Source of the DNA: Nitrosospira multiformis | GTDB taxonomy: Bacteria > Pseudomonadota > Gammaproteobacteria > Burkholderiales > Nitrosomonadaceae | Direction: 5' to 3' | Assembly (NCBI RefSeq): GCF_900103165.1 | Contig: NZ_FNKY01000001.1 | Coordinates: 2,604,001-2,668,000 of the forward strand | Length of the DNA stretch: 64,000 nt | Shown here: positions 1 through 64,000 of the stretch, piece after piece | Numbering within the stretch: position 1 is the stretch's first letter | How the letters are laid out: the number at the start of each line of letters is the position of its first letter | Translations under genes and position numbers: made by a program | Notes under the pieces: model-generated | Told to the model about the DNA's origin: nothing | What the model saw: only the letters and a program-made list of their open reading frames with translations | The model's database searches: none

Positions 1-42
1 GACGAGCGAAATAAAACAATGACATATACGGAAAACAAAAAT

Positions 43-59
43 TTGGTACGGTTTATGCT
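43..59 (+). promoter_or_regulatory. Sigma-54-type promoter candidate
   Basis: The sequence TTGGTACGGTTTATGCT has GG and GC separated by exactly 10 bases and matches the -24/-12 consensus (TTGGcACG-N4-tTGCT) with two differences. It lies about 200 bases upstream of the PEP-CTERM gene at 262. PEP-CTERM genes of EPS-producing proteobacteria are known targets of the PrsK/PrsR sigma-54 system, which makes the match more credible. The enhancer region would fall mostly outside the window. Confidence 0.45.
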
Positions 60-261
60 TCATTTTCAGTAGCAGAAGAAACATATTATTTGTTCACCCT
101 GCAGGCAATTCAGAACAGGGGCTGGTTCTGAATGATGATCTTCTCACCGACAGCGCAATTCCAAGTTGTGCGAGGAAGGTATTCTGGTTCGCCATTCTAA
201 AATTACCAACGCAGCCAAGACGCCATCAAGGGCGTGTAATCCTATTTTTCCAATTTTCTAT

Positions 262-1719
262 ATGAACAGCAAACAAGCAGGTATTCAGAAGACGATCATA
301 GGATTGTTGGTCTTGGCTCTATCCATTTGTCCGGTTTCACCGGTACGGGCTGGGCCGATATGGGAAAACGGGCGAGCCTATACAGGAATGCTTGTGGACG
401 GGGCGGTCGAAACGGCTGAAGCGACTATTGGACATCTGGAAACAGCCATTCAAGTCGCAGAGGCGGCGGTTGTAGCGGCCAATGCGGCTCTTTTCTCAGC
501 AAGAGCTGCAGCAGCAGGTGCCTCGGGAACCGCGGCAGCTGCTGCACTTGCGGCAATTGGAGCCGCTGAAACTGCTGTCGCGACTGCCGAGCTTGCCCTG
601 GCAGGAGCGACAGCAGCGGTACCGGCCACAGTCGTGGTCGCCGCTGGGGCTATCGGAGGGACATTAATCGGTGAAGCCCTGAGAGGACTTTGGGAATGGT
701 CCTGGGGTCTAGTCAGCGACGCGACATCCTCCGATACGACTGGCCCTATTTACGCCTCAGCGACTAGTGCGGAAATGGAAGCATTGCTTCCTACTCTTGT
801 CTCCATCGGAACCGGCTTTAACTTGACTAATACCGATTTTCTCGCAGCCGGTAGTTCTGGCTTGATTTCCCAAGCGTTTATCACTCAAGGTGCCCATATG
901 TTCATTGGGGCTTCGCTCGGTGCAGCCGCAGCCACAGCAGGCCGCTTTGATGAGGTGCTAACTGCAGTAGCGGATCTCCAAGGTGAGTTAATTGAGTATC
1001 GCAGCACTGTTGAGGCATTTGCCGGAGTTTTGGAAAATACCTCTTTCCAATCACCTGTCGCAGGCCTTCTGGCTGCTAGAACGAATTTCGACAGTGCAGT
1101 TGCTGAAGCCAGAGCGGCTTGTCCTGCCGCTGCAGGAAGCGCATGTTCCGCAATGAATACCGCCTTAGATAATGCAGTGGCCGCTTTTCAGAGCGCCCAG
1201 GACGCTGTTGGGACAGTAGCCTTCCCTGCGCTGGTAGGTGGCTCTAACCCTGTTTTCCCTGATCTGACATTACTACGGTTTAATCAGTTTCTAAATGATA
1301 CTGCATCGTTAGGAGCAGCTGCGTTGCCTGGGCAAGAGATTGCGTTGGCCGACAGGCTGTTGCTCGAGGCCGGCGTATTTTTCCCTGGGATGACCAGTTT
1401 TGGACCAGCCATAGCAGCTTACGACGCGCTGGGTGATACCGGAGGAAAGGAGAGCGCGCTCTTTGACGCAGTTACAGGGCAGATTAACCTTGCCGACTTG
1501 CTTAGGGGGTCAGCCACGACATTATCATTAAACGGGGCTTGGTTGAACATAGATCTAGAGCAATCGCCGGTGACACAAGAGGCACGAGCTGCAGTTCCCG
1601 AACCCTCCACCCTTATGTTGCTCGGCCTCGGCGTCCTCGGCCTGTTCGGCTACGGCCGGCGCCGCCAGAAGGTGATCAGGTATTCACAAAGTGATGTGAT
1701 CCGTTCAGTAGCAGTTTGA
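262..1719 (+). CDS. PEP-CTERM sorting domain protein, Ala-rich
   Basis: Predicted exported surface protein of 485 aa. It starts with a short charged stretch and a hydrophobic signal (about residues 11-30, ending near VRAG), then a very Ala-rich segment (about 45-140), probably helical. A long domain I do not recognise follows. The C-terminus is a standard PEP-CTERM signal: VPEPSTLMLLGLGVLGL, then GYGRRRQK. Such tails are known to be cut and anchored by an exosortase, usually in exopolysaccharide producers. The extra 15 residues after the RRR cluster are unusual. I chose ATG 262 because the signal peptide begins there; an in-frame start at 166 would put about 32 non-signal residues in front. 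Function unknown. Confidence 0.8.
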   Translation: MNSKQAGIQKTIIGLLVLALSICPVSPVRAGPIWENGRAYTGMLVDGAVETAEATIGHLETAIQVAEAAVVAANAALFSARAAAAGASGTAAAAALAAIGAAETAVATAELALAGATAAVPATVVVAAGAIGGTLIGEALRGLWEWSWGLVSDATSSDTTGPIYASATSAEMEALLPTLVSIGTGFNLTNTDFLAAGSSGLISQAFITQGAHMFIGASLGAAAATAGRFDEVLTAVADLQGELIEYRSTVEAFAGVLENTSFQSPVAGLLAARTNFDSAVAEARAACPAAAGSACSAMNTALDNAVAAFQSAQDAVGTVAFPALVGGSNPVFPDLTLLRFNQFLNDTASLGAAALPGQEIALADRLLLEAGVFFPGMTSFGPAIAAYDALGDTGGKESALFDAVTGQINLADLLRGSATTLSLNGAWLNIDLEQSPVTQEARAAVPEPSTLMLLGLGVLGLFGYGRRRQKVIRYSQSDVIRSVAV

Positions 1720-1858
1720 TCTAGAGTTGGTCGATGCAGTGACCCTGCCCCAGAATCGGTAGCGATTTAAAATGGAATATTCCGACTGAAAGGTTCGCCC
1801 TATTCTTTCTCAATGTACTTCGCCCTCTGCTCCATTCCTTCGAGAATCAATGGTCAGA

Positions 1859-1883
1859 ATCAATGGGGTCAGACTCGATTGAT
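1859..1883. repeat. Left inverted repeat of RAYT element
   Basis: This 25-base sequence begins ATCAATGGGGTCAGACTC and ends CGATTGAT. It matches the reverse complement of 2634-2658 at 24 of 25 positions and is itself a weak hairpin (ATCAAT/ATTGAT). A partial third copy lies just before it (about 1846-1857). The pair brackets the transposase gene. Confidence 0.75.
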
Positions 1884-1937
1884 TATAAACTAACGATGCG
1901 GTAAGTCGGCGCTTCCCCCCTGAAATAAAGGATTGTG

Positions 1938-2648
1938 ATGGCCCGCTTGTCCAGATTTATCCTTCCCGGCCAACCGCAACACGTCATCTTACGTGGCAAT
2001 AATCGAACTGAGATTTTCTGCGCAGAAGCGGATTATCTTTTCTATCTTGAGAAATTACAGTCGGCCTGCAAGAAATACAACTGTGATATTCATGCTTACG
2101 TGCTGATGGCCAACCACGTACACTTACTTGTCACACCCCACGAAGAGCAGGGCCTGAGCAAATCCTTGCAAATGCTGGGGCGTTACTACGTACAATATTT
2201 CAATCATTGCTACCAGCGCACGGGCACGCTGTGGGAAGGGCGTTACAAAGCCACTCTAATTGATACCGAGACGTATTTATTGACTTGCATGCGTTACGCA
2301 GAACTTAATCCAGTGCGTGCAGGCATGGTAAAGCACCCCTCCGAATACCGTTGGTCAAGTTATGGCTATAATGCCTTGAACCAGGCTAACAATTTGGTAA
2401 CGCCACATCCTGAATACCGGCGTTTGGGAAATAATCACGAGGAGCGCCGGAATGCATACCGGCAATTATTCAAGCACCATATATCTAAAGAGAACATTAA
2501 CGCGATCAGAGACGCGACAAATAAAGCTTGGGTATTGGGAGATGACCGGTTCAAGCGGAGTATTCAAGAGAAATTGAAGAGACGAGTAGAACCCACGGCC
2601 AAGGGTGGGGATAGGAAATCAGAACAATTTAAGATCAATCGAGTCTGA
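1938..2648 (+). CDS. REP-associated tyrosine transposase (IS200-like, Y1_Tnp)
   Basis: Single-strand DNA transposase of the HUH/Y1 superfamily, 236 aa. Visible motifs are the early RGNNR segment (19-23), the metal-binding HVH at residues 60-62 (in MANHVHLLV) and the likely catalytic tyrosine in GRYYVQYF (83/84). TGTLWEGRYK and ELNPVRAGMV are also typical of the RAYT family. ATG 1938 is chosen; a GTG sits one codon earlier and AAGGA lies just upstream. The stop codon lies inside the right inverted repeat (2634-2658). The gene is intact and may still mobilise its cognate palindromes, one of which lies at 3151-3192. Confidence 0.9.
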   Translation: MARLSRFILPGQPQHVILRGNNRTEIFCAEADYLFYLEKLQSACKKYNCDIHAYVLMANHVHLLVTPHEEQGLSKSLQMLGRYYVQYFNHCYQRTGTLWEGRYKATLIDTETYLLTCMRYAELNPVRAGMVKHPSEYRWSSYGYNALNQANNLVTPHPEYRRLGNNHEERRNAYRQLFKHHISKENINAIRDATNKAWVLGDDRFKRSIQEKLKRRVEPTAKGGDRKSEQFKINRV

Positions 2649-2658
2649 CCCTATTGAT
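2634..2658. repeat. Right inverted repeat of RAYT element
   Basis: Inverted partner of 1859-1883, with one mismatch in 25. It contains the transposase stop codon, so gene and end are fused in the compact way seen in IS200/REP elements. Confidence 0.75.
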
Positions 2659-2699
2659 CGAGCAGCGTGACCGAAAAGTTACTGCGAAAAGAAGAAGAC

Positions 2700-2995
2700 T
2701 CACCAGAGATTTACCATTTGCCCCGATTGGATGCGCTACCGGAGCCACTGTACGCGCCGCCACCCGCTATCCTTTCCATTTGAGGGACAGCAGGATTATG
2801 GACACGGTCATGGTAGAGTTTTTCATTGATAAGGAGGGGTGGGTGCATCTTCCCCGTATGATCGAGGCCAAAAATGAAGAACTTGGGTGACTGGCACTTA
2901 CTGCCGTGTCGCGTTAGAGATACACCCCTCCTTTGCGAGCTGGAAAGCCCGCTGTGGCGCGTGCCATGATGCCGATGAGGTTTGAACTGCAATAG
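2700..2995 (+). pseudogene. TonB C-terminal domain gene remnant
   Basis: In one frame this reads as a TonB_C domain broken by stops. VMVEFFIDKEGWVHLPRMIE corresponds to the core strand and PR motif; EAKNEELG then meets a TGA at 2888. LALTAVSR follows and meets a TAG at 2915, where the family normally has the Trp of the RWRF motif. PPLRAGKPAVARAMMPMRFE then continues to a final TAG at 2993. The family pattern (AVxxWRFxPPxxxGKPV) is recognisable across both stops. There is no convincing start, so the gene is 5'-truncated and dead. It lies immediately downstream of the RAYT element. I infer loss of an old tonB-like gene, possibly associated with that insertion. Confidence 0.65.
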
Positions 2996-3338
2996 CGGCG
3001 CAGATCATCAAATTAACACAAATTGAAACTACTACCATGTTGCTCTTGGGAGAAGGAAGTTTCTGGAATTGAAGTTAGTTGAATTGGTTCGCGCAGACAG
3101 GACACCAGCCGACCTCTCCCGAAAGTTCCAGGTTACTGCGCAAACTATTCACACAAAATCAATGGGTCAGACTGACCCCATTGATTTTGTGTGTTTGATA
3201 ACATTTTTCTGAACACTACTCATGGGATTACTCCTTTGCGCTTGCGCGCTCAATTTGATAAAGATTCGCATCTCTATCAACGGGTAACCCCGCCTTTGGC
3301 AAGGTCCTGCTGTCAGATTAAATCACAACTACTACAAT
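2996..3338. other. Intergenic stretch with a REP-like palindrome
   Basis: I see no credible gene here. The only structure is the large palindrome at 3151-3192. The end of the convergent gene at 3339 follows. Confidence 0.5.
3151..3192. repeat. REP-like palindrome matching the RAYT ends
   Basis: The left arm ACACAAAATCAATGGGTCAG and a right arm starting CTGACCCCATTGATTTTG form a 20-21-base hairpin around a single A, with one extra base in the right arm. Its AATCAATGGGGTCAG core is the same as the end of the RAYT element at 1859. That suggests a non-autonomous product of that transposase or of a relative. Confidence 0.7.
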
Positions 3339-4772
3339 TTAATTGGTTGAGATTACCCTGCGACGAGCTATTGCACCTACCAAGCCAAGGCCTATCAACA
3401 GCATGGCGTAAGTTTCCGGTTCTGGAATTGCCGCTACTGTTTGGGGAAGATACACAGATCCCCCAAGATCAGCGTCCTTGAAACCGATTACGAAAAACTT
3501 GTTGTCGCCTGCAACAGAGGTAAAATCATTGTCGTTAGCCAAAACAAGAGTATGAAAAGTGTTCGCGCCAACAGTTACATCGTCACCAAAGGCCACACCT
3601 TCCAACTTGGACGGGATATTTGCATCAGTAATGCCATTTGCGTTGAGCAACGCCCTGATATCAAGAAACAAGCTGCTTGCCGGATGTCCCTGGTTGGCTA
3701 AAAGATTTGCTTCGCCACTCATACCCGTTATGTCAGTGGCACCCGCCAGATCGACCTTCCACAATTGCTTTATTGCCGCATTTGAACCATCGCCCAGCCC
3801 TTTGCCGTCCCGTTCCAGAACAAGGAATTCATGATTGTTAATGGCGAGGATTTCACTGCTATTGAAGTTCTTGCTGCCAATCTGGTTGTCATATGCGAAC
3901 TCTTGAGTGGCGCCGGACGCCACATCTATTTTGACGATGCGGTTGGCCCTGCCGCCGTCACCGCCATCCTGCGCCAACGGACTTTGCATGAAGCCATACA
4001 AAGTAGTGCCATCCGGGGAAATTGCAAGACCTTCCATACCCTTGTTGGCTACCCGACCTGAGGTATTTCCGCTGATTTCCAGGGCGCCTTGTGAGTTCAG
4101 GTTGGCCACGGCCAAATTACCCGGCAACACAAAGGACTTCATGCGTTCGCCCGTCTGACGGTCAAACTGATACACATAGGGACCATATTCATCCGATATA
4201 AACACGCTTTTACCATCGTTTGAAACACGAATGCCTTCAGGATCGAGACGCCCGTTATTTGGGTTGAGCGAGTTGCCTGGTCCAAAATTATCCGAACGAC
4301 CACTGAAATAATTAATCGCCGTAGTGTTCAATGCGGGGGCGCCGCCAGTTGCGTAGGTCAATGGAGTGGTGCTTGAAAGCAAGGTGGTATTGTTTAAACT
4401 GGTGGTAACCGTGAGGGGCAGCGAACCCGAACCCGCCGAGTAGCTTAAACTGATCGTGTTAAAACGGGAGATAAAGGAGGTAGTGTTATCCACAGAGCTC
4501 CCACCCGCATAAGCGAGAGCATTCGGACCTCTGTCCGGTAACGCCAAGAACGTATTGTTGCCCGCATAAGCCAGCCCTGAGCCCATGCCCCCAAGAAGAT
4601 TGGCAGCGATCCCATTTTCGAGTGAGCCATTCAAGCCTGACATATCGCTCGCGGCACTCGAGAAACTGCCGATACCAAGCAGTATTGGCGTTGCGTTTGC
4701 GGCCGGAGCTACTAGTAAGGACGCCAAAAGCGCCGGCAGAATTTTTTTTGAATTGCGGTGTGCGTCTATCAC
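3339..4772 (-). CDS. Phytase-like esterase domain, PEP-CTERM protein
   Basis: Exported protein of 477 aa. The start is GTG 4772, preceded by GGAG six bases upstream; longer in-frame starts to 4904 lack that site. A hydrophobic signal (ILPALLASLLVAPAANA, about residues 10-26) leads into an esterase-like/phytase-like beta-propeller domain. Typical motifs are LALPDRGPN, LDPEGIRVSNDGKSVFISDE and GMEGLAISPDGTTLYG. The C-terminus is IPEPETYAMLLIGLGLVG followed by ARRR, a PEP-CTERM exosortase signal. I infer a surface-anchored hydrolase or a structural propeller; substrate unknown. It is convergent with the small relics on its 3' side. Confidence 0.85.
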   Translation of the reverse strand: MIDAHRNSKKILPALLASLLVAPAANATPILLGIGSFSSAASDMSGLNGSLENGIAANLLGGMGSGLAYAGNNTFLALPDRGPNALAYAGGSSVDNTTSFISRFNTISLSYSAGSGSLPLTVTTSLNNTTLLSSTTPLTYATGGAPALNTTAINYFSGRSDNFGPGNSLNPNNGRLDPEGIRVSNDGKSVFISDEYGPYVYQFDRQTGERMKSFVLPGNLAVANLNSQGALEISGNTSGRVANKGMEGLAISPDGTTLYGFMQSPLAQDGGDGGRANRIVKIDVASGATQEFAYDNQIGSKNFNSSEILAINNHEFLVLERDGKGLGDGSNAAIKQLWKVDLAGATDITGMSGEANLLANQGHPASSLFLDIRALLNANGITDANIPSKLEGVAFGDDVTVGANTFHTLVLANDNDFTSVAGDNKFFVIGFKDADLGGSVYLPQTVAAIPEPETYAMLLIGLGLVGAIARRRVISTN

Positions 4773-5184
4773 TATAAGCTCCGTTGAAATTAAATAATCA
4801 GGTCGTTTGATTGACCGAAGGTGCCCGACTGCATTGGATCGTCGCATAGCTATATGACAAAAATAAGAGAAACTGATTGGTTCGAACGGTTCATAGATAG
4901 CCACTCAAGATTGCCTGGAAGATACCTGGGTGTTGAGCGCGGTCGGCGCAATCGGTAATGTCAGAAATTGCAACGGGCCACCGCCCGTAATCCCACTCAC
5001 CACTTCGATCTGCTGCGTGGGAGCACTGTTCTTGTCTGTGTCTGCTTGCCTGTCCACAGCACAGAATCAGCGATTGACTAAGATTGACAGGGCCTCATAT
5101 ACTCAGGCCGCTACTTCTCGAATTTGTTATCGTTTCCCCTCGGCAGATTATGAAAACTGAAACCATTCAGCGGTCGAAATTGCC

Positions 5185-5943
5185 GTGAGTTCGATAACTA
5201 TCGCATTGGTCGCTTTTGTCTGTATTTTTGGCGGGACGCTGTTCGGCTTTTTCCTGAGGAGTGCCCTTCCCCCACACCACGTGAACGAGGAATCAAAGGA
5301 GGCCGTAAAGATGGGGGCTGGCCTCGTGGCAACGATGGCGGCCTTGGTTCTCGGCTTGCTGGTCAGCTCGTCAAAAAATACGCTTGACGAGATGAATACT
5401 GGAATTGTCAATTTGGGGGCAAAGGTCATCCTGCTTGACCGCGTCCTGGCGAGCTATGGGCCGGAGACGAAGGATGTCCGAGACATGATTCGCAACACGC
5501 TCGACAACACAATACGATATATCTGGCCCGAGGAACATACCACGCAACGCATTGATGTCATTGTAAAATCGACCACCCTGGAGAAAATTCACGCCAGTAT
5601 CAGCAATCTCCAGCCGCAAACTGACACTCAGCGCAGGATTCAATCGGAGGCGATGCAGCTCAGCAACGATCTGGCCCTACTACGCTGGACGTTGATCGAG
5701 CAAAGGCATAAATCGATTTCCGCAATATTGCTTGTAGTGCTGTGCTCGTGGCTTGCCATGCTCTTCACCAGCTTTGGCATGTTCGCTCCCCGCAACCCAA
5801 CAGTCATTACTGTTTTGGGGATTGCCGCGCTATCGGTCTCCTGTGCGCTTTTCATTATCGTGGAGATGAATAACCCGCTGGAGGGGATCATCAGGGTTTC
5901 CAGTGTTCCGTTGCACAGTGCAATGGGTTTTCTCGGCAAATAA
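5185..5943 (+). CDS. DUF4239-like (bestrophin-like domain) membrane protein
   Basis: Integral membrane protein of 252 aa with a first transmembrane segment at about 5-27, a second at about 48-66 (ATMAALVLGLLVSSS), a long soluble helical middle, and two C-terminal segments (about 180-225). The layout and the GLVATMAALVLGLLVSSSK signature match the DUF4239 family; its biochemical role is not established. The start is GTG 5185; no strong Shine-Dalgarno site is visible. It is a single gene with no evident operon partners. Confidence 0.8.
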   Translation: MSSITIALVAFVCIFGGTLFGFFLRSALPPHHVNEESKEAVKMGAGLVATMAALVLGLLVSSSKNTLDEMNTGIVNLGAKVILLDRVLASYGPETKDVRDMIRNTLDNTIRYIWPEEHTTQRIDVIVKSTTLEKIHASISNLQPQTDTQRRIQSEAMQLSNDLALLRWTLIEQRHKSISAILLVVLCSWLAMLFTSFGMFAPRNPTVITVLGIAALSVSCALFIIVEMNNPLEGIIRVSSVPLHSAMGFLGK

Positions 5944-6219
5944 CTGGGAAGGGCTAAATGCTAAAGGTGGATTCCAGTTAAAAACCTCTTCCGGGCACTC
6001 TGTCAAAATGGACCGAGAAAAAAACGTCGTACACGCGCTTGCCGAAATTCTCAACAATCCGTGCCGGTGCGCGTCACCGTCACCCCAGCTTGTCGTTTTT
6101 AAAACGATCTGCAGTTTTCAATCACCATCAAGATTGAAAATTTCTCGCAAATAGGTCTTGACCATTAATTGCCCATGTGAATAATTGGCACATACCGGCC
6201 GGTCAATAAGGAGAAGAAA

Positions 6220-6519
6220 ATGAAAATTACCATTCCTGACGTCAATTTCTCAGACCTTCATTTAAAGCGGGATTCTTCAACTGATGGAAATATTGAATTT
6301 GATTGGTCTCTTATTGAGGACATCTGCGACGCCAGCGGAATCGATATTTCAGAGTTCAGGAACGAGGATGAGGACAACGTTTGCCATCTTATTCACCAGT
6401 GGTACTCTGAGCATCGGACTCGTGGGGGTAGACCCGATCCTGTAATGGAAGATATCCTCGTTGAGGAAAAACTCGAAGAGATTTTCGGAAGCTTCAGTCA
6501 TAAACCAGGCAATACCTAG
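6220..6519 (+). CDS. Small acidic hypothetical protein
   Basis: A 99-aa soluble, acidic protein with no signal or membrane segment. AAGGAGAAGAAA directly precedes ATG 6220, so translation is likely. It holds Asp/Glu-rich segments (for example RNEDEDNVCHLIHQWY and VEEKLEEIFG). I do not recognise the family. It stands alone between two intergenic stretches. Confidence 0.65.
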   Translation: MKITIPDVNFSDLHLKRDSSTDGNIEFDWSLIEDICDASGIDISEFRNEDEDNVCHLIHQWYSEHRTRGGRPDPVMEDILVEEKLEEIFGSFSHKPGNT

Positions 6520-7112
6520 CGAGCGAGATGTTTCTTGCCCTCCCCCGTTATATTCTTCATCGCATTTTTTGCATTCATTGTGATTGCTCCCACAGCAAGT
6601 AATCCGGATATTCCTAGCCATGACTGGGCTCGCAATAGCCTATCCGCCATTCACATATGAGTTCCTTGACCCTCTGATTCAGTCCGGCCATTTGTAAATA
6701 CGTTCATCCACCGCCTGTACCTCGCATCATTCACGATAGGATCGGATTTACACTTGCGCTGTTTTGATACGGTTTATGGACTCACTGCTTGCCGATAAGC
6801 AGATCGGCACGCCATAAACAGGAGTAGATTGCGGCGCAATAAAAAACCCCACCAAAGCGGGGTTTGTGAAATCTTATTGTCGGCCTGGCAACGCTGCCCA
6901 GATTTGCACGCTTGCCAGCTGCCTCTGAATAGCAATTTCCACCATGAGCGATGTCAGCGATGCTCATGCCACTGTGGCCGAAATGATCAGACCCCGGAAG
7001 GCTATAAAGCTCGATGCACCCTCGACAAGGCCTTTCCGAGAACTTTTGACTATTTCTGTTCGCCTTATAGCTTTCCTGATCGCAGCTCTGATTTAAGGAA
7101 AAAACTTATATA
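6520..7112. other. Gene-free stretch with a terminator-like hairpin
   Basis: No supported coding sequence. The one structure is the hairpin at 6844-6865, a near copy of the hairpin at 9722-9743 including flanking bases (gcaataaaaaa before, gtttg before and gaaa after). This suggests a shared 3'-end module left from a lost gene or used by the gene ending at 7113. Confidence 0.5.
6844..6865 (-). terminator. Terminator-like hairpin, minus-strand U-tract
   Basis: AAACCCC and GGGGTTT pair around an 8-base loop. The A-run on its left becomes a U-run on the minus strand. It lies about 250 bases past the minus-strand gene ending at 7113. Confidence 0.5.
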
Positions 7113-7523
7113 CTATTTCTCGGTTTTTATGGGTTTTATGCTCATCGTTTCTTCCATTTTCCGGAATTTAGACGCGGCCTCGGTGGTACGATTTCTCAGC
7201 TTGGATAAACTAGCGCGAGTCAAGCATTCCACCTTATACATGCTATAGCCACACTTGTCGCCATCATGCTTGGCAACATCGGTCAAAAGGTATGCAAGAA
7301 ATTTTGGGCCGTGTCGGGTATTTGCCGTACAAAGACCTTGAGCAACCCCATGTGCACTGGTACCGCAATCATATACAGGTTGAATCTCACAGTTGAGGTT
7401 CTTCTCCCCTACACAAAAATACATGGGCGAGCCGGCCGATGCTTGACCAATCCATCCGTAAACTCCTATAACAATTAAAGCGTTAGTTAAAATATGAAGT
7501 GCCTTTAAAAATTTCTTATTCAA
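7113..7523 (-). CDS. Secreted Cys-rich hypothetical protein
   Basis: A 136-aa protein starting at TTG 7523, supported by GGAGG six bases upstream; no ATG is placed as well. An N-terminal hydrophobic segment (about 8-28, ending QASAG) looks like a signal peptide. The mature part has six Cys residues (in MYFCVGEKNLNCEIQ, YDCGTS, GLCTAN, KCGYS, VECLTR), suggesting disulfides in the periplasm. No family recognised. A possible terminator lies downstream at 6844. Confidence 0.65.
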   Translation of the reverse strand: MNKKFLKALHILTNALIVIGVYGWIGQASAGSPMYFCVGEKNLNCEIQPVYDCGTSAHGVAQGLCTANTRHGPKFLAYLLTDVAKHDGDKCGYSMYKVECLTRASLSKLRNRTTEAASKFRKMEETMSIKPIKTEK

Positions 7524-8205
7524 TTTCTTCCTCCAAGTTAATTAAATTCACCATCAAAATTTTTCATAAAAACGATTTAACTCACCTCAAACCATAGTAT
7601 AGAAGTTAATCATAAACTGTGCGCCCAAACTTGAGCAGGAACAGGTAAACCCACCATTTTTATAGCTCTAATGGTACGTCAGCATATTAGCGTCAATGCC
7701 CGCTCCAGCCGAATTTGAGCTCGGCGCTGACTTAAATAGGAGTCGAGTAGAAAAAAAATTGACCAACCACCAGCTCTGGGTTGGCTACAAAAACTTGACC
7801 CGAATGGGAGGGAGAAACATTGACCCGTCAGTCTGCATAGGGGTTGAAATTCCATCGGATCTGGGTAGCCTTGCCGGAAAATAGGCAGCAGGGAAACGAG
7901 GAGGATAGATTTTTCGAAAGCAGGTTTGATGGGTTGCGCTACGCTCTACCCATCCTACCTTTTCAGCTATGGGGAGGTAGAAAGAACGATGCAGGAGCAG
8001 GACGTTGCAGTTAAGTATTCCGCTCTGAATCGCCGAGGCTCGATCCACACGGTTGCGGGATCAAGCCTTCCGGCAATGTAAGCGCCCAGGGGCGCGAGTT
8101 GGCACATGGACGAAACATACATCAGTATCAAGGGCCATTGGAAAACATCTATACCAAACCGTCGACAAAACGGGACACCCTGCTGTTTCGTCCTACTGCC
8201 AAGTT
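7524..8205. other. Gene-free stretch with a dispersed-repeat hairpin
   Basis: No convincing gene. Short ORFs here lack ribosome-binding sites and family resemblance. Three TTGACC words at 7759, 7795 and 7820 recall the multiple end repeats of IS21-type elements, but I cannot show an element. A hairpin repeat lies at 7928-7954. Confidence 0.4.
7928..7954. repeat. Hairpin repeat GATGGGT/ACCCATC
   Basis: GATGGGT, then 13 bases (tgcgctacgctct), then ACCCATC. Sequences of this type (GGGTTGCGCTACGCTCTACCC) are common intergenic repeats in proteobacteria. No function is claimed. Confidence 0.5.
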
Positions 8206-8418
8206 TTACGCCATGGCCCTGGGAGTAATTTTCCTGTCGCGGCGAGGCATGAAGCTGAAAATACCGGGATGAGCGTACGCTATGTAAGTACCCGCCAGGA
8301 TGCATAACTCTAAAATAACCACGTCCGTGTTGAATTCATTCAAGATGAGGGCGGGAACAGCCCACAGGAGAGCGAGAATCACGGGAATGAAACCATAAAC
8401 TTTAGGAAGGGTTTTCAT
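8206..8418 (-). CDS. Small two-helix membrane protein
   Basis: A 70-aa protein starting at ATG 8418 with AGGAG eight bases upstream. Two hydrophobic segments (about 9-27 and 33-52) suggest a small inner-membrane protein with a basic C-terminal tail (MPRRDRKITPRAMA). No family recognised. The overlapping plus-strand ORFs are less plausible because they lack a start site and membrane character. Confidence 0.5.
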   Translation of the reverse strand: MKTLPKVYGFIPVILALLWAVPALILNEFNTDVVILELCILAGTYIAYAHPGIFSFMPRRDRKITPRAMA

Positions 8419-8542
8419 GAAAGATGCTCCTAGATACTATTTAGTAAATATCCCACTACTCTTGCAAGTAGTTCAATAAATCAGACTTGATAGTTCACAA
8501 TAAGTTCACAAATAAGGGACATATTTTTCACAGTTCCTTAGA

Positions 8543-8839
8543 TTGAAATTTGGTTCTTGTCCTCTAAAACAATGTTGCGGGTATCGCCGCCCTGCCCCAT
8601 CTGAAGTTCTGGCAGGAAGAAGAATTGCAATATATTTCGTACCATTCAGCTGCAAGCAGTCTACCTGTTTGTGGAAGAATTGGGATGTGGCTGATTTTGC
8701 TGGTGGACTTTCCGGCCCCACTCGCTACCGTATCGAGACCTGGAACAAGACAATACAGCCATTGGGGATTGAAGGACGGCCTCTTGGCAGACTCATCGTC
8801 GCCAAGTACAAACGACACGCTGATTCGTTGATGAGCTAG
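8543..8839 (+). pseudogene. Possible gene remnant, unknown family
   Basis: An open frame whose last 50 codons look protein-like (KNWDVADFAGGLSGPTRYR, then IQPLGIEGRPLGRLIVAKYK to a TAG). The upstream part looks like non-coding sequence and has no ribosome-binding site. I read it as the 3' end of a truncated gene. It is convergent with, and only 4 bases from, the metallopeptidase gene at 8844. Confidence 0.3.
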
Positions 8840-8843
8840 CTCA

Positions 8844-9527
8844 TCAACGGCGCAGGATGGCCACCCAGCGTGCAATATTGAGTAGTGTCATCAAGGAAGC
8901 CGCAACATAAGTCCAAGCTGCGGCATTGAGCAAGCGCCGGGCATGCGGCATGTCTCCCTCGATCAGATAGCGCCCACGCTCCAGAATGGGCAAGGCACGA
9001 GCAAAACTGGCATTCATTTCCATCGGAAGGGTTAGCGCATGCACCAGCGCCGCGCTGCCGAGGGTCAACATGCCACCGACAACGAATAGTAATCCTGCCG
9101 CGGGAGAACGCAAAACCGTCATGATCACCGGGGCCAGCATCAGAATACCGGCACCCAGTTTCTCCGCGGGCGCAGCCCATTGCACCAGCGTAGTCCGCAG
9201 GGCAAGTGGCGGATAGTTATCCCGATCCTGGATCGCGTGGCCGACTTCATGCGCTGCAACCGCGATAGCGGTCAGTGAGCGGCCGTTGAATTTATCCGAT
9301 GCAAGCCGGACCATTTTTGCTGATGGATCATAATGATCGCCCAGCTTGGTTTCTTCCACCCCCACGTGCTGCAAATTAGCCTCATTCAGCAGATTTCGAG
9401 CGAGTTGTGCGCCTGTGAAGGAATAGCGATCTGCCGGCTCACTATATTTCTCCATGGTATGTTTGACCCAGTATGAAGGTCCAACAACGAGAAGAAGGAT
9501 TAAACAGATCAATACCAGATAAAGCAT
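8844..9527 (-). CDS. YugP-family zinc metallopeptidase
   Basis: Membrane-bound neutral zinc metallopeptidase (YugP/PF04298 family), 227 aa, which is the usual length. An N-terminal transmembrane helix (about 2-19) precedes a conserved domain (SFTGAQLARNLLN) and the catalytic HEVGH at residues 93-97. The next helices (about 122-142 and 146-166) and a C-terminal helix follow, and MEMNASFARALPIL fits the family third-ligand region. The biological substrate is unknown for most members. Monocistronic by position. Confidence 0.9.
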   Translation of the reverse strand: MLYLVLICLILLLVVGPSYWVKHTMEKYSEPADRYSFTGAQLARNLLNEANLQHVGVEETKLGDHYDPSAKMVRLASDKFNGRSLTAIAVAAHEVGHAIQDRDNYPPLALRTTLVQWAAPAEKLGAGILMLAPVIMTVLRSPAAGLLFVVGGMLTLGSAALVHALTLPMEMNASFARALPILERGRYLIEGDMPHARRLLNAAAWTYVAASLMTLLNIARWVAILRR

Positions 9528-9721
9528 GGCAAAAAATACCGTTAAGAAACGAGTGTAATCAGAACAGCGAGGAACGATCTATCGACACCTCGGGCTGATC
9601 ATACGCTTTATGCAAACGTTTGATCCATCATGGACCAGATAATTCCTGACTTCGAATGCGTAATACCGGACGGAATAATTCGCTCGGATTCTGGTAGACG
9701 AGAGGATCGCGTTGCAATAAA

Positions 9722-9743
9722 AAACCCCGTCAAAGCGGGGTTT
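9722..9743 (-). terminator. Rho-independent terminator
   Basis: An 8-bp stem AAACCCCG/CGGGGTTT with a 6-base loop. On the minus strand it is followed by a U-rich run. It lies 46 bases past the stop of the minus-strand PEP-CTERM gene at 9790. Confidence 0.75.
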
Positions 9744-9789
9744 GAGAAACCTGATTGTCGAGAAAAGGCTCGTTAAATACCGTCTCTGA

Positions 9790-10503
9790 TTATTGAGTCC
9801 GGCGACGCCGGACAGCTATGCCTCCCAGCAAGCCAAGACATAGAAGAGCAAGGGTGCCGGGTTCAGGCACGGTGCTCTGAGGAAGATCGGTAGGATTACG
9901 CGACAGTGCCACATTATCGAACTCAAACGCCCATCCTGTACTCGACGCAATCACCTTGTCAAAAGCGACGGAAGAATTAATGTTCACATAGAACGTGCCG
10001 CTCGCCCCCTGATCGCCATTGGCCAGGCTATTGACATCAAGGCCGGAAAAATTAAACAGCAAGTTGCTGCCATCGTAGAAGGATAGCGTATTGTAACTGT
10101 CAACCGAGCCCCACAGCAAGCCAAAATACTGATTATACTCACCCAATTGGAATATGACTTCTCCAATGCCAGTGGTCAGGTATTGAGTCTCGTCCGGGCC
10201 ATCGGCCTGAGAGTTGCCAAATGGTGCGCCATTGCCGCTTGAAATGAACGGTGCGGCATATTGCCCCGAAACGTTTGGAAGTGTGGCTGTGCCAGCTCCT
10301 GTACCGCTGAATGCGACGGTGACACCGTGGCCTGCGGCACCGCCCGTCGCTGAAAGGGCATCAAAATTCAGATATACCCCTGCACCACTGGGAATACCAC
10401 CCACCGAAGCGGTGATCACCGCCGCCATGCCGGCAGACGGTACCACAGCAGCTCCAAGGGCGAAAACGCCTACCATGGTGTAAAACTTAATTGCCCTATT
10501 CAT
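9790..10503 (-). CDS. Npun_F0296-type exosortase-dependent surface protein
   Basis: Exported PEP-CTERM protein of 237 aa. ATG 10503 is chosen for AGGGAG ten bases upstream; an in-frame start at 10524 adds seven residues. The signal peptide covers about residues 8-28 (ending AGMAA). The central domain (GAGVYLNFDAL, NGAPFGNSQADGPDETQYLTT, YFGLLWGSVDSYNTLSFYDG, ASSTGWAFEFDNVALS) resembles the Npun_F0296 family of exosortase-dependent surface proteins. It ends VPEPGTLALLCLGLLGG, then RRRR. It is a close paralogue of 17207-17923. A strong terminator follows. Confidence 0.85.
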   Translation of the reverse strand: MNRAIKFYTMVGVFALGAAVVPSAGMAAVITASVGGIPSGAGVYLNFDALSATGGAAGHGVTVAFSGTGAGTATLPNVSGQYAAPFISSGNGAPFGNSQADGPDETQYLTTGIGEVIFQLGEYNQYFGLLWGSVDSYNTLSFYDGSNLLFNFSGLDVNSLANGDQGASGTFYVNINSSVAFDKVIASSTGWAFEFDNVALSRNPTDLPQSTVPEPGTLALLCLGLLGGIAVRRRRTQ

Positions 10504-11018
10504 CACTTCAGTACTCCCTCTCATAATTCATCAGTTGAAGTTGCCTACCAGAAAAAACGATATCGTGGCAACTCATGTGTGAAATCTTACGGACTTGAGA
10601 GAGCTCTGAATATTGGACTGAAGTGCATGCGACTAAGGTACTACAAGGCATCACTCATAAGAAATAGGCCGATACTATAAATGTTTTCGTCATAAATAGT
10701 GAGGATTTCGGCGCAAAAAAAACCCGCCGAGGTGGGGTTGAGGTGAGCATCTTTGTAGTGCTCATAGTACATCTTCCCACTTGGCCGCTTACTTGGAATG
10801 GTTTTCCTGCTGCGACACGCAGATAAACCGATCACAGCATGGATATCAAGACCAGGAGCGCGATCCAGCAGATACACCCGACTGACGAGAGGTATACTCC
10901 GAGACCAGCGATGCTTTACGCAGACCTGAAAAGAAATGCTGAAACCCGTACTCAGGCAATCCATGTAAAGCACTGAAAAAATCTGAATGTCAAACCCGGT
11001 CGATATAAAGGAATTACC
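10504..11018. other. Intergenic stretch with an orphan terminator
   Basis: No gene is supported here. The long minus-strand ORF covering 10641-11150 is mostly antisense to the flavin/PLP-oxidase-like gene. The hairpin at 10721-10739 is the only clear element. Confidence 0.5.
10713..10739 (-). terminator. Terminator-like hairpin without an upstream gene
   Basis: AACCC(GCC) pairs with (GGT)GGGGTT. On the minus strand it is followed by eight Us. No minus-strand protein gene ends here, so it may close an unannotated small RNA. Confidence 0.45.
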
Positions 11019-11432
11019 ATGAAAATTGATGAGCAACATAATGCCGCCCTGGCTAAGGTGGCTGAAATGGTAGGCGACGCTAAATTCGCGATGTTGACGA
11101 CTCTTGAGAAAGACGGGACCTTGCGTAGCCGTCCGATGGCCACTATGCAACTTGACGGCGACGGCAATCTTTGGTTCTTTACGTCCCAGTCATCTCCAAA
11201 AATTGTGGAAGCTAAGCCGGATCAACAAGTCAACCTCGCCTTTATGCGCACAGATAAACAGGATTATCTTTCCATATCCGGTGCTGCTGAGCTGGTACAC
11301 GATAGGGAAAAAATGCAGGACTTATGGTCCCCATGGGTCAAGCCCTGGTTTCCAAAAGGGCTAGACGATCCAGACCTGGCTTTACTCAAAGTCAGTATTA
11401 TGGAAGCAGAATACTGGGATGCACCCGGATAG
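11019..11432 (+). CDS. Pyridoxamine 5'-phosphate oxidase-like stress protein
   Basis: A 137-aa split-barrel flavin-binding protein of the general-stress protein 26/PNPOx-like family. Recognisable segments are FAMLTTLEKDGTLRSRPM (24-41), LWFFTSQSSPKI and LAFMRTDKQDYLSISGAAEL. Such proteins usually bind FMN or heme-type cofactors, and their substrates are mostly unknown. Members commonly run on past the EAEYWDAP motif by 20-30 residues. Here a stop follows YWDAPG, so the C-terminus is short. Cytoplasmic; no operon partners. The start ATG 11019 is preceded by AAAGGAATTACC. Confidence 0.85.
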   Translation: MKIDEQHNAALAKVAEMVGDAKFAMLTTLEKDGTLRSRPMATMQLDGDGNLWFFTSQSSPKIVEAKPDQQVNLAFMRTDKQDYLSISGAAELVHDREKMQDLWSPWVKPWFPKGLDDPDLALLKVSIMEAEYWDAPG

Positions 11433-11655
11433 CGCTATGGCGCGTGCAGATGCACATGCCCATAGCCATAATGCACCCTTGCCGCGGAAATCCCCTTGAT
11501 GCACATGAGCAGTACGGACGAATCGCGGGCGCGTGACTTATACACCAAACTCGACATCCTCGGCAACGTGCAGTCCAACGTGCGGTAGCGTACGGTTTAT
11601 ATTTTATGCATCGCATAGACTTTCATTTCAGCTATCTTTATATGAAGGAACTGCC

Positions 11656-11961
11656 ATGAAACATCTTCTGCCCTTCAGAAGCAAAACGCTTCAAACGCTA
11701 GTTCTTATCAACGCCCTAATTCTGGGGTTGACAGGTATGGTTCATGCTCAATCGAAAAATCTTAAAGATGAATACACGCAAAAACCGGTAGCAACCGAAG
11801 AAAAGCCTGCGAATAAGCCCAATGCAACAAACGAAGCGAAAAAAATGGGAAAGAAACAATCCAAGCCAGAGCCCGATAAGGACACTGCGAACTATAAAGG
11901 TGTTCAGCCGCCTCAAGGCGGTCGATTAGGGCAAGGTCCAGACCATCCCCATCCCCAGTAA
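11656..11961 (+). CDS. Small secreted Lys/Pro-rich protein
   Basis: A 101-aa protein with start ATG 11656 and AAGGAA five bases upstream. A signal peptide (about 1-31, ending MVHAQ) is followed by a low-complexity mature part rich in Lys, Pro, Asn and Glu, ending GPDHPHPQ. Likely periplasmic and disordered. Family unknown. Confidence 0.65.
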   Translation: MKHLLPFRSKTLQTLVLINALILGLTGMVHAQSKNLKDEYTQKPVATEEKPANKPNATNEAKKMGKKQSKPEPDKDTANYKGVQPPQGGRLGQGPDHPHPQ

Positions 11962-12253
11962 GCCCCAGTAGTGGGGTGCTCCCCGCTGGCGATCACGCAG
12001 GACAGGTTCGCTGCGCGGATGGGTTATGCGAATAGCGGGTTCATAAATTCCTTCCCCGACGGGTAGTTTCACGAGTTCGAGATCAGGCTGCAGCTACCCT
12101 TAATAGGGAAAACCGCTATGTATGGGATCGCACAGTGACGATTCAAAATCAAAAGTAATATGAGTGTCATTATAGTTTGCGGTGCGTGCATCCCTGCAGT
12201 TGGGTTGCGCTCACTACAATTTCAAGTTTTCCTTAAATAGACGGGGCTTGGAT

Positions 12254-12652
12254 ATGGATAACTCAACTCTTGTACTTTCCGGAGTGAAAATACTCGTTAT
12301 TGATGACGAGCCCGAGGTTCGGGATATCATTAAACGGATACTGACTCTCTATTATGCCAGTGTGATGGCTGCTGCCAATGCAGCCGCGGCTCTAGAACAG
12401 ATGAAGACGCTCAGGCCCGATGTTATTTTGAGCGACATTGATATGCCGCGGATGGATGGTTATCAATTCATTCGTGAAGTGAGGAATCTGCCGGCATATA
12501 AAGGCGGACAAACTCCAGCTGTTGCCCTCACCGCATTCAGTCGGAGAGAGGATCGAACAAATGCAATTAATGCCGGATTTCAGAAGTATCTTTCCAAGCC
12601 TGTCGACTTTGAGGAGCTAATCGACACTATTGCAAGCGTGGTCGGACAATAG
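12254..12652 (+). CDS. Single-domain response regulator (CheY-like)
   Basis: A stand-alone receiver domain of 132 aa. The acidic pair is in ILVIDDEPEVRD, the phospho-acceptor Asp in ILSDIDMPRMDG, the Thr/Ser switch in AVALTAF, and the conserved Lys in KYLSKPVD. No output domain is present, so it presumably acts by protein interaction or in a phosphorelay. ATG 12254 is chosen because the receiver fold begins there; an earlier in-frame ATG at 12182 adds non-conserved residues. No kinase gene is adjacent. Confidence 0.85.
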   Translation: MDNSTLVLSGVKILVIDDEPEVRDIIKRILTLYYASVMAAANAAAALEQMKTLRPDVILSDIDMPRMDGYQFIREVRNLPAYKGGQTPAVALTAFSRREDRTNAINAGFQKYLSKPVDFEELIDTIASVVGQ

Positions 12653-12930
12653 CCCGAATACAGGTCATATAAGTGCTCTTTGCCGAGCCTTGCATCAAGA
12701 TAAAAAAATAATTCCGTTACAGCAGTAAGAAGGAAAAGAGAAGATGATTCAGCGAATAGCATTGGTTACCACGGCATCTAGTCCCGATTTCTTCATCGCT
12801 TGCGTCAAGTAGATGACCTGAATCAAAAGTCTTTTGGAAACACAAAAAAGGCGATAGCGTTGGTTTGGCGCCGCAAGAATCCTGATTTACTCATTAATCC
12901 ATCGCAGCATTTTGTTTACAAGGCCAGGCA

Positions 12931-13155
12931 ATGCCTAAATATGTCTTCTATATACGAGCCGAGGAAGGCGATATCGAGCGCCTGGGAAGTATTATTGTCG
13001 ATCGTCCCGATGGCGATCTTTTAGGTTCTTATAGGCATGAAGAGCCGCTGATAAATTTCCCGGAAACCACTGTATTCTGGGCAAACGCGCTGGGATCCAG
13101 CATAGGGATAGCTCCCCTGAATCCATTACCCATAAAAAAACTCACTGGGTTATAG
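12931..13155 (+). CDS. Small hypothetical protein
   Basis: A 74-aa soluble protein starting MPKYVFYIRAEEGDIERLG. The ribosome-binding site is weak (AAGGCCAGGCA). No family recognised. A very short ORF (12744-12812, MIQRIALVTTASSPDFFIAC) with AAGGAAAAG upstream lies before it but is unsupported. A hairpin at 13173 follows the stop. Confidence 0.4.
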   Translation: MPKYVFYIRAEEGDIERLGSIIVDRPDGDLLGSYRHEEPLINFPETTVFWANALGSSIGIAPLNPLPIKKLTGL

Positions 13156-13172
13156 GTGGGTCAGAAATAAAA

Positions 13173-13193
13173 AACCCGCGTGGCTGGCGGGTT
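13173..13193 (-). terminator. Terminator-like hairpin, minus-strand U-tract
   Basis: AACCCGC and GCGGGTT pair around a 7-base loop, with an A-run on the left. It sits 17 bases after the plus-strand gene ending at 13155, yet its U-tract lies on the minus strand. Confidence 0.5.
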
Positions 13194-13380
13194 CCGAAGT
13201 AAGCATTTCTCATTCGATGAAGTACTTTTATCAGTACTCTCCAAGAACTACAAACAGTTTTTTAATGAATCGGACTTGTATTAATTCTTCCGCCTGCTAT
13301 TCTGCAAATGTCGTTTAGTTAGAACTATCGCTGGATGCCTCCTCGGAGAGCCAGTGATAAATCTTGAGAGGGACACAAAA

Positions 13381-13746
13381 ATGAAACCGATAATTATCAT
13401 TGCTTCCTTTTGGTTGACGGTGCTTATCCCGTCTACTTCGTTTTCACACGACGAATTAACTGACATTCCGTCTGCTCATCGCGAGACCGGCCATGTTTAC
13501 ATTGCAAACCGCACAGATGCAGAAGTCACCTTCTACCTGGAGTCGCCAAACACGATTCGAACAAAGCATCTCCTCCCTCCCCGATCGGGAGCGACATTCA
13601 GCGGAGCAGCCGCGGATGAGTGGTTTAACATTCATATTTACACCGGTGACACTCATGTGAATTATGGCCTGGACGCAGGCAACCGATACTACATCAAGCA
13701 AAACCTGGACGGCACTCCAGACGTATATGAAATGCTCAAACGCTGA
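13381..13746 (+). CDS. Secreted hypothetical protein
   Basis: A 121-aa protein with start ATG 13381 and GAGAGGG upstream. The signal peptide covers about residues 1-22 (TVLIPSTSFS). The mature part has alternating beta-type segments (GHVYIANRTDAEVTFYLESP, WFNIHIYTG, NRYYIKQN) and may form a small beta-sandwich in the periplasm. Family unknown. Confidence 0.65.
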   Translation: MKPIIIIASFWLTVLIPSTSFSHDELTDIPSAHRETGHVYIANRTDAEVTFYLESPNTIRTKHLLPPRSGATFSGAAADEWFNIHIYTGDTHVNYGLDAGNRYYIKQNLDGTPDVYEMLKR

Positions 13747-14002
13747 CATACCCTAACCGATTTTCCAACGAACCGTCCATCGCCCTTTTCCAAGTGTGTC
13801 CACACTTTGTAGACCTTTTACCTGATTTCAATTAGCACGGTTTTGCAACGGGTAGCCAAGCATCCGAGATGTGCCCAGCTCGATCATGAAAACCATCGTT
13901 CCCTTATCAAGGGATTTGTGTGTTACTGTGAGAAAGCCACACTTCAATCGCGGATATTAACCGCCATGCACTTCCTGCTTAATCGTCTTGTGTGAGGTAA
14001 TC

Positions 14003-14287
14003 GTGTCGGACATAGTCAATGAACTCAGACAGCATGCTCTTATCTGCGCGAATGAAATTAAAAAATGGAATCCCGATGATTCTAATAAAGTAGAAAGAGC
14101 ATATGGGCTGGCTGAGATGTTCGCTGGCAACCATTGTCCCACGTGTTGGGTAAAGGACGAAAAAGCGATGCTGCTGACAGTTCTAACATCCAACTTTCTA
14201 ACATTTCGTACTGTTACGAAGTACTACAGATGTGGACGTTGCAAGTTCAGCTGCGTCTTCCCAAAGCAACAGCGGACTGAGACATAA
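14003..14287 (+). CDS. Small zinc-ribbon-like protein
   Basis: A 94-aa protein starting at GTG 14003, supported by GTGAGG five bases upstream. The N-terminal half is helical. The C-terminal half has CPTCW and, 33 residues later, CGRC (in KYYRCGRCKFSC), a four-Cys arrangement fit for zinc binding. Function unknown. Confidence 0.55.
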   Translation: MSDIVNELRQHALICANEIKKWNPDDSNKVERAYGLAEMFAGNHCPTCWVKDEKAMLLTVLTSNFLTFRTVTKYYRCGRCKFSCVFPKQQRTET

Positions 14288-14552
14288 TCCTCCCACTCAC
14301 AATGCTGTTCGCGCTCAATTGCCACGCCATATCGCTTGCGTCGACGCTTTACTGTCAACCTGGCCGCCTGGTAAATACAAAAAAACGTTTTTGATTGGCA
14401 TCCGCCGCAGCAGGTCGCAAATGCACCTGGCCAAGGCCGCGACGTCTAGTCGCCAATTCGACATTCGACCTCACCACAGCTCATTACCCGGGTGCACCTT
14501 TGGCGCACAGGAAAATTCCGGCGAAGGTAAACTGAAACGGAAGAGGCAATAA

Positions 14553-14572
14553 AAACCCGCCGAAGCGGGTTT
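14553..14572 (-). terminator. Terminator-like hairpin, minus-strand U-tract
   Basis: A perfect 8-bp stem AAACCCGC/GCGGGTTT with a CGAA loop (TTCG on the minus strand, a very stable tetraloop), then a U-run on the minus strand. It could end transcription of the minus-strand regulators at 14962-16518, about 390 bases away. Confidence 0.6.
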
Positions 14573-14865
14573 GAGTGGGAGAGGAGATGAGCGCTTGATT
14601 AGCCGCAAGTTTTTTATGAGCGGTTCATTATCAAAATATTGTGGATATGTATGATATTGACACTCTTTCAACACTCTTTTCGGGCTGTGGTTGTAATCTT
14701 AGTCGTTTATTACAATATTGGTAGATCCACAATGCCCGTTTGTATCCTCCCTTGTGGTATCATCACTTCGCAAAACTATATGCTTTTGATAGATCCACAG
14801 CGCTTTCGTGGAATGCAAGCGGTGGTATGAAGGCCCCATACCACGAGCCTTATCTGGTCGTACCG

Positions 14866-14925
14866 CCATTGCGATACGGCAGCTTTCGGAACCCCGCATA
14901 TTTCTCGTAATTTGCTTTGAAAAAG
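14866..14925 (-). pseudogene. XRE helix-turn-helix relic
   Basis: On the minus strand these 60 bases encode QSKLREICGVPKAAVSQW in frame. That matches QSKLGELCGVTKAAVSQW of the intact XRE gene at 16198-16518. A stop (TAA) precedes it and the sequence after the match diverges. It is a fragment of a second copy of that regulator, left on the far side of the two response-regulator genes. Confidence 0.75.
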
Positions 14926-14961
14926 TTACGCTCACATGGCAATGCGTAAAATTGATGGTAG

Positions 14962-15627
14962 TTAATGCGCCACTCCTGACGAAACATGATGCGGTATCGA
15001 ACCTTTCACCATTAATGCCAGCTTAAGACGATCGGCAATCTCCAGCTTACGAAAAACCTCGCTCAAATGCGCCTTGACCGTGCTTTCGGTAATGTCCAGC
15101 CGGCGTGCAATTTGTTTGTTGGAGTCACCATTTCCCACAAGTGCGGCAATTTCGTACTCCCGTCGGGTTAGATTTGCAAGCAGGTCGCTAATGGCCTGTT
15201 TCATCTTGTTCTTTTCCCTTGTGATCGCAACCAGTTCGTTCAAAAGATGCCAGCTGAGTGCCCGCCGGAGCCATAATTCTCCTCGTTGAACAGACTCAAC
15301 AATAGTTTTAAGCTGCTCGGTTTCGATATCACTTCTGCAACAACCTCTAATGCCGGTTTTAAATAGATTCCATTCGATTTCGTCAGATATAAGGGAAGTC
15401 AAAATAATTATTCTGACCTCTGGATTCAGTTTCATCAAACCCGAGATGCCATCTGGTCCATTCAGTTGAGGCAGCTCGTATTCAAGCAAGAGTATTTTTG
15501 GTTTTATCCGGACCAGTTCCTGCTTCACGGAATCCATGTTGGTTGAGCAGAAAACAGGGGCGCAACTGCTCACAGCCTGCTCCCATTGCGACAGTTTTTC
15601 TTCCGATGAACTCGCCAGTAGTATCAA
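14962..15627 (-). CDS. LuxR-family response regulator (receiver + HTH)
   Basis: A 221-aa DNA-binding regulator of NarL/FixJ type. The N-terminal receiver-like domain lacks the usual first acidic pair (MILLASSSEEKL). It has LLLEYELPQLNG at the phosphorylation-site position, with Glu/Tyr instead of a clear LxxDxxMP motif, so classical phosphorylation is doubtful. The C-terminal LuxR HTH (about 150-212) is complete: LTRREYEIAALVGNGDSNKQ, then ARRLDITESTVKAHLSEVFR. It lies 27 bases downstream of the receiver-only gene at 15655, so they are probably one transcript. Confidence 0.8.
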   Translation of the reverse strand: MILLASSSEEKLSQWEQAVSSCAPVFCSTNMDSVKQELVRIKPKILLLEYELPQLNGPDGISGLMKLNPEVRIIILTSLISDEIEWNLFKTGIRGCCRSDIETEQLKTIVESVQRGELWLRRALSWHLLNELVAITREKNKMKQAISDLLANLTRREYEIAALVGNGDSNKQIARRLDITESTVKAHLSEVFRKLEIADRLKLALMVKGSIPHHVSSGVAH

Positions 15628-15654
15628 GAATGTCTCCTATTAATATTCATGAAC

Positions 15655-16137
15655 TCAATGCAATACCTCATCCATGATTTTGCCGAGCATTTTGCGTGTC
15701 ACCCAGACTTCGCCACGATCTACTACACGCACTGCCTTCAAGAAATAAGCGCGAGTCGCTTCGTGGTCCATGCAACCACGCACTCCGGTAGCCAATGCCT
15801 GCAGTATTTCCTCTTCTTTCGCGGATTCATCGGTCAACAGGACCAGCAGTGTTTCGGGATATTCGCGATACAAAGCCTCCAATAGAGCAAACCCCCCGGG
15901 AGATTCATGCAGGTGGACAAATAAAATGCGGGGTTTAAGCTGGCCAATTCGCGCAATCACATCTTCAATTTCTGTCATATCCGTACGCGGTTTGAGTCGC
16001 CGCTCGCCGGATGTCTCAAGCTCTCTCGACAAAACATTTGTGATTACCTTGATATCTTGTTCACCTTGCAAAGACTGTTCCAGGTTCGCGCGCCGCACCG
16101 AATTCGTATCGGCTATTGCCACGGTTACTTTTTTCAT
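15655..16137 (-). CDS. Receiver-domain protein without output domain
   Basis: A 160-aa protein with start ATG 16137 and AAGGAGAAAAC upstream. The fold is receiver-like: VTVAIADTNSVRRANL at the N-terminus, RILFVHLHESPGGFALLEAL at the usual phosphorylation loop (no clear Asp), then LLVLLTDES and GVRGCMDHEA. It resembles the N-terminal part of the next gene (14962-15627) but lacks the HTH. I infer a pseudo-receiver partner or a truncated paralogue of that regulator. Confidence 0.65.
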   Translation of the reverse strand: MKKVTVAIADTNSVRRANLEQSLQGEQDIKVITNVLSRELETSGERRLKPRTDMTEIEDVIARIGQLKPRILFVHLHESPGGFALLEALYREYPETLLVLLTDESAKEEEILQALATGVRGCMDHEATRAYFLKAVRVVDRGEVWVTRKMLGKIMDEVLH

Positions 16138-16197
16138 GTTTTCTCCTTTCTGCCGAAATACCCTCGGCGTTGTCGCAATGTTTCCAGAAAATTGATC

Positions 16198-16518
16198 TTA
16201 GCGAGTATTGTTGATACTGTTGTCCTGCTTCTGACGCTGGCGTCTATCGCGACGGCATGCCCGTCTATTGCCCTGACGCCGCTCTTCGAAGCCTGGCATA
16301 GCACCAAGGCTGCCAGGAGTGGCCTCTCCTTCCCCGGCAATCAACCAGTCAAGGGAAAAACCGAGCTTGGACCGGAGTTCGATAAGCCTCTTTATTTCCG
16401 GGGTAGATATGCCGGCTTCCCATTGTGAAACAGCAGCTTTGGTGACCCCGCATAATTCCCCTAACTTGCTTTGATTAAGCTTGTATTTTCGCCGTAACTG
16501 AATAAGTCTCGGTCCCAT
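16198..16518 (-). CDS. XRE-family helix-turn-helix regulator
   Basis: A 106-aa repressor-type protein. ATG 16518 has TAGGA upstream; an in-frame start 36 bases earlier is less supported. The HTH_3 domain covers residues 1-60 (QLRRKYKLNQSKLGELCGV, then TKAAVSQWE, and LGFSLDWLIAGEG). A basic, Gln/Arg-rich tail follows (RRQGNRRACRRDRRQRQK). It is 60 bases upstream of the receiver gene at 16137 in the same direction, giving a three-gene regulatory cluster. Confidence 0.8.
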   Translation of the reverse strand: MGPRLIQLRRKYKLNQSKLGELCGVTKAAVSQWEAGISTPEIKRLIELRSKLGFSLDWLIAGEGEATPGSLGAMPGFEERRQGNRRACRRDRRQRQKQDNSINNTR

Positions 16519-16606
16519 ATTTATCCTATCTGTTTGACATTCATTGATTGGCAAACCTCATCGGTAAAGCTTTACTAAACTTTTTAAAAAGTTTAGTTCT
16601 TCTTTA

Positions 16607-16900
16607 CTAATTTGTAAATAGCTTCATTTGAGAAAACGCGCCCATTATTGCCATGCGTGGATCCCAAATTTTATAAGTTTGCTCGGCATGCATGGCGTGG
16701 TGGGGTTTTACCGGGATATATCTCAGAAGCTTTTCAACCTTGGAATCGTTGTCGGTTTGTAGGTGCTGATACTTCCGTAACAGCGTGTAAAGAAAATACC
16801 ACCCGCATACTGCTGCGCAACTGGAAAGCAATCCCTTGATCCGGAAGTTATCGATCAATGTGTCTCCCGTCCCACTGATTATTGGTAATTTCGGTGACAC
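16607..16900 (-). CDS. Doubtful small ORF
   Basis: A 97-aa minus-strand frame with no recognised family and no proper ribosome-binding site. The stretch KLLRYIPVKPHHAMHAEQTY looks somewhat protein-like. I keep it only as a low-confidence candidate in an otherwise empty 690-base gap (16519-17206). Confidence 0.2.
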   Translation of the reverse strand: MSPKLPIISGTGDTLIDNFRIKGLLSSCAAVCGWYFLYTLLRKYQHLQTDNDSKVEKLLRYIPVKPHHAMHAEQTYKIWDPRMAIMGAFSQMKLFTN

Positions 16901-16990
16901 CTTACGTGGGAAATTTTCAGTTTCTCACCCTGACTCTCCCCTATGAAAACAACTTTCTCGCCACGCTGCTAAGCGAACAGCATTAGCACC

Positions 16991-17074
16991 TTAGTACTGC
17001 AATACCTCGGTACGTAGCACTTTAGTACATGACGAAGGAATTTTCACATCAAGAACTCCCAGAATATTTAGTAC
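16991..17074 (+). promoter_or_regulatory. Three TTAGTAC repeats, possible enhancer sites
   Basis: TTAGTAC occurs at 16991-16997, 17022-17028 and 17068-17074, on the same strand. They lie 34-117 bases upstream of the sigma-54-type promoter at 17108. That is a normal place for upstream activator sites of an NtrC-type regulator such as PrsR. This is inference from position and repetition. Confidence 0.35.
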
Positions 17075-17107
17075 CATATATATATGAATATAAATACCTA
17101 TTTACCC

Positions 17108-17123
17108 TGGCACACTGTTTGCT
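17108..17123 (+). promoter_or_regulatory. Sigma-54 promoter
   Basis: TGGCACACTGTTTGCT matches the -24/-12 consensus TGGCACR-N4-TTGCW closely, with GG-N10-GC spacing. It lies about 85 bases upstream of the PEP-CTERM gene start at 17207. It agrees with the known dependence of PEP-CTERM genes on RpoN and PrsK/PrsR in floc-forming betaproteobacteria. Confidence 0.7.
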
Positions 17124-17206
17124 TATAAGCATATGGTAACAAACATATGACTCGTCGCTGTTGTATTCCCTCAGCGATCCTCAACAAACAGACAGGGAGA
17201 TTTTTG

Positions 17207-17923
17207 ATGTTGAATAATGCAATTAGGTTTTATGCGATAACGTTCGCCTTGAGTGCCACTATGGTATCGTCGGCTAGCACGGCGGCTTTGCTCAGCGCCT
17301 CTGTGGGCGGCGTTCCCGTCGGTGCAGGCGTGTATGAAAATTTTGATAACCTGGCAGGCACCGGCGGACTTAGCGCCGAGGGCATCACGGTAACATTCAG
17401 CGGCACCGAAGCCGGCACGGCCACCCTTCCAGATGCTCCGGGGCAATATGCCTCTCCGTTCATTTCAGGTAGCAATGGCGCGCCGTTTGGCAATCTCCAG
17501 GCTAATGGCCCGGACCAAACCCAGTATCTGACTACTGGCATCGGACAGGTCTCACTAGAGTTGAATGGATACCACCAGTACTTTGGCCTGCTATGGGGCT
17601 CGGTGGATGATTACAACACGCTGTCCTTCTATGACGGCAATACCCTGCTTTTTAACTTCACCGGCCTTAATGTTGATGGCATGGCCAATGGGAATCAAGG
17701 CGCTGCTGGCACGTTCTATGTAAACATCAATTCCGACACTCCATTTAACAGAGTGATCGCCTCAAGCACAGGGTATGCGTTTGAGTTCGATAACGTGGCG
17801 CTGGCAGTTAATCCTGTCGAATTTCCTGAAACGGGTGCTGTTCCCGAACCCGGAACTTTAGCTCTTCTGGGCCTTGGTTTGCTCGGGGGTATCGTTACCC
17901 GTCATCGCCGGACTGGAAAGTGA
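17207..17923 (+). CDS. Npun_F0296-type exosortase-dependent surface protein
   Basis: Exported PEP-CTERM protein of 238 aa. ATG 17207 is chosen for GGGAG seven bases upstream; the frame opens 60 bases earlier. The signal covers about residues 8-26. The domain shares long blocks with the paralogue at 9790-10503 (GTATLPDAPGQYASPFISG, NGAPFGNLQANGPDQTQYLT, YFGLLWGSVDDYNTLSFYDG). It ends VPEPGTLALLGLGLLGG, then RHRR. It is preceded by a sigma-54 promoter and followed by a terminator, and sits next to the EPS locus. I infer a surface or matrix protein co-produced with exopolysaccharide. Confidence 0.9.
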   Translation: MLNNAIRFYAITFALSATMVSSASTAALLSASVGGVPVGAGVYENFDNLAGTGGLSAEGITVTFSGTEAGTATLPDAPGQYASPFISGSNGAPFGNLQANGPDQTQYLTTGIGQVSLELNGYHQYFGLLWGSVDDYNTLSFYDGNTLLFNFTGLNVDGMANGNQGAAGTFYVNINSDTPFNRVIASSTGYAFEFDNVALAVNPVEFPETGAVPEPGTLALLGLGLLGGIVTRHRRTGK

Positions 17924-18045
17924 AAAACAGCAAGCACTCCTTTAGACATGAACAGTACTTGTACCTTGATCCAATTGGCAGCGTCAGTCATATGAGTAAG
18001 ATGTCGTTCGGGGCAGCTACTTTCCTTCATAGCTAATGCAAGCCC

Positions 18046-18084
18046 AACCCGGCCCGTACGTAACGGCGCGCGCCGGGTTTTTAT
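18046..18084 (+). terminator. Rho-independent terminator
   Basis: AACCCGGC pairs with GCCGGGTT across a nested CCGT/ACGG stem, followed by TTTTTATAG. It lies about 120 bases after the PEP-CTERM gene. Confidence 0.75.
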
Positions 18085-18254
18085 AGCGTCGAATATGGGC
18101 TTTTAATTTCTGTACTTCTGCCAAGCAGGCAATGCGCAAAATCCGCCTATGTTTTATTAGGCTGCATGAGATCGAGTAAAGTAAAAATGAGGTCGATCCC
18201 ATGAAAAGTTAAACGGAATTACATACTCAATATAAAAAAAAGATTAAGTCAGGG

Positions 18255-19100
18255 GTGCATGAAAAGAATATGGGGCAGTTTCCGCAAATGAGGTTTCCTA
18301 CTCTGTCTGATGAGCATTTATCTCGTTACTTCCGCATCGTTGGGGAAGGTATTGTGGTGAATAGCCACCTTGATCTTTTGAAATGGATGCAAGGAGAAAT
18401 GCAGTATTACCTCCCCCATGAAATCATGCTCGCGGTTTGGGGCGAAGGTGAGGAGAACAGTCTTCGCCACGACCTCGTTTCTGCACTTCCAGGAGTCCGA
18501 ACCAACTATTTGCAATCTGAAGATCTTCTTGCGCTGCAGCAGAATTTATATGGATGCTGGGTCGGGTTGGGTAGAGTGCCTTTTAGACTAAATCTCGGCG
18601 AATGTATCTTCCGCCCTGATAAGCTGGCCTCACACTGTGCTTTCGGTCGAGCAATATACGGGATGCAATCTCTACTCATACACGGCATCAATGACAACCG
18701 CGGGGGCCAGGATTGCCTCTACATAATATTCAGCTCAACCGCCAGCCTCGATAACTCCGGCCTGTCCGCAATAGAGAGTCTGTTGCCCTATCTTGACACC
18801 GCACTGCGCCGGGTAGCGCCCTTGCCGTCCTCCGCGATGACAGGATTTCTGGCCAACTCGGAGAAAGATCCTGGACTCAAAGGGTCCGAAACCGAATCAA
18901 GCGAAGATCATGGGCTGAGCAAGCGCGAAGATGAAATCCTGGACTGGGTAAAGAAGGGAAAGAGTAATGCGGAAATAGGAAGTATTCTAGGGATTAGTCC
19001 CTTCACCGTGAAAAACCACATGCGGCGTATCTTCAAAAAACTTGAAGTCAACAACCGCGTTCAAGCTATTTCCAAGAGCGCTCAAGGGAGGCCAGATTGA
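18255..19100 (+). CDS. epsA: EpsA-type LuxR regulator of PEP-CTERM/EPS system
   Basis: A 281-aa regulator resembling the XrtB/PEP-CTERM-associated transcriptional regulator EpsA. The N-terminal about 200 residues form an EpsA-type sensor-like domain (YFRIVGEGIVVNSHLDLLKW, LPHEIMLAVWGE). The C-terminal LuxR HTH is at about 215-275 (LSKREDEILDWVKKGKSNAE, then GISPFTVKNHMRRIFKKLEV). The N-terminal domain is not the classical acyl-homoserine-lactone domain. The start is GTG 18255 or ATG 18270; neither has a strong ribosome-binding site. It faces the pyruvyl-transferase/PP-loop pair and likely controls EPS genes. Confidence 0.8.
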   Translation: MHEKNMGQFPQMRFPTLSDEHLSRYFRIVGEGIVVNSHLDLLKWMQGEMQYYLPHEIMLAVWGEGEENSLRHDLVSALPGVRTNYLQSEDLLALQQNLYGCWVGLGRVPFRLNLGECIFRPDKLASHCAFGRAIYGMQSLLIHGINDNRGGQDCLYIIFSSTASLDNSGLSAIESLLPYLDTALRRVAPLPSSAMTGFLANSEKDPGLKGSETESSEDHGLSKREDEILDWVKKGKSNAEIGSILGISPFTVKNHMRRIFKKLEVNNRVQAISKSAQGRPD

Positions 19101-19114
19101 GCACTATTTTTATG

Positions 19115-19174
19115 AATCTAACGACCCGGTAGGCAGTTTTGATAATTAAACTGTTTTCCAGAGGTCGTTAGATT
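19115..19174. terminator. Nested long hairpin between convergent genes
   Basis: AATCTAACGACC (19115-19126) pairs perfectly with GGTCGTTAGATT (19163-19174). Inside, CAGTTT (19134-19139) pairs with AAACTG (19148-19153). It lies between the convergent ends at 19100 and 19182. It is probably a bidirectional 3'-end structure, though no U-tract is present. Confidence 0.55.
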
Positions 19175-19181
19175 TGTAGCA

Positions 19182-20288
19182 TTACTTTTGAATACTTTCA
19201 ATACTCTCTTCCGACCGCTGAATCAGTTTTTGTAGTGCTCTCTCAACGGGAGGGTCAAGATGCCCCACCAGTTCCCTTCGGAAATTAAGTGATAACTTTT
19301 GGTTTAGTGGCGGCAAAGCCTCAATAGCTTGAACCAGAGGTAGATCTTCCGGCATTGTGCTGAGCTTCAGATCGGGGGCATGCCACCGCAAGGTCATGCG
19401 CATGAGTACGCACTTATGGCAATAACCACAATTTCCCAGTGATGATGGATATTCCCAGCAGATGCGTAAGTGGTTTTTTATTAACGATCTCGCAACAGGG
19501 TGATTCACCAATCGCTTTACTTTTTCTGATCGAGAAACGTCATGACCCACGCTTTTGATTGAAAGTCGGCTGGAAGACCAATAAGGATCGAGATCAGGGT
19601 GCGAACCCCAGGGACCCAGGTGATCTTGATCATAACTGGATGAAATAAGCAAAGAACCAATATGCTCTTGTAGAAGGTGCCCCAAAAATGCGATTGCCCC
19701 CCCATGGGAAAACTCCCACGATAATCTCCGAAAGAGATGATGCACTCTGAGATCTGTCTCAATCATTGTCCAGTTTTTCCCCGTTGCCTCAGCCACTGAG
19801 GCCAGGGAATTGCACATCGGTGCCAGAATATCTCTTCTTTCTATTGGGATATCAAATCCGGAAGCCAGAATTAAAAGATCCGGAGCTGTATCGGCAAAGA
19901 AACAAGAGTAAAACGAATCAACTCCCAGGCTAAATGCCAAACCAATCCCTTGCCTCGGCTCACCAGGATGACTTGGTGCAAAGTCAGGGCGAATTACCCC
20001 ACAATCCCACCACTCATCAACCTGATTGAGTATACGTTTTGTGTTCTCCAGCCACACCGGATCGCACAAATCCCCGACAAGACGTCTTCCCATCACCATC
20101 GTAGGCAATAGAAATGCCGAACCCAAAGCCTCAGGAGATAACACAAGTTCGGTGCGTTCACTTCGGACATGAAGGGAATTGCCATCGATTCTCGTGCGTA
20201 AATCATTGCCATGCTTTATGGACGATGGAATAGATACGGGGATATCGAGAAAACGAGCTATCCGGTCACGTAATTTTGGCTTCCACAT
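19182..20288 (-). CDS. PP-loop ATPase, QueC-like, EPS-locus associated
   Basis: A 368-aa protein with an N-type ATP-pyrophosphatase motif SLGVDS at residues 120-125 (the family SGGxDS). A C-terminal CGYCHKC cluster (287-293) resembles the zinc site of 7-cyano-7-deazaguanine synthase. It is much longer than QueC (about 225 aa), with a 115-residue N-terminal extension and conserved GSHPDLDPYWSSS. It is therefore a distinct PP-loop subfamily, not a queuosine enzyme. It is 108 bases downstream of the pyruvyl transferase in the same direction. I infer an ATP-dependent activation or amidation step tied to polysaccharide synthesis; the reaction is unknown. Confidence 0.65.
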   Translation of the reverse strand: MWKPKLRDRIARFLDIPVSIPSSIKHGNDLRTRIDGNSLHVRSERTELVLSPEALGSAFLLPTMVMGRRLVGDLCDPVWLENTKRILNQVDEWWDCGVIRPDFAPSHPGEPRQGIGLAFSLGVDSFYSCFFADTAPDLLILASGFDIPIERRDILAPMCNSLASVAEATGKNWTMIETDLRVHHLFRRLSWEFSHGGAIAFLGHLLQEHIGSLLISSSYDQDHLGPWGSHPDLDPYWSSSRLSIKSVGHDVSRSEKVKRLVNHPVARSLIKNHLRICWEYPSSLGNCGYCHKCVLMRMTLRWHAPDLKLSTMPEDLPLVQAIEALPPLNQKLSLNFRRELVGHLDPPVERALQKLIQRSEESIESIQK

Positions 20289-20396
20289 ATTTCCGTAACC
20301 TCTCTATTTTGTGGTGCCTGTCAGTCGCCGTCTGGCGTAATGGAGGCAACTCCACTGCCTTGGCCAGATAGGGGTAGAGCAGCAGCGATTTCCATA

Positions 20397-21362
20397 CTAG
20401 CGAATGTTTTCCCGGCTCAGTAAGTTTGTGTTGCCTAATTGCACAATATCGCTGACTCCCGTCCAGGCAGCGGCATAGGAATGATTCTTACCATAAGAGT
20501 TGTTCCAGACAATATTCGGAATCTCCATCAGACAGGCCAGGATATGCGCGTGCAATCTATCGGTCGTAATGACATCAAATCTGCCAAATAGATTGACAAC
20601 GTCATCAACGAGCTTCTCCGCGTACTCGACCCATAAATCCAGTTCATGGGTGAGCCGTTCAAGGTTAAAGTACATCAAGTGTAACGCGCGCAGTAAACGA
20701 CGTGCCTTTCGAATGCGGTGCTTGTTGTCACGTCCCACCAGCTCGCGCCAGTCAGTACACAGGTCAAAATCAGTCACCGTACCACCGGAGCGCTCGCTAT
20801 CGTCTCTCATCAAAGCGAGATGGCCCCTTTCCGAAGGAAAGGGGCGCTGTATTGGCCATAACTGATGCGCCATGTCGGGGAGAAGATAAACGTGCCGAGA
20901 CATCGGGAGTGCAAGTTCATACGAACGTTGATCTCTGACGCAAATATGGAGATCAGGGTGCTGCGAAAAGACCCTGCAACACTCATCATATGCATTCCTG
21001 GATAGAAAATGAATTGTCTGAGGGAGAATGACTATTCTGTTCTTTGGCAGTGCCCGGACTACCTGCTGGCGAGCCTGCTGCGGCCCCTCATAGAGATCAC
21101 CAAGATTTCCTCCACCTTGAAACACAATCACATCATTGGGAAGTGCCCACTTTGTGCGGAAGCTGAAATACGCTGCTTTGATATCAATTTTTATTTGATA
21201 GCGCTCAAAGAAGCGTAACGTGCCAAACATAATTAATAAGTCTCCTATGTTTCTGTGCATAGGAATATCAAGATAGTGAACTCGATCTGTTCCGATCAGG
21301 GTGACGAGGACCTCATGTTTATCCGCCAGTGAGCGCATTACTTCGGCATGATTGATTTTCAT
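20397..21362 (-). CDS. Polysaccharide pyruvyl transferase family protein
   Basis: A 321-aa enzyme of the polysaccharide pyruvyl transferase family (PF04230; ExoV/EpsO type). Such enzymes add pyruvate ketals to sugars of exopolysaccharides. Matching segments are HRNIGDLLIMFGTLRFFERY, VIVFQGGGNLGDLY, RIVILPQTIHF and, near the C-terminus, FDVITTDRLHAHILACLM and NSYGKNHSY. The length is normal. Probably cotranscribed with the PP-loop gene, and divergent from the glycosyltransferase at 21814 with a lux-type box between. No signal peptide, so cytoplasmic. Confidence 0.9.
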   Translation of the reverse strand: MKINHAEVMRSLADKHEVLVTLIGTDRVHYLDIPMHRNIGDLLIMFGTLRFFERYQIKIDIKAAYFSFRTKWALPNDVIVFQGGGNLGDLYEGPQQARQQVVRALPKNRIVILPQTIHFLSRNAYDECCRVFSQHPDLHICVRDQRSYELALPMSRHVYLLPDMAHQLWPIQRPFPSERGHLALMRDDSERSGGTVTDFDLCTDWRELVGRDNKHRIRKARRLLRALHLMYFNLERLTHELDLWVEYAEKLVDDVVNLFGRFDVITTDRLHAHILACLMEIPNIVWNNSYGKNHSYAAAWTGVSDIVQLGNTNLLSRENIR

Positions 21363-21813
21363 TGTGTATCTTTTCGCTTTTGGGTTTCGTGCCTCCGGCG
21401 CTGCGGATCATTGATGCTGGTTCACGATTTTCCGCTACCTTGTGCCCAAGTCAAACTGCAGCGAAACATTCGTTCCGCCAGCCTCCCCACAACACGTGCC
21501 CTACCTTATCAAGACACATTGAATTTTCCTTGAGAGGGAAAGCAATTGATACCTGTAAAATTTTACAGCTATTGGGCCACGTAGCCACATGATGTAATAG
21601 AGCAGCTGCTTCTAAAGCTTTGGAATGATAAAAGCGTAGTTCAAGATGCGGGCTCAGGACACCTGTCGCGATTATGTCGAAGATGTGAGCTGATGTGCAT
21701 ATAGCTTGTCACACCCACCGCTATCCGATCAGAGTGGAAGGATGCTCTCTTCCATTGTGGGGGCCTCAAGTTTTTCTTTTCAGACTTTTTCTCTCGGGCT
21801 CCGGTGAATTGGA
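21363..21813. other. Divergent intergenic region of the EPS genes
   Basis: A 451-base gap between the divergent pyruvyl transferase and glycosyltransferase genes. Apart from the lux-type promoter module at 21551-21600, I see no gene or repeat. Confidence 0.5.
21551..21600 (+). promoter_or_regulatory. Lux-box promoter module A
   Basis: ACCTGTAAAATTTTACAGCT (21551-21570) is a 16-bp perfect palindrome (CTGTAA-AATT-TTACAG). It matches the classic lux box shape ACCTGTA-N6-TACAGGT except at the penultimate position. A -10-like TGTAAT lies at 21593-21598, 32.5 bases from the box centre, so the box would overlap -35. Module B at 49981 has the same spacing and also ends AATAG. It faces the glycosyltransferase at 21814. 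Confidence 0.6.
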
Positions 21814-22935
21814 ATGCGGAATACAGACTTTTTCCTCGCACCCCTGAGAAAACTCGTAGGAAGGAAACTATTTTTCCGCTGGAAAACCTTATGGGCTCCC
21901 CATATATTCGCAAGGACAAATCAGACTGCGGGTCAGACAACGCTCATCTCAATGATCAGAAATGAGAAGGCCATCCTCGAGACCTTCTGCGCGCATGCCT
22001 CATCTCTATTTGATCGCGTTATTCTCATTGATCACCTCTCGTCCGATGGCACCAGGGAATATATAAAGCTTCTGTCAGAGAGATGCTCCAATATTGAGTA
22101 TTACTGCTTTGATGAGCCTGGCTATTATCAGTCTGAACTGATGACCTGGACCGCAAGTCATCTTGTGGATAAAAAAATGCCGGGGTGGGTATTCTTTCTC
22201 GATGCAGACGAGTTTATGCCATTTAGATCGAAGGAGGAGTTTAACCGCAAGCTTTCACAGTTTAGCCAATTTCCGGTAATCTCGATGCCGTGGCTCAATC
22301 TGGTGCCTTTGGACATGGAAAGTGGCAGGGTAATCGACGAGTTCTTTCTGAAACCTCCCAAACCTTCCCGTCATCACAAGATTGCGTACCAGCCCAGCCA
22401 CATTCCCTCGGGTGATTACTTTATTGCCCAAGGGAATCACGCTCTCTTCATGGGAAACAGGTCTTCGAAAGTAAAATTGCCAGCAAAAAACAGTTTTCCG
22501 CTTTATCACTTGCCAATACGGACAAAACACCAGCTTCTGGAAAAAATTTGCTATGGAATTGATTCCTACCGGCACATGGGTAGCGACCGGAAGAACAATA
22601 ACGGCATTCATTGGAATGAGATTCATCGCATTATCGAAAACAACAATCTTACGAATGAAATAATGGCGGGAATTGCGGCGCAATATGGCGACACTTTGTA
22701 CCCGCCTTATGAAAAAAGTTTTGAAGAGTTACTGAAAAATGGTTATAGCAAGATACGAATGGAGATATGTTGTTCAGAAGCCATGATTACTTTCGCTGAC
22801 GTTGCCAAAAACCGCCACGACGGAACCATTGTTAAGAATACCGGCCTATCTATAGATATACCCAACGATCCGTCAACAAATCACCGGAAAATAGACTTCG
22901 ATCGATCGATGGGTTCCATGCGAATGTCCGAGTAA
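21814..22935 (+). CDS. Glycosyltransferase, GT2-like fold
   Basis: A 373-aa cytoplasmic glycosyltransferase resembling the glyco_tranf_2_4 (GT2/GT92-like) group. The N-terminal nucleotide-sugar region is TTLISMIRNEKAILETFCAH and VILIDHLSSDGTREY (about 45-85). The metal-binding DADEF lies in GWVFFLDADEFMPF. NHALFMGNRSS and FPLYHLPIRTKHQLLEK are also family-like. Start ATG 21814 has only a weak ribosome-binding site (TTGGA). Its place beside the pyruvyl transferase indicates a role in exopolysaccharide chain assembly. The lux-type module upstream suggests density-dependent control. Confidence 0.85.
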   Translation: MRNTDFFLAPLRKLVGRKLFFRWKTLWAPHIFARTNQTAGQTTLISMIRNEKAILETFCAHASSLFDRVILIDHLSSDGTREYIKLLSERCSNIEYYCFDEPGYYQSELMTWTASHLVDKKMPGWVFFLDADEFMPFRSKEEFNRKLSQFSQFPVISMPWLNLVPLDMESGRVIDEFFLKPPKPSRHHKIAYQPSHIPSGDYFIAQGNHALFMGNRSSKVKLPAKNSFPLYHLPIRTKHQLLEKICYGIDSYRHMGSDRKNNNGIHWNEIHRIIENNNLTNEIMAGIAAQYGDTLYPPYEKSFEELLKNGYSKIRMEICCSEAMITFADVAKNRHDGTIVKNTGLSIDIPNDPSTNHRKIDFDRSMGSMRMSE

Positions 22936-23167
22936 CAGACTATGGCAGTTTGAATAGTTTTGAAGAGCTGTCCTTTGAGTTCCTGAGATAATAATATGAT
23001 TCTCTCAGCGCTGCAGTGGATTTAAACGACAAACCAGCTATTATAGAAGCGGATGGTTCTATTTTAGGGACAATGTGGGCGGAACTCCAACGCCGACCGG
23101 CATGCATCCTTTAGTAAGATTCCCGAACAGGACTCAAGATAAGTATTTATCCCCTATTTGAACAACT

Positions 23168-23473
23168 ATGCCGAATTCCTCTCTGAAACCTCCTATCGAA
23201 AGCCGGAATGAAACGGATATCGCCGAGTACTTCAACCACATCCAGCGGATCTTGGGTGAGATTCCTGAAGCTGAGACGCGAGCGGATTTAGCCACTAAAG
23301 TTACCGAACTTAGCGAAGCCATTACTGCCACTCGATTTTTTGTAGCAATGAAAATCGAAGACTACATAGACCTGAATAAGCGTCTGATAAAGCTCGAGAA
23401 GAAGATCAAGAAGCAGAGCATCCGCGAAGACATGGTGGACTTGAAGAATCGCAGCAAAAATGCGACTGAGTAA
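23168..23473 (+). CDS. Small helical hypothetical protein
   Basis: A 101-aa protein, highly charged and helical. A C-terminal coiled-coil-like stretch (about 65-95) has many Lys residues (LNKRLIKLEKKIKKQSIRED). There is no signal peptide and no clear ribosome-binding site before ATG 23168. Family unknown. Confidence 0.45.
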   Translation: MPNSSLKPPIESRNETDIAEYFNHIQRILGEIPEAETRADLATKVTELSEAITATRFFVAMKIEDYIDLNKRLIKLEKKIKKQSIREDMVDLKNRSKNATE

Positions 23474-23633
23474 GGATAGATTTTGACGATTTTGAAGGCC
23501 AATGGTTATTCTATTGGTCGAAAAGGCGGCGAATACTTCTTTGCACACACATATCGTCGTCCTGGAAGAAACGAATGATGTCCGAAAAATCAGGGAGATC
23601 ATGTAAAGATGCTGTAATAAGGATCGGGTAAAT

Positions 23634-23668
23634 TGCTTTATGCTTTATGCTTTATGCTTTATGCTTTA
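23634..23668. repeat. Five tandem TGCTTTA heptamers
   Basis: Five exact head-to-tail copies of TGCTTTA (35 bases), followed by the broken start of a sixth (cgcg). The tract is intergenic. Its copy number could vary by slippage. Confidence 0.9.
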
Positions 23669-23958
23669 CGCGTTACGGCAAACCGTGGTTGTCCTCTCTT
23701 CTTCCAGTCCCGGCCATAAGTTTCTTGATGCGGTTATCGATCGTTTTGGTCTGCTCCTGTGGTGCGTCATTTCGAGAGGCTCGGATTTAAGCCTGCTGAA
23801 ATGACGCCGTGGGTGCGGTACGGTGGAAAGCCTATGACGTGCTGGATGCCATCGAGAAGCAGGCAATGGCGAGAATGGCGGTAAAGCCGGGAGAACATGT
23901 TGATCGAATCGGGTAAGAAGCTATATCTCAACGGTATATTTGACGGGGCGCTCACGAT

Positions 23959-23987
23959 TTGACATCCGCGATTATCCCATCTAGAGT
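23959..23987 (+). promoter_or_regulatory. Sigma-70 promoter of nitrosocyanin
   Basis: A perfect TTGACA (23959-23964), a 17-base spacer and TAGAGT (23982-23987). It lies about 70 bases upstream of the gene start, with GAGGAAAGGAAAG as ribosome-binding site. Confidence 0.6.
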
Positions 23988-24056
23988 ATCAAACTGGAAT
24001 CAAAAAGGTGAATGCTGTTTCATTAAAAACGTAAATTTGAGGAAAGGAAAGTTATC

Positions 24057-24467
24057 ATGAAAATAACCAAAACGATGTTTGCGGGTTTTGCTCTTGGACT
24101 GCTGTTAGTAGGAACTGCGCAAGCAGCGGAACAAAAATTCAAAGTAATTATTAATGCCTACGACACCAATATTCCCGAGCTCAACGTCGAAGGGGTGACA
24201 GTCAAGAACATTCGTGCTTTCAATGTTCTCAACGAACCCGAGACATTGGCAGTCAAGAAGGGGACTTCGGTAAAGATTACCATAGAGAACAAGTCTCCCA
24301 TCAGCGAAGGATTTTCCATCGACGACTATGGTATCAAGGAAGTCATTAAGGCGGGAGAAACCAAGACCGTTGCTTTTGTGGCTAACAAAGCGGGCGCCTT
24401 CACCATTTGGTGCCAACTCCATCCCAAGAATATCCATCTGCCTGGTACCTTGAATGTCATTGAGTAA
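24057..24467 (+). CDS. ncyA: Nitrosocyanin, red copper protein
   Basis: Periplasmic cupredoxin of 136 aa. The signal peptide covers residues 1-24 (ending TAQAA), leaving a 112-aa mature chain, the size known for nitrosocyanin of Nitrosomonas europaea. Segments [20 protein letters not shown] and [10 protein letters not shown], and the end [10 protein letters not shown], are nearly as in that protein. The copper ligands are all present: Glu84 (SEGF), Cys119, His122 and His127 (CQLHPKNIH), equal to E60, C95, H98 and H103 of the mature form. It is found in ammonia-oxidizing bacteria and thought to act in electron transfer or catalysis of ammonia oxidation. A strong promoter precedes it and a nested hairpin follows. 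This gene anchors the taxonomic call. Confidence 0.97.
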
Positions 24468-24502
24468 AGAAACCTTACGTAGACGATGACGAAATAGCAG
24501 GT

Positions 24503-24548
24503 CGGCGGTGGAAACAGACGGACTGATACCGTGTTGATTCCACCGCCG
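24503..24548 (+). terminator. Nested hairpin after nitrosocyanin
   Basis: CGGCGGTGGAA (24503-24513) pairs with TTCCACCGCCG (24538-24548). ACGG/CCGT pair inside the loop. There is no U-tract, so it may serve as a 3' stabiliser or a Rho-linked end rather than an intrinsic terminator. It lies 35 bases after the stop. The rest of the 390-base gap to 24858 holds nothing else I can support. Confidence 0.6.
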
Positions 24549-24857
24549 TAAGCCCGGTCACAAGAACCGCGTTGAAGCAACAGAAGCAACCAAGCTCTGC
24601 ACCAATAAGACGCCGGCGGTCGCGACACCATCAGGATTTTAGCGTTTGGCCAGTTTCAGATGATGCGGCAAGCTCCATCATCACTCCTCCTTGGTCAGCA
24701 GTCCCCAGGCTGTAATCACTACTGAGATGCCTCGTGCAGGCGCTCGGCTTCCTTGTCCAAAGATCCAGAACAAACATATCTAATTAAAAAAAGGCGGGGA
24801 TTCCAACGTGATAAGCTGTGACTTTCATATCGCCTCAATTACACAGGAATCTCCCCC

Positions 24858-25115
24858 ATGAAAGATTTGCAAGAAGCCACTGTGAAAATATGCGAACTCA
24901 AGGGCGAGAATCTGGCATTACTGGCTTTGCTTTCTTGCCTGGTAAAAGCCTCATCGCCATACGAACGCAATGCCTTTCCAGATGCATTCGAACGAGAATT
25001 GGAATCTGCACGGATCCAGTGGCTGAATTCAGATGTTTCAGAACATGTCTCCGTCGGACTTGAGAATATGGCAACCGCCATTCATTCCCTGCTGGCTAGC
25101 CAGAGCCGGATCTAG
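24858..25115 (+). CDS. Small hypothetical protein
   Basis: An 85-aa soluble, mostly helical protein (MKDLQEATVKICELKGENLA at the N-terminus). GGAATC lies nine bases before ATG 24858. No family recognised. A plus-strand single gene. Confidence 0.5.
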   Translation: MKDLQEATVKICELKGENLALLALLSCLVKASSPYERNAFPDAFERELESARIQWLNSDVSEHVSVGLENMATAIHSLLASQSRI

Positions 25116-25290
25116 GGAAGATATTTTCCATACACTCCAATTCAGGATAACCCATCCTCAAACTGCCTGTCAGATGCTTTTGCAGCCGATTTCCTTTAAG
25201 TCCGACAGGCTGCTAACAGTGAGTGCACACCACTTTTTTGCCCATGAATAAACGAATTCCTAACCGCTCTTGATATCGATTTCCTGCTCA

Positions 25291-26007
25291 ATGACCTCTC
25301 CCGAAACCACCGCCATCTTCACCCGCTCCTGGTCGCTCTATGATTTGCTCACCGAATACAACTACATGTTTCATCGGGAAATCTATAGGAAGATTGAGGA
25401 TATCCTGAAGCTGCGCGGCGATCAGGGTCATTACCGCCTGCTCGATCTCGGTTGCGGCAACGCACGCTACCTGGCTCCCTGCCTGAAGCAGGCTGTCCCG
25501 GTAATATATGAGGGCGTGGATTTGTCCGAGGCGGCGCTGACAGAGGCGCGTGGCTATCTGGCGGAATTGCCCGGTCAGGTCTTTCTGACCCGTAGAGATC
25601 TTTTGGAGGCGATCGAGTCGACCGAAAAAACCTGGGATGTGATCTTCACGGGATTTGCGATTCATCACCTGGCGCCCGATGAAAAGGCGCGCTTTTTCCA
25701 TGCGGCCGGGCGCTGCCTCGCAGAAAATGGCTGGTTGATCCTGGTGGACGTGGTACGCGAGGAAAATCAGGACCGGGAAAGTTATCTGGACGGTTACCTG
25801 AAATTCATGCGTGAAACATGGACGAAGGTGCCAAAGGATCAATTGGAAGAAGCTTGCGCCCATGTCCATGATCATGATTATCCCGAATGCCTTTCCACCT
25901 TGCGGGGGATGGCCAGCGAAGCCGGTTTGCACTCTACCCAGCTGATCAGTCGCTACGCACAGCACCACACCCTTCTATTTTCACGTTCCACTTTAGAAAA
26001 AATCTGA
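25291..26007 (+). CDS. Class I SAM-dependent methyltransferase
   Basis: A 238-aa Rossmann-fold methyltransferase. Motif I is RLLDLGCGNARYLAPCL (about 48-64). The acidic end of strand 2 is VIYEGVDLSE, and motif IV is WDVIFTGFAIHHLAPDEKAR. The substrate is not deducible. ATG 25291 fits the domain start; a TTG at 25270 is also in frame. The gene ends 18 bases before the bile-acid-symporter-type gene, with which it probably forms an operon. Confidence 0.8.
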   Translation: MTSPETTAIFTRSWSLYDLLTEYNYMFHREIYRKIEDILKLRGDQGHYRLLDLGCGNARYLAPCLKQAVPVIYEGVDLSEAALTEARGYLAELPGQVFLTRRDLLEAIESTEKTWDVIFTGFAIHHLAPDEKARFFHAAGRCLAENGWLILVDVVREENQDRESYLDGYLKFMRETWTKVPKDQLEEACAHVHDHDYPECLSTLRGMASEAGLHSTQLISRYAQHHTLLFSRSTLEKI

Positions 26008-26025
26008 GGCGGCCCGCTCAACGCC

Positions 26026-26961
26026 ATGCTGCAGCGATTGGCCCTTCTGTTCCCGCTTTGGATGATTCTCTCCGGAGCAATAGCCCTGTACTGGCCGCAC
26101 TGGTTGACGGCCCTGAATCAGGGGCCGGTGATGGTATTGCTTCTGGCCTTCATCATGTTGTGCATGGGCCTGACGCTGACCCTCGAGGATTTTCGCAGGA
26201 TCGCCCGCCTGCCCAAGGCCGTGGCGATCGGTTTTGCGGCACAGTATTCCATCATGCCCTTGCTGGCCTGGGGAGTGGCTCAAGCGCTGAGCCTGCCGCC
26301 CCACTTCGCCGTGGGCCTGATCCTTGTGGGTTGTTGTCCGGGTGGCACGGCCTCGAATCTGGTTACCTACATCGCGGGGGCAGACGTGGCGCTTTCGGTA
26401 GTCATGACAGTGTGCTCCACACTGGCAGCTGTCATTTTAACGCCCCTGCTGACCCAGTTTTTTGCGGGAACGCTGGTGCCAGTGGATGCCTGGCTGCTGT
26501 TCAAGCAAACTCTCCAGGTAGTCATCATCCCTGTTGTACTGGGCGTTGCGCTCAACCGCTGGGCGCCGCGGCTGGTCATGCGCGTGATGCCGGTGGCGCC
26601 GCTGCTATCGGTGATGGGTGTGTGTTTCATCTGTGCCGTGGTATTTGCCGCCAATGCGGAGGCCATTCTGAAACATGGCTTTCAATTGATTCTTGCGACC
26701 ATGCTGTTGCATGGAGGGGGTTTTCTGATCGGGTATAACTTCGCCCGCATCTTTGGCTGTCAGCAACAGAGCGCCCGTACGATTTCCATTGAAGTGGGCA
26801 TGCAAAATTCCGGTCTCGCCATCGTGTTGGCCAAACAGGCCTTCCCGTTGCTGCCGCTGGCCCCCGTTGTGGGCGCGGTTTCAGCGGTGATGCATTCTTT
26901 GCTGGGCAGCCTGCTGGCAGTGTTATGGCGCACGCGATCACCGCGGCCTCACATAGAGTGA
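26026..26961 (+). CDS. Bile acid:sodium symporter family (BASS) transporter
   Basis: An inner-membrane secondary transporter of 311 aa with about nine to ten transmembrane helices. Typical BASS signatures are MLCMGLTLTLEDFRRIARLP (about 45-65), LVGCCPGGTASNLVTYIAGA (sodium-binding crossover) and EVGMQNSGLAIVLA (second crossover). Bacterial members move organic anions with sodium; the solute here is unknown. It is paired with the upstream methyltransferase. The last residues (RTRSPRPHIE) are cytoplasmic. Confidence 0.9.
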   Translation: MLQRLALLFPLWMILSGAIALYWPHWLTALNQGPVMVLLLAFIMLCMGLTLTLEDFRRIARLPKAVAIGFAAQYSIMPLLAWGVAQALSLPPHFAVGLILVGCCPGGTASNLVTYIAGADVALSVVMTVCSTLAAVILTPLLTQFFAGTLVPVDAWLLFKQTLQVVIIPVVLGVALNRWAPRLVMRVMPVAPLLSVMGVCFICAVVFAANAEAILKHGFQLILATMLLHGGGFLIGYNFARIFGCQQQSARTISIEVGMQNSGLAIVLAKQAFPLLPLAPVVGAVSAVMHSLLGSLLAVLWRTRSPRPHIE

Positions 26962-27090
26962 TCCCGACACTTCCCGTCCTGATTGCCAAAAGCCCGAAAC
27001 TTCATCATGCTTTCACCAAACCGGTCATTTCAGGCAAGCGAAAACAGGCTTACGGGCCGACCCCATTTATTTGTGGAACTACCTGGGTTG

Positions 27091-27330
27091 AACCTAAATC
27101 CGGCAGTTGACCGCTCATTTAATAGATCAGCGTTTTGATTAATAACAATATTTCGTATTATTTTACGCTCACCTTTTGGGTGAGTCCGCTACAGGGCAGA
27201 TTGCACAGTTTTTGCGGCGCATGGCAGTGTTGCAACTCCTTGGAATGGAATGACCATTCCGCGTCGTTGCGCCTTGCTCTGCACCCCAAAAATCGCACAC
27301 TCCGCCCCGTCCAACTGCCGGATTTAGGTT
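27091..27330. mobile_element. MITE-like element with 19-bp perfect inverted ends
   Basis: AACCTAAATCCGGCAGTTG (27091-27109) and its exact reverse complement (27312-27330) flank 202 bases with no gene. The interior has a small hairpin (CTCACC/GGGTGAG near 27170). I see no clear target duplication. The right end supplies the stop codon (TAA, 27324-27326) of the minus-strand gene 27324-28115, so it may have truncated that gene. Confidence 0.55.
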
Positions 27331-28115
27331 GAAATGACTATCGCGAGCGGACAAACACTCCCATCGCAAGACAAGCCGGGAGAACATTTTTGAACGGAAT
27401 CCCAATCCTGGGATAGAAAGTACAAAGTAATCTTGTCCGCGTGGCTGCGCATAGCAGCCATTCCAGCTGCCCCATTCACATCATTACGGTTGATGCGAAA
27501 GTACAATTCGTTAGCGTTACTGCACATGAATCCATAGCGTGCTTTGCTATCGCGAGCCTCGAAGCCGAATGCGCCGCTGCCTGCTGGCGTTGGGTCTATC
27601 GTCATCAACCGTCCAGAGAGCTTCACCGTCCCTTGAGTCAAAAGACTATCGACCAGCCCGGCTTGTTGATTGTGCCGCACCCGGTTCGCAACAATTTGAC
27701 GTCTCTCGGCCTCTGACAAGGCTTTCGGTTGTTCAGACCCGGGAATCGATGGTGCAGAGGTGTCTCGATGGTTATTTGAGCTTGAGCTGAAACATCCGGA
27801 TAACGCCACCAGAACAAATCCGATAATGGCTATGAGCATCGACGCACCGCCGCCACTGCCGCCACCGCCACTTCTGGCGACAAATAAGCGAGAACTTTGC
27901 CCGCGGGATGTGGGTTCCAAATTGCCATCAGAAGTGGTGATTTGCTCGTCCGCCTGGCCATGATAATCGTTACCGCTATAACCATCGTTCTTTGCTCCGC
28001 TTGATTCCGCTTGGGCTTGGGTAAAACACCGTATGTGTACTTCAGTCCCATGTACCTCAGTCCAATTTTCAACACAGCCAAAACCCGTCATATTGCAATC
28101 ACGGGTATTTATCAT
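27324..28115 (-). CDS. Hypothetical membrane-anchored protein
   Basis: A 263-aa protein with an N-terminal Asn/Ser/Gly-rich soluble part (about 1-80) and a Gly run (SGGGGSGGGAS). One transmembrane helix or lipobox-like stretch (MLIAIIGFVLVALSGC, about 92-107) precedes a C-terminal soluble domain (about 120-263) with four Cys. The Gly-rich linker followed by LSGCFSSSS could suggest an internal lipoprotein start. No family recognised. Its last codons and stop lie inside the right end of the inverted-repeat element at 27312, so the natural C-terminus may have been longer. Confidence 0.55.
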   Translation of the reverse strand: MINTRDCNMTGFGCVENWTEVHGTEVHIRCFTQAQAESSGAKNDGYSGNDYHGQADEQITTSDGNLEPTSRGQSSRLFVARSGGGGSGGGASMLIAIIGFVLVALSGCFSSSSNNHRDTSAPSIPGSEQPKALSEAERRQIVANRVRHNQQAGLVDSLLTQGTVKLSGRLMTIDPTPAGSGAFGFEARDSKARYGFMCSNANELYFRINRNDVNGAAGMAAMRSHADKITLYFLSQDWDSVQKCSPGLSCDGSVCPLAIVIST

Positions 28116-28159
28116 TTTTTAATTCCGGTAGCGGATGTCAATCACAATCCTGGGCAATC

Positions 28160-28390
28160 ATGGCACACTATCAAAACGCAAGCTTTCTTATTCAATCCCA
28201 GCATATCAAGTTTGATAAAAAGTATCCTCCCGGCACTACCGTGCCGGACGCGGGAATTTACCGATGCACGGGTTGTGGCCATGAGATAGTCATCGCAAAC
28301 GGGCAGGCGCTTCCCATGCAAAACCAGCACCAGCACGCCTTCGAATTTGGCATGGTATGCTGGGAACTCATTGTTTGCCCCGTGGATTGA
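28160..28390 (+). CDS. Small CxxC / His-rich protein
   Basis: A 76-aa protein with the pattern FDKKYPPGTTVPDAGIYRC, TGCGHEI and QNQHQHAFEF. It has CTGC plus several His residues, a likely zinc ribbon. I recall similar small proteins of unknown role in many proteobacteria. ATG 28160 gives the conserved start. Divergent from 27324-28115. Confidence 0.65.
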   Translation: MAHYQNASFLIQSQHIKFDKKYPPGTTVPDAGIYRCTGCGHEIVIANGQALPMQNQHQHAFEFGMVCWELIVCPVD

Positions 28391-28768
28391 TGACCGGTAA
28401 CAATAACCGGCCGCTTGCTTAATCAATATATGATTGCGCCGCCCCATTAGATCCTTCCATTTTGATCCTTCCATTTGCGCTACACCAACCCCTCCGCCCT
28501 TTCAAGTCTCCCGCTTGTTTCCGTTAGCGGAATATAGCAACCACAGGAGCACCTTCGGAACTTTTACCCCATTGTTCTTCTCGCACTTACGTATGTGGGG
28601 AATCGCACAGAGTTTATTTTTACAGCGTGAGAAACTGTTTAATAGATGCTTGATCCGCATCTTCATGCAATCAAGCTCGTGCTCCACTCGGCCCTCTATG
28701 ATCGTTTGAGGTGCAAAGCCGGTACCGATTTCAATCATTCCGGCTTATTAAGTTTAAAGGAGCAAATG
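28391..28768. other. Gene-free stretch
   Basis: I see no gene, repeat or hairpin of note in this 378-base gap. Confidence 0.4.
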
Positions 28769-29017
28769 ATGAGAGAAACCAAATTAATAGATATGTCTGG
28801 CTTGAGTGGCGATCCAGGAAGTGACGATTTGCTGGACGATTTATTTTTCCGCCTTGAATCGGAAATTCCGAACGCACTCCTCAAAAGTTCGAAACGTATC
28901 TATTTACCATCCTGCGTAACAACGGACTGTCTTGCCAAAACCCCGATGAAGCTGGGCGCCAGCAGAATCGGGACGATCATGCGACAATCTGCGATATCCG
29001 GACGTATAACACAGTAA
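28769..29017 (+). CDS. Small hypothetical protein
   Basis: An 82-aa protein. AAAGGAG six bases upstream selects ATG 28769 over an adjacent ATG and a much longer frame. The N-terminal half is acidic (LSGDPGSDDLLDDLFFRLES), the C-terminal half basic. No signal or known family. Confidence 0.5.
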   Translation: MRETKLIDMSGLSGDPGSDDLLDDLFFRLESEIPNALLKSSKRIYLPSCVTTDCLAKTPMKLGASRIGTIMRQSAISGRITQ

Positions 29018-29117
29018 ACGACAGATTTTCCCCAATCCCGTTACGAAATGGCGCTCTCAGGTTCGTGAAATATTCACAACTCCTTCAGCTTGATGAGTTC
29101 AGAAAGGAAGATTTTCC

Positions 29118-29561
29118 ATGAAAATTCAAATCAAAATCAGCGAAATAGCGATAGCTTTCACTTGCATTTTTTCAACCTTGAGTTTCGCTGAAGAAAATCC
29201 ATCGCTTCCGCCCGTGCAAACGCAAGGTCAAACGCAGTTTATCTCAGGAGGCATAGGCAAGGATGAGTCGGAAGCAATACTGAAAGCAAGGGGTTCCTGG
29301 CCATTGATGCTTGAACTGACTCAAGCGGCTGATCCCAGACCCCGATACATCAGCGATGCCCAGATAACCATCAAGGATGAATTGAATAACACCGTTCTGG
29401 ATACGACCGTTGAAGGCCCTTACCTGCTGGTGAAGCTTCCAGCCGGAAAATATTCCCTGGATGCCACTTATAACGCGACCACTCTTCATCGCAAGCTCAA
29501 CCTTCAGAAAGGGCCGAGTGAAAAAGTTACTTTAGTCTGGCCTGCCGCCAAAAAAGATTAA
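29118..29561 (+). CDS. Secreted carboxypeptidase-regulatory-like domain protein
   Basis: A 147-aa periplasmic or secreted protein. The signal peptide is at about 1-24 (ending TLSFA), with AGGAAG upstream of ATG 29118. The mature part ends in a beta-sandwich like the carboxypeptidase regulatory domain (RYISDAQITIKDELNNTVLD, LVKLPAGKYSLDATYNATT, VTLVWP). Related small proteins are common in betaproteobacteria but have no defined role. Confidence 0.7.
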   Translation: MKIQIKISEIAIAFTCIFSTLSFAEENPSLPPVQTQGQTQFISGGIGKDESEAILKARGSWPLMLELTQAADPRPRYISDAQITIKDELNNTVLDTTVEGPYLLVKLPAGKYSLDATYNATTLHRKLNLQKGPSEKVTLVWPAAKKD

Positions 29562-29622
29562 TGCCGGACTATCCCGATAAAAAACGCTTACGGTTTGGTG
29601 GGAACGTGAATATCACTATAAA

Positions 29623-29641
29623 AACCCGCTCTAATCCGGGA
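29623..29641 (-). terminator. Weak terminator overlapping the HAD stop
   Basis: On the minus strand CCCG and CGGG flank an 8-base loop that contains the stop codon region, followed by TTTTTATAG. The stem is short. Confidence 0.4.
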
Positions 29642-30491
29642 CACCAAAGAAGCGCTGCAGGAGCCAGTCCTGCTCAAGCGCGAAAGCAACTCCGTCCTCG
29701 CCATTAGTCAGCGTAATCCAGTCAGCAACCGCCTTGACGGTGTCCGGCGCGTGGCCCATCGCCACGCCGAGCCCGGCGTGTCTCAGCATTTCTATATCGT
29801 TTTCGGCATCTCCGATAGCCATCATTTCGCTGAGCGTTATGCCATGAAACTGTCCGATTTTTGTCAGGGCCGCCGCCTTGTTTGTCCCTTTTGGCATTAT
29901 CTCGAGCATATAGTCATGGCTGAAGACCGCGGAGCATCGGGATGCGATTGCGTCACGCATGGCCCGGAGACAAACGATACCCTCAGCATTATGACTCATG
30001 ATCTGCAGCTTATGAGGCGCCACGTTCAGACCCCGCAGACCGGGAACAACCACCGGTTCCTGCCTTAAAACTCTTGCTTCCTGCCGGTACAAACCCATGG
30101 CATCAGGCGTGTACCAGTGATCCATGGTGGACCAGGCAACACTCAACCCATTAGCTAATGCTTCATGAGCCATTTTCTCCGCATGGGCCAGTTCCAGCCG
30201 CTGCTGGAGGATAATTTCAACCCGCTTGTTCGAATCGACACGTGCCACCGCACCGCCGGAAAACGCCACCACATAACCCTCGACTCCCAACTCCATGAGG
30301 AGCTGCGACAGGGAGCCCACGTGGCGGCCGGAAGCCAATATGACCTGAACCCCTTGTTGCCAGATGTCATGAATGGATTTTTTTACCGCAGGTGAAATGT
30401 CATGCGAGGAATCCAGCAATGTTCCATCTACGTCGAGTGCAATAGCTCGCAGCCTTGACACTATTAGCGACCTGCCGTCGTGGCTCCACAC
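29631..30491 (-). CDS. Cof-type HAD-IIB family phosphatase
   Basis: A 286-aa cytoplasmic sugar-phosphate-type phosphatase. Motif I is ALDVDGTLLDSS near residue 18, with the catalytic Asp pair. Motif II is VILASGRHVGSL, Lys follows in MPKGTNKAAALTKI, and motif IV is MAIGDAENDIEMLRHAGLGV. The length and C2B cap are normal for the Cof family. The start is GTG 30491 or GTG 30461; both are weak. It lies just downstream of a GST relic. Confidence 0.85.
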   Translation of the reverse strand: MWSHDGRSLIVSRLRAIALDVDGTLLDSSHDISPAVKKSIHDIWQQGVQVILASGRHVGSLSQLLMELGVEGYVVAFSGGAVARVDSNKRVEIILQQRLELAHAEKMAHEALANGLSVAWSTMDHWYTPDAMGLYRQEARVLRQEPVVVPGLRGLNVAPHKLQIMSHNAEGIVCLRAMRDAIASRCSAVFSHDYMLEIMPKGTNKAAALTKIGQFHGITLSEMMAIGDAENDIEMLRHAGLGVAMGHAPDTVKAVADWITLTNGEDGVAFALEQDWLLQRFFGVPD

Positions 30492-30511
30492 CGGCTTATA
30501 TTGCGGCGGCT

Positions 30512-30646
30512 TCAGAAAGACCTTCCGCTATGCACTTCCCGCACTTCCGGGTGGACTTCGAATGCGTAACCGGCACACGCAATGTACACAGGCAATACGA
30601 TATGTGCGGCAAGCGAACAGGCGCCAGCAGCGTTGTAAAGTTTCAT
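30512..30646 (-). pseudogene. Glutathione S-transferase 5' remnant
   Basis: The first codons (MKLYNAAGACSLAAHIVL) are the classic start of a bacterial GST, preceded by a strong AAGGAG seven bases away. The homology then weakens (AGYAFEV fits the family) and a stop comes after 44 residues, instead of the usual about 200. It is a truncated gene with an intact start region. Confidence 0.75.
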
Positions 30647-30757
30647 CAAAATTCTCCTTGATTGTTCATGATGACTATAGGGCACATGAGATATTTTCCA
30701 CTGATTCTCCACCATCGTCCACGATCCGGCGACTGCAATGTGATAACTACATACCAT

Positions 30758-30801
30758 TACCCCTATAGGGTATTGACATATACCCTATCCCCGTATACAG
30801 T
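30758..30801 (+). promoter_or_regulatory. CsoR-type promoter 1 (porin)
   Basis: TACCCCTATAGGGTA (30758-30772) abuts TTGACA (30773-30778). A 17-base spacer (with a second TATACC half) and TACAGT (30796-30801) follow. The same layout occurs at 32776 and 40587. The leader before the porin (31003) contains the 10-bp inverted repeat GATATCCAGA/TCTGGATATC (30830-30839 and 30875-30884). Confidence 0.75.
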
Positions 30802-30975
30802 TAACGCCACAGATCTTGGGAAACCGCCTGATATCCAGATAAGTAATGCGGTAATCACCAATAAAAAAAGGGGGTCTGGATATCTACCTGAAGAAGATTC
30901 GCGGAAGATCCGCACGGTCGAGAAAGCACCGAACAAATTGGCCGGCATCACTGCTACCGTCCAGCCAGTCTATTA

Positions 30976-31068
30976 ATTCAACTTAACTGAAAGGGGTCAC
31001 GAATGCAAATAGAAGTCGTAAAAGTCAAGGGTATGAACCGGATAGGTTGCGTTAATGGTTCGAAGAGC
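30976..31068 (+). repeat. Duplicated copZ 5' segment, copy A
   Basis: The segment starts ATTCAACTTAACTGAAAGG and is homologous to 36511-36603 over about 93 bases. It covers the ribosome-binding site and the first about 20 codons of the copper chaperone. Here it forms the start of the porin gene. Confidence 0.8.
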
Positions 31069-32751
31069 ACCATGAATCTACTCCGTCCCCTGATTTCCCA
31101 AGGAATAAGCGCTGCCAAACCCAGGACATTTCCGGCACGCAACCCCGGATCACTTTTGAAATGGTGCCTGGGTGCGGGAACGTTGGGACTGGCGTGCCAT
31201 GTTTTCGCGGCGGATCCCGCTCCCGCCGCCAACGCCGCCGGAACGCCAGCGGCTCCGGCTGCGGCACCCGCAACTCCCACGGCAGGCGCCCCATTCGATT
31301 GGTCAAAAGCGCCTCCCGTCACCGCGCCGCCGCGCCCCGGTATGTTTTCCATCCCGCCAACCGGCCCGGGATACTATTCACTCTGGGATGTGGTCACCGG
31401 CAATGAGCGTCAAGCCCCGCCGGTTGCGCCCAACGCACCCTATGCCCTCATGACCACCCCCGCCTTCGAGATCGATTACCGCTATATGGAGAAGCCGGGG
31501 TATGAAAAGGATCTGTTCGATCCCCTTAAGCGCATCCACATGGGGGAGGATTTCCTGCTGTCTTTCGGCGGCAGCTTCTGGTACCGCTACATGCGTGAAT
31601 CCGATGCCCGCTTGACCAACACCAGCGATAATTACCACATGATGCGCAGCCGCTTCCACGCCGACTTCTGGTATCAGGACAAGGTCCGGATCTTCGCCGA
31701 GTTTCTGGATGCCCGCACCTTCGGTCAGGCCTTGACACCCGCCGCCACCGATGTCAATCACACGGATATGCTGAATCTGTTTGCGGATATCAAGCTGGCG
31801 AATGTCAAGGAGGGTCCCGTTTATCTGCGCGTCGGCCGCCAGGAATTGCTCTACGGGTCGCAGCGATTGATTTCCACCCTGGACTGGGTGAATACGCGGC
31901 GCACCTTCCAGGGCGCCAAGGCCTTCTGGCGCACGCCTACTTTTGATCTGGACGCTTTCTGGGTGCGGCCGATGATTACGCAACAGAGCCACTTCGATAA
32001 TTGGGATACGAAGCAGGAGTTCTTCGGTTTATGGGGCACCTACAAGCCCATGAAAGGCCAGCTGGTCGATATGTATTTCCTGAGCCTGGATGATAATCGC
32101 AACCGGGCGATCGGCAGCAACGGCCTCATGGGCAATTCGAACACGCATACGCTTGGCGGGCGCCTGGCCGGCGACTACAATCAGTTCCTCTATGAGTTGG
32201 AGGGCATGTACCAGTTCGGCCAGTACTCGAATCAGGATATCTCGGCCTTCGCGGTCGCCTCCGGCGCCGGCTATCATTTCAAGGGGGCGCCCATGAATCC
32301 CCAGTTCTGGCTGCGCTATGACTTTGCCTCCGGCGACAAGAATCCCAATGACGGCGCGCGCAATACCTTCAACCAGCTCTTCCCTTTCGGGAACTATTAT
32401 CTGGGCTGGATCGACCGCGTGGGCCGCCAGAATATCCATGATTTCAATGCCCAGATCAATCTGCATCCCCAGCCCTGGGCCACCTTTACCGCCCAGTACC
32501 ACCGCTTCTATCTGGCCAACAAGCAGGACTTTCTGTACAACGCCGCCGGCGCCGCCACCCTGCGCGATGTCACCGGCCAGGCGGGCGGTTACGTCGGCGA
32601 TGAAATCGACTTCCGTTTCAATATCCACGTCAACCGCCAACAGGATATCCTGGTCGGCTATTCGAAACTCTTTGCCGGCAATTTCCTCAAAGCCACCGCT
32701 CCGGGTGTCTCCCCCGATCTCTTCTATGTCCAATACAATATGCGGTTTTGA
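31003..32751 (+). CDS. Alginate-export-type outer-membrane porin, chimeric N-terminus
   Basis: A 582-aa outer-membrane beta-barrel. The first about 23 residues (MQIEVVKVKGMNRIGCVNGS) copy the N-terminus of the copper chaperone CopZ but have Arg13 where the first copper Cys should be. A usual signal peptide follows (LLKWCLGAGTLGLACHVFA, about 51-69). A Pro/Ala-rich linker and an alginate-export barrel domain (about 155-582) come next, with a final aromatic residue (YNMRF). Typical motifs are GRQELLYGSQRLI and FQGAKAFWRTP. The CsoR-type promoter 1 lies 200 bases upstream. I infer copper-responsive outer-membrane passage; the solute is unknown. An internal ATG at 31072 would avoid the chaperone part. 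Confidence 0.8.
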   Translation: MQIEVVKVKGMNRIGCVNGSKSTMNLLRPLISQGISAAKPRTFPARNPGSLLKWCLGAGTLGLACHVFAADPAPAANAAGTPAAPAAAPATPTAGAPFDWSKAPPVTAPPRPGMFSIPPTGPGYYSLWDVVTGNERQAPPVAPNAPYALMTTPAFEIDYRYMEKPGYEKDLFDPLKRIHMGEDFLLSFGGSFWYRYMRESDARLTNTSDNYHMMRSRFHADFWYQDKVRIFAEFLDARTFGQALTPAATDVNHTDMLNLFADIKLANVKEGPVYLRVGRQELLYGSQRLISTLDWVNTRRTFQGAKAFWRTPTFDLDAFWVRPMITQQSHFDNWDTKQEFFGLWGTYKPMKGQLVDMYFLSLDDNRNRAIGSNGLMGNSNTHTLGGRLAGDYNQFLYELEGMYQFGQYSNQDISAFAVASGAGYHFKGAPMNPQFWLRYDFASGDKNPNDGARNTFNQLFPFGNYYLGWIDRVGRQNIHDFNAQINLHPQPWATFTAQYHRFYLANKQDFLYNAAGAATLRDVTGQAGGYVGDEIDFRFNIHVNRQQDILVGYSKLFAGNFLKATAPGVSPDLFYVQYNMRF

Positions 32752-32775
32752 CAGGCATCAGATGTTGATTTCATA

Positions 32776-32819
32776 TACCCTAATGGGGTATTGACATATA
32801 CCCTGGTATAGTATACAGT
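32776..32819 (+). promoter_or_regulatory. CsoR-type promoter 2 (cop operon)
   Basis: TACCCTAATGGGGTA (32776-32790) abuts TTGACA (32791-32796). A 17-base spacer and TACAGT (32814-32819) follow. It is 134 bases before the HMA-TauE gene. Confidence 0.75.
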
Positions 32820-32953
32820 GGAATCGAAATTGTGAGAAACCACTCGATAACTCGCTTCAAGGCACGTACTTTCACTTGGGCGCGAAATCTGGTGGATTTC
32901 CGGAAGCGGATCAAATTGATGATATCGTCAACGAAAGCGTTAGGGTATACAAA

Positions 32954-34039
32954 ATGGCTGCCAAATCGGCTCATCTGAAAGTCAAAGGTATGCACTGCAC
33001 CGGTTGCGAGGAAACCATCGAGAATGCGGTGGGTCACTTGCCTGGCATACGGAAAGTCAATGCAGACTATGTCAAGCAAACTGTCGATATTGAGTTCGAC
33101 AGCAAATCCATAGGGGAAAGCGGCATTCGGCATGCGATCGAAGAAAAAGGTTATGAATTCGAAAGTGCATTCACGGAATCTTCCGGCCACGCGATACGAA
33201 ATGCACTGATTTTTCTCACCTTCCTGCTGGTGGTGGGTGGCATGACATTCTGGGGCAAGAGCATGATCCCGGGTTTAGTGGGAGAGATGAGTCCTCAACT
33301 TGGCTACGCCATGCTGTTCTCTATCGGATTCTTTACCGGGTTTCACTGTATCGGCATGTGCGGCGGTTTTGTGGTGGGTTATGCGGCGGCTATCGAACCA
33401 CGCACCGCCAGTACCACGGCAATGGCGCATCTGATGTACGCCACCGGTAAAACAGCGTCTTATACGGCTATCGGCGGCAGTTTGGGACTGCTGGGTTCCC
33501 TCATGGCCTTCACCCCCGTCATGCGGGGTGCCGTCACACTCGCGGCCAGTCTTTTCGTAATCATCTATGGCCTCAAGATGCTGAATGTGTTCCCCGTATT
33601 GCGCAACTTCACCCTGCGTTTGCCCCGGTTTGTCGTGCGAGGCGTATCGAATGAATTGCGTCAGCGGCGCAGCCCCTTATCCATCGGGCTTTTAAATGGC
33701 TTAATGCTGGGTTGCGGTCCGCTGCAAGCGATGTACATTATGGCCGCCGGTACCGGTAGCGCCCAGGAAGGCGCCATGATGCTGTTCTTTTTTGGTCTAG
33801 GCACCCTGGTGCCGCTTCTAAGTTTCGGGCTGATCGCCAGTTCCGTATCACGCGACATCATCAATCTGCTGGTACGTGCATCCGCCATCATGGTTATCGC
33901 CATGGGCCTGATGATGGCGGATCGGGGACTCAAACTGACCGGGTCCGGTTATGACTTCAACTCGCTGTCGGCCCGCTGGCAGCAGGCAACACCCGCGGGT
34001 AATCATCTTGAATCAGGTGGCACTACCCGGCAGCGTTAA
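32954..34039 (+). CDS. HMA-domain fusion to TauE/SafE-type membrane protein
   Basis: A 361-aa inner-membrane protein. ATG 32954 is chosen for AGGG eight bases upstream. The heavy-metal-associated domain is at 5-72, with copper-binding CTGC at residues 15-18 (GMHCTGC). A transmembrane part of about six helices follows, with the signature FTGFHCIGMCGGFVVGYAAA (sulfite exporter TauE/DsbD_2-like, PF13386). Similar proteins occur in copper and cytochrome oxidase assembly loci. First gene of the cop operon behind promoter 2. Likely role: copper transfer across the membrane for export or cuproprotein assembly. Confidence 0.85.
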   Translation: MAAKSAHLKVKGMHCTGCEETIENAVGHLPGIRKVNADYVKQTVDIEFDSKSIGESGIRHAIEEKGYEFESAFTESSGHAIRNALIFLTFLLVVGGMTFWGKSMIPGLVGEMSPQLGYAMLFSIGFFTGFHCIGMCGGFVVGYAAAIEPRTASTTAMAHLMYATGKTASYTAIGGSLGLLGSLMAFTPVMRGAVTLAASLFVIIYGLKMLNVFPVLRNFTLRLPRFVVRGVSNELRQRRSPLSIGLLNGLMLGCGPLQAMYIMAAGTGSAQEGAMMLFFFGLGTLVPLLSFGLIASSVSRDIINLLVRASAIMVIAMGLMMADRGLKLTGSGYDFNSLSARWQQATPAGNHLESGGTTRQR

Positions 34040-34084
34040 GTGACGCGACTGCCATGAATGAGACCAGATGGATGGAAAATATCT

Positions 34085-36499
34085 ATGAATACACTCGCAC
34101 TTAAACAACTCGAACTGCCCATCGAAGGCATGACCTGCACTGCCTGCGCGGCGCGCATCGAAAAGAATCTGAACAAGCTGCCGGGCGTGCGTGCGGTGGT
34201 CAACTTCGCCAATGAAAAAGCGCGCGTGGAGTTCGATGACACAGCCACCCTGCCTGAAGAGCTCGTCCGCTCGATCGAAAAAGCGGGGTTTCATGTCGCA
34301 CCGCAATCGATACAACTGCAAATCAGCGGAATGACATGCGCCGCATGCAGCGGACGTATCGAAAAGGCGCTGAACAAACTGCCCGGCGTTACCGCCACCG
34401 TCAATCTGGCCACGGAAATAGCGCACGTCAGCCTGAACCCCGGTGCCGGTGTAACGATGAATGACCTGGTCGCCGCCGTTGCCAAGGCAGGCTATGGCGC
34501 CAGAGAAATCAGTGAGGCCAGCCGAGCCGAAGAGAAAGCACGGAAACTTGCCGCGTACCATGCGGAACTTCGCATGTTCTGGATTTCGGCGGCGCTTACC
34601 TTGCCGCTGATGCTGCAGATGGGTCCCATGTTCTGGGGCGACCATGCGGAATTCGTACCGCGCTGGCTGCAGCTTCTGCTGGCAACGCCGGTACAGTTCT
34701 GGGTAGGCAAGCGCTTCTATATCGCCGCATGGCATGCGTTGCGCGGGGGTGGCGCCAACATGGATGTGCTGGTCGCGCTGGGCACCAGCATGGCATACTT
34801 TTTCAGCGCGGTGGTTACGTTGCTGTCACTGAATCAGCATGTCTATTTCGAGGCAAGCGCGGCCATTATCACCCTGGTATTGTTGGGCAAACTGATGGAA
34901 GCCCGCGCCAAGGGCAAAACTTCAGCGGCCATTGAAGCACTCATCAAGTTGCAGCCAAAAATCGCCCGGGTGGAGCGCGACGGTGTGGTCGTCGAAGTTG
35001 ATGCAAACTCGCTCAAGGTTGGCGATATTTTTATCGTGCGCCCCGGCGAGAATCTGCCGGTGGATGGCGTTGTCATCGAAGGCGCTTCCAGTGTGAATGA
35101 GGCGATGCTGACCGGCGAAAGCCTGCCAATCACAAAACAGGCAGGGGCCAGGGTTTATGCGGCCACCCTGAACCAGCAGGGGCTGCTCAAATGCCGCGCC
35201 ACCAGTGTCGGCGCGCATACCCAGCTTGCGGCCATCATTCGTCTGGTGGAAGAAGCACAGGGTTCCAAGGCGCCGATCCAGCGATTGGCCGACGTCATTT
35301 CGGGCATATTCGTGCCGGTGGTGGTGATCATCAGTACCCTGACGCTGATCTTTACATGGTGGCTGGCGGGCGAATTCGTTCCGGCGCTCGTCAACGCCGT
35401 GGCGGTGCTCGTCATTGCCTGTCCCTGTGCGTTGGGACTGGCCACGCCCACCGCGATCATGGTCGGGGCGGGGCGCGGCGCGCAAGCCGGCGTGCTGGTG
35501 AAAAATGCCGCCGCGCTGGAGCAGGCGGAGAAAATTCAGGTGTTGATCGTGGACAAAACCGGCACGCTCACGGAAGGTAAACCGGCGGTTACGGATATTG
35601 TTCCGGCACGATCGAGCTCAGAGCACGCGCTGATGCAGGTTGCGGCGACGCTGGAACAAGGCTCGGAACATCCCCTGGCAAAAGCGGTGATGGAACATGC
35701 GGTCAGCATGAATATCCGGCCCCAGACAGTAACTGATTTTACCGCTGTCACCGGCAGCGGAATCACGGCCCGCATCGATGGCATTGACTATATCCTCGGT
35801 TCACCCAGATTTCTACAGGAGCATGGCGTGCTGGCGAATGACGATTCGATAGCTGTTCTCCAGGGCGAAGGTAAAACCGTCATCGGCGTGGCCGCTTCGC
35901 CTAAAGGTACGTTGGGTACTTTGGGTACTTTCGAAGTTCTCGGTTATCTTGCCATTGCCGACCGGTTGCGCAGCACTTCCGTACAAGCGGTAAAACGACT
36001 GCAATCAATGGGTGTCGAAGTCATCATGCTGACCGGCGATAATCCCGCCACTGCCGCTGCCATTGCGAAGCAGGTGGGGATTAGCACTTATCGCGCCGAG
36101 GTGCTGCCGCAAGACAAAGCCGCCGAAGTGAAAAAGATGAAGATCGGCGGCAAATTCATCGGCATGGTGGGCGACGGCATCAACGATGCCCCGGCACTGG
36201 CCGCGGCCGACGTAGGTTTCGCCATCGGCGCGGGTTCCGACGTGGCGATTGAAGCCGCCGACATCACCCTCATGCGTAATGACTTGATGAGCGTGGCTGA
36301 CGCCATTTCGCTCTCGCGCGCAACGCTGGGAAAAATCCGCCAGAATCTATTCTTTGCCTTCATCTACAACGTACTGGGTATACCCCTGGCGGCGATAGGA
36401 TTGCTTAATCCCGTAATCGCGGGTGCGGCAATGGCAATGAGTTCGGTATCGGTAGTCAGCAATTCATTGTTGCTGAAACGATGGCGGGCGGGTACGTGA
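34085..36499 (+). CDS. copA: Copper-exporting P1B-type ATPase CopA
   Basis: An 804-aa copper(I)-translocating ATPase. Two N-terminal HMA domains have CxxC at 18-21 and 85-88 (GMTCTAC and GMTCAAC). Eight transmembrane helices are expected. The membrane metal site is CPC at 446-448 ([14 protein letters not shown]). The phosphorylated Asp490 lies in DKTGTLTEG, the nucleotide-domain motif is SEHPLAKAV, and the hinge is [11 protein letters not shown] 34085 has GGAAAA seven bases upstream; an ATG at 34058 is also in frame. It lies 45 bases after the HMA-TauE gene and 39 before copZ. Function: ATP-driven removal of cytosolic Cu(I). Confidence 0.97.
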
Positions 36500-36510
36500 G
36501 CGGAACATTC

Positions 36511-36603
36511 ATTCAACTTAACTGAAAGGAGTCATGAAATGCAAACGGAAATCATAAAAATCAAGGGAATGACCTGCATGGGCTGTGTCAACAGCGTGAA
36601 GAA
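36511..36603 (+). repeat. Duplicated copZ 5' segment, copy B (original)
   Basis: The intact source copy of the segment also found at 30976-31068. It spans the ribosome-binding site and first about 20 codons of copZ. Confidence 0.8.
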
Positions 36604-36748
36604 CGTATTGGAGAAGATACCTGGCGTGAATGGCGCGGATGTTTCTCTTGAACAGAAACAGGCCGTGATCCAGTACGACGCAGCCGCAACCAGCCCTAAC
36701 CAGTTCAAGGATGCTATCAAGGAGGCCGGTTTTGAAGTCGTCAACTAA
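36539..36748 (+). CDS. copZ: Copper chaperone CopZ
   Basis: A 69-aa ferredoxin-like HMA protein with copper site GMTCMGC (Cys13 and Cys16). It carries Cu(I) to CopA and probably to CsoR. AAAGGAG is upstream of ATG 36539. It overlaps the start of csoR by 17 bases if TTG 36732 is used, which implies translational coupling. Its 5' region was the source for the porin's start at 31003. Confidence 0.95.
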
Positions 36749-37058
36749 AAAATTGTCTCCTGGAAAGGAACCGTGCCATGCGCCGCAGATGGTGGTGCAA
36801 CCTGACAAGGAAGCCCTGATGAAGCGCCTCAACCGCATCGAGGGTCAGGTGCGCGGCGTCAACAAGATGATAGCGGAAGATCGTTATTGCGTGGATATCC
36901 TGAACCAGGTCTCCGCGCTGCAATCCGCGCTCGACGCCGTTGCCATGCTGTTATTGGAGAATCATACCCACGGCTGCATGCAAGGTGCCATCAAGTCGGG
37001 TAAAGGCGATGAGGCAATCGATGAACTGATGGCGGTAGTACGAAAATTCGCACGGTAG
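36732..37058 (+). CDS. csoR: Copper-sensing repressor CsoR
   Basis: A 108-aa all-helical DUF156 repressor. The ligands Cys53 (RYCVD), His78 and Cys82 (NHTHGC) have the exact 25 and 4 spacing of Mycobacterium tuberculosis CsoR (C36, H61, C65), which argues for Cu(I). [19 protein letters not shown] is the family core. TTG 36732 is chosen because AAGGAGG lies six bases upstream inside copZ; ATG 36789 would drop a CHAP-containing tail. It should repress the three promoters at 30758, 32776 and 40587 until Cu(I) binds. Confidence 0.92.
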
Positions 37059-37140
37059 CAGTGGCGGCAAAGCATGGTATTTCAGGCTGGCTACTTGCTG
37101 CTGTCGTGCGTCCGATAAAGACGAACCGGTAGGAAACGTA

Positions 37141-37872
37141 ATGACACGATTTGTCCTGATCGCTTTTTTGTTGTTTGCCGGACCCGCTATCACCGCCAAT
37201 ATTCCCCCGGTTGATGCGCCCGACACGATGGCGGAGCGGGTAAAAGCCTGTATTGCCTGTCATGGTCCGGAGGACAAGGAGGGCCGGGATGCGTATTATC
37301 CACGTATCGCGGGCAAGCCTGAAGGCTATCTTTTCAATCAATTGCGCAATTTTCGGGACGGCCGGCGCCATTACCGGCCCATGGGATTGTTGCTGGAAAA
37401 TTTGCCCGATCAATACCTGCGGGATATGGCCGCCTATTTCGCTTCGCTGAAACAGGCTTTTCCCCCGCCCGAGCCGCTGATCTCCTCGCCCACCGAAATC
37501 AAACTGGCTCGAAGACTCGTAACGCTGGGCGATCCCGCACGGAAAATACCCGCCTGCGTTGAATGTCATGGCAAGGACCTGATGGGAACCGCGCCTTTCA
37601 TCCCCGGCCTGCTGGGTCTGCCACGCGTCTACATTATCGCCCAGTTCGGCAACTGGCAGAATGGCGGCTTGATGCGAGGACAGACACCCGACTGCATGTC
37701 GGAAATTGCAAAACAGCTTACTACCGACGAAGCAAGCGCCATTGCAGCGTGGCTAGCCGCGCAGCCGGTCTCCGAAACCGCTTTGAAGCATGAAGGCCCG
37801 GTGGCAGCCCTTCCCGACAAACTCGCCAAGCGCTGCGGCAGCATCGTCCTGCAATCCGGGGGATCGCGATGA
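37141..37872 (+). CDS. Dihaem c-type cytochrome (c4-like)
   Basis: A 243-aa periplasmic protein with a signal peptide at about 1-19 (AGPAITA). Two haem-binding motifs are CIACH (37-41) and CVECH (139-143). Each is followed by a Met-containing region (for example YRPMGLLLENLP, GGLMRGQTPDCM) that may ligate haem. The length and repeat match cytochrome c4/c553-type electron carriers. Its stop overlaps the start of the next cytochrome by 4 bases (ATGA). It is 82 bases after csoR, so probably under copper control. Confidence 0.88.
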   Translation: MTRFVLIAFLLFAGPAITANIPPVDAPDTMAERVKACIACHGPEDKEGRDAYYPRIAGKPEGYLFNQLRNFRDGRRHYRPMGLLLENLPDQYLRDMAAYFASLKQAFPPPEPLISSPTEIKLARRLVTLGDPARKIPACVECHGKDLMGTAPFIPGLLGLPRVYIIAQFGNWQNGGLMRGQTPDCMSEIAKQLTTDEASAIAAWLAAQPVSETALKHEGPVAALPDKLAKRCGSIVLQSGGSR

Positions 37873-39143
37873 AACCTGTTGTCATCGCTGCCGCACTTGC
37901 CGGGCTCATAGGTCTTGGCCTGTTCCTGGCGCCGATGAATCGGCCACCGGTGAACGAATCACCGGTGTCAAAGACTGAGGACCCCGCAAGCCTACGGGCA
38001 AAAGGTGCCTACCTCGCGCAAGCCGGTAATTGCATGGGATGCCATACCGCCCAGGATGGCAGGCCTTACGCGGGGGGGCATGTCCTTGCCACGTCAATCG
38101 GAACATTCATCACGCCTAATATCACGCCCGATCCGGAAACCGGTATCGGACAATGGACCGAGCAGGATTTCTGGCGCGCGCTGCATGACGGCAAGGCACG
38201 CGACGGCAGCCCCTTATACCCGGCTTTTCCCTACACGGATTACACAAAGGTGACACGCGAGGATGCCGATGCGATCTTCGCCTACCTTCAATCACTTCCC
38301 CCCGTCTCGCAACGCAATCCACCGAGCCGGATCAATTTCCCCTTCAATCTGCGCCCGCTCCTGTATGTCTGGCGCGCCCTCTACTTCGAACAAGGCGTTT
38401 ATAAACCCGAGACCGCAAAGAACGATGAATGGAACCGTGGCGCTTATCTCGTGCAAGGGCTCGGACATTGCAATGCGTGCCACACAACACGAAATCCGCT
38501 GGGTGTGAGCCAGGGCAATGTGCTGGGAGGAGGACAACTCATGGGTTCGAACTGGTATGCACCCTCCCTGACGTCTCTCCAGGAGGGCAGCGCTTCGGAC
38601 TGGCCGCTGGATGATATCGTCCAACTACTCAAGACAGGCCTGTCATCCCGGGCAGTCGCAACAGGGCCGATGGCCGACGTAGTCAGCCAAAGCCTGCAGC
38701 ATCTGACGCCGGATGATGCTCGCGCCATGGCTACCTACCTCAAGTCACTGCCTGGAAGCGCTCCACATTCCAGGGGAACGGCCCCCGAGCTTACCGATGA
38801 GGTGGATAGGCAGCTTCGGCGCGGCGGCGAGATTTACGAGAAATATTGTCAGGATTGCCATGGAAGCTTCGGGCAAGGTGCGCCCGGCATTTATCCGGCG
38901 CTGGCAGGCAACCGTGGCGTCACCCTCGCCGCTCCGATTAACGCAATTCGCAGCATACTCAATGGCGGTTATGCACCCGTCACGGAAAGCAGCCCGCGCC
39001 CCTACGGCATGCCGCCGTTTGCGCAAATCCTGCCCGATGAAGAGATCGCGCTGGTCTTATCGTATATTCGTAACGCATGGGGCAATCGTGGCAGCCTGGT
39101 AACGGCGGTCCAGGTCGACCGGAGCAGGAAGGGTGCGCAGTGA
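37869..39143 (+). CDS. Trihaem c-type cytochrome (alcohol-dehydrogenase subunit type)
   Basis: A 424-aa membrane-anchored or periplasmic cytochrome. An N-terminal hydrophobic segment (about 4-22) precedes three haem motifs: CMGCH (55-59), CNACH (201-205) and CQDCH (327-331). The segment FITPNITPDPETGIGQWTEQ is the typical pattern of the cytochrome subunits of PQQ/flavin alcohol and gluconate dehydrogenases. No dehydrogenase catalytic subunit is adjacent, so it probably serves as an electron carrier with the dihaem cytochrome. The two are translationally coupled. Confidence 0.88.
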   Translation: MKPVVIAAALAGLIGLGLFLAPMNRPPVNESPVSKTEDPASLRAKGAYLAQAGNCMGCHTAQDGRPYAGGHVLATSIGTFITPNITPDPETGIGQWTEQDFWRALHDGKARDGSPLYPAFPYTDYTKVTREDADAIFAYLQSLPPVSQRNPPSRINFPFNLRPLLYVWRALYFEQGVYKPETAKNDEWNRGAYLVQGLGHCNACHTTRNPLGVSQGNVLGGGQLMGSNWYAPSLTSLQEGSASDWPLDDIVQLLKTGLSSRAVATGPMADVVSQSLQHLTPDDARAMATYLKSLPGSAPHSRGTAPELTDEVDRQLRRGGEIYEKYCQDCHGSFGQGAPGIYPALAGNRGVTLAAPINAIRSILNGGYAPVTESSPRPYGMPPFAQILPDEEIALVLSYIRNAWGNRGSLVTAVQVDRSRKGAQ

Positions 39144-39225
39144 GCCTGAATCGGGTGATTGACCGTTCAAAAGATTGCAACGTCCCTGGGCTGCATTCCT
39201 GTCACCATAATGGGAACGCAGACGC

Positions 39226-40308
39226 GTGACGGTTCAGCATGACAAGAATGGATCGAGCACCCTGGCGTTGGCGTTGGACGACCTGGCCGCACAGGCGGCA
39301 GCGGCAGGGCTATTATACGTTTCGGATAATGAGCCCGGCATCCGGAGAATACGCCGGGGCCGTGGATTTCATTACATCGGTCCCGATAAGAAAATACTGA
39401 TCGATAAGGGTGAGCTTGAACGTATCGCCAGGCTGGCAATCCCTCCGGCCTATACGGACGTATGGATCTGCCTTCACGCGCAGGGCCATTTGCAGGCCAC
39501 AGGGATCGATGCGCGCAAGCGTAAGCAGTATCGTTATCACCCCGGCTGGCGTGTGGCGCGCGACGGTATCAAATTTGATCGAATGGTGGAATTCGGCGAA
39601 GCGCTGCCTGGGCTTCGGCAATGCTTGCAGCGTGACCTGAGGCGTCGAGGTCTGCCCCGGGAAAAAATTCTGGCAGCTATCGTGAGCTTGCTGGATACCA
39701 CCCGGGTACGAATTGGCAATCTGTCCTATGCACGCGACAATCGCAGCTTCGGCCTCACCACGCTACGTAAACGTCATCTTGCTGCCGTCAGCCAGCGGCA
39801 CGCACGGCTGAAATTCCGCGGCAAGAGCGGTGTCGAGCATGAAGTCGATGTTGATAACCCGCGTATCGTCAAAATCATACGCGATTGCCAGCAATTGCGC
39901 GGTCAGCATCTTTTCAAATACCTGGATGAGGCAGGCAAGCCTCATCCCATAGGCTCGGAGCACGTAAACGGCTACCTGCGCGAAATCATGGGTGCCGAGT
40001 TCACTGCCAAGGATTTCCGGACATGGGGCGCTACGCTGAGAGCGTTTGAGCTGATGCTGGATACGCCATTGCCCGAACCTCCAACAAAACGCGCCCTCAG
40101 AGCCTGCATCGTCACCGCAATAAAAAAGGTTGCTGAAGAGTTGCGCAATACCGTTGCAGTCTGCCGAAAATCCTACATCAATCCCCTGATATTCTCCGCA
40201 TGGCAAACGGGCGTTCTCCAGCAGTGTATGCGCGAGGAATCGGAGGGCATCCGCGGAGAATTGGAGTGCATGGCTCTCGCATTTCTTCGTCGAGCACAGT
40301 CTGAATAA
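39226..40308 (+). CDS. DNA topoisomerase IB (bacterial, poxvirus-like)
   Basis: A 360-aa type IB topoisomerase which relaxes supercoils by a 3'-phosphotyrosine intermediate. Motifs are RRGRGFHYIGPD, IARLAIPPAYTDVWIC, TTRVRIGNLSYARDNRSFGL, FTAKDFRTWGATLRAF and the catalytic Tyr317 (CRKSYINP). The start is GTG 39226. Length normal. It follows the cytochromes by 82 bases but has no obvious tie to copper; cotranscription is uncertain. Confidence 0.95.
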   Translation: MTVQHDKNGSSTLALALDDLAAQAAAAGLLYVSDNEPGIRRIRRGRGFHYIGPDKKILIDKGELERIARLAIPPAYTDVWICLHAQGHLQATGIDARKRKQYRYHPGWRVARDGIKFDRMVEFGEALPGLRQCLQRDLRRRGLPREKILAAIVSLLDTTRVRIGNLSYARDNRSFGLTTLRKRHLAAVSQRHARLKFRGKSGVEHEVDVDNPRIVKIIRDCQQLRGQHLFKYLDEAGKPHPIGSEHVNGYLREIMGAEFTAKDFRTWGATLRAFELMLDTPLPEPPTKRALRACIVTAIKKVAEELRNTVAVCRKSYINPLIFSAWQTGVLQQCMREESEGIRGELECMALAFLRRAQSE

Positions 40309-40692
40309 CGCTCCGGCACATACTTCGCACCAGCAAAACAACCCCGCCGAGCCGGCGAATTAACGAGTCAATGCGGCAAAATGACGCATGTGGCATATTG
40401 CCGCACCATGGAATTGATGGATATCAACCCTGTCTAATTCTCATCTGGATTCATTCAGCGAAACGCTGGAAACCAGTCGGCAGCCGTTTTTTTTACAGCG
40501 CCCCGCATAGGCTGCGGGATCAATCATATGACAATTTATTGTTTGTTATCTTTTATCCGGAATATCTTTTTGTTTAACGCAACATATACCCTATATAGGT
40601 ATTGACATATACCCCCACAAGGTATACAGTCAAGCCGTCAAGAATCACTCATGAAACTTAACCGAATTTTGCATAATCCCAGGAGAACATAA
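40309..40692. other. Intergenic region with promoter 3
   Basis: No gene is supported in this 384-base gap. The only clear element is the CsoR-type promoter at 40587-40630. Confidence 0.5.
40587..40630 (+). promoter_or_regulatory. CsoR-type promoter 3
   Basis: TACCCTATATAGGTA (40587-40601; one arm mismatch) abuts TTGACA (40602-40607). A 17-base spacer with the palindromic pair TATACC/GGTATA and then TACAGT (40625-40630) follow. It is 62 bases before the gene at 40693. Confidence 0.75.
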
Positions 40693-41184
40693 ATGAACAT
40701 ATTACGAGTCGCTACGTTTTTGATTGGCACCGCGCTGATGGGGGCATCCCTGTTTGCCGCCGCACATACCGAAGAATATTTTGATTCCGTCGAGTCGCCC
40801 CATGGCGGACAGATGCGGATGTCCGGACCTTATCATCTGGAGCTTGTCGCCAAGGATAAGGAAATCGTGCTTTATGTGATGGATCATGCCAACAGCAAGC
40901 TGAGCGCCGAAGGCGGCTCGGGGAAGGCGACTATTCAAACCGGTAAAGGCAAAGCCAGAACCTCGGTCAAACTGGAGCAGGCGGGCGACAATATCCTCAA
41001 AGGGACGGGCGAATTTTCCATCAAGCCTGAGACAGTAGTCACCGTATTCGTTGAACTCCCGGGGCAGGAAGCATACTCAGCCAGTTTTACCCCGCTCAAA
41101 CCCAAGGCCAAGCTCGCCATGAAAACTAAAGCTGCCAAACCACAGGCGGATAGCGGTGATCCACATCACCATACGCACCACTGA
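40693..41184 (+). CDS. Copper-regulated secreted His-tail protein
   Basis: A 163-aa periplasmic protein. AGGAGAACATAA precedes ATG 40693; the signal peptide is at about 1-24 (ending LFAAA). The mature domain begins ESPHGGQMRMSGPYHLELVA and continues with LYVMDHANSKLSAEG. It resembles the N-terminal domain of some heavy-metal RND adaptor proteins. The tail is Lys/Ala-rich and ends DPHHHTHH, a likely metal-binding His cluster. With promoter 3 it is a probable periplasmic copper buffer or chaperone. Exact role unknown. Confidence 0.75.
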   Translation: MNILRVATFLIGTALMGASLFAAAHTEEYFDSVESPHGGQMRMSGPYHLELVAKDKEIVLYVMDHANSKLSAEGGSGKATIQTGKGKARTSVKLEQAGDNILKGTGEFSIKPETVVTVFVELPGQEAYSASFTPLKPKAKLAMKTKAAKPQADSGDPHHHTHH

Positions 41185-41215
41185 TTGGGCTTGGCTGGTT
41201 TGATAGTTAAGTAAA

Positions 41216-41240
41216 AAACCCGTCATCCTTGACGGGTTTA
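41216..41240. terminator. Strong terminator hairpin
   Basis: A perfect 10-bp stem AAACCCGTCA/TGACGGGTTT with a TCCT loop, flanked by an A-run and by TTTAT, so it can act in both directions. It is 31 bases after the stop at 41184. Confidence 0.8.
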
Positions 41241-41245
41241 TCCTA

Positions 41246-41455
41246 GGGCCTGTTAACACTTATTTCGCACCCGCGTTGCTACACAAAAAACGCGGATGCC
41301 GCGTTTTTTGTGTAGCAACCCGAAGGGACGGGACGGATTTCATCCAGCCCTTCGTTACTCGCCGCTTACGGAGGCCTGCTCCGCCGCGCGGCTCATGCCT
41401 CGTGCTGGATGAAATTCGTCGCCGTCGCGGGTGCGAAATAAGTGTTAACAGGCCC
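41246..41455. mobile_element. Palindromic MITE-like element
   Basis: A 210-base element with perfect 30-base terminal inverted repeats (41246-41275 and 41426-41455), beginning GGGCCTGTTAACACTTATTT. TA flanks both sides and could be the target duplication. The interior holds a perfect 21-bp hairpin with a 3-base loop (41275-41319) and a second inverted repeat, ATTTCATCCAGC (41337-41348) with 41404-41415. It encodes no protein. A related end-like sequence (GGTCTGTTAACACT) lies at 51064-51077. Structure suggests a non-autonomous transposon. Confidence 0.8.
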
Positions 41456-41514
41456 TAAATCCGCTCGCACCTTGTCCCCTTCTCCGCGAATTCACGTACG
41501 CTAATTCCGGCCAT

Positions 41515-41901
41515 TCATACAGGCTCCCCTTTCACCAGGGAAAGTTTGGTATCAGCCAGCAGGTTGCAAAGCAGTCTCTGGAAAGAGGTGTCTCCCTTCA
41601 GCACGGCGCGAGCATCAATGACAAGACGCAGACGACCGCTTTGCAGCCTCAGTAGCTTCAGATAACTGGGGAAAAAATGATGAGCCGGTACAGCGATGCC
41701 GGAACCCGGGCATTTGGGGGGATAACCGACCCACTCCGGCACCAATCCAGACTGGCGCAGGGTGACTTCCGATTCCTCGAACACATATGCGGTAATGCCG
41801 ATAGCGTCGCTCTTCCAGCGGCTTATCGGCATGAGAAGCGGCACCGCCTGAGGAATTGACTTCGCGATTTGCGTGGAAACGCGCTTGGATTGACCTTCCA
41901 T
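41515..41901 (-). CDS. Hypothetical protein
   Basis: A 128-aa soluble protein. ATG 41901 is chosen for GGAGG nine bases upstream (the frame opens at 41928). The segments LMPISRWKSDAIGITAYVFE and VLKGDTSFQRLLCNLLADTK suggest a compact fold, but no family is recognised. No signal peptide. Confidence 0.55.
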   Translation of the reverse strand: MEGQSKRVSTQIAKSIPQAVPLLMPISRWKSDAIGITAYVFEESEVTLRQSGLVPEWVGYPPKCPGSGIAVPAHHFFPSYLKLLRLQSGRLRLVIDARAVLKGDTSFQRLLCNLLADTKLSLVKGEPV

Positions 41902-42199
41902 GACATCACTCCTCCGTAAGCAATTCAAGACTTGCCATTCACTCCGGCGCGGTTTCCGTTACCGGAGATATGTCGCCGCCAAGTGCCCTATCATTCATCT
42001 TACGGATTTTGGACACGTTGAAAATTGTACTGAAGTACATCCATGAAATCTTGTGCCCGGCTATTTCACTGGATCGCGGAAATAACGGGTAAAAAAATCC
42101 CGAGACGGGTTAAAAATGTAGCAGAATTTGTTGTTACGCAATAACAGCTAATCGAAGCAGATATATTCCATTACAATGACTTGTTCATCTGGAGCCATC

Positions 42200-43213
42200 A
42201 TGCAGGATCACCCTACCCCCGAAAAAATATTGCAGACCGGCATGGCTTTCTGGGCATCAAAAACGCTGCTCAGCGCTGTCGAGATGGGTATTTTCACCGA
42301 GTTATCGCGCGGACCCGCGAGCCTGGATTCGCTCAGCGAAAGGCTCGGCCTGCATCCCCGCTCGGCACATGATTTCCTTGATGCGTTGCTGGCGCTCGGC
42401 TTCCTCAAGCGTGAGGGCGGCCGCTACAGCAATACGCTCGAGACCGATCTGTTCCTCGACCGGAATAAGCCATCCTACATAGGTGGCATTCTTGAGATGG
42501 CGAATCACCGCCTCTATCCATTCTGGGCTGATCTCACCGAGGCGTTGCGCACCGGTCAGCCGCAGAACGAGTGCAAGACCGGCGGCGCCGGCCTTTTTGA
42601 AACACTTTATGCTGATCCCGCACGTCTGAAGGAATTTCTCTCCGCGATGACCGGTGTCAGCCATGCATCCAATACCGTGATCGCCCGTCTTTTTCCCTGG
42701 AAAGATTACCAAACGTTTATCGATGTAGGCACTGCACAGGGAGATCTTGCCGTACAGATTGCGCTCGCCAACCCTCACCTGCGCGGGGTGGGATTTGATT
42801 TGCCCGAAGTTGCGCCAATCTTTCAGCAATACACCGCAGCCATGAGCGTCGCAGACCGGCTCACGTTCATGCCGGGCGATTTCTTCAAGCATGATCTCCC
42901 GAAAGCAGACGTTGTGCTGATGGGACATATCCTGCACGACTGGGATCTGCCCACCAAAAAAATGCTCATCCGGAAAGCGTTCGAAGCTATTCCCGCAGGC
43001 GGCGCCCTTATTGTCTACGAGACCATCATTGACGATGACCGTTCACAGAATGCCTTCGGGCTGATGATGAGCCTGAACATGCTGATCGAAACGCCGGGAG
43101 GTTTCGATTACACGGGTGTTGACTGCAAGGCCTGGATGAGTGAGGCCGGGTTCTCCATCACACGCGTCGAGCCGCTGACCGGACCGGATTCCATGGTTAT
43201 CGGAATCAAATAG
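42200..43213 (+). CDS. O-methyltransferase family 2-like protein
   Basis: A 337-aa SAM-dependent methyltransferase with an N-terminal winged-helix dimerisation domain ([37 protein letters not shown]). The C-terminal Rossmann domain has motif [29 protein letters not shown] and MGHILHDWD with the catalytic-base His region of the acetylserotonin-O-methyltransferase-type family. The substrate is probably a small hydroxylated compound. ATG 42200 has GGAG five bases upstream. It lies 95 bases before the TonB receptor gene in the same direction. Confidence 0.85.
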
Positions 43214-43308
43214 AACGAGGAGCTAGTTCGGGGTGCGGCAATTTGCCGCATTCCTGCGCCAGCCAAAATGCATTACTCTCGCGATCCAGCCTATTGCGAG
43301 AGGATATT

Positions 43309-45849
43309 GTGCGCTGGATTCGACATGTTACGGTTATAAAGCAAAAACCTGTCTTGCTTACTCTGGCAAGTCTGTTCTGCGCATCTTCTGTCTGGGCAGC
43401 CGGCGAAGCCGAGCCGCCGGCAAAAGATGCGGCCAAATCTGTATCTCCGGCAGAAAAAAAACCAACTGCCGCCGCACCCTCACCGGAAGCACTCAGGGAT
43501 ACTGATGTAGCGCCCGCTCCCACCGAAAAGAAAACACCTACCAGCGAGTCTGCGATTAAATTGCCGGAAATGACGATCGGAGGAAAAGTCACGCCAATTG
43601 CCAAGCAAACCGACAAGGAGAGATACCGGCTGCCCCAGACAACAGAGAGCATCACCAGGGAAAAAATGGACGCTACCGTCAATATGATGCAGACGGAGGA
43701 TGCCATCAAATACCTGCCATCCGTACAAGTACGCAATCGCTATATCGGCGACACCAACGCACCAGTGGGAACGCGCACCTCCGGCACATCCGCCAGCGCG
43801 CGCAGCCTGATTTATGCCGACGGTATCCTGCTGTCTTCCTTGCTCGGTAATAACAACACAAACACCGGTTCGCCCCGCTGGAACACCGTCTCGCCCGGAG
43901 AAATCGACCGCATCGATATCATGTACGGGCCATTTTCCGCCGCTTATCCCGGCAATTCCATGGGTGGCGTGATCAACATCACCACGCGTATGCCGGAAAA
44001 ATTCGAAGCGGGCGTGGATGTGCAACAGTCTTTCCAGACTTTTAATCTGTATGGCACAAAGGATACTTATCATAACCAGCGATATTCCGGATACATTGGC
44101 CACAAATATAAAGATCTATCGATGCGCTTCGACTACAGTCATCTCGATGCCCATAGTCAGCCCATAATTTTTACGACTCCCCTACAATCAGCCGGCGCCC
44201 CATTATCTGGCGGGGAGACGCCGGTAACGGGAGCTATCGCCGGCCAGAACCCCACACTTGCCCCTAACTACGTGCTGGGTGCCGGAAACATTAATCATAC
44301 CGTGCAGGACAACTTCAAGTGGAAGCTGGCCTACGATTTCACGCCGACCATAAGATTCGCCTACACCTTTGGGATGTGGCAAAACAACGCGAGTGCCAGT
44401 GCTCAAAGTTATCTGAGAGACGCGGCAGGCAATGTCATAGATAGCGGCGCGGTCAATATCAATGGCAGACGATTCAATCTCAACACTGTCAGCTCCGGCC
44501 TACCCGCCTTTGCCGCGAATCGGACCAATCAAACAACATGGTCGCATGGCCTGAATCTCAGATCCAACACCGGCGGAAAATTTGACTGGGAACTGGTAGG
44601 CAGCGTAATCGATTTAAGCACGGATAACGTGCGCCAGCCAACGGTTAATCCCATCCTGGCAGCCGCTAATGGACCTGGCAGGATCACCAGTCTGGCCGGT
44701 TCTGGCTGGCATACATTCGATGCCAAAGGTATCTGGCGGCCCCGCGTTGATTTTCTCGGCCTGGGTTATCATGAGATCAGCTTTGGTTTTCACCATGACC
44801 TCTACACCCTGAAAAACCCGGTATTCAACACCAGCAATTGGCAGACGGGCGGTCCCGCAACTACCTTCTCAAACTCGACCGGCAAAACCCGTACCGAAGG
44901 TTATTGGGTACAAGACGCCTGGGATTTCCTTCCACACTGGAACTTCACGGTCGGTGGACGTTTTGAAAACTGGCACGCTTATGACGGCGTGAACACCACT
45001 GCTGCAGGAACGGTTAACCAGACTGATAAAAGTGCGTTCAATTTTTCACCCAAAGGGAAGTTAAGCTGGAGTCCGATCGAACAGTTGAGATTTGGCGCAG
45101 CCATCGGTCAGGCTTACCGCTACCCCACGGCCTCGGAATTGTTTCAAACAACGACAGTGGCGGGTATAGCATTCAACGCAAATCCTAATCTCCGGTCTGA
45201 AGATGCCCTCTCCTCAGAACTCTCCGCCGAATATTTTCCGGAAAAAGGAAGAGTGCGTCTCAGCCTGTTCCAGGAGCGGGTAAAAAATGCCATTTTTACC
45301 CAGGTTGGGACGGTCAATGGTATTCAGACAAGCTTTATTTCCAATGTGGGTGAAGTCGATACTTATGGCGTCGAGTTTTCCGGGGAAAAAACGGATGCCT
45401 GGATTAGAGGTCTGGATATCCTGGGTAATTTCACCTGGGCTGATTCAAGAATCAACGAGAACCATGCTGCCGACGCAGCAGCGGCGCTGTTGGGCCCGAC
45501 CGCAGCCAATCCCAACGCTGCCGTTCCCTCAACTGGCAAACGTCAACCCCGGGTTCCGCAGTGGCGATCCAACGTAGTAGTTTCTTATCGAGCGACCGAC
45601 AAATTCACTATCACGACAATGCTCCGCTACAGCAGCGGCCAGTTCGGCCAATTGAATAACACCGACACCAATGGTTTTTCATATACAGGGCTTACCAGCT
45701 ACACTGTCGTCGATTTACGCGCAAATTATAGACTCAGCAAGCAAGTAATGATCAGCGGGGGTATCGACAACGTTAACAACGAAAAATACTGGGTCTTTCA
45801 CCCCATGCCGCAACGGACTTACTTTACCCAGATACGGTTCAATTATTAG
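43309..45849 (+). CDS. TonB-dependent outer-membrane receptor
   Basis: An 846-aa outer-membrane gated channel. GTG 43309 is chosen for GAGAGGATATT upstream and an ideal signal peptide (about 14-30, ending SSVWA); the frame opens at 43243. A Pro/Ala/Lys-rich linker precedes the plug (about 95-230: TEDAIKYLPSVQVRNRYIGD, SASARSLIYADGILL, MGGVINITTR). A 22-strand type barrel follows, ending in aromatic TQIRFNY. The ligand is unknown. The neighbouring methyltransferase could modify a ligand or be unrelated. Confidence 0.92.
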   Translation: MRWIRHVTVIKQKPVLLTLASLFCASSVWAAGEAEPPAKDAAKSVSPAEKKPTAAAPSPEALRDTDVAPAPTEKKTPTSESAIKLPEMTIGGKVTPIAKQTDKERYRLPQTTESITREKMDATVNMMQTEDAIKYLPSVQVRNRYIGDTNAPVGTRTSGTSASARSLIYADGILLSSLLGNNNTNTGSPRWNTVSPGEIDRIDIMYGPFSAAYPGNSMGGVINITTRMPEKFEAGVDVQQSFQTFNLYGTKDTYHNQRYSGYIGHKYKDLSMRFDYSHLDAHSQPIIFTTPLQSAGAPLSGGETPVTGAIAGQNPTLAPNYVLGAGNINHTVQDNFKWKLAYDFTPTIRFAYTFGMWQNNASASAQSYLRDAAGNVIDSGAVNINGRRFNLNTVSSGLPAFAANRTNQTTWSHGLNLRSNTGGKFDWELVGSVIDLSTDNVRQPTVNPILAAANGPGRITSLAGSGWHTFDAKGIWRPRVDFLGLGYHEISFGFHHDLYTLKNPVFNTSNWQTGGPATTFSNSTGKTRTEGYWVQDAWDFLPHWNFTVGGRFENWHAYDGVNTTAAGTVNQTDKSAFNFSPKGKLSWSPIEQLRFGAAIGQAYRYPTASELFQTTTVAGIAFNANPNLRSEDALSSELSAEYFPEKGRVRLSLFQERVKNAIFTQVGTVNGIQTSFISNVGEVDTYGVEFSGEKTDAWIRGLDILGNFTWADSRINENHAADAAAALLGPTAANPNAAVPSTGKRQPRVPQWRSNVVVSYRATDKFTITTMLRYSSGQFGQLNNTDTNGFSYTGLTSYTVVDLRANYRLSKQVMISGGIDNVNNEKYWVFHPMPQRTYFTQIRFNY

Positions 45850-46285
45850 CAGTCCCTGCAAGAAAACCGTGCCTATTGATCCGGCCTGAATAAGGCTCTA
45901 CGCAGTAGTGAACATGGATGTCTTGGAAGAAACTTTCGACGCGCATGTGTTCGTGGTTTAACTCCGGACACTATGTATCGGCAAGAAAATACCATGAATT
46001 CGTCATTCCGGGCTTTGACCCGGAATCCAGTCCAAGCCAATAGTTGCAAATTTTTAAGGCCACCGGATACCGGCTTCCGCCGGTATGACGCTGATACTAT
46101 TTGTTCACTGGATTATAATCGGGCAGGTGAAACACCTCTAAGCCAGACTTTGATTGGCTTACTATGATGGGCTGCTTGGGATACCTTCCAAGAGGGCAAA
46201 GGTAAAGGGCATCGGATTAAAGCAAAGACGCCTGGTTCAACCCCGGATTTGTTTTTCGAGCCATCATTTCTGCGTTGATGATCCC
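45850..46285. other. Gene-free stretch with repeat hairpins
   Basis: A 436-base gap. It contains the dispersed repeat at 46001-46090. A 15-codon frame at 45914-45961 (MDVLEETFDAHVFVV) may be a relic, but it is too short to judge. Confidence 0.4.
46001..46090. repeat. Dispersed REP-type repeat with two hairpins
   Basis: Bounded by CGTCAT and ATGACG. The first hairpin is ATTCCGGG/CCCGGAAT (46005-46026); the second is ATACCGG/CCGGTAT (46067-46086). Elements with this GTCATTCC...ATGAC form are frequent intergenic repeats in proteobacteria. Confidence 0.6.
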
Positions 46286-48892
46286 ATGAAAAAAATTTCG
46301 CGCAACGATCCATGTCCCTGTAACAGCGGCCGGAAATACAAGCACTGCTGCCAGCAATCCGAGGAAGCCCGGTCGGCAGCTCAAGTGGCAATGCGGGTGG
46401 CGAACGGGCACGCCCAGACTCCTTCGTCTGATCCATCTATTCAAGCATATCTCCAGACCGCGATTGAATATCACCAGGCAGGTAATTTACCGCAGGCCGA
46501 AGCCATTTATCGTCAAATACTCCAGGCAGCACCGGATCACCCCGGTGCACTGCACTTCCTGGGGCTCATTGCAAGGCAAGTGGGCAAGAATGAAGCCGCT
46601 ATCGAACTTATCGGCAAGGCGCTTGCGTTCAAACCGGACTATGCGGAGGCACACAGCAACCTGGGAAATGCGCTTAAGGATCAGGGCAGATTAGAGGAAG
46701 CGATTGCCAGTTACCGCAAGGCGCTCTCATTCAAGCCGGGGTTCACCGAAGTATACGCCAACCTGGGTAACGCACTTAAGGATCAGGGCAAGCTGGACGA
46801 GGCTATTGCCAGTTATCGCAAAGCGCTGATGCTCAAACCGGATTTCGCGGAGATACATTGCCTTCTGGGGAACGCGCTGAACGAACAGGGTAAGCCGGGG
46901 GAGGCCGTTACCAGCTATCGCAACGCACTCACATACAAGACTGATTTTGCCGAAGCGTACTGCAACCTGGGAAATGTGTTGAACACACAAGGCAAACTGA
47001 ATGAAGCAATCGTCAGCTTTGGCAAGGCGCTGGTGCTTAAGCCGCATTTTGCCGAGGCGCACAGCAACCTGGGGAATGCGCTCAGGGAGCAAGGCAAGCT
47101 GGATGAAGCCATTGCCAGTTATCGCAACGCGCTTGCCCACAGGCCGGATTATGCAGAGGCATATGCCAATCTCGGCAATGCGCTCAGGGAACAAGGCTGG
47201 CTGGACGAAGCGATCACGAGTTACCAGCGCGCACTAAAAATCAGGGAAAGCCCGCAAATCAAGAACGGATTCGCGCAATGCATAAAAAATATCTACTTTA
47301 CACATGAAATTCCCGGTATCCGCTTCCTTGTTGCCCGAGCCATATCTGAACCGTGGGAGCGGCCGGCCGACCTTGCGAACCCGGCCATTTCGCTCGTCAA
47401 GCTGCATCCAGGCATCAAGGAATGCATAGCCCGGGCCACCCGCGCATGGCCATCCGGATTATCGCAGCATGAGCTGTTCGGTCCGCCTGGAGCATTCGCC
47501 TTTGCTTCGATTTGCGATGACGTGCTGCTTCATCGTTTGCTGGAAAATACCACGGTCTGTGATAGGGAACTGGAACGTTTTCTCACCATGGCAAGAAGTA
47601 GCCTGCTTGATAAAGCGATCGCCGAAGAAAATTACCCTGTATCGGAAGAGAAGATCCTGGCCTTTTATTGTGCGTTGGCGCGACAGTGCTTCATCAACGA
47701 ATACATATTTGCCTGGTCCAGCGAAGAATCCGGCCGGGCGCGGTTTCTACGAGAGCGCCTTGCCGCGGCGCTGGCGGCCGGGTCACGTGTCCCCGTATTA
47801 TGGCTGGTTGCGGTAGCCGCCTATTTCCCGCTGATTGCTTTGCCATCCATTGAAATCCTGCTGGATCAATCCTGGCCTGATACCGTTGCTGCGTTGTTGG
47901 TCCAGCAAGCACGCGAACCCCTGGAGGAATTGCAATATCGCGCCGTCATTCCGCGCTTGACTCCCATCGCGGACGGCATATCCCGTCGGGTGCAGAAGCA
48001 ATACGAAGAAAATCCCTATCCGAGATGGGTAAAATTGCCACCGGGCGCCAGAGCCATCTCGATCGATGCCTATCTGAGCGAACGATTTCCTTTTTCACAG
48101 TTCCAGCCAATGGGCCTGACTGACAAAAACGAAGCCAGGAAGAATGAGCCACTCGAAATTCTGGTAGCCGGATGCGGGACCGGCCAGCATTCGATCGCAA
48201 CCGCTCAGCGATATCAAAACGCCAAAGTTCTTGCTATCGACCTGAGCTTGACAAGCCTCTGCTACGCCAAGAGAAAAACCCGGGAAGCCGGCCTGGAAAA
48301 CATCGAATATGCGCAGGCCGACATCATGGCGCTCGGTGTGGTTGACCGAAGGTTTCACATCATCGAATCGGTAGGCGTGCTGCACCATCTTGCAGACCCG
48401 ATGGGGGGATGGCGTCAACTGCTTTCGTTACTACGGCCCGGTGGATTCATGCGTTTGGGCTTCTACAGTGAGTGTGCGCGTCAGAATGAAGCTGCCGCGC
48501 AAAATTTCATTACCGGACATGAGTATCAGCCGACCCCGGAGGATATTCGCCGATGCCGCCAGGACCTGATGTCCCTGGAGAATGCCGGTCAGTTCAGGCA
48601 AATCTTATCGGCCAGAGACTTTTATGGAATGAGCGAATGTCGCGACCTGCTGTTTCATGTCAAGGAGCATCGCTATACGCTCCCTCAACTCAAAGCAAAT
48701 CTCCAAGAACTGAATCTGATCTTTATCGGGTTCTCCCTCGAGCCCGGCATCATCAACCAATATGCGGCGCGCTTTCCCGCCGATCGATCGCAGACCGATC
48801 TCGACAACTGGCACGTATTCGAGACCGAGAATCCGGATACGTTTACTACCATGTATCAGTTCTGGGTACAGAAGCGCGGCCAGGAACCCTGA
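46286..48892 (+). CDS. SEC-C / TPR / methyltransferase fusion protein
   Basis: An 868-aa protein with three modules. The N-terminus has a SEC-C zinc motif (NDPCPCNSGRKYKHCC, about 6-21). Seven to eight TPR repeats of 34 residues follow (about 55-325), each with AEAHSNLGNALKDQGRLEEA-type units. After a middle region of unknown fold comes a SAM methyltransferase domain (ILVAGCGTGQHSIATAQRY, about 625-760; VLAIDLSLTSL; ESVGVLHHLADP). ATG 46286 starts at the SEC-C motif; the frame opens at 46154. Similar large fusions occur in Nitrosospira-type genomes; the target molecule is unknown. Confidence 0.85.
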   Translation: MKKISRNDPCPCNSGRKYKHCCQQSEEARSAAQVAMRVANGHAQTPSSDPSIQAYLQTAIEYHQAGNLPQAEAIYRQILQAAPDHPGALHFLGLIARQVGKNEAAIELIGKALAFKPDYAEAHSNLGNALKDQGRLEEAIASYRKALSFKPGFTEVYANLGNALKDQGKLDEAIASYRKALMLKPDFAEIHCLLGNALNEQGKPGEAVTSYRNALTYKTDFAEAYCNLGNVLNTQGKLNEAIVSFGKALVLKPHFAEAHSNLGNALREQGKLDEAIASYRNALAHRPDYAEAYANLGNALREQGWLDEAITSYQRALKIRESPQIKNGFAQCIKNIYFTHEIPGIRFLVARAISEPWERPADLANPAISLVKLHPGIKECIARATRAWPSGLSQHELFGPPGAFAFASICDDVLLHRLLENTTVCDRELERFLTMARSSLLDKAIAEENYPVSEEKILAFYCALARQCFINEYIFAWSSEESGRARFLRERLAAALAAGSRVPVLWLVAVAAYFPLIALPSIEILLDQSWPDTVAALLVQQAREPLEELQYRAVIPRLTPIADGISRRVQKQYEENPYPRWVKLPPGARAISIDAYLSERFPFSQFQPMGLTDKNEARKNEPLEILVAGCGTGQHSIATAQRYQNAKVLAIDLSLTSLCYAKRKTREAGLENIEYAQADIMALGVVDRRFHIIESVGVLHHLADPMGGWRQLLSLLRPGGFMRLGFYSECARQNEAAAQNFITGHEYQPTPEDIRRCRQDLMSLENAGQFRQILSARDFYGMSECRDLLFHVKEHRYTLPQLKANLQELNLIFIGFSLEPGIINQYAARFPADRSQTDLDNWHVFETENPDTFTTMYQFWVQKRGQEP

Positions 48893-48958
48893 CCCGGATA
48901 CTTCATCGGACGGACTCCGAATATTATTGGAAACGGCATGGATAATGGCATTTCCGGC

Positions 48959-49900
48959 CTAAGGGATCTCTGAATGAGTCTCCGGTTTTGGCAGCCGGTT
49001 TGCAGGTGCAACAGACTGACGCAGCCGGGCAGCAGCCACACCCGCCATCACAATCAGGCCCATGCCAAGCAGCGCCAGTCCGGTAACGGGATCGTCGAAC
49101 AGCAGCACGCCATACAACAGGGACCAGGCGATACCCAGGTACTGCAGGCTGGCAATGACAAGCGTGCCGCCGATCCTGTAGGCACGCGTCATCAACAGTT
49201 GTGCCAGCGTCGCCAATACACCCACCGCGAGCAGCATCCCGAGACCACGCAGGGTGTGGGCATGCCACCCGCTAATGAGCGATGTCTCCAGGGCGCCGGC
49301 GCAAATGCTGCCCACAGAGAAATAAAACACAATGCGCGCCTCCGACTCACCCGCCCTGCCAAGCGCGGTCACCTGCAAATAGGCCATGGCGGCAAGCAAA
49401 CCCGACAACAGCCCCATCAGCCCGCCCCATAGTTGATGGGGCTCCATAGTGGGTTGAAGGATACAGACCACACCCAAGAATCCAACAAGCACTGTGCAAA
49501 CCAGGCGCGCATCCACGCGGCCGCCGCCGATCAAAACCGAGCCCCCAATGAGCAACAGCGCCATCCAGATGGGAGACATATAATTCAGTGTCATCGCGGT
49601 GGCGAGCGGCAGTTCGCCTATCGCGTAAAACCAGAGGCCAAGCGCACTGACGCCGGTCAGGCTCCTCCAGGCGTGCATCGCCGGCAGACGGGTGCGAAGC
49701 GTTTCGCCTGATGCGCGCGTGATCAGCACAACCATCGCGGCGCCCACGATACCCCGGTAGAACACGATTTCACCCGTACCGTAGCTGGCCGACGCAAACT
49801 TGACACACATGCCCATGGTCGCGAAAAACAAAGTAGCGCCGATCATCAGCCCTGACGCCGATAGTTTTTCTTTTGCGTTTGAAATGATGTTAATCGGCAA
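48959..49900 (-). CDS. EamA/DMT superfamily permease
   Basis: A 313-aa inner-membrane protein with ten predicted helices in two EamA repeats (LFFATMGMCVKFASASYGTG; the second starts at about 165). It resembles RhaT/S-adenosylmethionine-type drug-metabolite transporters. It exports or imports a small metabolite that cannot be predicted. Convergent with the TPR/methyltransferase gene. Confidence 0.88.
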   Translation of the reverse strand: MPINIISNAKEKLSASGLMIGATLFFATMGMCVKFASASYGTGEIVFYRGIVGAAMVVLITRASGETLRTRLPAMHAWRSLTGVSALGLWFYAIGELPLATAMTLNYMSPIWMALLLIGGSVLIGGGRVDARLVCTVLVGFLGVVCILQPTMEPHQLWGGLMGLLSGLLAAMAYLQVTALGRAGESEARIVFYFSVGSICAGALETSLISGWHAHTLRGLGMLLAVGVLATLAQLLMTRAYRIGGTLVIASLQYLGIAWSLLYGVLLFDDPVTGLALLGMGLIVMAGVAAARLRQSVAPANRLPKPETHSEIP

Positions 49901-49980
49901 TCAGGCAACCCTCTGAATAAATTATGTATCTCCGTATTTCAAAACTCATGCCTTGCTGATCAGGCCCCGTGATCCGGTCC

Positions 49981-50030
49981 ACCTGTAAGATATTACAGCT
50001 ATCCATGCTTCCCGATCCCTAGTTAAATAG
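49981..50030 (+). promoter_or_regulatory. Lux-box promoter module B
   Basis: ACCTGTAAGATATTACAGCT (49981-50000) is a near-perfect palindrome (CTGTAA-GATA-TTACAG). A -10-like TTAAAT lies at 50023-50028, 32.5 bases from the box centre, the same distance as in module A (21551). Both 50-base modules share the whole box outline, CTAT after it and AATAG at the end. It lies ahead of the TPR gene (start 50044 or 50065). Confidence 0.6.
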
Positions 50031-50064
50031 CCTTCCAAGTAAAATGATTTGCGTGGGAGTTAGA

Positions 50065-51030
50065 GTGAAGCCTGATAAGCGGGAGGACCATGCACGCTCT
50101 ACTGTCGCGGCGAGAAAGGCGCTGCAGGCGGCGGAAGATGCATTTGGGCCGGATCATCCCAGAGTAGCCACCGGACAAAATAATCTGGCTGTACGATATT
50201 ATGCTGAAGGAAAATATGCTGAAGCCGAAACACTTCTCCAGGAAGCGTTGCGATTTTGGGAACGGACATATGGCGCGAATGATCTCGATATCGCCGCATG
50301 CCTGAATAATCTGGCGGAGGTACGTCACGCTCAGGGACACCTGAGGGTGGCGGCAGCGCTTCTGGAACGGGCGTTGGCGATTTGCGAAAAAACGCTGGGA
50401 CCGGCTCATCCCGATATTGCCATGAGCCTGCACAATCTGGCGTCACTTTACTCTGATCAAGCGCAGTATGTACAAGCCGAGCAGCTTCTCCAGCGTGCAC
50501 TGGAGATTTCGGAAAAAACATCCGGTCCGAATCACCCTGATGTGGCGACCTGTCTGAATAATTTGGCGGAGGTGTACCGCATTCAGGGGCAGCATGAGAC
50601 GGCGGCCGTGCTTCTCGCACGGGCATTGGCGATTGACGAGCAGAGCCTGGGGCCGGATCATCCCGATGTCGCCACGAATCTGAATAACCTGGCATTGCTG
50701 CATCTCGCCCAGAGACAGTATGCGGAGGCGGAGCCGCTCCTCCAGCGTGCGCTGGCCATTTCAAAAAAAACCCTGGGCGCAAGCCATCCCGACATGGCAA
50801 CCAGCCTGCACAACCTCGCGGCGCTCTATCGCGGTCAAGAACAGTATACTCAGGCCGAGCGGCTCTACAAACGCGCGCTGAAAATAAATGAAAAGAATTT
50901 TGGCCCGAATCACCCTGCTGTAGCCATAAGCCTGAAAAGCCTGGCGGCTCTATACCGTGACAACCATCAGCCAAATGCAGCAAAGCCGCTGGAAAAACGC
51001 GCATCGAAAATATGGGCGATACGCCGATAA
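50065..51030 (+). CDS. TPR protein, kinesin-light-chain type
   Basis: A 321-aa protein made of seven 42-residue TPR repeats (for example LGPAHPDIAMSLHNLASLYS and LGPDHPDVATNLNNLALLHL), the kinesin-light-chain/TPR_12 type. No enzyme or signal peptide is seen, so it is probably a cytoplasmic scaffold. GTG 50065 is chosen for GGGAG five bases upstream; ATG 50044 would leave almost no leader after the lux-type promoter. The lux-box module upstream suggests density-dependent expression. The repeat DNA is highly self-similar, so copy number could change by recombination. Confidence 0.8.
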   Translation: MKPDKREDHARSTVAARKALQAAEDAFGPDHPRVATGQNNLAVRYYAEGKYAEAETLLQEALRFWERTYGANDLDIAACLNNLAEVRHAQGHLRVAAALLERALAICEKTLGPAHPDIAMSLHNLASLYSDQAQYVQAEQLLQRALEISEKTSGPNHPDVATCLNNLAEVYRIQGQHETAAVLLARALAIDEQSLGPDHPDVATNLNNLALLHLAQRQYAEAEPLLQRALAISKKTLGASHPDMATSLHNLAALYRGQEQYTQAERLYKRALKINEKNFGPNHPAVAISLKSLAALYRDNHQPNAAKPLEKRASKIWAIRR

Positions 51031-51143
51031 ATTCCTGGGTTCGGACCATTGCAGCGTAACTGGGGTCTGTTAACACTCGCCCCAATCCGTAAGACGGACA
51101 CACAAATTTGGATTCCAGAAGCGCTCCATATAAAATTGCGCCC

Positions 51144-51710
51144 ATGACCAAAATCTCCCAATTTATCGATTTTTCCGCCCCGTCCGTGGATGTGGCTCGA
51201 TCCCTGATAGGCACGACCTTGCTTGTCGATGGCGTCGGAGGTCGGATTGTCGAGACGGAAGCCTATGATCACGAAGATCCTGCCTCGCACAGCTTTGGTG
51301 GCCCGACTAAACGCAACCGGGTGATGTTTGGTCCGCCCTGTCGAGCCTATATATATCGCTCATACGGAATCCACTGGTGCCTCAATTTCGTTTGCCGCGC
51401 GGATGGGCATGGTGCAGGCGTTTTAATCCGCGCGATCGAACCGCTTGCAGGGCTGGATATCATGCGTGCGCGGCGCGGGCTTGACCATCCACGCCTGCTT
51501 TGTTCCGGACCGGGGCGTGTCTGCCAGGCACTCGGCATCACCGATGCACATAGCGGCATGCAGATCGATACGTCGCCGTTCCAGCTCCTGCCTTTAGCGG
51601 AAGAAATTTCCGTCGTCACCGGTCCGCGCATTGGTATCTCGAAAGCGAAAGAGATGCCCTGGCGGTTCGGACTTTCCGGGTCTCCCTTCCTGAGCCGTCC
51701 ATTCCGTTGA
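51144..51710 (+). CDS. 3-methyladenine DNA glycosylase (AAG/MPG family)
   Basis: A 188-aa base-excision repair enzyme that removes alkylated purines. Motifs are ARSLIGTTLL, RIVETEAYDHEDPASHSFGG (catalytic Glu), MFGPPCRAYIYRSYGIHWCL and LCSGPGRVCQALGI. ATG 51144 begins the conserved part; the frame opens at 51108. Length normal. Confidence 0.95.
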   Translation: MTKISQFIDFSAPSVDVARSLIGTTLLVDGVGGRIVETEAYDHEDPASHSFGGPTKRNRVMFGPPCRAYIYRSYGIHWCLNFVCRADGHGAGVLIRAIEPLAGLDIMRARRGLDHPRLLCSGPGRVCQALGITDAHSGMQIDTSPFQLLPLAEEISVVTGPRIGISKAKEMPWRFGLSGSPFLSRPFR

Positions 51711-51961
51711 GACATTCAAATTCGCTAGGCCTGCCCCGGAATGGCTATTGCATCTCTTAAGTCTGACCTGATCCAATCTGTTTTATTATTTTTTTACCGC
51801 ACCCGCTTATCGCTAATTCCAGCGCAACCTGCCATATAAAAATGGAATTTCGCAGCTTCTTTCAAAGTAATAGAAAGAGGAGCTGTATTAAGATTACAGA
51901 CGGCAGGAATCTCAAATTATCAGCCGCATCACAATAATAATTTTCAGCCCAGGAGAAAGTA

Positions 51962-54034
51962 ATGAGTGCTCTAATCAATAAGCTCGGCTGGCTCGCATTC
52001 GCCATCCTTGGCGCCTTCGCGTTCGCATTCATCGCATTGCATCATGGCGAGTCCATCGGTGCGATATGGATCGTGATCGCCACTGTCTGCGTCTATACGA
52101 TTGCTTATCGCTTTTACAGCCAGTTCATTGCCCGGCGGGTGCTGAGGCTGGACGTCACCCGCATGACCCCCGCTTACAAATTCAATGACGGCCTGGATTA
52201 TGTGCCGACCAACAGATATGTATTGTTCGGCCATCATTTTGCCGCCATTGCGGGCGCCGGACCGCTCGTGGGGCCGATACTCGCCGCGCAGATGGGCTAC
52301 ATGCCCGGCATGCTGTGGCTGCTGGCCGGCGTTGTGTTTGCCGGCGCGGTACAGGATTTTATCGTGCTGTTTGTTTCCACCCGGCGCGATGGCCGTTCGC
52401 TGGGCGATCTGATCAAGTCGGAACTCGGACAGATACCCGGCATGATCGCCCTGTTCGGCACATTCTTCATCATGCTGGTCCTGCTGGCGGTACTGGCGCT
52501 GATCGTGGTCAAGGCGCTGGCGGAATCGCCCTGGGGCACCTTCACTGTTGCCGCCACTATTCCAATTGCCTTGTTCATGGGGGTTTACGCACGCTTTATC
52601 CGGCCGGGCGCGATTGGCGAAGTCTCGCTGATCGGCTTTGTTTTGCTGATGCTGTCGATCGTCGCGGGGCAGTATGTACAGGAAATACCTTCGATGGCCG
52701 CCCTATTCACCCTCACAGGCGAGCAGCTCACCTGGATGCTGATTGCCTATGGCTTCATTGCGTCCGTGCTGCCGGTCTGGCTGCTGCTGGCGCCACGCGA
52801 TTACCTGTCCACGTTCCTGAAGATCGGCACTATCGTCGGTCTGGCACTCGGTGTCATCTTCATTTCGCCGGAACTCAAGATGCCGGCATTTACACAATTT
52901 GTGGATGGCTCCGGCCCGGTCTGGTCGGGCAGTCTGTTTCCCTTCCTGTTCATTACCATCGCCTGCGGCGCGGTATCCGGTTTCCACTCGCTCATTTCCT
53001 CCGGCACCACGCCCAAGATGATCCGGAACGAAGGCGATGCCCGCTTCATCGGCTATGGAGCCATGCTGATGGAATCGTTTGTCGCCATCATGGCGCTGGT
53101 AGCCGCTTCCACCATCGAACCGGGCGTGTACTTCGCCATGAACAGCCCGGCCGCGATCATCGGCACCACGGCGGAATCGGCATCGCAGGCCATATCGCAA
53201 TGGGGGTTTTATGTCACGCCCGAGATGATCACGCAGACTGCGCGGGATGTGGGAGAGCACACGATCATTTCCCGCACCGGCGGCGCACCGACGCTGGCGG
53301 TGGGCATGGCGCAGATTCTGTCGGATGTGATTGGCGGCCGGACGATGATGGCGTTCTGGTATCACTTCGCCATCCTGTTTGAAGCGCTTTTCATCCTGAC
53401 GGCGGTCGATGCGGGCACACGTGCAGGACGCTTCATGCTGCAGGATCTGCTCGGCACATTCATTCCGTCGATGAAACGTACCGACTCGGTAATTGCCAGC
53501 CTGATCGCCACCGCGATTTGCGTCGCAGGCTGGGGCTATTTTCTGTATCAGGGTGTGGTCGATCCGCTGGGAGGAATCAACACCCTGTGGCCGCTGTTCG
53601 GTATCTCCAACCAGATGCTGGCCGGTATCGCGCTGATTCTCTGTACGTGTGTCCTGTTCAAGATGAAGCATGATCGTTACGCCTGGGTCACTATCGTACC
53701 CGCCACCTGGGTTCTGGTCTGCACGCTGACTGCCGCATGGCAGAAGATTTTCGACGTGAATCCGCGCATCGGCTTTCTGGCGCATGCCGGCAAATACAGA
53801 GAAGCACTCACCGATGGCGTACTCCTGGCACCAGCCAAATCATTGGAACAGATGCAGCAAGTCATTTTTAACGATTATGTCAACGCGTCGCTGGCGGGCC
53901 TCTTCATGCTGGTACTGATCAGCATGCTGATATTTGGTATCCAGACAGTACTACGTGCGCGCGGCACAGGCGGGCCTACCGCCAAAGAGGCGCCGTTTGA
54001 ACTATTACCGATCGAAGCAACCCCCGGAACATGA
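51962..54034 (+). CDS. cstA: Carbon starvation protein A (CstA) transporter
   Basis: A 690-aa polytopic membrane protein of the CstA family. In enteric bacteria these import peptides or pyruvate when carbon is low. Family segments are YDGLDYVPTNRYVLFGHHFA, IAGAGPLVGPILAAQMGYMP, VMLVLLAVLALIVVKALAES-type helices, SSGTTPKM and FEALFILTAVDAGTRAGRFM. AGGAGAAAGTA precedes ATG 51962. Coupled to the YbdD-like gene at 54046. In an ammonia oxidizer it may bring organic carbon into the cell. Confidence 0.95.
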   Translation: MSALINKLGWLAFAILGAFAFAFIALHHGESIGAIWIVIATVCVYTIAYRFYSQFIARRVLRLDVTRMTPAYKFNDGLDYVPTNRYVLFGHHFAAIAGAGPLVGPILAAQMGYMPGMLWLLAGVVFAGAVQDFIVLFVSTRRDGRSLGDLIKSELGQIPGMIALFGTFFIMLVLLAVLALIVVKALAESPWGTFTVAATIPIALFMGVYARFIRPGAIGEVSLIGFVLLMLSIVAGQYVQEIPSMAALFTLTGEQLTWMLIAYGFIASVLPVWLLLAPRDYLSTFLKIGTIVGLALGVIFISPELKMPAFTQFVDGSGPVWSGSLFPFLFITIACGAVSGFHSLISSGTTPKMIRNEGDARFIGYGAMLMESFVAIMALVAASTIEPGVYFAMNSPAAIIGTTAESASQAISQWGFYVTPEMITQTARDVGEHTIISRTGGAPTLAVGMAQILSDVIGGRTMMAFWYHFAILFEALFILTAVDAGTRAGRFMLQDLLGTFIPSMKRTDSVIASLIATAICVAGWGYFLYQGVVDPLGGINTLWPLFGISNQMLAGIALILCTCVLFKMKHDRYAWVTIVPATWVLVCTLTAAWQKIFDVNPRIGFLAHAGKYREALTDGVLLAPAKSLEQMQQVIFNDYVNASLAGLFMLVLISMLIFGIQTVLRARGTGGPTAKEAPFELLPIEATPGT

Positions 54035-54045
54035 GGTGCACATCC

Positions 54046-54249
54046 ATGCTAAATAAAATTACCGGCATTACCAGGGCGGCGCGCTATCTCAGGCAGAGCA
54101 TGCGGCTGATGGTAGGCGTGCCCGAGTACAGCACGTATGTCAATCACATGAAAATCACGCATCCCGATCAACCGGTCATGTCTTATCAGGAATTCTTCCG
54201 GGAGCGTCAAGAAGCACGGTATGGAGGAAAGGTCAGCCGATGTTGTTAG
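54046..54249 (+). CDS. YbdD/YjiX-family small protein
   Basis: A 67-aa protein with the family end MSYQEFFRERQEARYGG and a final CC. It is the usual partner of CstA-type transporters. GAGG lies nine bases before ATG 54046, 12 bases after the cstA stop. Probably needed for transporter activity. Confidence 0.9.
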   Translation: MLNKITGITRAARYLRQSMRLMVGVPEYSTYVNHMKITHPDQPVMSYQEFFRERQEARYGGKVSRCC

Positions 54250-54341
54250 CGGCTGCCTGAACGATGGGGTCTTTATAAGTGCGGAACCGCAGTGCGGGCT
54301 CTCGGTGGCAAATTGACATGGCGTTCCGCAGGAGGCCTTTT

Positions 54342-55040
54342 TTATGCCAGCTCAAAAACAAGCACCTCAGCTTTCTCCCCCCGATCGAGAACAAGACCGC
54401 TTTCACCGGTAAGCCTTGCGGCATCACCCGCATGCAGGGGGATGCCGTTGAGCGATACCCTGCCGTGGGCAACATGAACATAAACAAAGCGATCTGTGGC
54501 GATCGTCCGCTCGGTCCTTTCACCCGCATCCACCAGCCCCGCGAACAATTTCACGTTCGCATGAATTTTTACCGAGCCATCAGCACCATCCGGTGAAGCG
54601 ATCAGACATAACGTGCCGCGTTTCTTTGCGTCGTCAAAATACTTTTCCTCATAGCCGGGCGGAATTCCCATGACATTCGGCATAAACCAGATTTGCAGAA
54701 AATGCAGCGGCTCGCTCGAAGAAGCGTTGAATTCGCTGTGCTGCACACCCGTGCCCGCACTCATGCGCTGCACGCTTCCCGGACGTATGATGGAGCCGTT
54801 GCCCATACTGTCGTGGTGTGCGAGCGTCCCTTCCAGCACATAACTGATAATCTCCATATCGCGGTGACTATGCATGCCGAAACCCCGGCCCGGCTCGACC
54901 CGGTCTTCATTGATGACACGCAGCGCGCGAAACTGCATGTATTCCGGGTCGTGGTAATCCGCGAAAGAAAAGCTGTGCCAGGAATCCAGCCAGCCGTGTT
55001 CGGCATGACCGCGCTCCCCGGCGCGACGTAAATCCATCAT
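54342..55040 (-). CDS. Pirin family protein (YhhW-like)
   Basis: A 232-aa bicupin. The metal-binding set is GFGMHSHRDMEIISYVLEG and VQHSEFNAS (His and Glu), as in YhhW/quercetinase-type pirins, which can oxidise flavonols. GGAGG precedes ATG 55040. It is the last gene of the minus-strand run, 126 bases after the MFS gene. Confidence 0.9.
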   Translation of the reverse strand: MMDLRRAGERGHAEHGWLDSWHSFSFADYHDPEYMQFRALRVINEDRVEPGRGFGMHSHRDMEIISYVLEGTLAHHDSMGNGSIIRPGSVQRMSAGTGVQHSEFNASSSEPLHFLQIWFMPNVMGIPPGYEEKYFDDAKKRGTLCLIASPDGADGSVKIHANVKLFAGLVDAGERTERTIATDRFVYVHVAHGRVSLNGIPLHAGDAARLTGESGLVLDRGEKAEVLVFELA

Positions 55041-55166
55041 GAATGGCCTCCGCTAGGTGAATGAAGGGTGAGTAAAAAGTAAGTCAAGATGCAACGGCGC
55101 GGTGCGGCACACCGTTCACCGGGAAACAGGAAAAAGCCCAACGGGAAGCAAGTGGCGCGTGCCGAT

Positions 55167-56816
55167 TCACGGGCCGGCTCCCATCGAATTATAAGCGCTG
55201 GACGATGCCGGGACACCGCCGACAAAATGGGAAACCCTGGGTGGCGCGCTGCCGATGTGAAAGCGGTGGATAGCTTCCTGGATGCGCTGGTCTTCTCGGG
55301 TAACGCGCGCATGCTGGCGCAAATGATCGAGCCAGGAATCAACCTGGAAGATCTCGACATAACGGCCAGGCATCGCAACATCTTCGAATATACCCCAGGC
55401 GAATGCGCCATCCCGGCGCCGGATGATACCCAGCGGCTGCATCGCATCCAGGAAGGCTCCCCGCTGACTCAATGCAACCTCATATTCAATCGTAACCAGC
55501 ACGGGGCCGCGATCTTTGTCCGGCTCCTCCATCACAGATGGATGCGTCCAATGGTAAGACGGAGTCAGATCGGGCGTTTCCCGAGCGCCAAGGCTGAATC
55601 CGCGGACGGCCAGCGCCGCCAGCACAGCACCGGCGGCCGAAAGCAGCAGTGCGGCGGGAGTGCCAGCCTGCGCGGCAACCCAGCCCCACAGCAAACTCCC
55701 GAGTGTCATACCTGCGGAGAATATCATGATGTAAAGGGACAAGGCGCGACCACGAACCCAGGCCGGAACCGAGATCTGGGCGGCCACTTGCAGTGATGAC
55801 AGGACGCTGAGCCATGCCGCGCCGCAAATTACCATGACGCCGTACAGCATGGCTTCGCTTCGGATCGTCGCAAGGCCCGCAGTGGTCAGCGCGTAGACGA
55901 TGGTTGCAATAAGCACCTGGTGGTCGCGAGTGATATACATCCGCATGCGTGGCATGAAAACAGCAGCAGCTACCGCTCCGATACCGACAAAGGCGAGCAG
56001 CAATCCATAGGTTCCGGGGCCTCCCCCAAGCTCGCTGCGCGCGATCAGCGGAAGCAGCGCCCATGCGGAGGTTGCGAAGAGGATGAATGCTGTCGCGCGG
56101 ATCAGCACTGCGCGGAAAAGCGATGCCATGCGCGCATAACGCAGGCCGGCCCGTAACGCTTGAAAAAATCGCTCGGGCGGCAGAGCCTGCTCATCCCGCT
56201 CGCGTTTCCAGTAACATAACATCACCACCATGCCGATGAACGAGATCATATTAAGGCTATAGGCGGCCCAAGCGCCAAGTTGCGCCAGCAGCAAGCCGCC
56301 GATGGCAGGGCCGACAGCGCGCGACAGATTCATTGACAACGCACCCAGCGCAACGGCTTGGGGCAGCATATTTCCAGGCGCGAGTTCGGCTGTGCTGGCA
56401 CTCAATGCCGGCATCGCCATTGCTGCGCCTGAGCCCAAAGCAAAGGTGAGGATCAACAGACTCCAGGCGTCGAGCTGCCCGGTTGCGGCGAGAAAAGCCA
56501 GCGCCGCCGATGCAAGCGCCATCCATATCTGGGTCACGATAAGGTAGCGGCGGCGATCAATAATGTCGGTAAACGCACCCGCCGCCAGCGCGAACATCAC
56601 GATCGGCAGCGAAGCTGCCGCCTGCACCAGGGACACCATCACCGGCGAGGGAGACAGGTCGGTCATCACCCAGCCGGAGGCGGTCCAATTGATCCAGCTA
56701 CCGATGTTGGAACCGAGCGATGCAAGCCAGAAGACCCGGAACATCGGCAGCCTGAGCGGCGCCCACGCACCGGGGTGCGGGGCATTCGAGACGCTATCGT
56801 CGACAGGCTTGCTCAC
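55167..56816 (-). CDS. MFS transporter with C-terminal ABM-like domain
   Basis: A 549-aa member of the MFS_3/transmembrane secretion effector family. About twelve helices (FWLASLGSNIGSWINWTASG, IDRRRYLIVTQIWMALASAA) fill residues 20-410. The extra C-terminal domain (about 440-530, VLVTIEYEVALSQRGAFLDA) resembles the dimeric alpha-beta barrel found in these proteins. Probably an exporter of a small molecule. Its start overlaps the porin stop by 4 bases. Confidence 0.85.
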   Translation of the reverse strand: MSKPVDDSVSNAPHPGAWAPLRLPMFRVFWLASLGSNIGSWINWTASGWVMTDLSPSPVMVSLVQAAASLPIVMFALAAGAFTDIIDRRRYLIVTQIWMALASAALAFLAATGQLDAWSLLILTFALGSGAAMAMPALSASTAELAPGNMLPQAVALGALSMNLSRAVGPAIGGLLLAQLGAWAAYSLNMISFIGMVVMLCYWKRERDEQALPPERFFQALRAGLRYARMASLFRAVLIRATAFILFATSAWALLPLIARSELGGGPGTYGLLLAFVGIGAVAAAVFMPRMRMYITRDHQVLIATIVYALTTAGLATIRSEAMLYGVMVICGAAWLSVLSSLQVAAQISVPAWVRGRALSLYIMIFSAGMTLGSLLWGWVAAQAGTPAALLLSAAGAVLAALAVRGFSLGARETPDLTPSYHWTHPSVMEEPDKDRGPVLVTIEYEVALSQRGAFLDAMQPLGIIRRRDGAFAWGIFEDVAMPGRYVEIFQVDSWLDHLRQHARVTREDQRIQEAIHRFHIGSAPPRVSHFVGGVPASSSAYNSMGAGP

Positions 56817-58180
56817 CAGCGGAATGCCAGGCTTGTCATGAGAAAGTCGACGCTTCTACCGCCGGCCTGCCTCAAGGCTTCCCCCGCGCTGAAATGGACT
56901 GCGGCGGCACGAATTTCCCACTGAGGATGGAGACGATAACTGCCTTCCAGCCTGATCTGGTCGCCGATATACCGACCAGTTCCGATGGTTTCAGGTATCG
57001 CCACCAAGGGCGCGGGTGGCGTGTAAACCGCATCTTCTTTGTAATGTTTCCACAGGAAATCCCAGCCTAAAACGAATGTGAGCGAATGAGCAGGCTTGAT
57101 CGTCAAGACCGGCTGCAAATCCATGATATTACCTGGCGCCAGCAGTGCCGCCTCGCTGAAGTAGGTGGGATTGGGATAGAGCGCATTGAAGGTACCAAGT
57201 TGCCTATCGCCGGGATTTTTATCGCCACTGGCAATATCCGCTTTCAGGCCGAGCCGCGGTGACCAGGGTAAATTGGCAAAGGTAAAACCGGTATCGGAGG
57301 CAACCGTCCAGGCACGGATGGTCTGATCGCCGACATGGCCGGTCTGGAATACGGCTTCCATGTTCCAGTCCCAACCCTTTGCGGAACCAAAAAGCCGCGT
57401 GCCGAAAGAATGCCTGTTTTCCCGCCCCTGCGCCGCTGCAAATTGTCCCTGATCTCTTTCGTAGCCAAGCCAGTAAAGATCGATCTTGAGGGGAGCCATA
57501 CTCTCCGGAACAAGTGTGGCATACAAACCGTAGAGTGCTTGCGACTTATTGGCATTGTCATCAAAGGCACCCGGCCTATTGAGAACCGGACGAAAGGCGA
57601 AACCGTCGATGCGATGCGATCCCTGTCTCCAACTGGCGCGTACACCGTCGAACGCAAGGCGAATATTGGGACCCTCCCGCACCGCGATCAGACGCGAGGT
57701 GCCGAGCGTCATTTCCTGTCGACCAACCCGGAGAGAAAACATATCGCCATTCCATGCCAGGAAGCCCTGCTGCAGGTCGGGGTTGCTTTGATCGGAGCTG
57801 ACGGGTCCACCTCGGCGCCCAGCTTCGTCATATGCCCCGAACTGCACAAACATCTGGGCATGCTTACCGACACGTAGATCACCATGCGCCAGGCCTCGAA
57901 ACAGCGTGTAGCCGTCACCGCCGGCGCTACTCATAGCGCTGCCGATACCGAAATCAACCGGACGGTAACTTTGGGCACGCACCCGCGCGTCGGCACCCAA
58001 TGTCAGCGTGGCAGTCTCGCCGATGCGCCAGCATTTCGGTGCGATTTTATTACAGCTGGCTCCCCAATCCTCTTCGAAACGCAGCGGCATATATTCGGAT
58101 GCGACCGCTGGCAATGGTATGGCGAGCACCACAACGGTAAGCAGGCTGGCCTTGCAGTTTTTTGCCGTCTGCTGACGCAT
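56813..58180 (-). CDS. Alginate-export-type porin
   Basis: A 455-aa outer-membrane beta-barrel. ATG 58180 starts a signal peptide at about 1-29 (LLTVVVLAIPLPAVA). The barrel has SLRVGRQEMTLGTSRLIAVR and RLAFDGVRASW as in the alginate export domain (PF13372). It ends in TSLAFRW. Another paralogue lies at 31003. The frame continues upstream to 58369 over the end of the amidohydrolase, but those codons are non-coding. Likely the outer-membrane route for substrates of the neighbouring hydrolases. Confidence 0.85.
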   Translation of the reverse strand: MRQQTAKNCKASLLTVVVLAIPLPAVASEYMPLRFEEDWGASCNKIAPKCWRIGETATLTLGADARVRAQSYRPVDFGIGSAMSSAGGDGYTLFRGLAHGDLRVGKHAQMFVQFGAYDEAGRRGGPVSSDQSNPDLQQGFLAWNGDMFSLRVGRQEMTLGTSRLIAVREGPNIRLAFDGVRASWRQGSHRIDGFAFRPVLNRPGAFDDNANKSQALYGLYATLVPESMAPLKIDLYWLGYERDQGQFAAAQGRENRHSFGTRLFGSAKGWDWNMEAVFQTGHVGDQTIRAWTVASDTGFTFANLPWSPRLGLKADIASGDKNPGDRQLGTFNALYPNPTYFSEAALLAPGNIMDLQPVLTIKPAHSLTFVLGWDFLWKHYKEDAVYTPPAPLVAIPETIGTGRYIGDQIRLEGSYRLHPQWEIRAAAVHFSAGEALRQAGGRSVDFLMTSLAFRW

Positions 58181-58244
58181 GGAGATCTGCCTTTCGCAAA
58201 TAACGGTTTGCCGGTTTGCCGGGCAAGAGAAGCCCGGTACACGC

Positions 58245-60224
58245 TCACACCGCCCAGCACGAACAGCCGAGCACACCCCAGAAGCCGCGCTGGTTACCGT
58301 CATCCACAGCACCCTGATACGCGCGTCCATGGGCATGCCCGTGTACAGAGCAACCAGTTCCGCAACCACAGGCTGCCTGAGCGAGACGGTGCATGGCAGG
58401 CGCGTTTGCCGCGGGTTTGAAGTAGCCCCCGAAGTGATTCACTGGCGACCAGTCCGGCATGGCCGGGACCAAGGGCGGGGCAAGCTTGTTGAATTCGTCG
58501 TCGCCGTGGGCGATACGCCCGCCAACAACCGTCAGCACCGAAACAAGATTTCGAATTTCGTCTTCCGGAATCTTGAAGTAGTCGGCGGACAGCACGGCAA
58601 GGTCGGCGTATTGTCCGGGCTTGATCTGACCTTTGACGCCTTCTTCGTTCGAGAACCAGGTATTCGCCTGGGTATAGAGGCGTAGCGCCGTCTCGCGATC
58701 CACCAGATTTTCCGCCGGATACAGCGAAAGACCGCCCAGGGTCTTGCCGGTAGTAAGCCAGTAGAGTGCATTCCATGGGTCATAGCTGGCCACGCGAGTG
58801 GCATCGGTACCTGCGCCGACGTTCACGCCCATTTCCAGCATGCGCTTATAAGGGGGGGTGCGCTCCGCAGCCTTGCTGCCGTAGCGTTGCACGAAATACT
58901 CGCCCTGATAGGCCATCCGGTGCTGAATGGCGATTCCGCCGCCAAGTTTGGCGATACGTTCCAGGTTGACGTCGGTCACGGTTTCGGCATGATCGAAAAA
59001 CCAGTGTATGCCATCGAAGGGAATGTCCCGGTTCACCTTCTCGAATACGTCCAGTGCACGCGAGATGGTCTCGTTATAGGTCGCATGCAGGCGGAACGGC
59101 GAGTGATTGCTGGCAAGGATACGCACCACGGCTTCCAGGTCGTTCTCCATGTTCGGCGCCATATCCGGGCGTGGCATGCGGAAATCCTCGAAATCCGCCG
59201 CGGAAAATACCAGCATCTCACCGGCACCATTATGCCGGTAGTAGCCGTCTCCTTCGCCTGGCTTCAGCATCTTTGTCCATTTCGAGAAATCTGAAACCTC
59301 CTCTCCCGCTTTCTGCGTAAACAAGTTGTAGGCAATGCGCACGGTCAACTCGCCAGCCTTGTGCAAATCCTCGATAACCTTGTAGTCATCCGGATATTTC
59401 TGAAAACCGCCGCCAGCATCGATCACGCCGGTTATACCCAGGCGGTTCATCTCACGCATGAAGTGGCGCGTGGAATTGAGCTGATACTCGTAAGGCAGCT
59501 TGGGGCCTCTGGCCAGTGCCGCATACAAAATCAGCGCATTCGGTTCCGCCAGCAGCAGGCCCGTCGGTTCTCCGTTGGCATCCTTGGCAATCAGTCCACC
59601 CGGCGGGTTGGGGGTGTTACGGTCGTAGCCGCAGGCGCGTAGTGCTGCGCGGTTAAGCAGTGCACGGTCGTAGAGATGCAAGATGAAAACCGGCGTATCC
59701 GGTGCGACCGCGTTGATTTCGTTGAGCGTCGGCAATCGTTTTTCGGCGAACTGCATCTCAGTAAAGCCACCGACGATACGCACCCATTGCGGCGCAGGCG
59801 TGCGCGCCACCTGTTCCTTCAGGCGACGCATCGCATCAACCAGCGAAGGGATACCGTCCCAGCGCAATTCCATGTTGTAATTGAGCCCACCGCGGATGAA
59901 GTGCAGATGCGAATCCGTCAAGCCGGGAATGACGCGGCGGTGATTGAGATCCACCACCTGCGTGTTGCTGTCAGCGAAGCGCATCACCTCGCCGTCATCC
60001 CCCACGGCAATGAAACGGCCGTCGGAAATCGCGACAGCCGCCGCTTGCGGATTCTGGCGATCCAGGGTCGTGAATTGGCCGTTGCGAAGGATCAGTTGGG
60101 CTTTAGGACTGTTCATCGTTGGCTCTCCTGGGTTGGCTAACCCACCCGTTCTTGAAAGTAATAAAGACACGCCAGCGGCCTGCAAAATACGGCGGCGGCG
60201 TAAATCGGGGGCGGGCTTACCCAT
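58245..60224 (-). CDS. Amidohydrolase family 3 (YtcJ-like)
   Basis: A 659-aa metal-dependent hydrolase. The N-terminus from ATG 60224 has a Tat-like signal (RRRRILQAAGVSLLLS); ATG 60116 with AGGAG upstream would give a cytosolic form, so localisation depends on the start. The beta-barrel has VIPGLTDSHLHFIRGGLNYN (metal His pair), IHWFFDHAETVT and NVGAGTDATRVASYDP. The C-terminus carries an odd CGCGTGCSVHGHAHGRAY metal-like tail. It probably hydrolyses an amide of an aromatic compound. Confidence 0.85.
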   Translation of the reverse strand: MGKPAPDLRRRRILQAAGVSLLLSRTGGLANPGEPTMNSPKAQLILRNGQFTTLDRQNPQAAAVAISDGRFIAVGDDGEVMRFADSNTQVVDLNHRRVIPGLTDSHLHFIRGGLNYNMELRWDGIPSLVDAMRRLKEQVARTPAPQWVRIVGGFTEMQFAEKRLPTLNEINAVAPDTPVFILHLYDRALLNRAALRACGYDRNTPNPPGGLIAKDANGEPTGLLLAEPNALILYAALARGPKLPYEYQLNSTRHFMREMNRLGITGVIDAGGGFQKYPDDYKVIEDLHKAGELTVRIAYNLFTQKAGEEVSDFSKWTKMLKPGEGDGYYRHNGAGEMLVFSAADFEDFRMPRPDMAPNMENDLEAVVRILASNHSPFRLHATYNETISRALDVFEKVNRDIPFDGIHWFFDHAETVTDVNLERIAKLGGGIAIQHRMAYQGEYFVQRYGSKAAERTPPYKRMLEMGVNVGAGTDATRVASYDPWNALYWLTTGKTLGGLSLYPAENLVDRETALRLYTQANTWFSNEEGVKGQIKPGQYADLAVLSADYFKIPEDEIRNLVSVLTVVGGRIAHGDDEFNKLAPPLVPAMPDWSPVNHFGGYFKPAANAPAMHRLAQAACGCGTGCSVHGHAHGRAYQGAVDDGNQRGFWGVLGCSCWAV

Positions 60225-60315
60225 GGATCGTCACCGGCGTGGGTCTAGGCATCCATTCACCGGAGGGAGTCACGATCATCAGGCAAAATCTATCCGCCGC
60301 CCACTCCGTGCCACC

Positions 60316-60951
60316 TTACTTCTTGGTGATGGCGAAGTAACTCGTCATCAGATTCCGATAATTCGGAAGATAATTCGAGAACAGGGCACCCAGTCCTTCG
60401 ATATCGTTGCGCCAGTCGCGATGCAGTTCGCAAGCCACACCGAACCAGCTCATCATCTGCACGCCTGCCGCCTGCATTCGCATCCAGGCAGCGTCGCGGG
60501 TCACTTCGTTGAAAGTGCCGGAAGCGTCGGAAACCACGAACACCTCGTAGCCTGCCTCGATGGCGGACAACGCCGGAAAAGCCACACAGACTTCAGTCAC
60601 CACCCCGGCGATAATGAGCTGCTTGCGGCCGGTCTTTTTGATTGCATTGACGAAATCTTCATTGTCCCAGGCATTGATGTTGCCGGGGCGCGCGATGTAA
60701 GGCGCATCAGGAAACATTTCCTTGAGTTCCGGCACCAGCGGCCCGTTCGGGCCCTCCTCGAAACTTGTTGTCAGGATGGTCGGCAGCTTGAAATACTTGC
60801 CACAGGCTGCCAGGGCGAGCACATTGTTCTTGAACTCGTTAGGTGAAAAGTCCTGCACCAGCGAGATCAGGCCTGCCTGATGGTCAACCATCAGGATAGC
60901 GGCGTCGTCCTTGGAGAGCCGGTTGTATTTGAAAGATTTGTCCATTTTCAT
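60316..60951 (-). CDS. Isochorismatase-family hydrolase (YcaC-like), copy 1
   Basis: A 211-aa cysteine hydrolase. Asp in AILMVDHQAGLISLV, RPGNINAWDNEDFV and the nucleophile Cys in IAGVVTEVCVAFPALSA are visible. It resembles YcaC-type proteins. AAAGGAAC precedes ATG 60951. Same fold and similar size as copy 2 at 61032-61664, and 92 bases before the amidohydrolase. Confidence 0.9.
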   Translation of the reverse strand: MKMDKSFKYNRLSKDDAAILMVDHQAGLISLVQDFSPNEFKNNVLALAACGKYFKLPTILTTSFEEGPNGPLVPELKEMFPDAPYIARPGNINAWDNEDFVNAIKKTGRKQLIIAGVVTEVCVAFPALSAIEAGYEVFVVSDASGTFNEVTRDAAWMRMQAAGVQMMSWFGVACELHRDWRNDIEGLGALFSNYLPNYRNLMTSYFAITKK

Positions 60952-61031
60952 GTTCCTTTTAGGTTATTGATTGGATTATGATTTTATAAACAATAATTGC
61001 AACACGCTTTAAGCCACAAACAAAGCCAGAC

Positions 61032-61664
61032 TCATGTCTTCGCCTTCTGCACCGCCTGCGCCTTGTCGTAACTCTCGATCAGCAGCCGATAATGGGGCAT
61101 GTTGAAGTCGGCGTAAATATCGGCGAACGCCATCGCATCCGGTCGATTCCAGGTTTGTTGCAGCTCCGAAATAACCGCAAGCGTGTCGATCGGAATCACG
61201 CCCGCTTGCACGATGCGGGCAATGGTCAGATCGGTACCCATCACGCTCGAGTTGCCCGAGGCATCCACCACGGCATAGACCTTGTAACCAGCGGCCACCG
61301 CGCTGATGGAGGGAAAAGCCATGCACACGCTGGTGAGCGTACCGGCCAGAATCAGCGTTTTGCGGCCGGTCGCTTCGACAGCCTTGACGAAATCAGCACT
61401 ATCCCAGACATTGATCTCACCGCGACGCCCCACATATTGAGCATGTGGGGCCGCTTGATGAATTTCGGGAATGAGCGGACCGTTCGGACCGTCCGGCACC
61501 GAAGCCGAAGTAATGACCGGAATCTGGAGCAGCGTAGCGACTTTGGCAAGTGCGATCGCGTTACGGCGCAGATCCGGTACCGGGATATCCTTGACCAGCT
61601 GGAACAGACCACTCTGATGGTCGATGAGAAGCATGAGGGTTTCTTCGGGTTTGATGTGGCTCAT
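61032..61664 (-). CDS. Isochorismatase-family hydrolase, copy 2
   Basis: A 210-aa cysteine hydrolase. AAGGAGG five bases upstream fixes ATG 61664 over the longer frame. [37 protein letters not shown] and the Cys in [12 protein letters not shown] match YcaC-type proteins. It diverges enough from copy 1 (60316) to suggest a distinct substrate. Confidence 0.9.
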
Positions 61665-61746
61665 ACTGTCCTCCTTGGGTTTAGCTTCGATAAAAAAATC
61701 TTGCGTCAGCAATAAAACTTATCGGTTAGGAACAAATGCCTGACAT

Positions 61747-62637
61747 TCACCCCACATGTCCCATTTTGCCGCTCTGGTAATCCACCATCGCCTGCCGAAT
61801 CTCCTCGGCGCTGTTCATGACGAAAGGACCGCTCCCGACAATCGGCTCGTCAATCGGTTCGCCGCAGAGCAGCAATGCTGTCGTATCCTGGGCGCTATCG
61901 ACACAGAGGTGGTCACCTTCCCGCTCAAACAAAGCAATTTCCGCCGGCCCGATTGTTTCAGCGCCCCCGACCCGCACCGAGCCTTTGAGCACCGCCAGTA
62001 TCGTGGTGTAGCCGTCAGGTACGGGAAGACAGATCTGCCGCTCGCTCGCCAGGCGGAGATCCCATACATGGATCGGTGTGAAAGTGCGGGCTGGCCCCTT
62101 GATTCCATCGAACTGGCCGGCAATGACGCGCACGCTCCCCTGACCGTGAGGAAGACTCAAAACGGGAATCTGGCTATTCAGGATGCTTTGGTAATGCGGC
62201 GGTGACATTTTGTCCTTGGCGGGCAGGTTGACCCACAGCTGTACCATTTCAAACATCCCGCCGCGGCGCGCAAACTCGCGGCCATGAAACTCTTCGTGAA
62301 CAAGACCGGATGCGGCAGTCATCCATTGCACATCGCCCGGACCAATGCCGCCGCCGCCACCGGAACTGTCACGATGCTCCACCTCACCGCTATAAACAAT
62401 GGTCACCGTCTCAAAACCGCGATGCGGATGTTCGCCGACACCAAGGCGTTTTTCAGTGGGTGGAAATTCCATGGGACCGGCATAGTCGAAGAGCAGGAAA
62501 GGGCTGATCGCCGGTCCCAGGTTCGAATAGCCAAGAAGTGTGCGCACGGGAAACCCGTCGCCGACCCAATGGCGTTCTGTACTACGTTGGATCCGATGCA
62601 GTTTCTTGATTGATAGTTCAGATTTTATTGCCGACAT
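61747..62637 (-). CDS. Pirin family protein
   Basis: A 296-aa bicupin, the longer pirin type. PFLLFDYAGPMEF, GVGEHPHRGFETVTIVYSGE (metal His set) and WMTAASGLVHEEFHGREFAR are family motifs. GAGGAGATAGCTA precedes ATG 62637. It heads the minus-strand run next to the divergent LysR gene, and may be the first gene under its control. Confidence 0.92.
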   Translation of the reverse strand: MSAIKSELSIKKLHRIQRSTERHWVGDGFPVRTLLGYSNLGPAISPFLLFDYAGPMEFPPTEKRLGVGEHPHRGFETVTIVYSGEVEHRDSSGGGGGIGPGDVQWMTAASGLVHEEFHGREFARRGGMFEMVQLWVNLPAKDKMSPPHYQSILNSQIPVLSLPHGQGSVRVIAGQFDGIKGPARTFTPIHVWDLRLASERQICLPVPDGYTTILAVLKGSVRVGGAETIGPAEIALFEREGDHLCVDSAQDTTALLLCGEPIDEPIVGSGPFVMNSAEEIRQAMVDYQSGKMGHVG

Positions 62638-62739
62638 TAGCTATCTCCTCTCGAATTTTTTAACGCGCCGGCAGCAAGATACCGGATGGTACACTTGCCA
62701 AGTCCGGGTAGCGGTTTGGTCCATTAATTTCATCATGTG

Positions 62740-62760
62740 CTTTAATATAGTCTATTAAAG
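62740..62760. promoter_or_regulatory. Candidate LysR operator
   Basis: CTTTAAT-ATAGTCT-ATTAAAG is a perfect 7-bp inverted repeat around seven bases, of the T-N11-A size that LysR proteins bind. It lies in the 195-base divergent gap, 103 bases before the pirin start and 73 before the LysR start. Confidence 0.5.
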
Positions 62761-62832
62761 GTTAGCGTACTCTTCTCCGGATGGGTGCGGAATCGGTCTT
62801 TCTTCGAAATCAGCGTTCGGAAAAACAGAACA

Positions 62833-63762
62833 ATGCAAATTCGACTTGATGATATTCTGGCCTTTCTGCAAGCGATGGAAACCGGGAGCATCAGTGCCGC
62901 GGCCCAGCGCATGGGCTTGTCAAAGTCTGTCATCAGCAAACGCATTACCGATCTGGAGGTTGTGTTGAAGGTCGAACTGCTGCATCGCTCGACGCGCGGA
63001 GTGGTCCCGACGGACAAGGGGGCCGCGTTCTATCAGCGTGCACGCTCAATTATGCAGCAGCTTGACCAGGCGGCGGAAGAACTCATCGAGCAGGATGGCG
63101 AGTTCTGCGGATCGTTGCGGATTGCCGCCCCCATGACCTTTGGAACCACCTACCTTGGGCCGATCCTGTTCGCTTTCATCAGCCGCCACCCGCGCTTGGG
63201 ACTTGCGCTGGATCTTGACGACCGGATTACCGACTTGCCCGGCGAAGGCTACGATCTGGGAGTTCGTATCGGGCGGCTGCATGACTCGTCGCTTGCAGCC
63301 CGCAAGCTGGCGATAAGCCGTCGCGTGGTGTGTTGCAGTCCTGCCTATGCCCAACGTGCCGGTCTGCCGGCAATGATCGAGGAATTGGCGGGCCATGCAT
63401 GCATCGGTTACGCCAATGTGTCAGCCAGTCACATCTGGCAGTTCGAGCCCGCAGAGGCTGGGGGTATGCCCCGCTCACTGGTGGTACGTAGCCGGATCGT
63501 CGCCAATAATGGTGAATCGATACGGGATGCGGCTATCGCGGGGCTTGGTATTTCCATTCTTCCGGTCTTCATCGTCGCCAAAGCGCTGGCAAGCGGTCAA
63601 CTTATCAACGCGCTGCCGGATGCATGCCCGGTTGCAGACACGATCTACGCGGTCTATCCGCAAAACCGCCATCTTCCGGCGAAGGTTCGTGCCGTCATTG
63701 ATCACCTAGTTGCGGTATTCGAGGGAGATCCTCCATGGGAGCGAGAATTGAACTCGACATAA
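62833..63762 (+). CDS. LysR-family transcriptional regulator
   Basis: A 309-aa regulator. The HTH is at about 1-60 (ILAFLQAMETGSISAAAQRM, then GLSKSVISKRITDLE). The substrate-binding domain covers about 90-290 (LRIAAPMTFGTTYLGPILFA). ATG 62833 starts the HTH; the frame opens at 62785. Divergent from the pirin/hydrolase run, so a likely local activator responding to an aromatic or amide inducer. Confidence 0.92.
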   Translation: MQIRLDDILAFLQAMETGSISAAAQRMGLSKSVISKRITDLEVVLKVELLHRSTRGVVPTDKGAAFYQRARSIMQQLDQAAEELIEQDGEFCGSLRIAAPMTFGTTYLGPILFAFISRHPRLGLALDLDDRITDLPGEGYDLGVRIGRLHDSSLAARKLAISRRVVCCSPAYAQRAGLPAMIEELAGHACIGYANVSASHIWQFEPAEAGGMPRSLVVRSRIVANNGESIRDAAIAGLGISILPVFIVAKALASGQLINALPDACPVADTIYAVYPQNRHLPAKVRAVIDHLVAVFEGDPPWERELNST

Positions 63763-63907
63763 ATTTTTCCATTACTGCTGCGTGAGACGCTCTATAGAGG
63801 TAACCTCAGGTATCTATACCTGTACCAGGCTGCACTCAGTACATTTACGCCATGCGGCATTCGCAAATAGCCTATTTTTCAGATTCTCAACACAATAGAA
63901 AGACGCC

Positions 63908-64000
63908 ATGATAAAAATCATCGGGATTACCCAAAATGCATGGCTACCCGTGCTGCGTACATTAGGCACGCGCCCGTGGTTCGGGGGACGGCTGCTGGTA
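63908..64000 (+). CDS. Partial gene at the window end
   Basis: Reads MIKIIGITQNAWLPVLRTLG and continues past the edge. AAAG lies before ATG 63908. Too short to classify; a helical N-terminus follows the first strand. Confidence 0.4.
   Translation, partial: MIKIIGITQNAWLPVLRTLGTRPWFGGRLLV

Follow-up and report, generated by a model that had tools for sequence, protein, structure and literature searches.

Lux-type boxes with a fixed promoter geometry point to a genus-wide quorum-sensing regulon in Nitrosospira

The window, i.e. the whole stretch of 64,000 nucleotides analyzed here, belongs to the 3.5-Mb genome of Nitrosospira multiformis (two contigs, C1 and C2) and carries two lux-type boxes, A and B, each in front of a protein-coding gene. 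Box A (ACCTGTAAAATTTTACAGCT; 21551..21570, forward strand) was located by pattern search, and its GCT end faces a -10-like element, TGTAAT (21593..21598, forward strand), 22 nt past the box. A poor -35-like hexamer, TATTGG (21570..21575, forward strand), lies 17 nt before this -10. The presumed target is a 373-aa glycosyltransferase of the GT2 type (Glyco_tranf_2_4; 21814..22935, forward strand). As context, a polysaccharide pyruvyl transferase gene adjoins it and diverges from A (20397..21362, reverse strand); no -10-like hexamer was found 22 nt from box A on that side. A putative role of the glycosyltransferase in exopolysaccharide (EPS) formation is suggested by its protein family and by this neighbor. 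Box B (ACCTGTAAGATATTACAGCT; 49981..50000, forward strand), which also precedes the TPR genes of nine relatives, is followed at 22 nt by TTAAAT (50023..50028, forward strand) and by the presumed target, an ORF for a TPR-repeat protein (50044..51030, forward strand) whose true start may be a GTG slightly further downstream. Here the divergent gene, again context only, encodes an EamA-family transporter (48959..49900, reverse strand).

A sequence-only reading of the window had described A and B as matching lux-box promoter modules upstream of these two genes, and the parts were found as named. The 16-base palindromic core of box A is exact and the first base of TGTAAT lies 32.5 bases from the box center; module B has the claimed outline with TTAAAT likewise at 32.5 bases, and one pair of its palindromic core is broken. 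With up to three mismatches, the pattern occurred in the window at A and B only (four strand matches), compared with a mean of 0.29 and a maximum of 3 matches in 100 shuffled windows. The same reading had taken the presence of two modules in one window as an argument against chance. Both modules are real, but two sites represent only mild clustering, as about 0.3 per 64 kb is expected at the density of this genome, and it is the genome-wide counts that carry the weight.

The whole-genome scan that had been proposed returned the exact box pattern nine times, and A and B thus belong to a larger set. Searching for the core CTGTA-N6-TACAG alone, with the outer letters unconstrained, yielded 16 cores, compared with one match for the reversed control pattern. 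Their outer letters were xCC...GCT in 12 cases, AGC...GCT in three, ACC...GTT in one, and ACC...GGT in none. A T..[AC][AC]T hexamer stood exactly 22 nt off one end in 11 of the 16 cores and was missing in the other five. Among the 13 asymmetric cores it was present in nine, each time on the side of the GCT end only, and two of the three cores with GCT at both ends also had it.

Individual sites merit separate mention. At C1:2522514 (L141), some 3.9 kb away from the 2518582 box, the core match AGCTGTATATTCCTACAGCT lacks a -10-like hexamer at 22 nt; it is probably due to chance. The boxes at C1:320638 (L001) and C1:2431183 (L005) are alike in sequence through the promoter and beyond, as if one promoter had been copied, and their downstream genes are unlike, encoding a polysaccharide lyase with a PEP-CTERM tail and a protein of the histidine kinase family, respectively. 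A one-mismatch box on the 41-kb second contig (L015, C2:20719-20738) lies about 130 nt ahead of a gene for a T2SSE-family ATPase, which we take to resemble the conjugation protein TrbB; quorum control of conjugative transfer through this box is a possibility. A comparison of the C2 box with a plasmid collection gave no match, and it was not counted as a likely promoter because the -10-like hexamer is missing at 22 nt on both sides.

The anatomy of the promoters was derived from a non-redundant collection. From 93 exact sites listed in other genomes, the 13 at luxI were left out, and the remaining 80 were combined with 10 sites of the window's own genome; after dropping every site with at least 60% flank identity to one already kept, 48 of these 90 sites remained. 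Conservation of the box itself in this collection is by construction, since the search pattern fixed its letters, but the -10 region and the flanks were not part of the selection. The T..[AC][AC]T hexamer was found exactly 22 nt past the box in 37 of the 48 sites (it is missing in 11), compared with at most seven at any other offset from 5 to 49 and at most five on the upstream side, and the module is thus linked to promoters. The looser T....T gave a smaller contrast (37 sites at offset 22, 25 at offset 19). Further preferences emerged at positions that had been left unselected: A (44 of 48) and T (38 of 48) directly after the box, A (35 of 48) and T (46 of 48) in the middle of the dyad, and the consensus TCTAAT for the hexamer at +23 to +28.

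Two features of these promoters stand out. The box abuts the place of the -35, overlapping it by one base, at a fixed distance from the -10, and the commonest hexamers at this place among the 48 sites were TATTCA and TATCCA; no more than three of six bases matched TTGACA in 34 of the 37 sites with a hexamer at 22 nt. The second feature concerns position 2 of the -10, where ordinary -10 elements have A, their most strongly conserved base. Here, A was second in only 2 of these 37 hexamers, and in 6 of all 48 sites, which suggests a strict dependence on an activator. The contrast with ordinary promoters is suggestive only, the control tests being weak: over 464 kb of the genome, hexamers anchored on TTGACA gave no clear sigma-70 signal, and not only TATAAT (2.45 per 10 kb in intergenic vs. 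0.77 in coding DNA) but also TCTAAT (1.63 vs. 0.42) and TTTAAT (4.54 vs. 1.27) were enriched between genes. In five tRNA upstream regions judged by eye, a -10-like hexamer with A second was clear in four and ambiguous in one, and the scripted search paired a -35 for some of the five only.

A LuxR of the AHL type and a luxI, both of which the sequence-only reading had suggested looking for, are present in the genome. Neither a module unlinked to promoters nor a genome lacking an AHL-type LuxR, outcomes that this reading had named as refuting it, was thus observed. A single protein matched Autoind_bind (PF03472) at E ≤ 0.01, with an E-value of 2.9e-40. It aligned with LasR over 213 residues, covering the autoinducer-binding and HTH domains (E = 1.5e-42), and by sequence its closest solved full-length relatives are LasR, RhlR, and QscR of Pseudomonas aeruginosa, the LasR entries scoring best. 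In the las-rhl boxes the inner bases differ. The one strong AHL synthase (PF00765, E = 1.8e-37) is encoded at C1:57601-58098, and a second, weak match lies at C1:883977 (24 bits with its neighbors). The distance between luxI and luxR is about 36 kb, a departure from their usual, if not obligatory, adjacency; in the four genomes of genus g12, the two genes start about 1 kb apart. A box in front of luxR was also sought at 27 loci, over roughly 600 nt ahead of the domain match, and was rejected, as the best match had 6 of 20 letters wrong.

At luxI, the box was present throughout. Each of the 27 loci detected in the family, 23 of them in the genus and four in g12, carries it with one or two mismatches to the 20-base pattern, the form in the window's own genome being TCCTGTAAGATTCTACAGCT, and a -10-like hexamer follows at 22 nt in 25 loci and at 23 nt in the other two. 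We further analyzed the co-occurrence of box and signaling genes in 120 family genomes, an even sample of a larger group. The exact 19-base motif was present in 22 of the 23 genus genomes and in 1 of the 97 others (two matches in total for the reversed control across the 120 genomes), luxI (E ≤ 1e-10) in 23 of 23 and 4 of 97, and luxR (E ≤ 1e-5) in 22 of 23 and 5 of 97, counts that are confounded by phylogeny, as they represent one genus and four neighbors. The genus genome without the exact motif, G002, shows matches with one mismatch; its completeness is 80%. Outside the genus, one of the four luxI-bearing genomes (G042, with both luxI and luxR) has the exact motif, and the other three, also of g12, show a two-mismatch form at their luxI loci. 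None of the 93 family genomes without luxI contained the exact 19-base motif. One of the genomes with neither a luxI match nor an exact box, G098, encodes a more distant LuxR-type protein (L112, G098:C44:84798; E = 5.8e-19), a possible LuxR solo.

A search of named genomes for one form of the box turned up five stretches in Nitrosospira or Nitrosovibrio records and one in Aliivibrio fischeri. In A. fischeri, luxI is likewise preceded by a 20-bp inverted repeat, and the -10 lies roughly two turns beyond it. The identity of this box is 17 of 20 to the own box at C1:2440216, 16 of 20 to B, and 15 of 20 to A, and its -10 (TATAGT) follows at 21 nt instead of the 22 nt to the TCTAAT-like hexamer of Nitrosospira. 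Two further differences are evident: the Nitrosospira box is asymmetric, unlike the A. fischeri lux box (none of the 16 own cores is of the form ACC...GGT), and in Nitrosospira luxR does not lie beside luxI.

Gao et al. 2014 and Mellbye et al. 2017 reportedly described the LuxI/LuxR system of N. multiformis. That such systems are known in Nitrosospira, as the sequence-only reading had stated, agrees with a passage stating that N. multiformis possesses a LuxI/R-type synthase and regulator (PMC9902454), and a passage of another article cites Gao et al. 2014 (PMC4786786). For a different nitrifier genus, Nitrospira, the accessible parts of one study describe a lux box before a luxI, tested by reporter and EMSA for NspR1/NspI; its sequence, ACCTGGCGGTTCCGCCAGGT, differs from the Nitrosospira box (PMC8553950). 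According to the same parts, 61 predicted boxes were tested and three were named as responding, a result that calls for caution with regulons based on prediction. Among the open-licence papers searched, none was seen to describe a lux box or regulon in Nitrosospira or to show what its AHL synthases and receptors control.

The two sites of the window differ in how widely they are kept. Box B and its TTAAAT are retained in ten genomes, namely that of the window and nine relatives. The glycosyltransferase downstream of A was found in 6 of 23 genomes (E ≤ 1e-20), and when 700 nt upstream were searched in the other five, a box was detected in one, G014, with one mismatch and the same TGTAAT 22 nt on. 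Site A by itself is thus weakly conserved and, taken singly, could be inactive.

To obtain candidate targets, we surveyed 17 own loci and 100 stretches from relatives, comprising 80 exact sites and 20 one-mismatch sites; the latter were taken from among the matches listed, and later genomes are therefore under-represented. An exact core was required, and 7 of the 117 loci were dropped (own L011 and L019, as well as L232, L233, L242, L244, and L246). A presumed first downstream ORF was assigned for 109 of 112 oriented sites, mechanically, so that some assignments may be wrong, and the ORFs formed 39 clusters, one member of each being used for the family search. The genome counts that follow are lower bounds, since weaker boxes were not sought. 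Most widespread were sites before genes encoding a PAS histidine kinase (at least 14 genomes), a tyrosinase (at least 11), the TPR protein of site B (at least 10), a second histidine kinase (at least 8; nine sites, one without a -10), and a sigma-54 activator domain (at least 7). An exosortase-associated acyltransferase and an ATP-grasp-like protein below the Pfam cut-off followed with at least five genomes each (G042 among those of the acyltransferase), a GT4 glycosyltransferase and CheR with at least four, CheW and a FadL-like porin with at least three, and an ABC-2 permease and GGDEF/EAL proteins with at least two. The single sites of the window's own genome include the one before the polysaccharide lyase with a PEP-CTERM tail.

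Judged by their families, many of the box-bearing genes appear to be matrix or signaling genes. Counter to a tidy matrix regulon, several of the proteins encoded downstream matched no family, and the set also includes an acyl-CoA dehydrogenase and a tetrapyrrole-methylase-like protein. The box before the gene for an exosortase-associated acyltransferase or its relative was seen in two genera of the family (L013, C1:2927026, TIGR03694; L226, G042:C50:1068), which would tie quorum sensing to the PEP-CTERM/exosortase system. A gene for a LodA-like lysine oxidase also carries the box (L206, G004:C12:17115), and the searched member of the tyrosinase cluster (L157) has a Tat signal.

Taken together, A and B are very probably operators of the single AHL-responsive LuxR, which would activate luxI, the glycosyltransferase gene, the TPR gene, and a wider regulon in the class II manner. 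The LuxR/AHL reading of the boxes is well supported by comparative genomics. From the boxes, their fixed spacing and conservation, their presence at every luxI locus found, and their co-occurrence with luxI, we infer the identity of the binding protein, its dependence on AHL, its action as an activator and not a repressor, and what the targets do. As the cell's own acyl-homoserine lactone accumulates, a LuxR dimer would occupy the 20-bp box and, abutting a weak -35 region, would recruit RNA polymerase to the -10 located 22 nt downstream. This would turn on the glycosyltransferase gene downstream of A, the TPR gene downstream of B, and luxI itself, the last giving positive feedback, along with a broader group of genes for matrix and signaling functions.

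Three other explanations were considered. The same LuxR might occupy the box as an EsaR-like repressor, i.e. a LuxR that represses without AHL, with AHL releasing the blocked promoter. A protein bound where the box abuts and by one base overlaps the -35 place could indeed block the polymerase, and one of the closest solved relatives, 3szt, was deposited as a quorum-sensing control repressor. However, the poor -35 matches (at most three of six bases in 34 of 37) and the scarcity of A at the second -10 base (2 of 37) make the promoters look unable to fire unaided, and the best-scoring relatives are entries of LasR, an activator; we therefore consider repression improbable. Still less probable is an unrelated regulator that has the palindrome as its operator and controls luxI as well. 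The link between LuxR and the box is indirect, with some 36 kb between luxR and luxI and no box seen ahead of luxR, but sequence and geometry fit the A. fischeri lux box, and the exact motif is absent from all 93 luxI-less family genomes, including G098 with its distant LuxR. That the two modules of the window arose as palindromes by chance or as copies of a mobile repeat, as the similar flanks at C1:320638 and C1:2431183 might hint, can practically be dismissed, because the controls contradict it when all sites are taken as one set: 16 cores vs. one reversed, one preferred -10 position in 48 sites with dissimilar flanks, and site B kept in ten genomes.

Activation by an AHL-bound LuxR thus remains the preferred reading, and class II lux-box promoters in a genus-wide quorum regulon are ordinary in kind, real on the comparative sequence evidence, and more extensive than the two modules had revealed. 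The regulon would be new, its kind familiar; AHL synthases and receptors have already been reported in Nitrosospira. A more tentative proposal, which we consider possible but rather less than probable, is that these quorum promoters are built to be silent without LuxR, having no real -35 and a TCTAAT -10 that avoids A at its second position, and that they control the matrix, exosortase-linked functions, and sensory kinases. If true, such silent promoters would either tie these genes strictly to cell density or reflect the use of a sigma factor whose -10 preference is different. The promoter rule (box, 22 nt, TCTAAT) offers a simple means of finding further members, and the conserved operator provides a list of candidate quorum targets for ammonia oxidizers, comprising matrix, export, chemosensory, and sensor-kinase genes.
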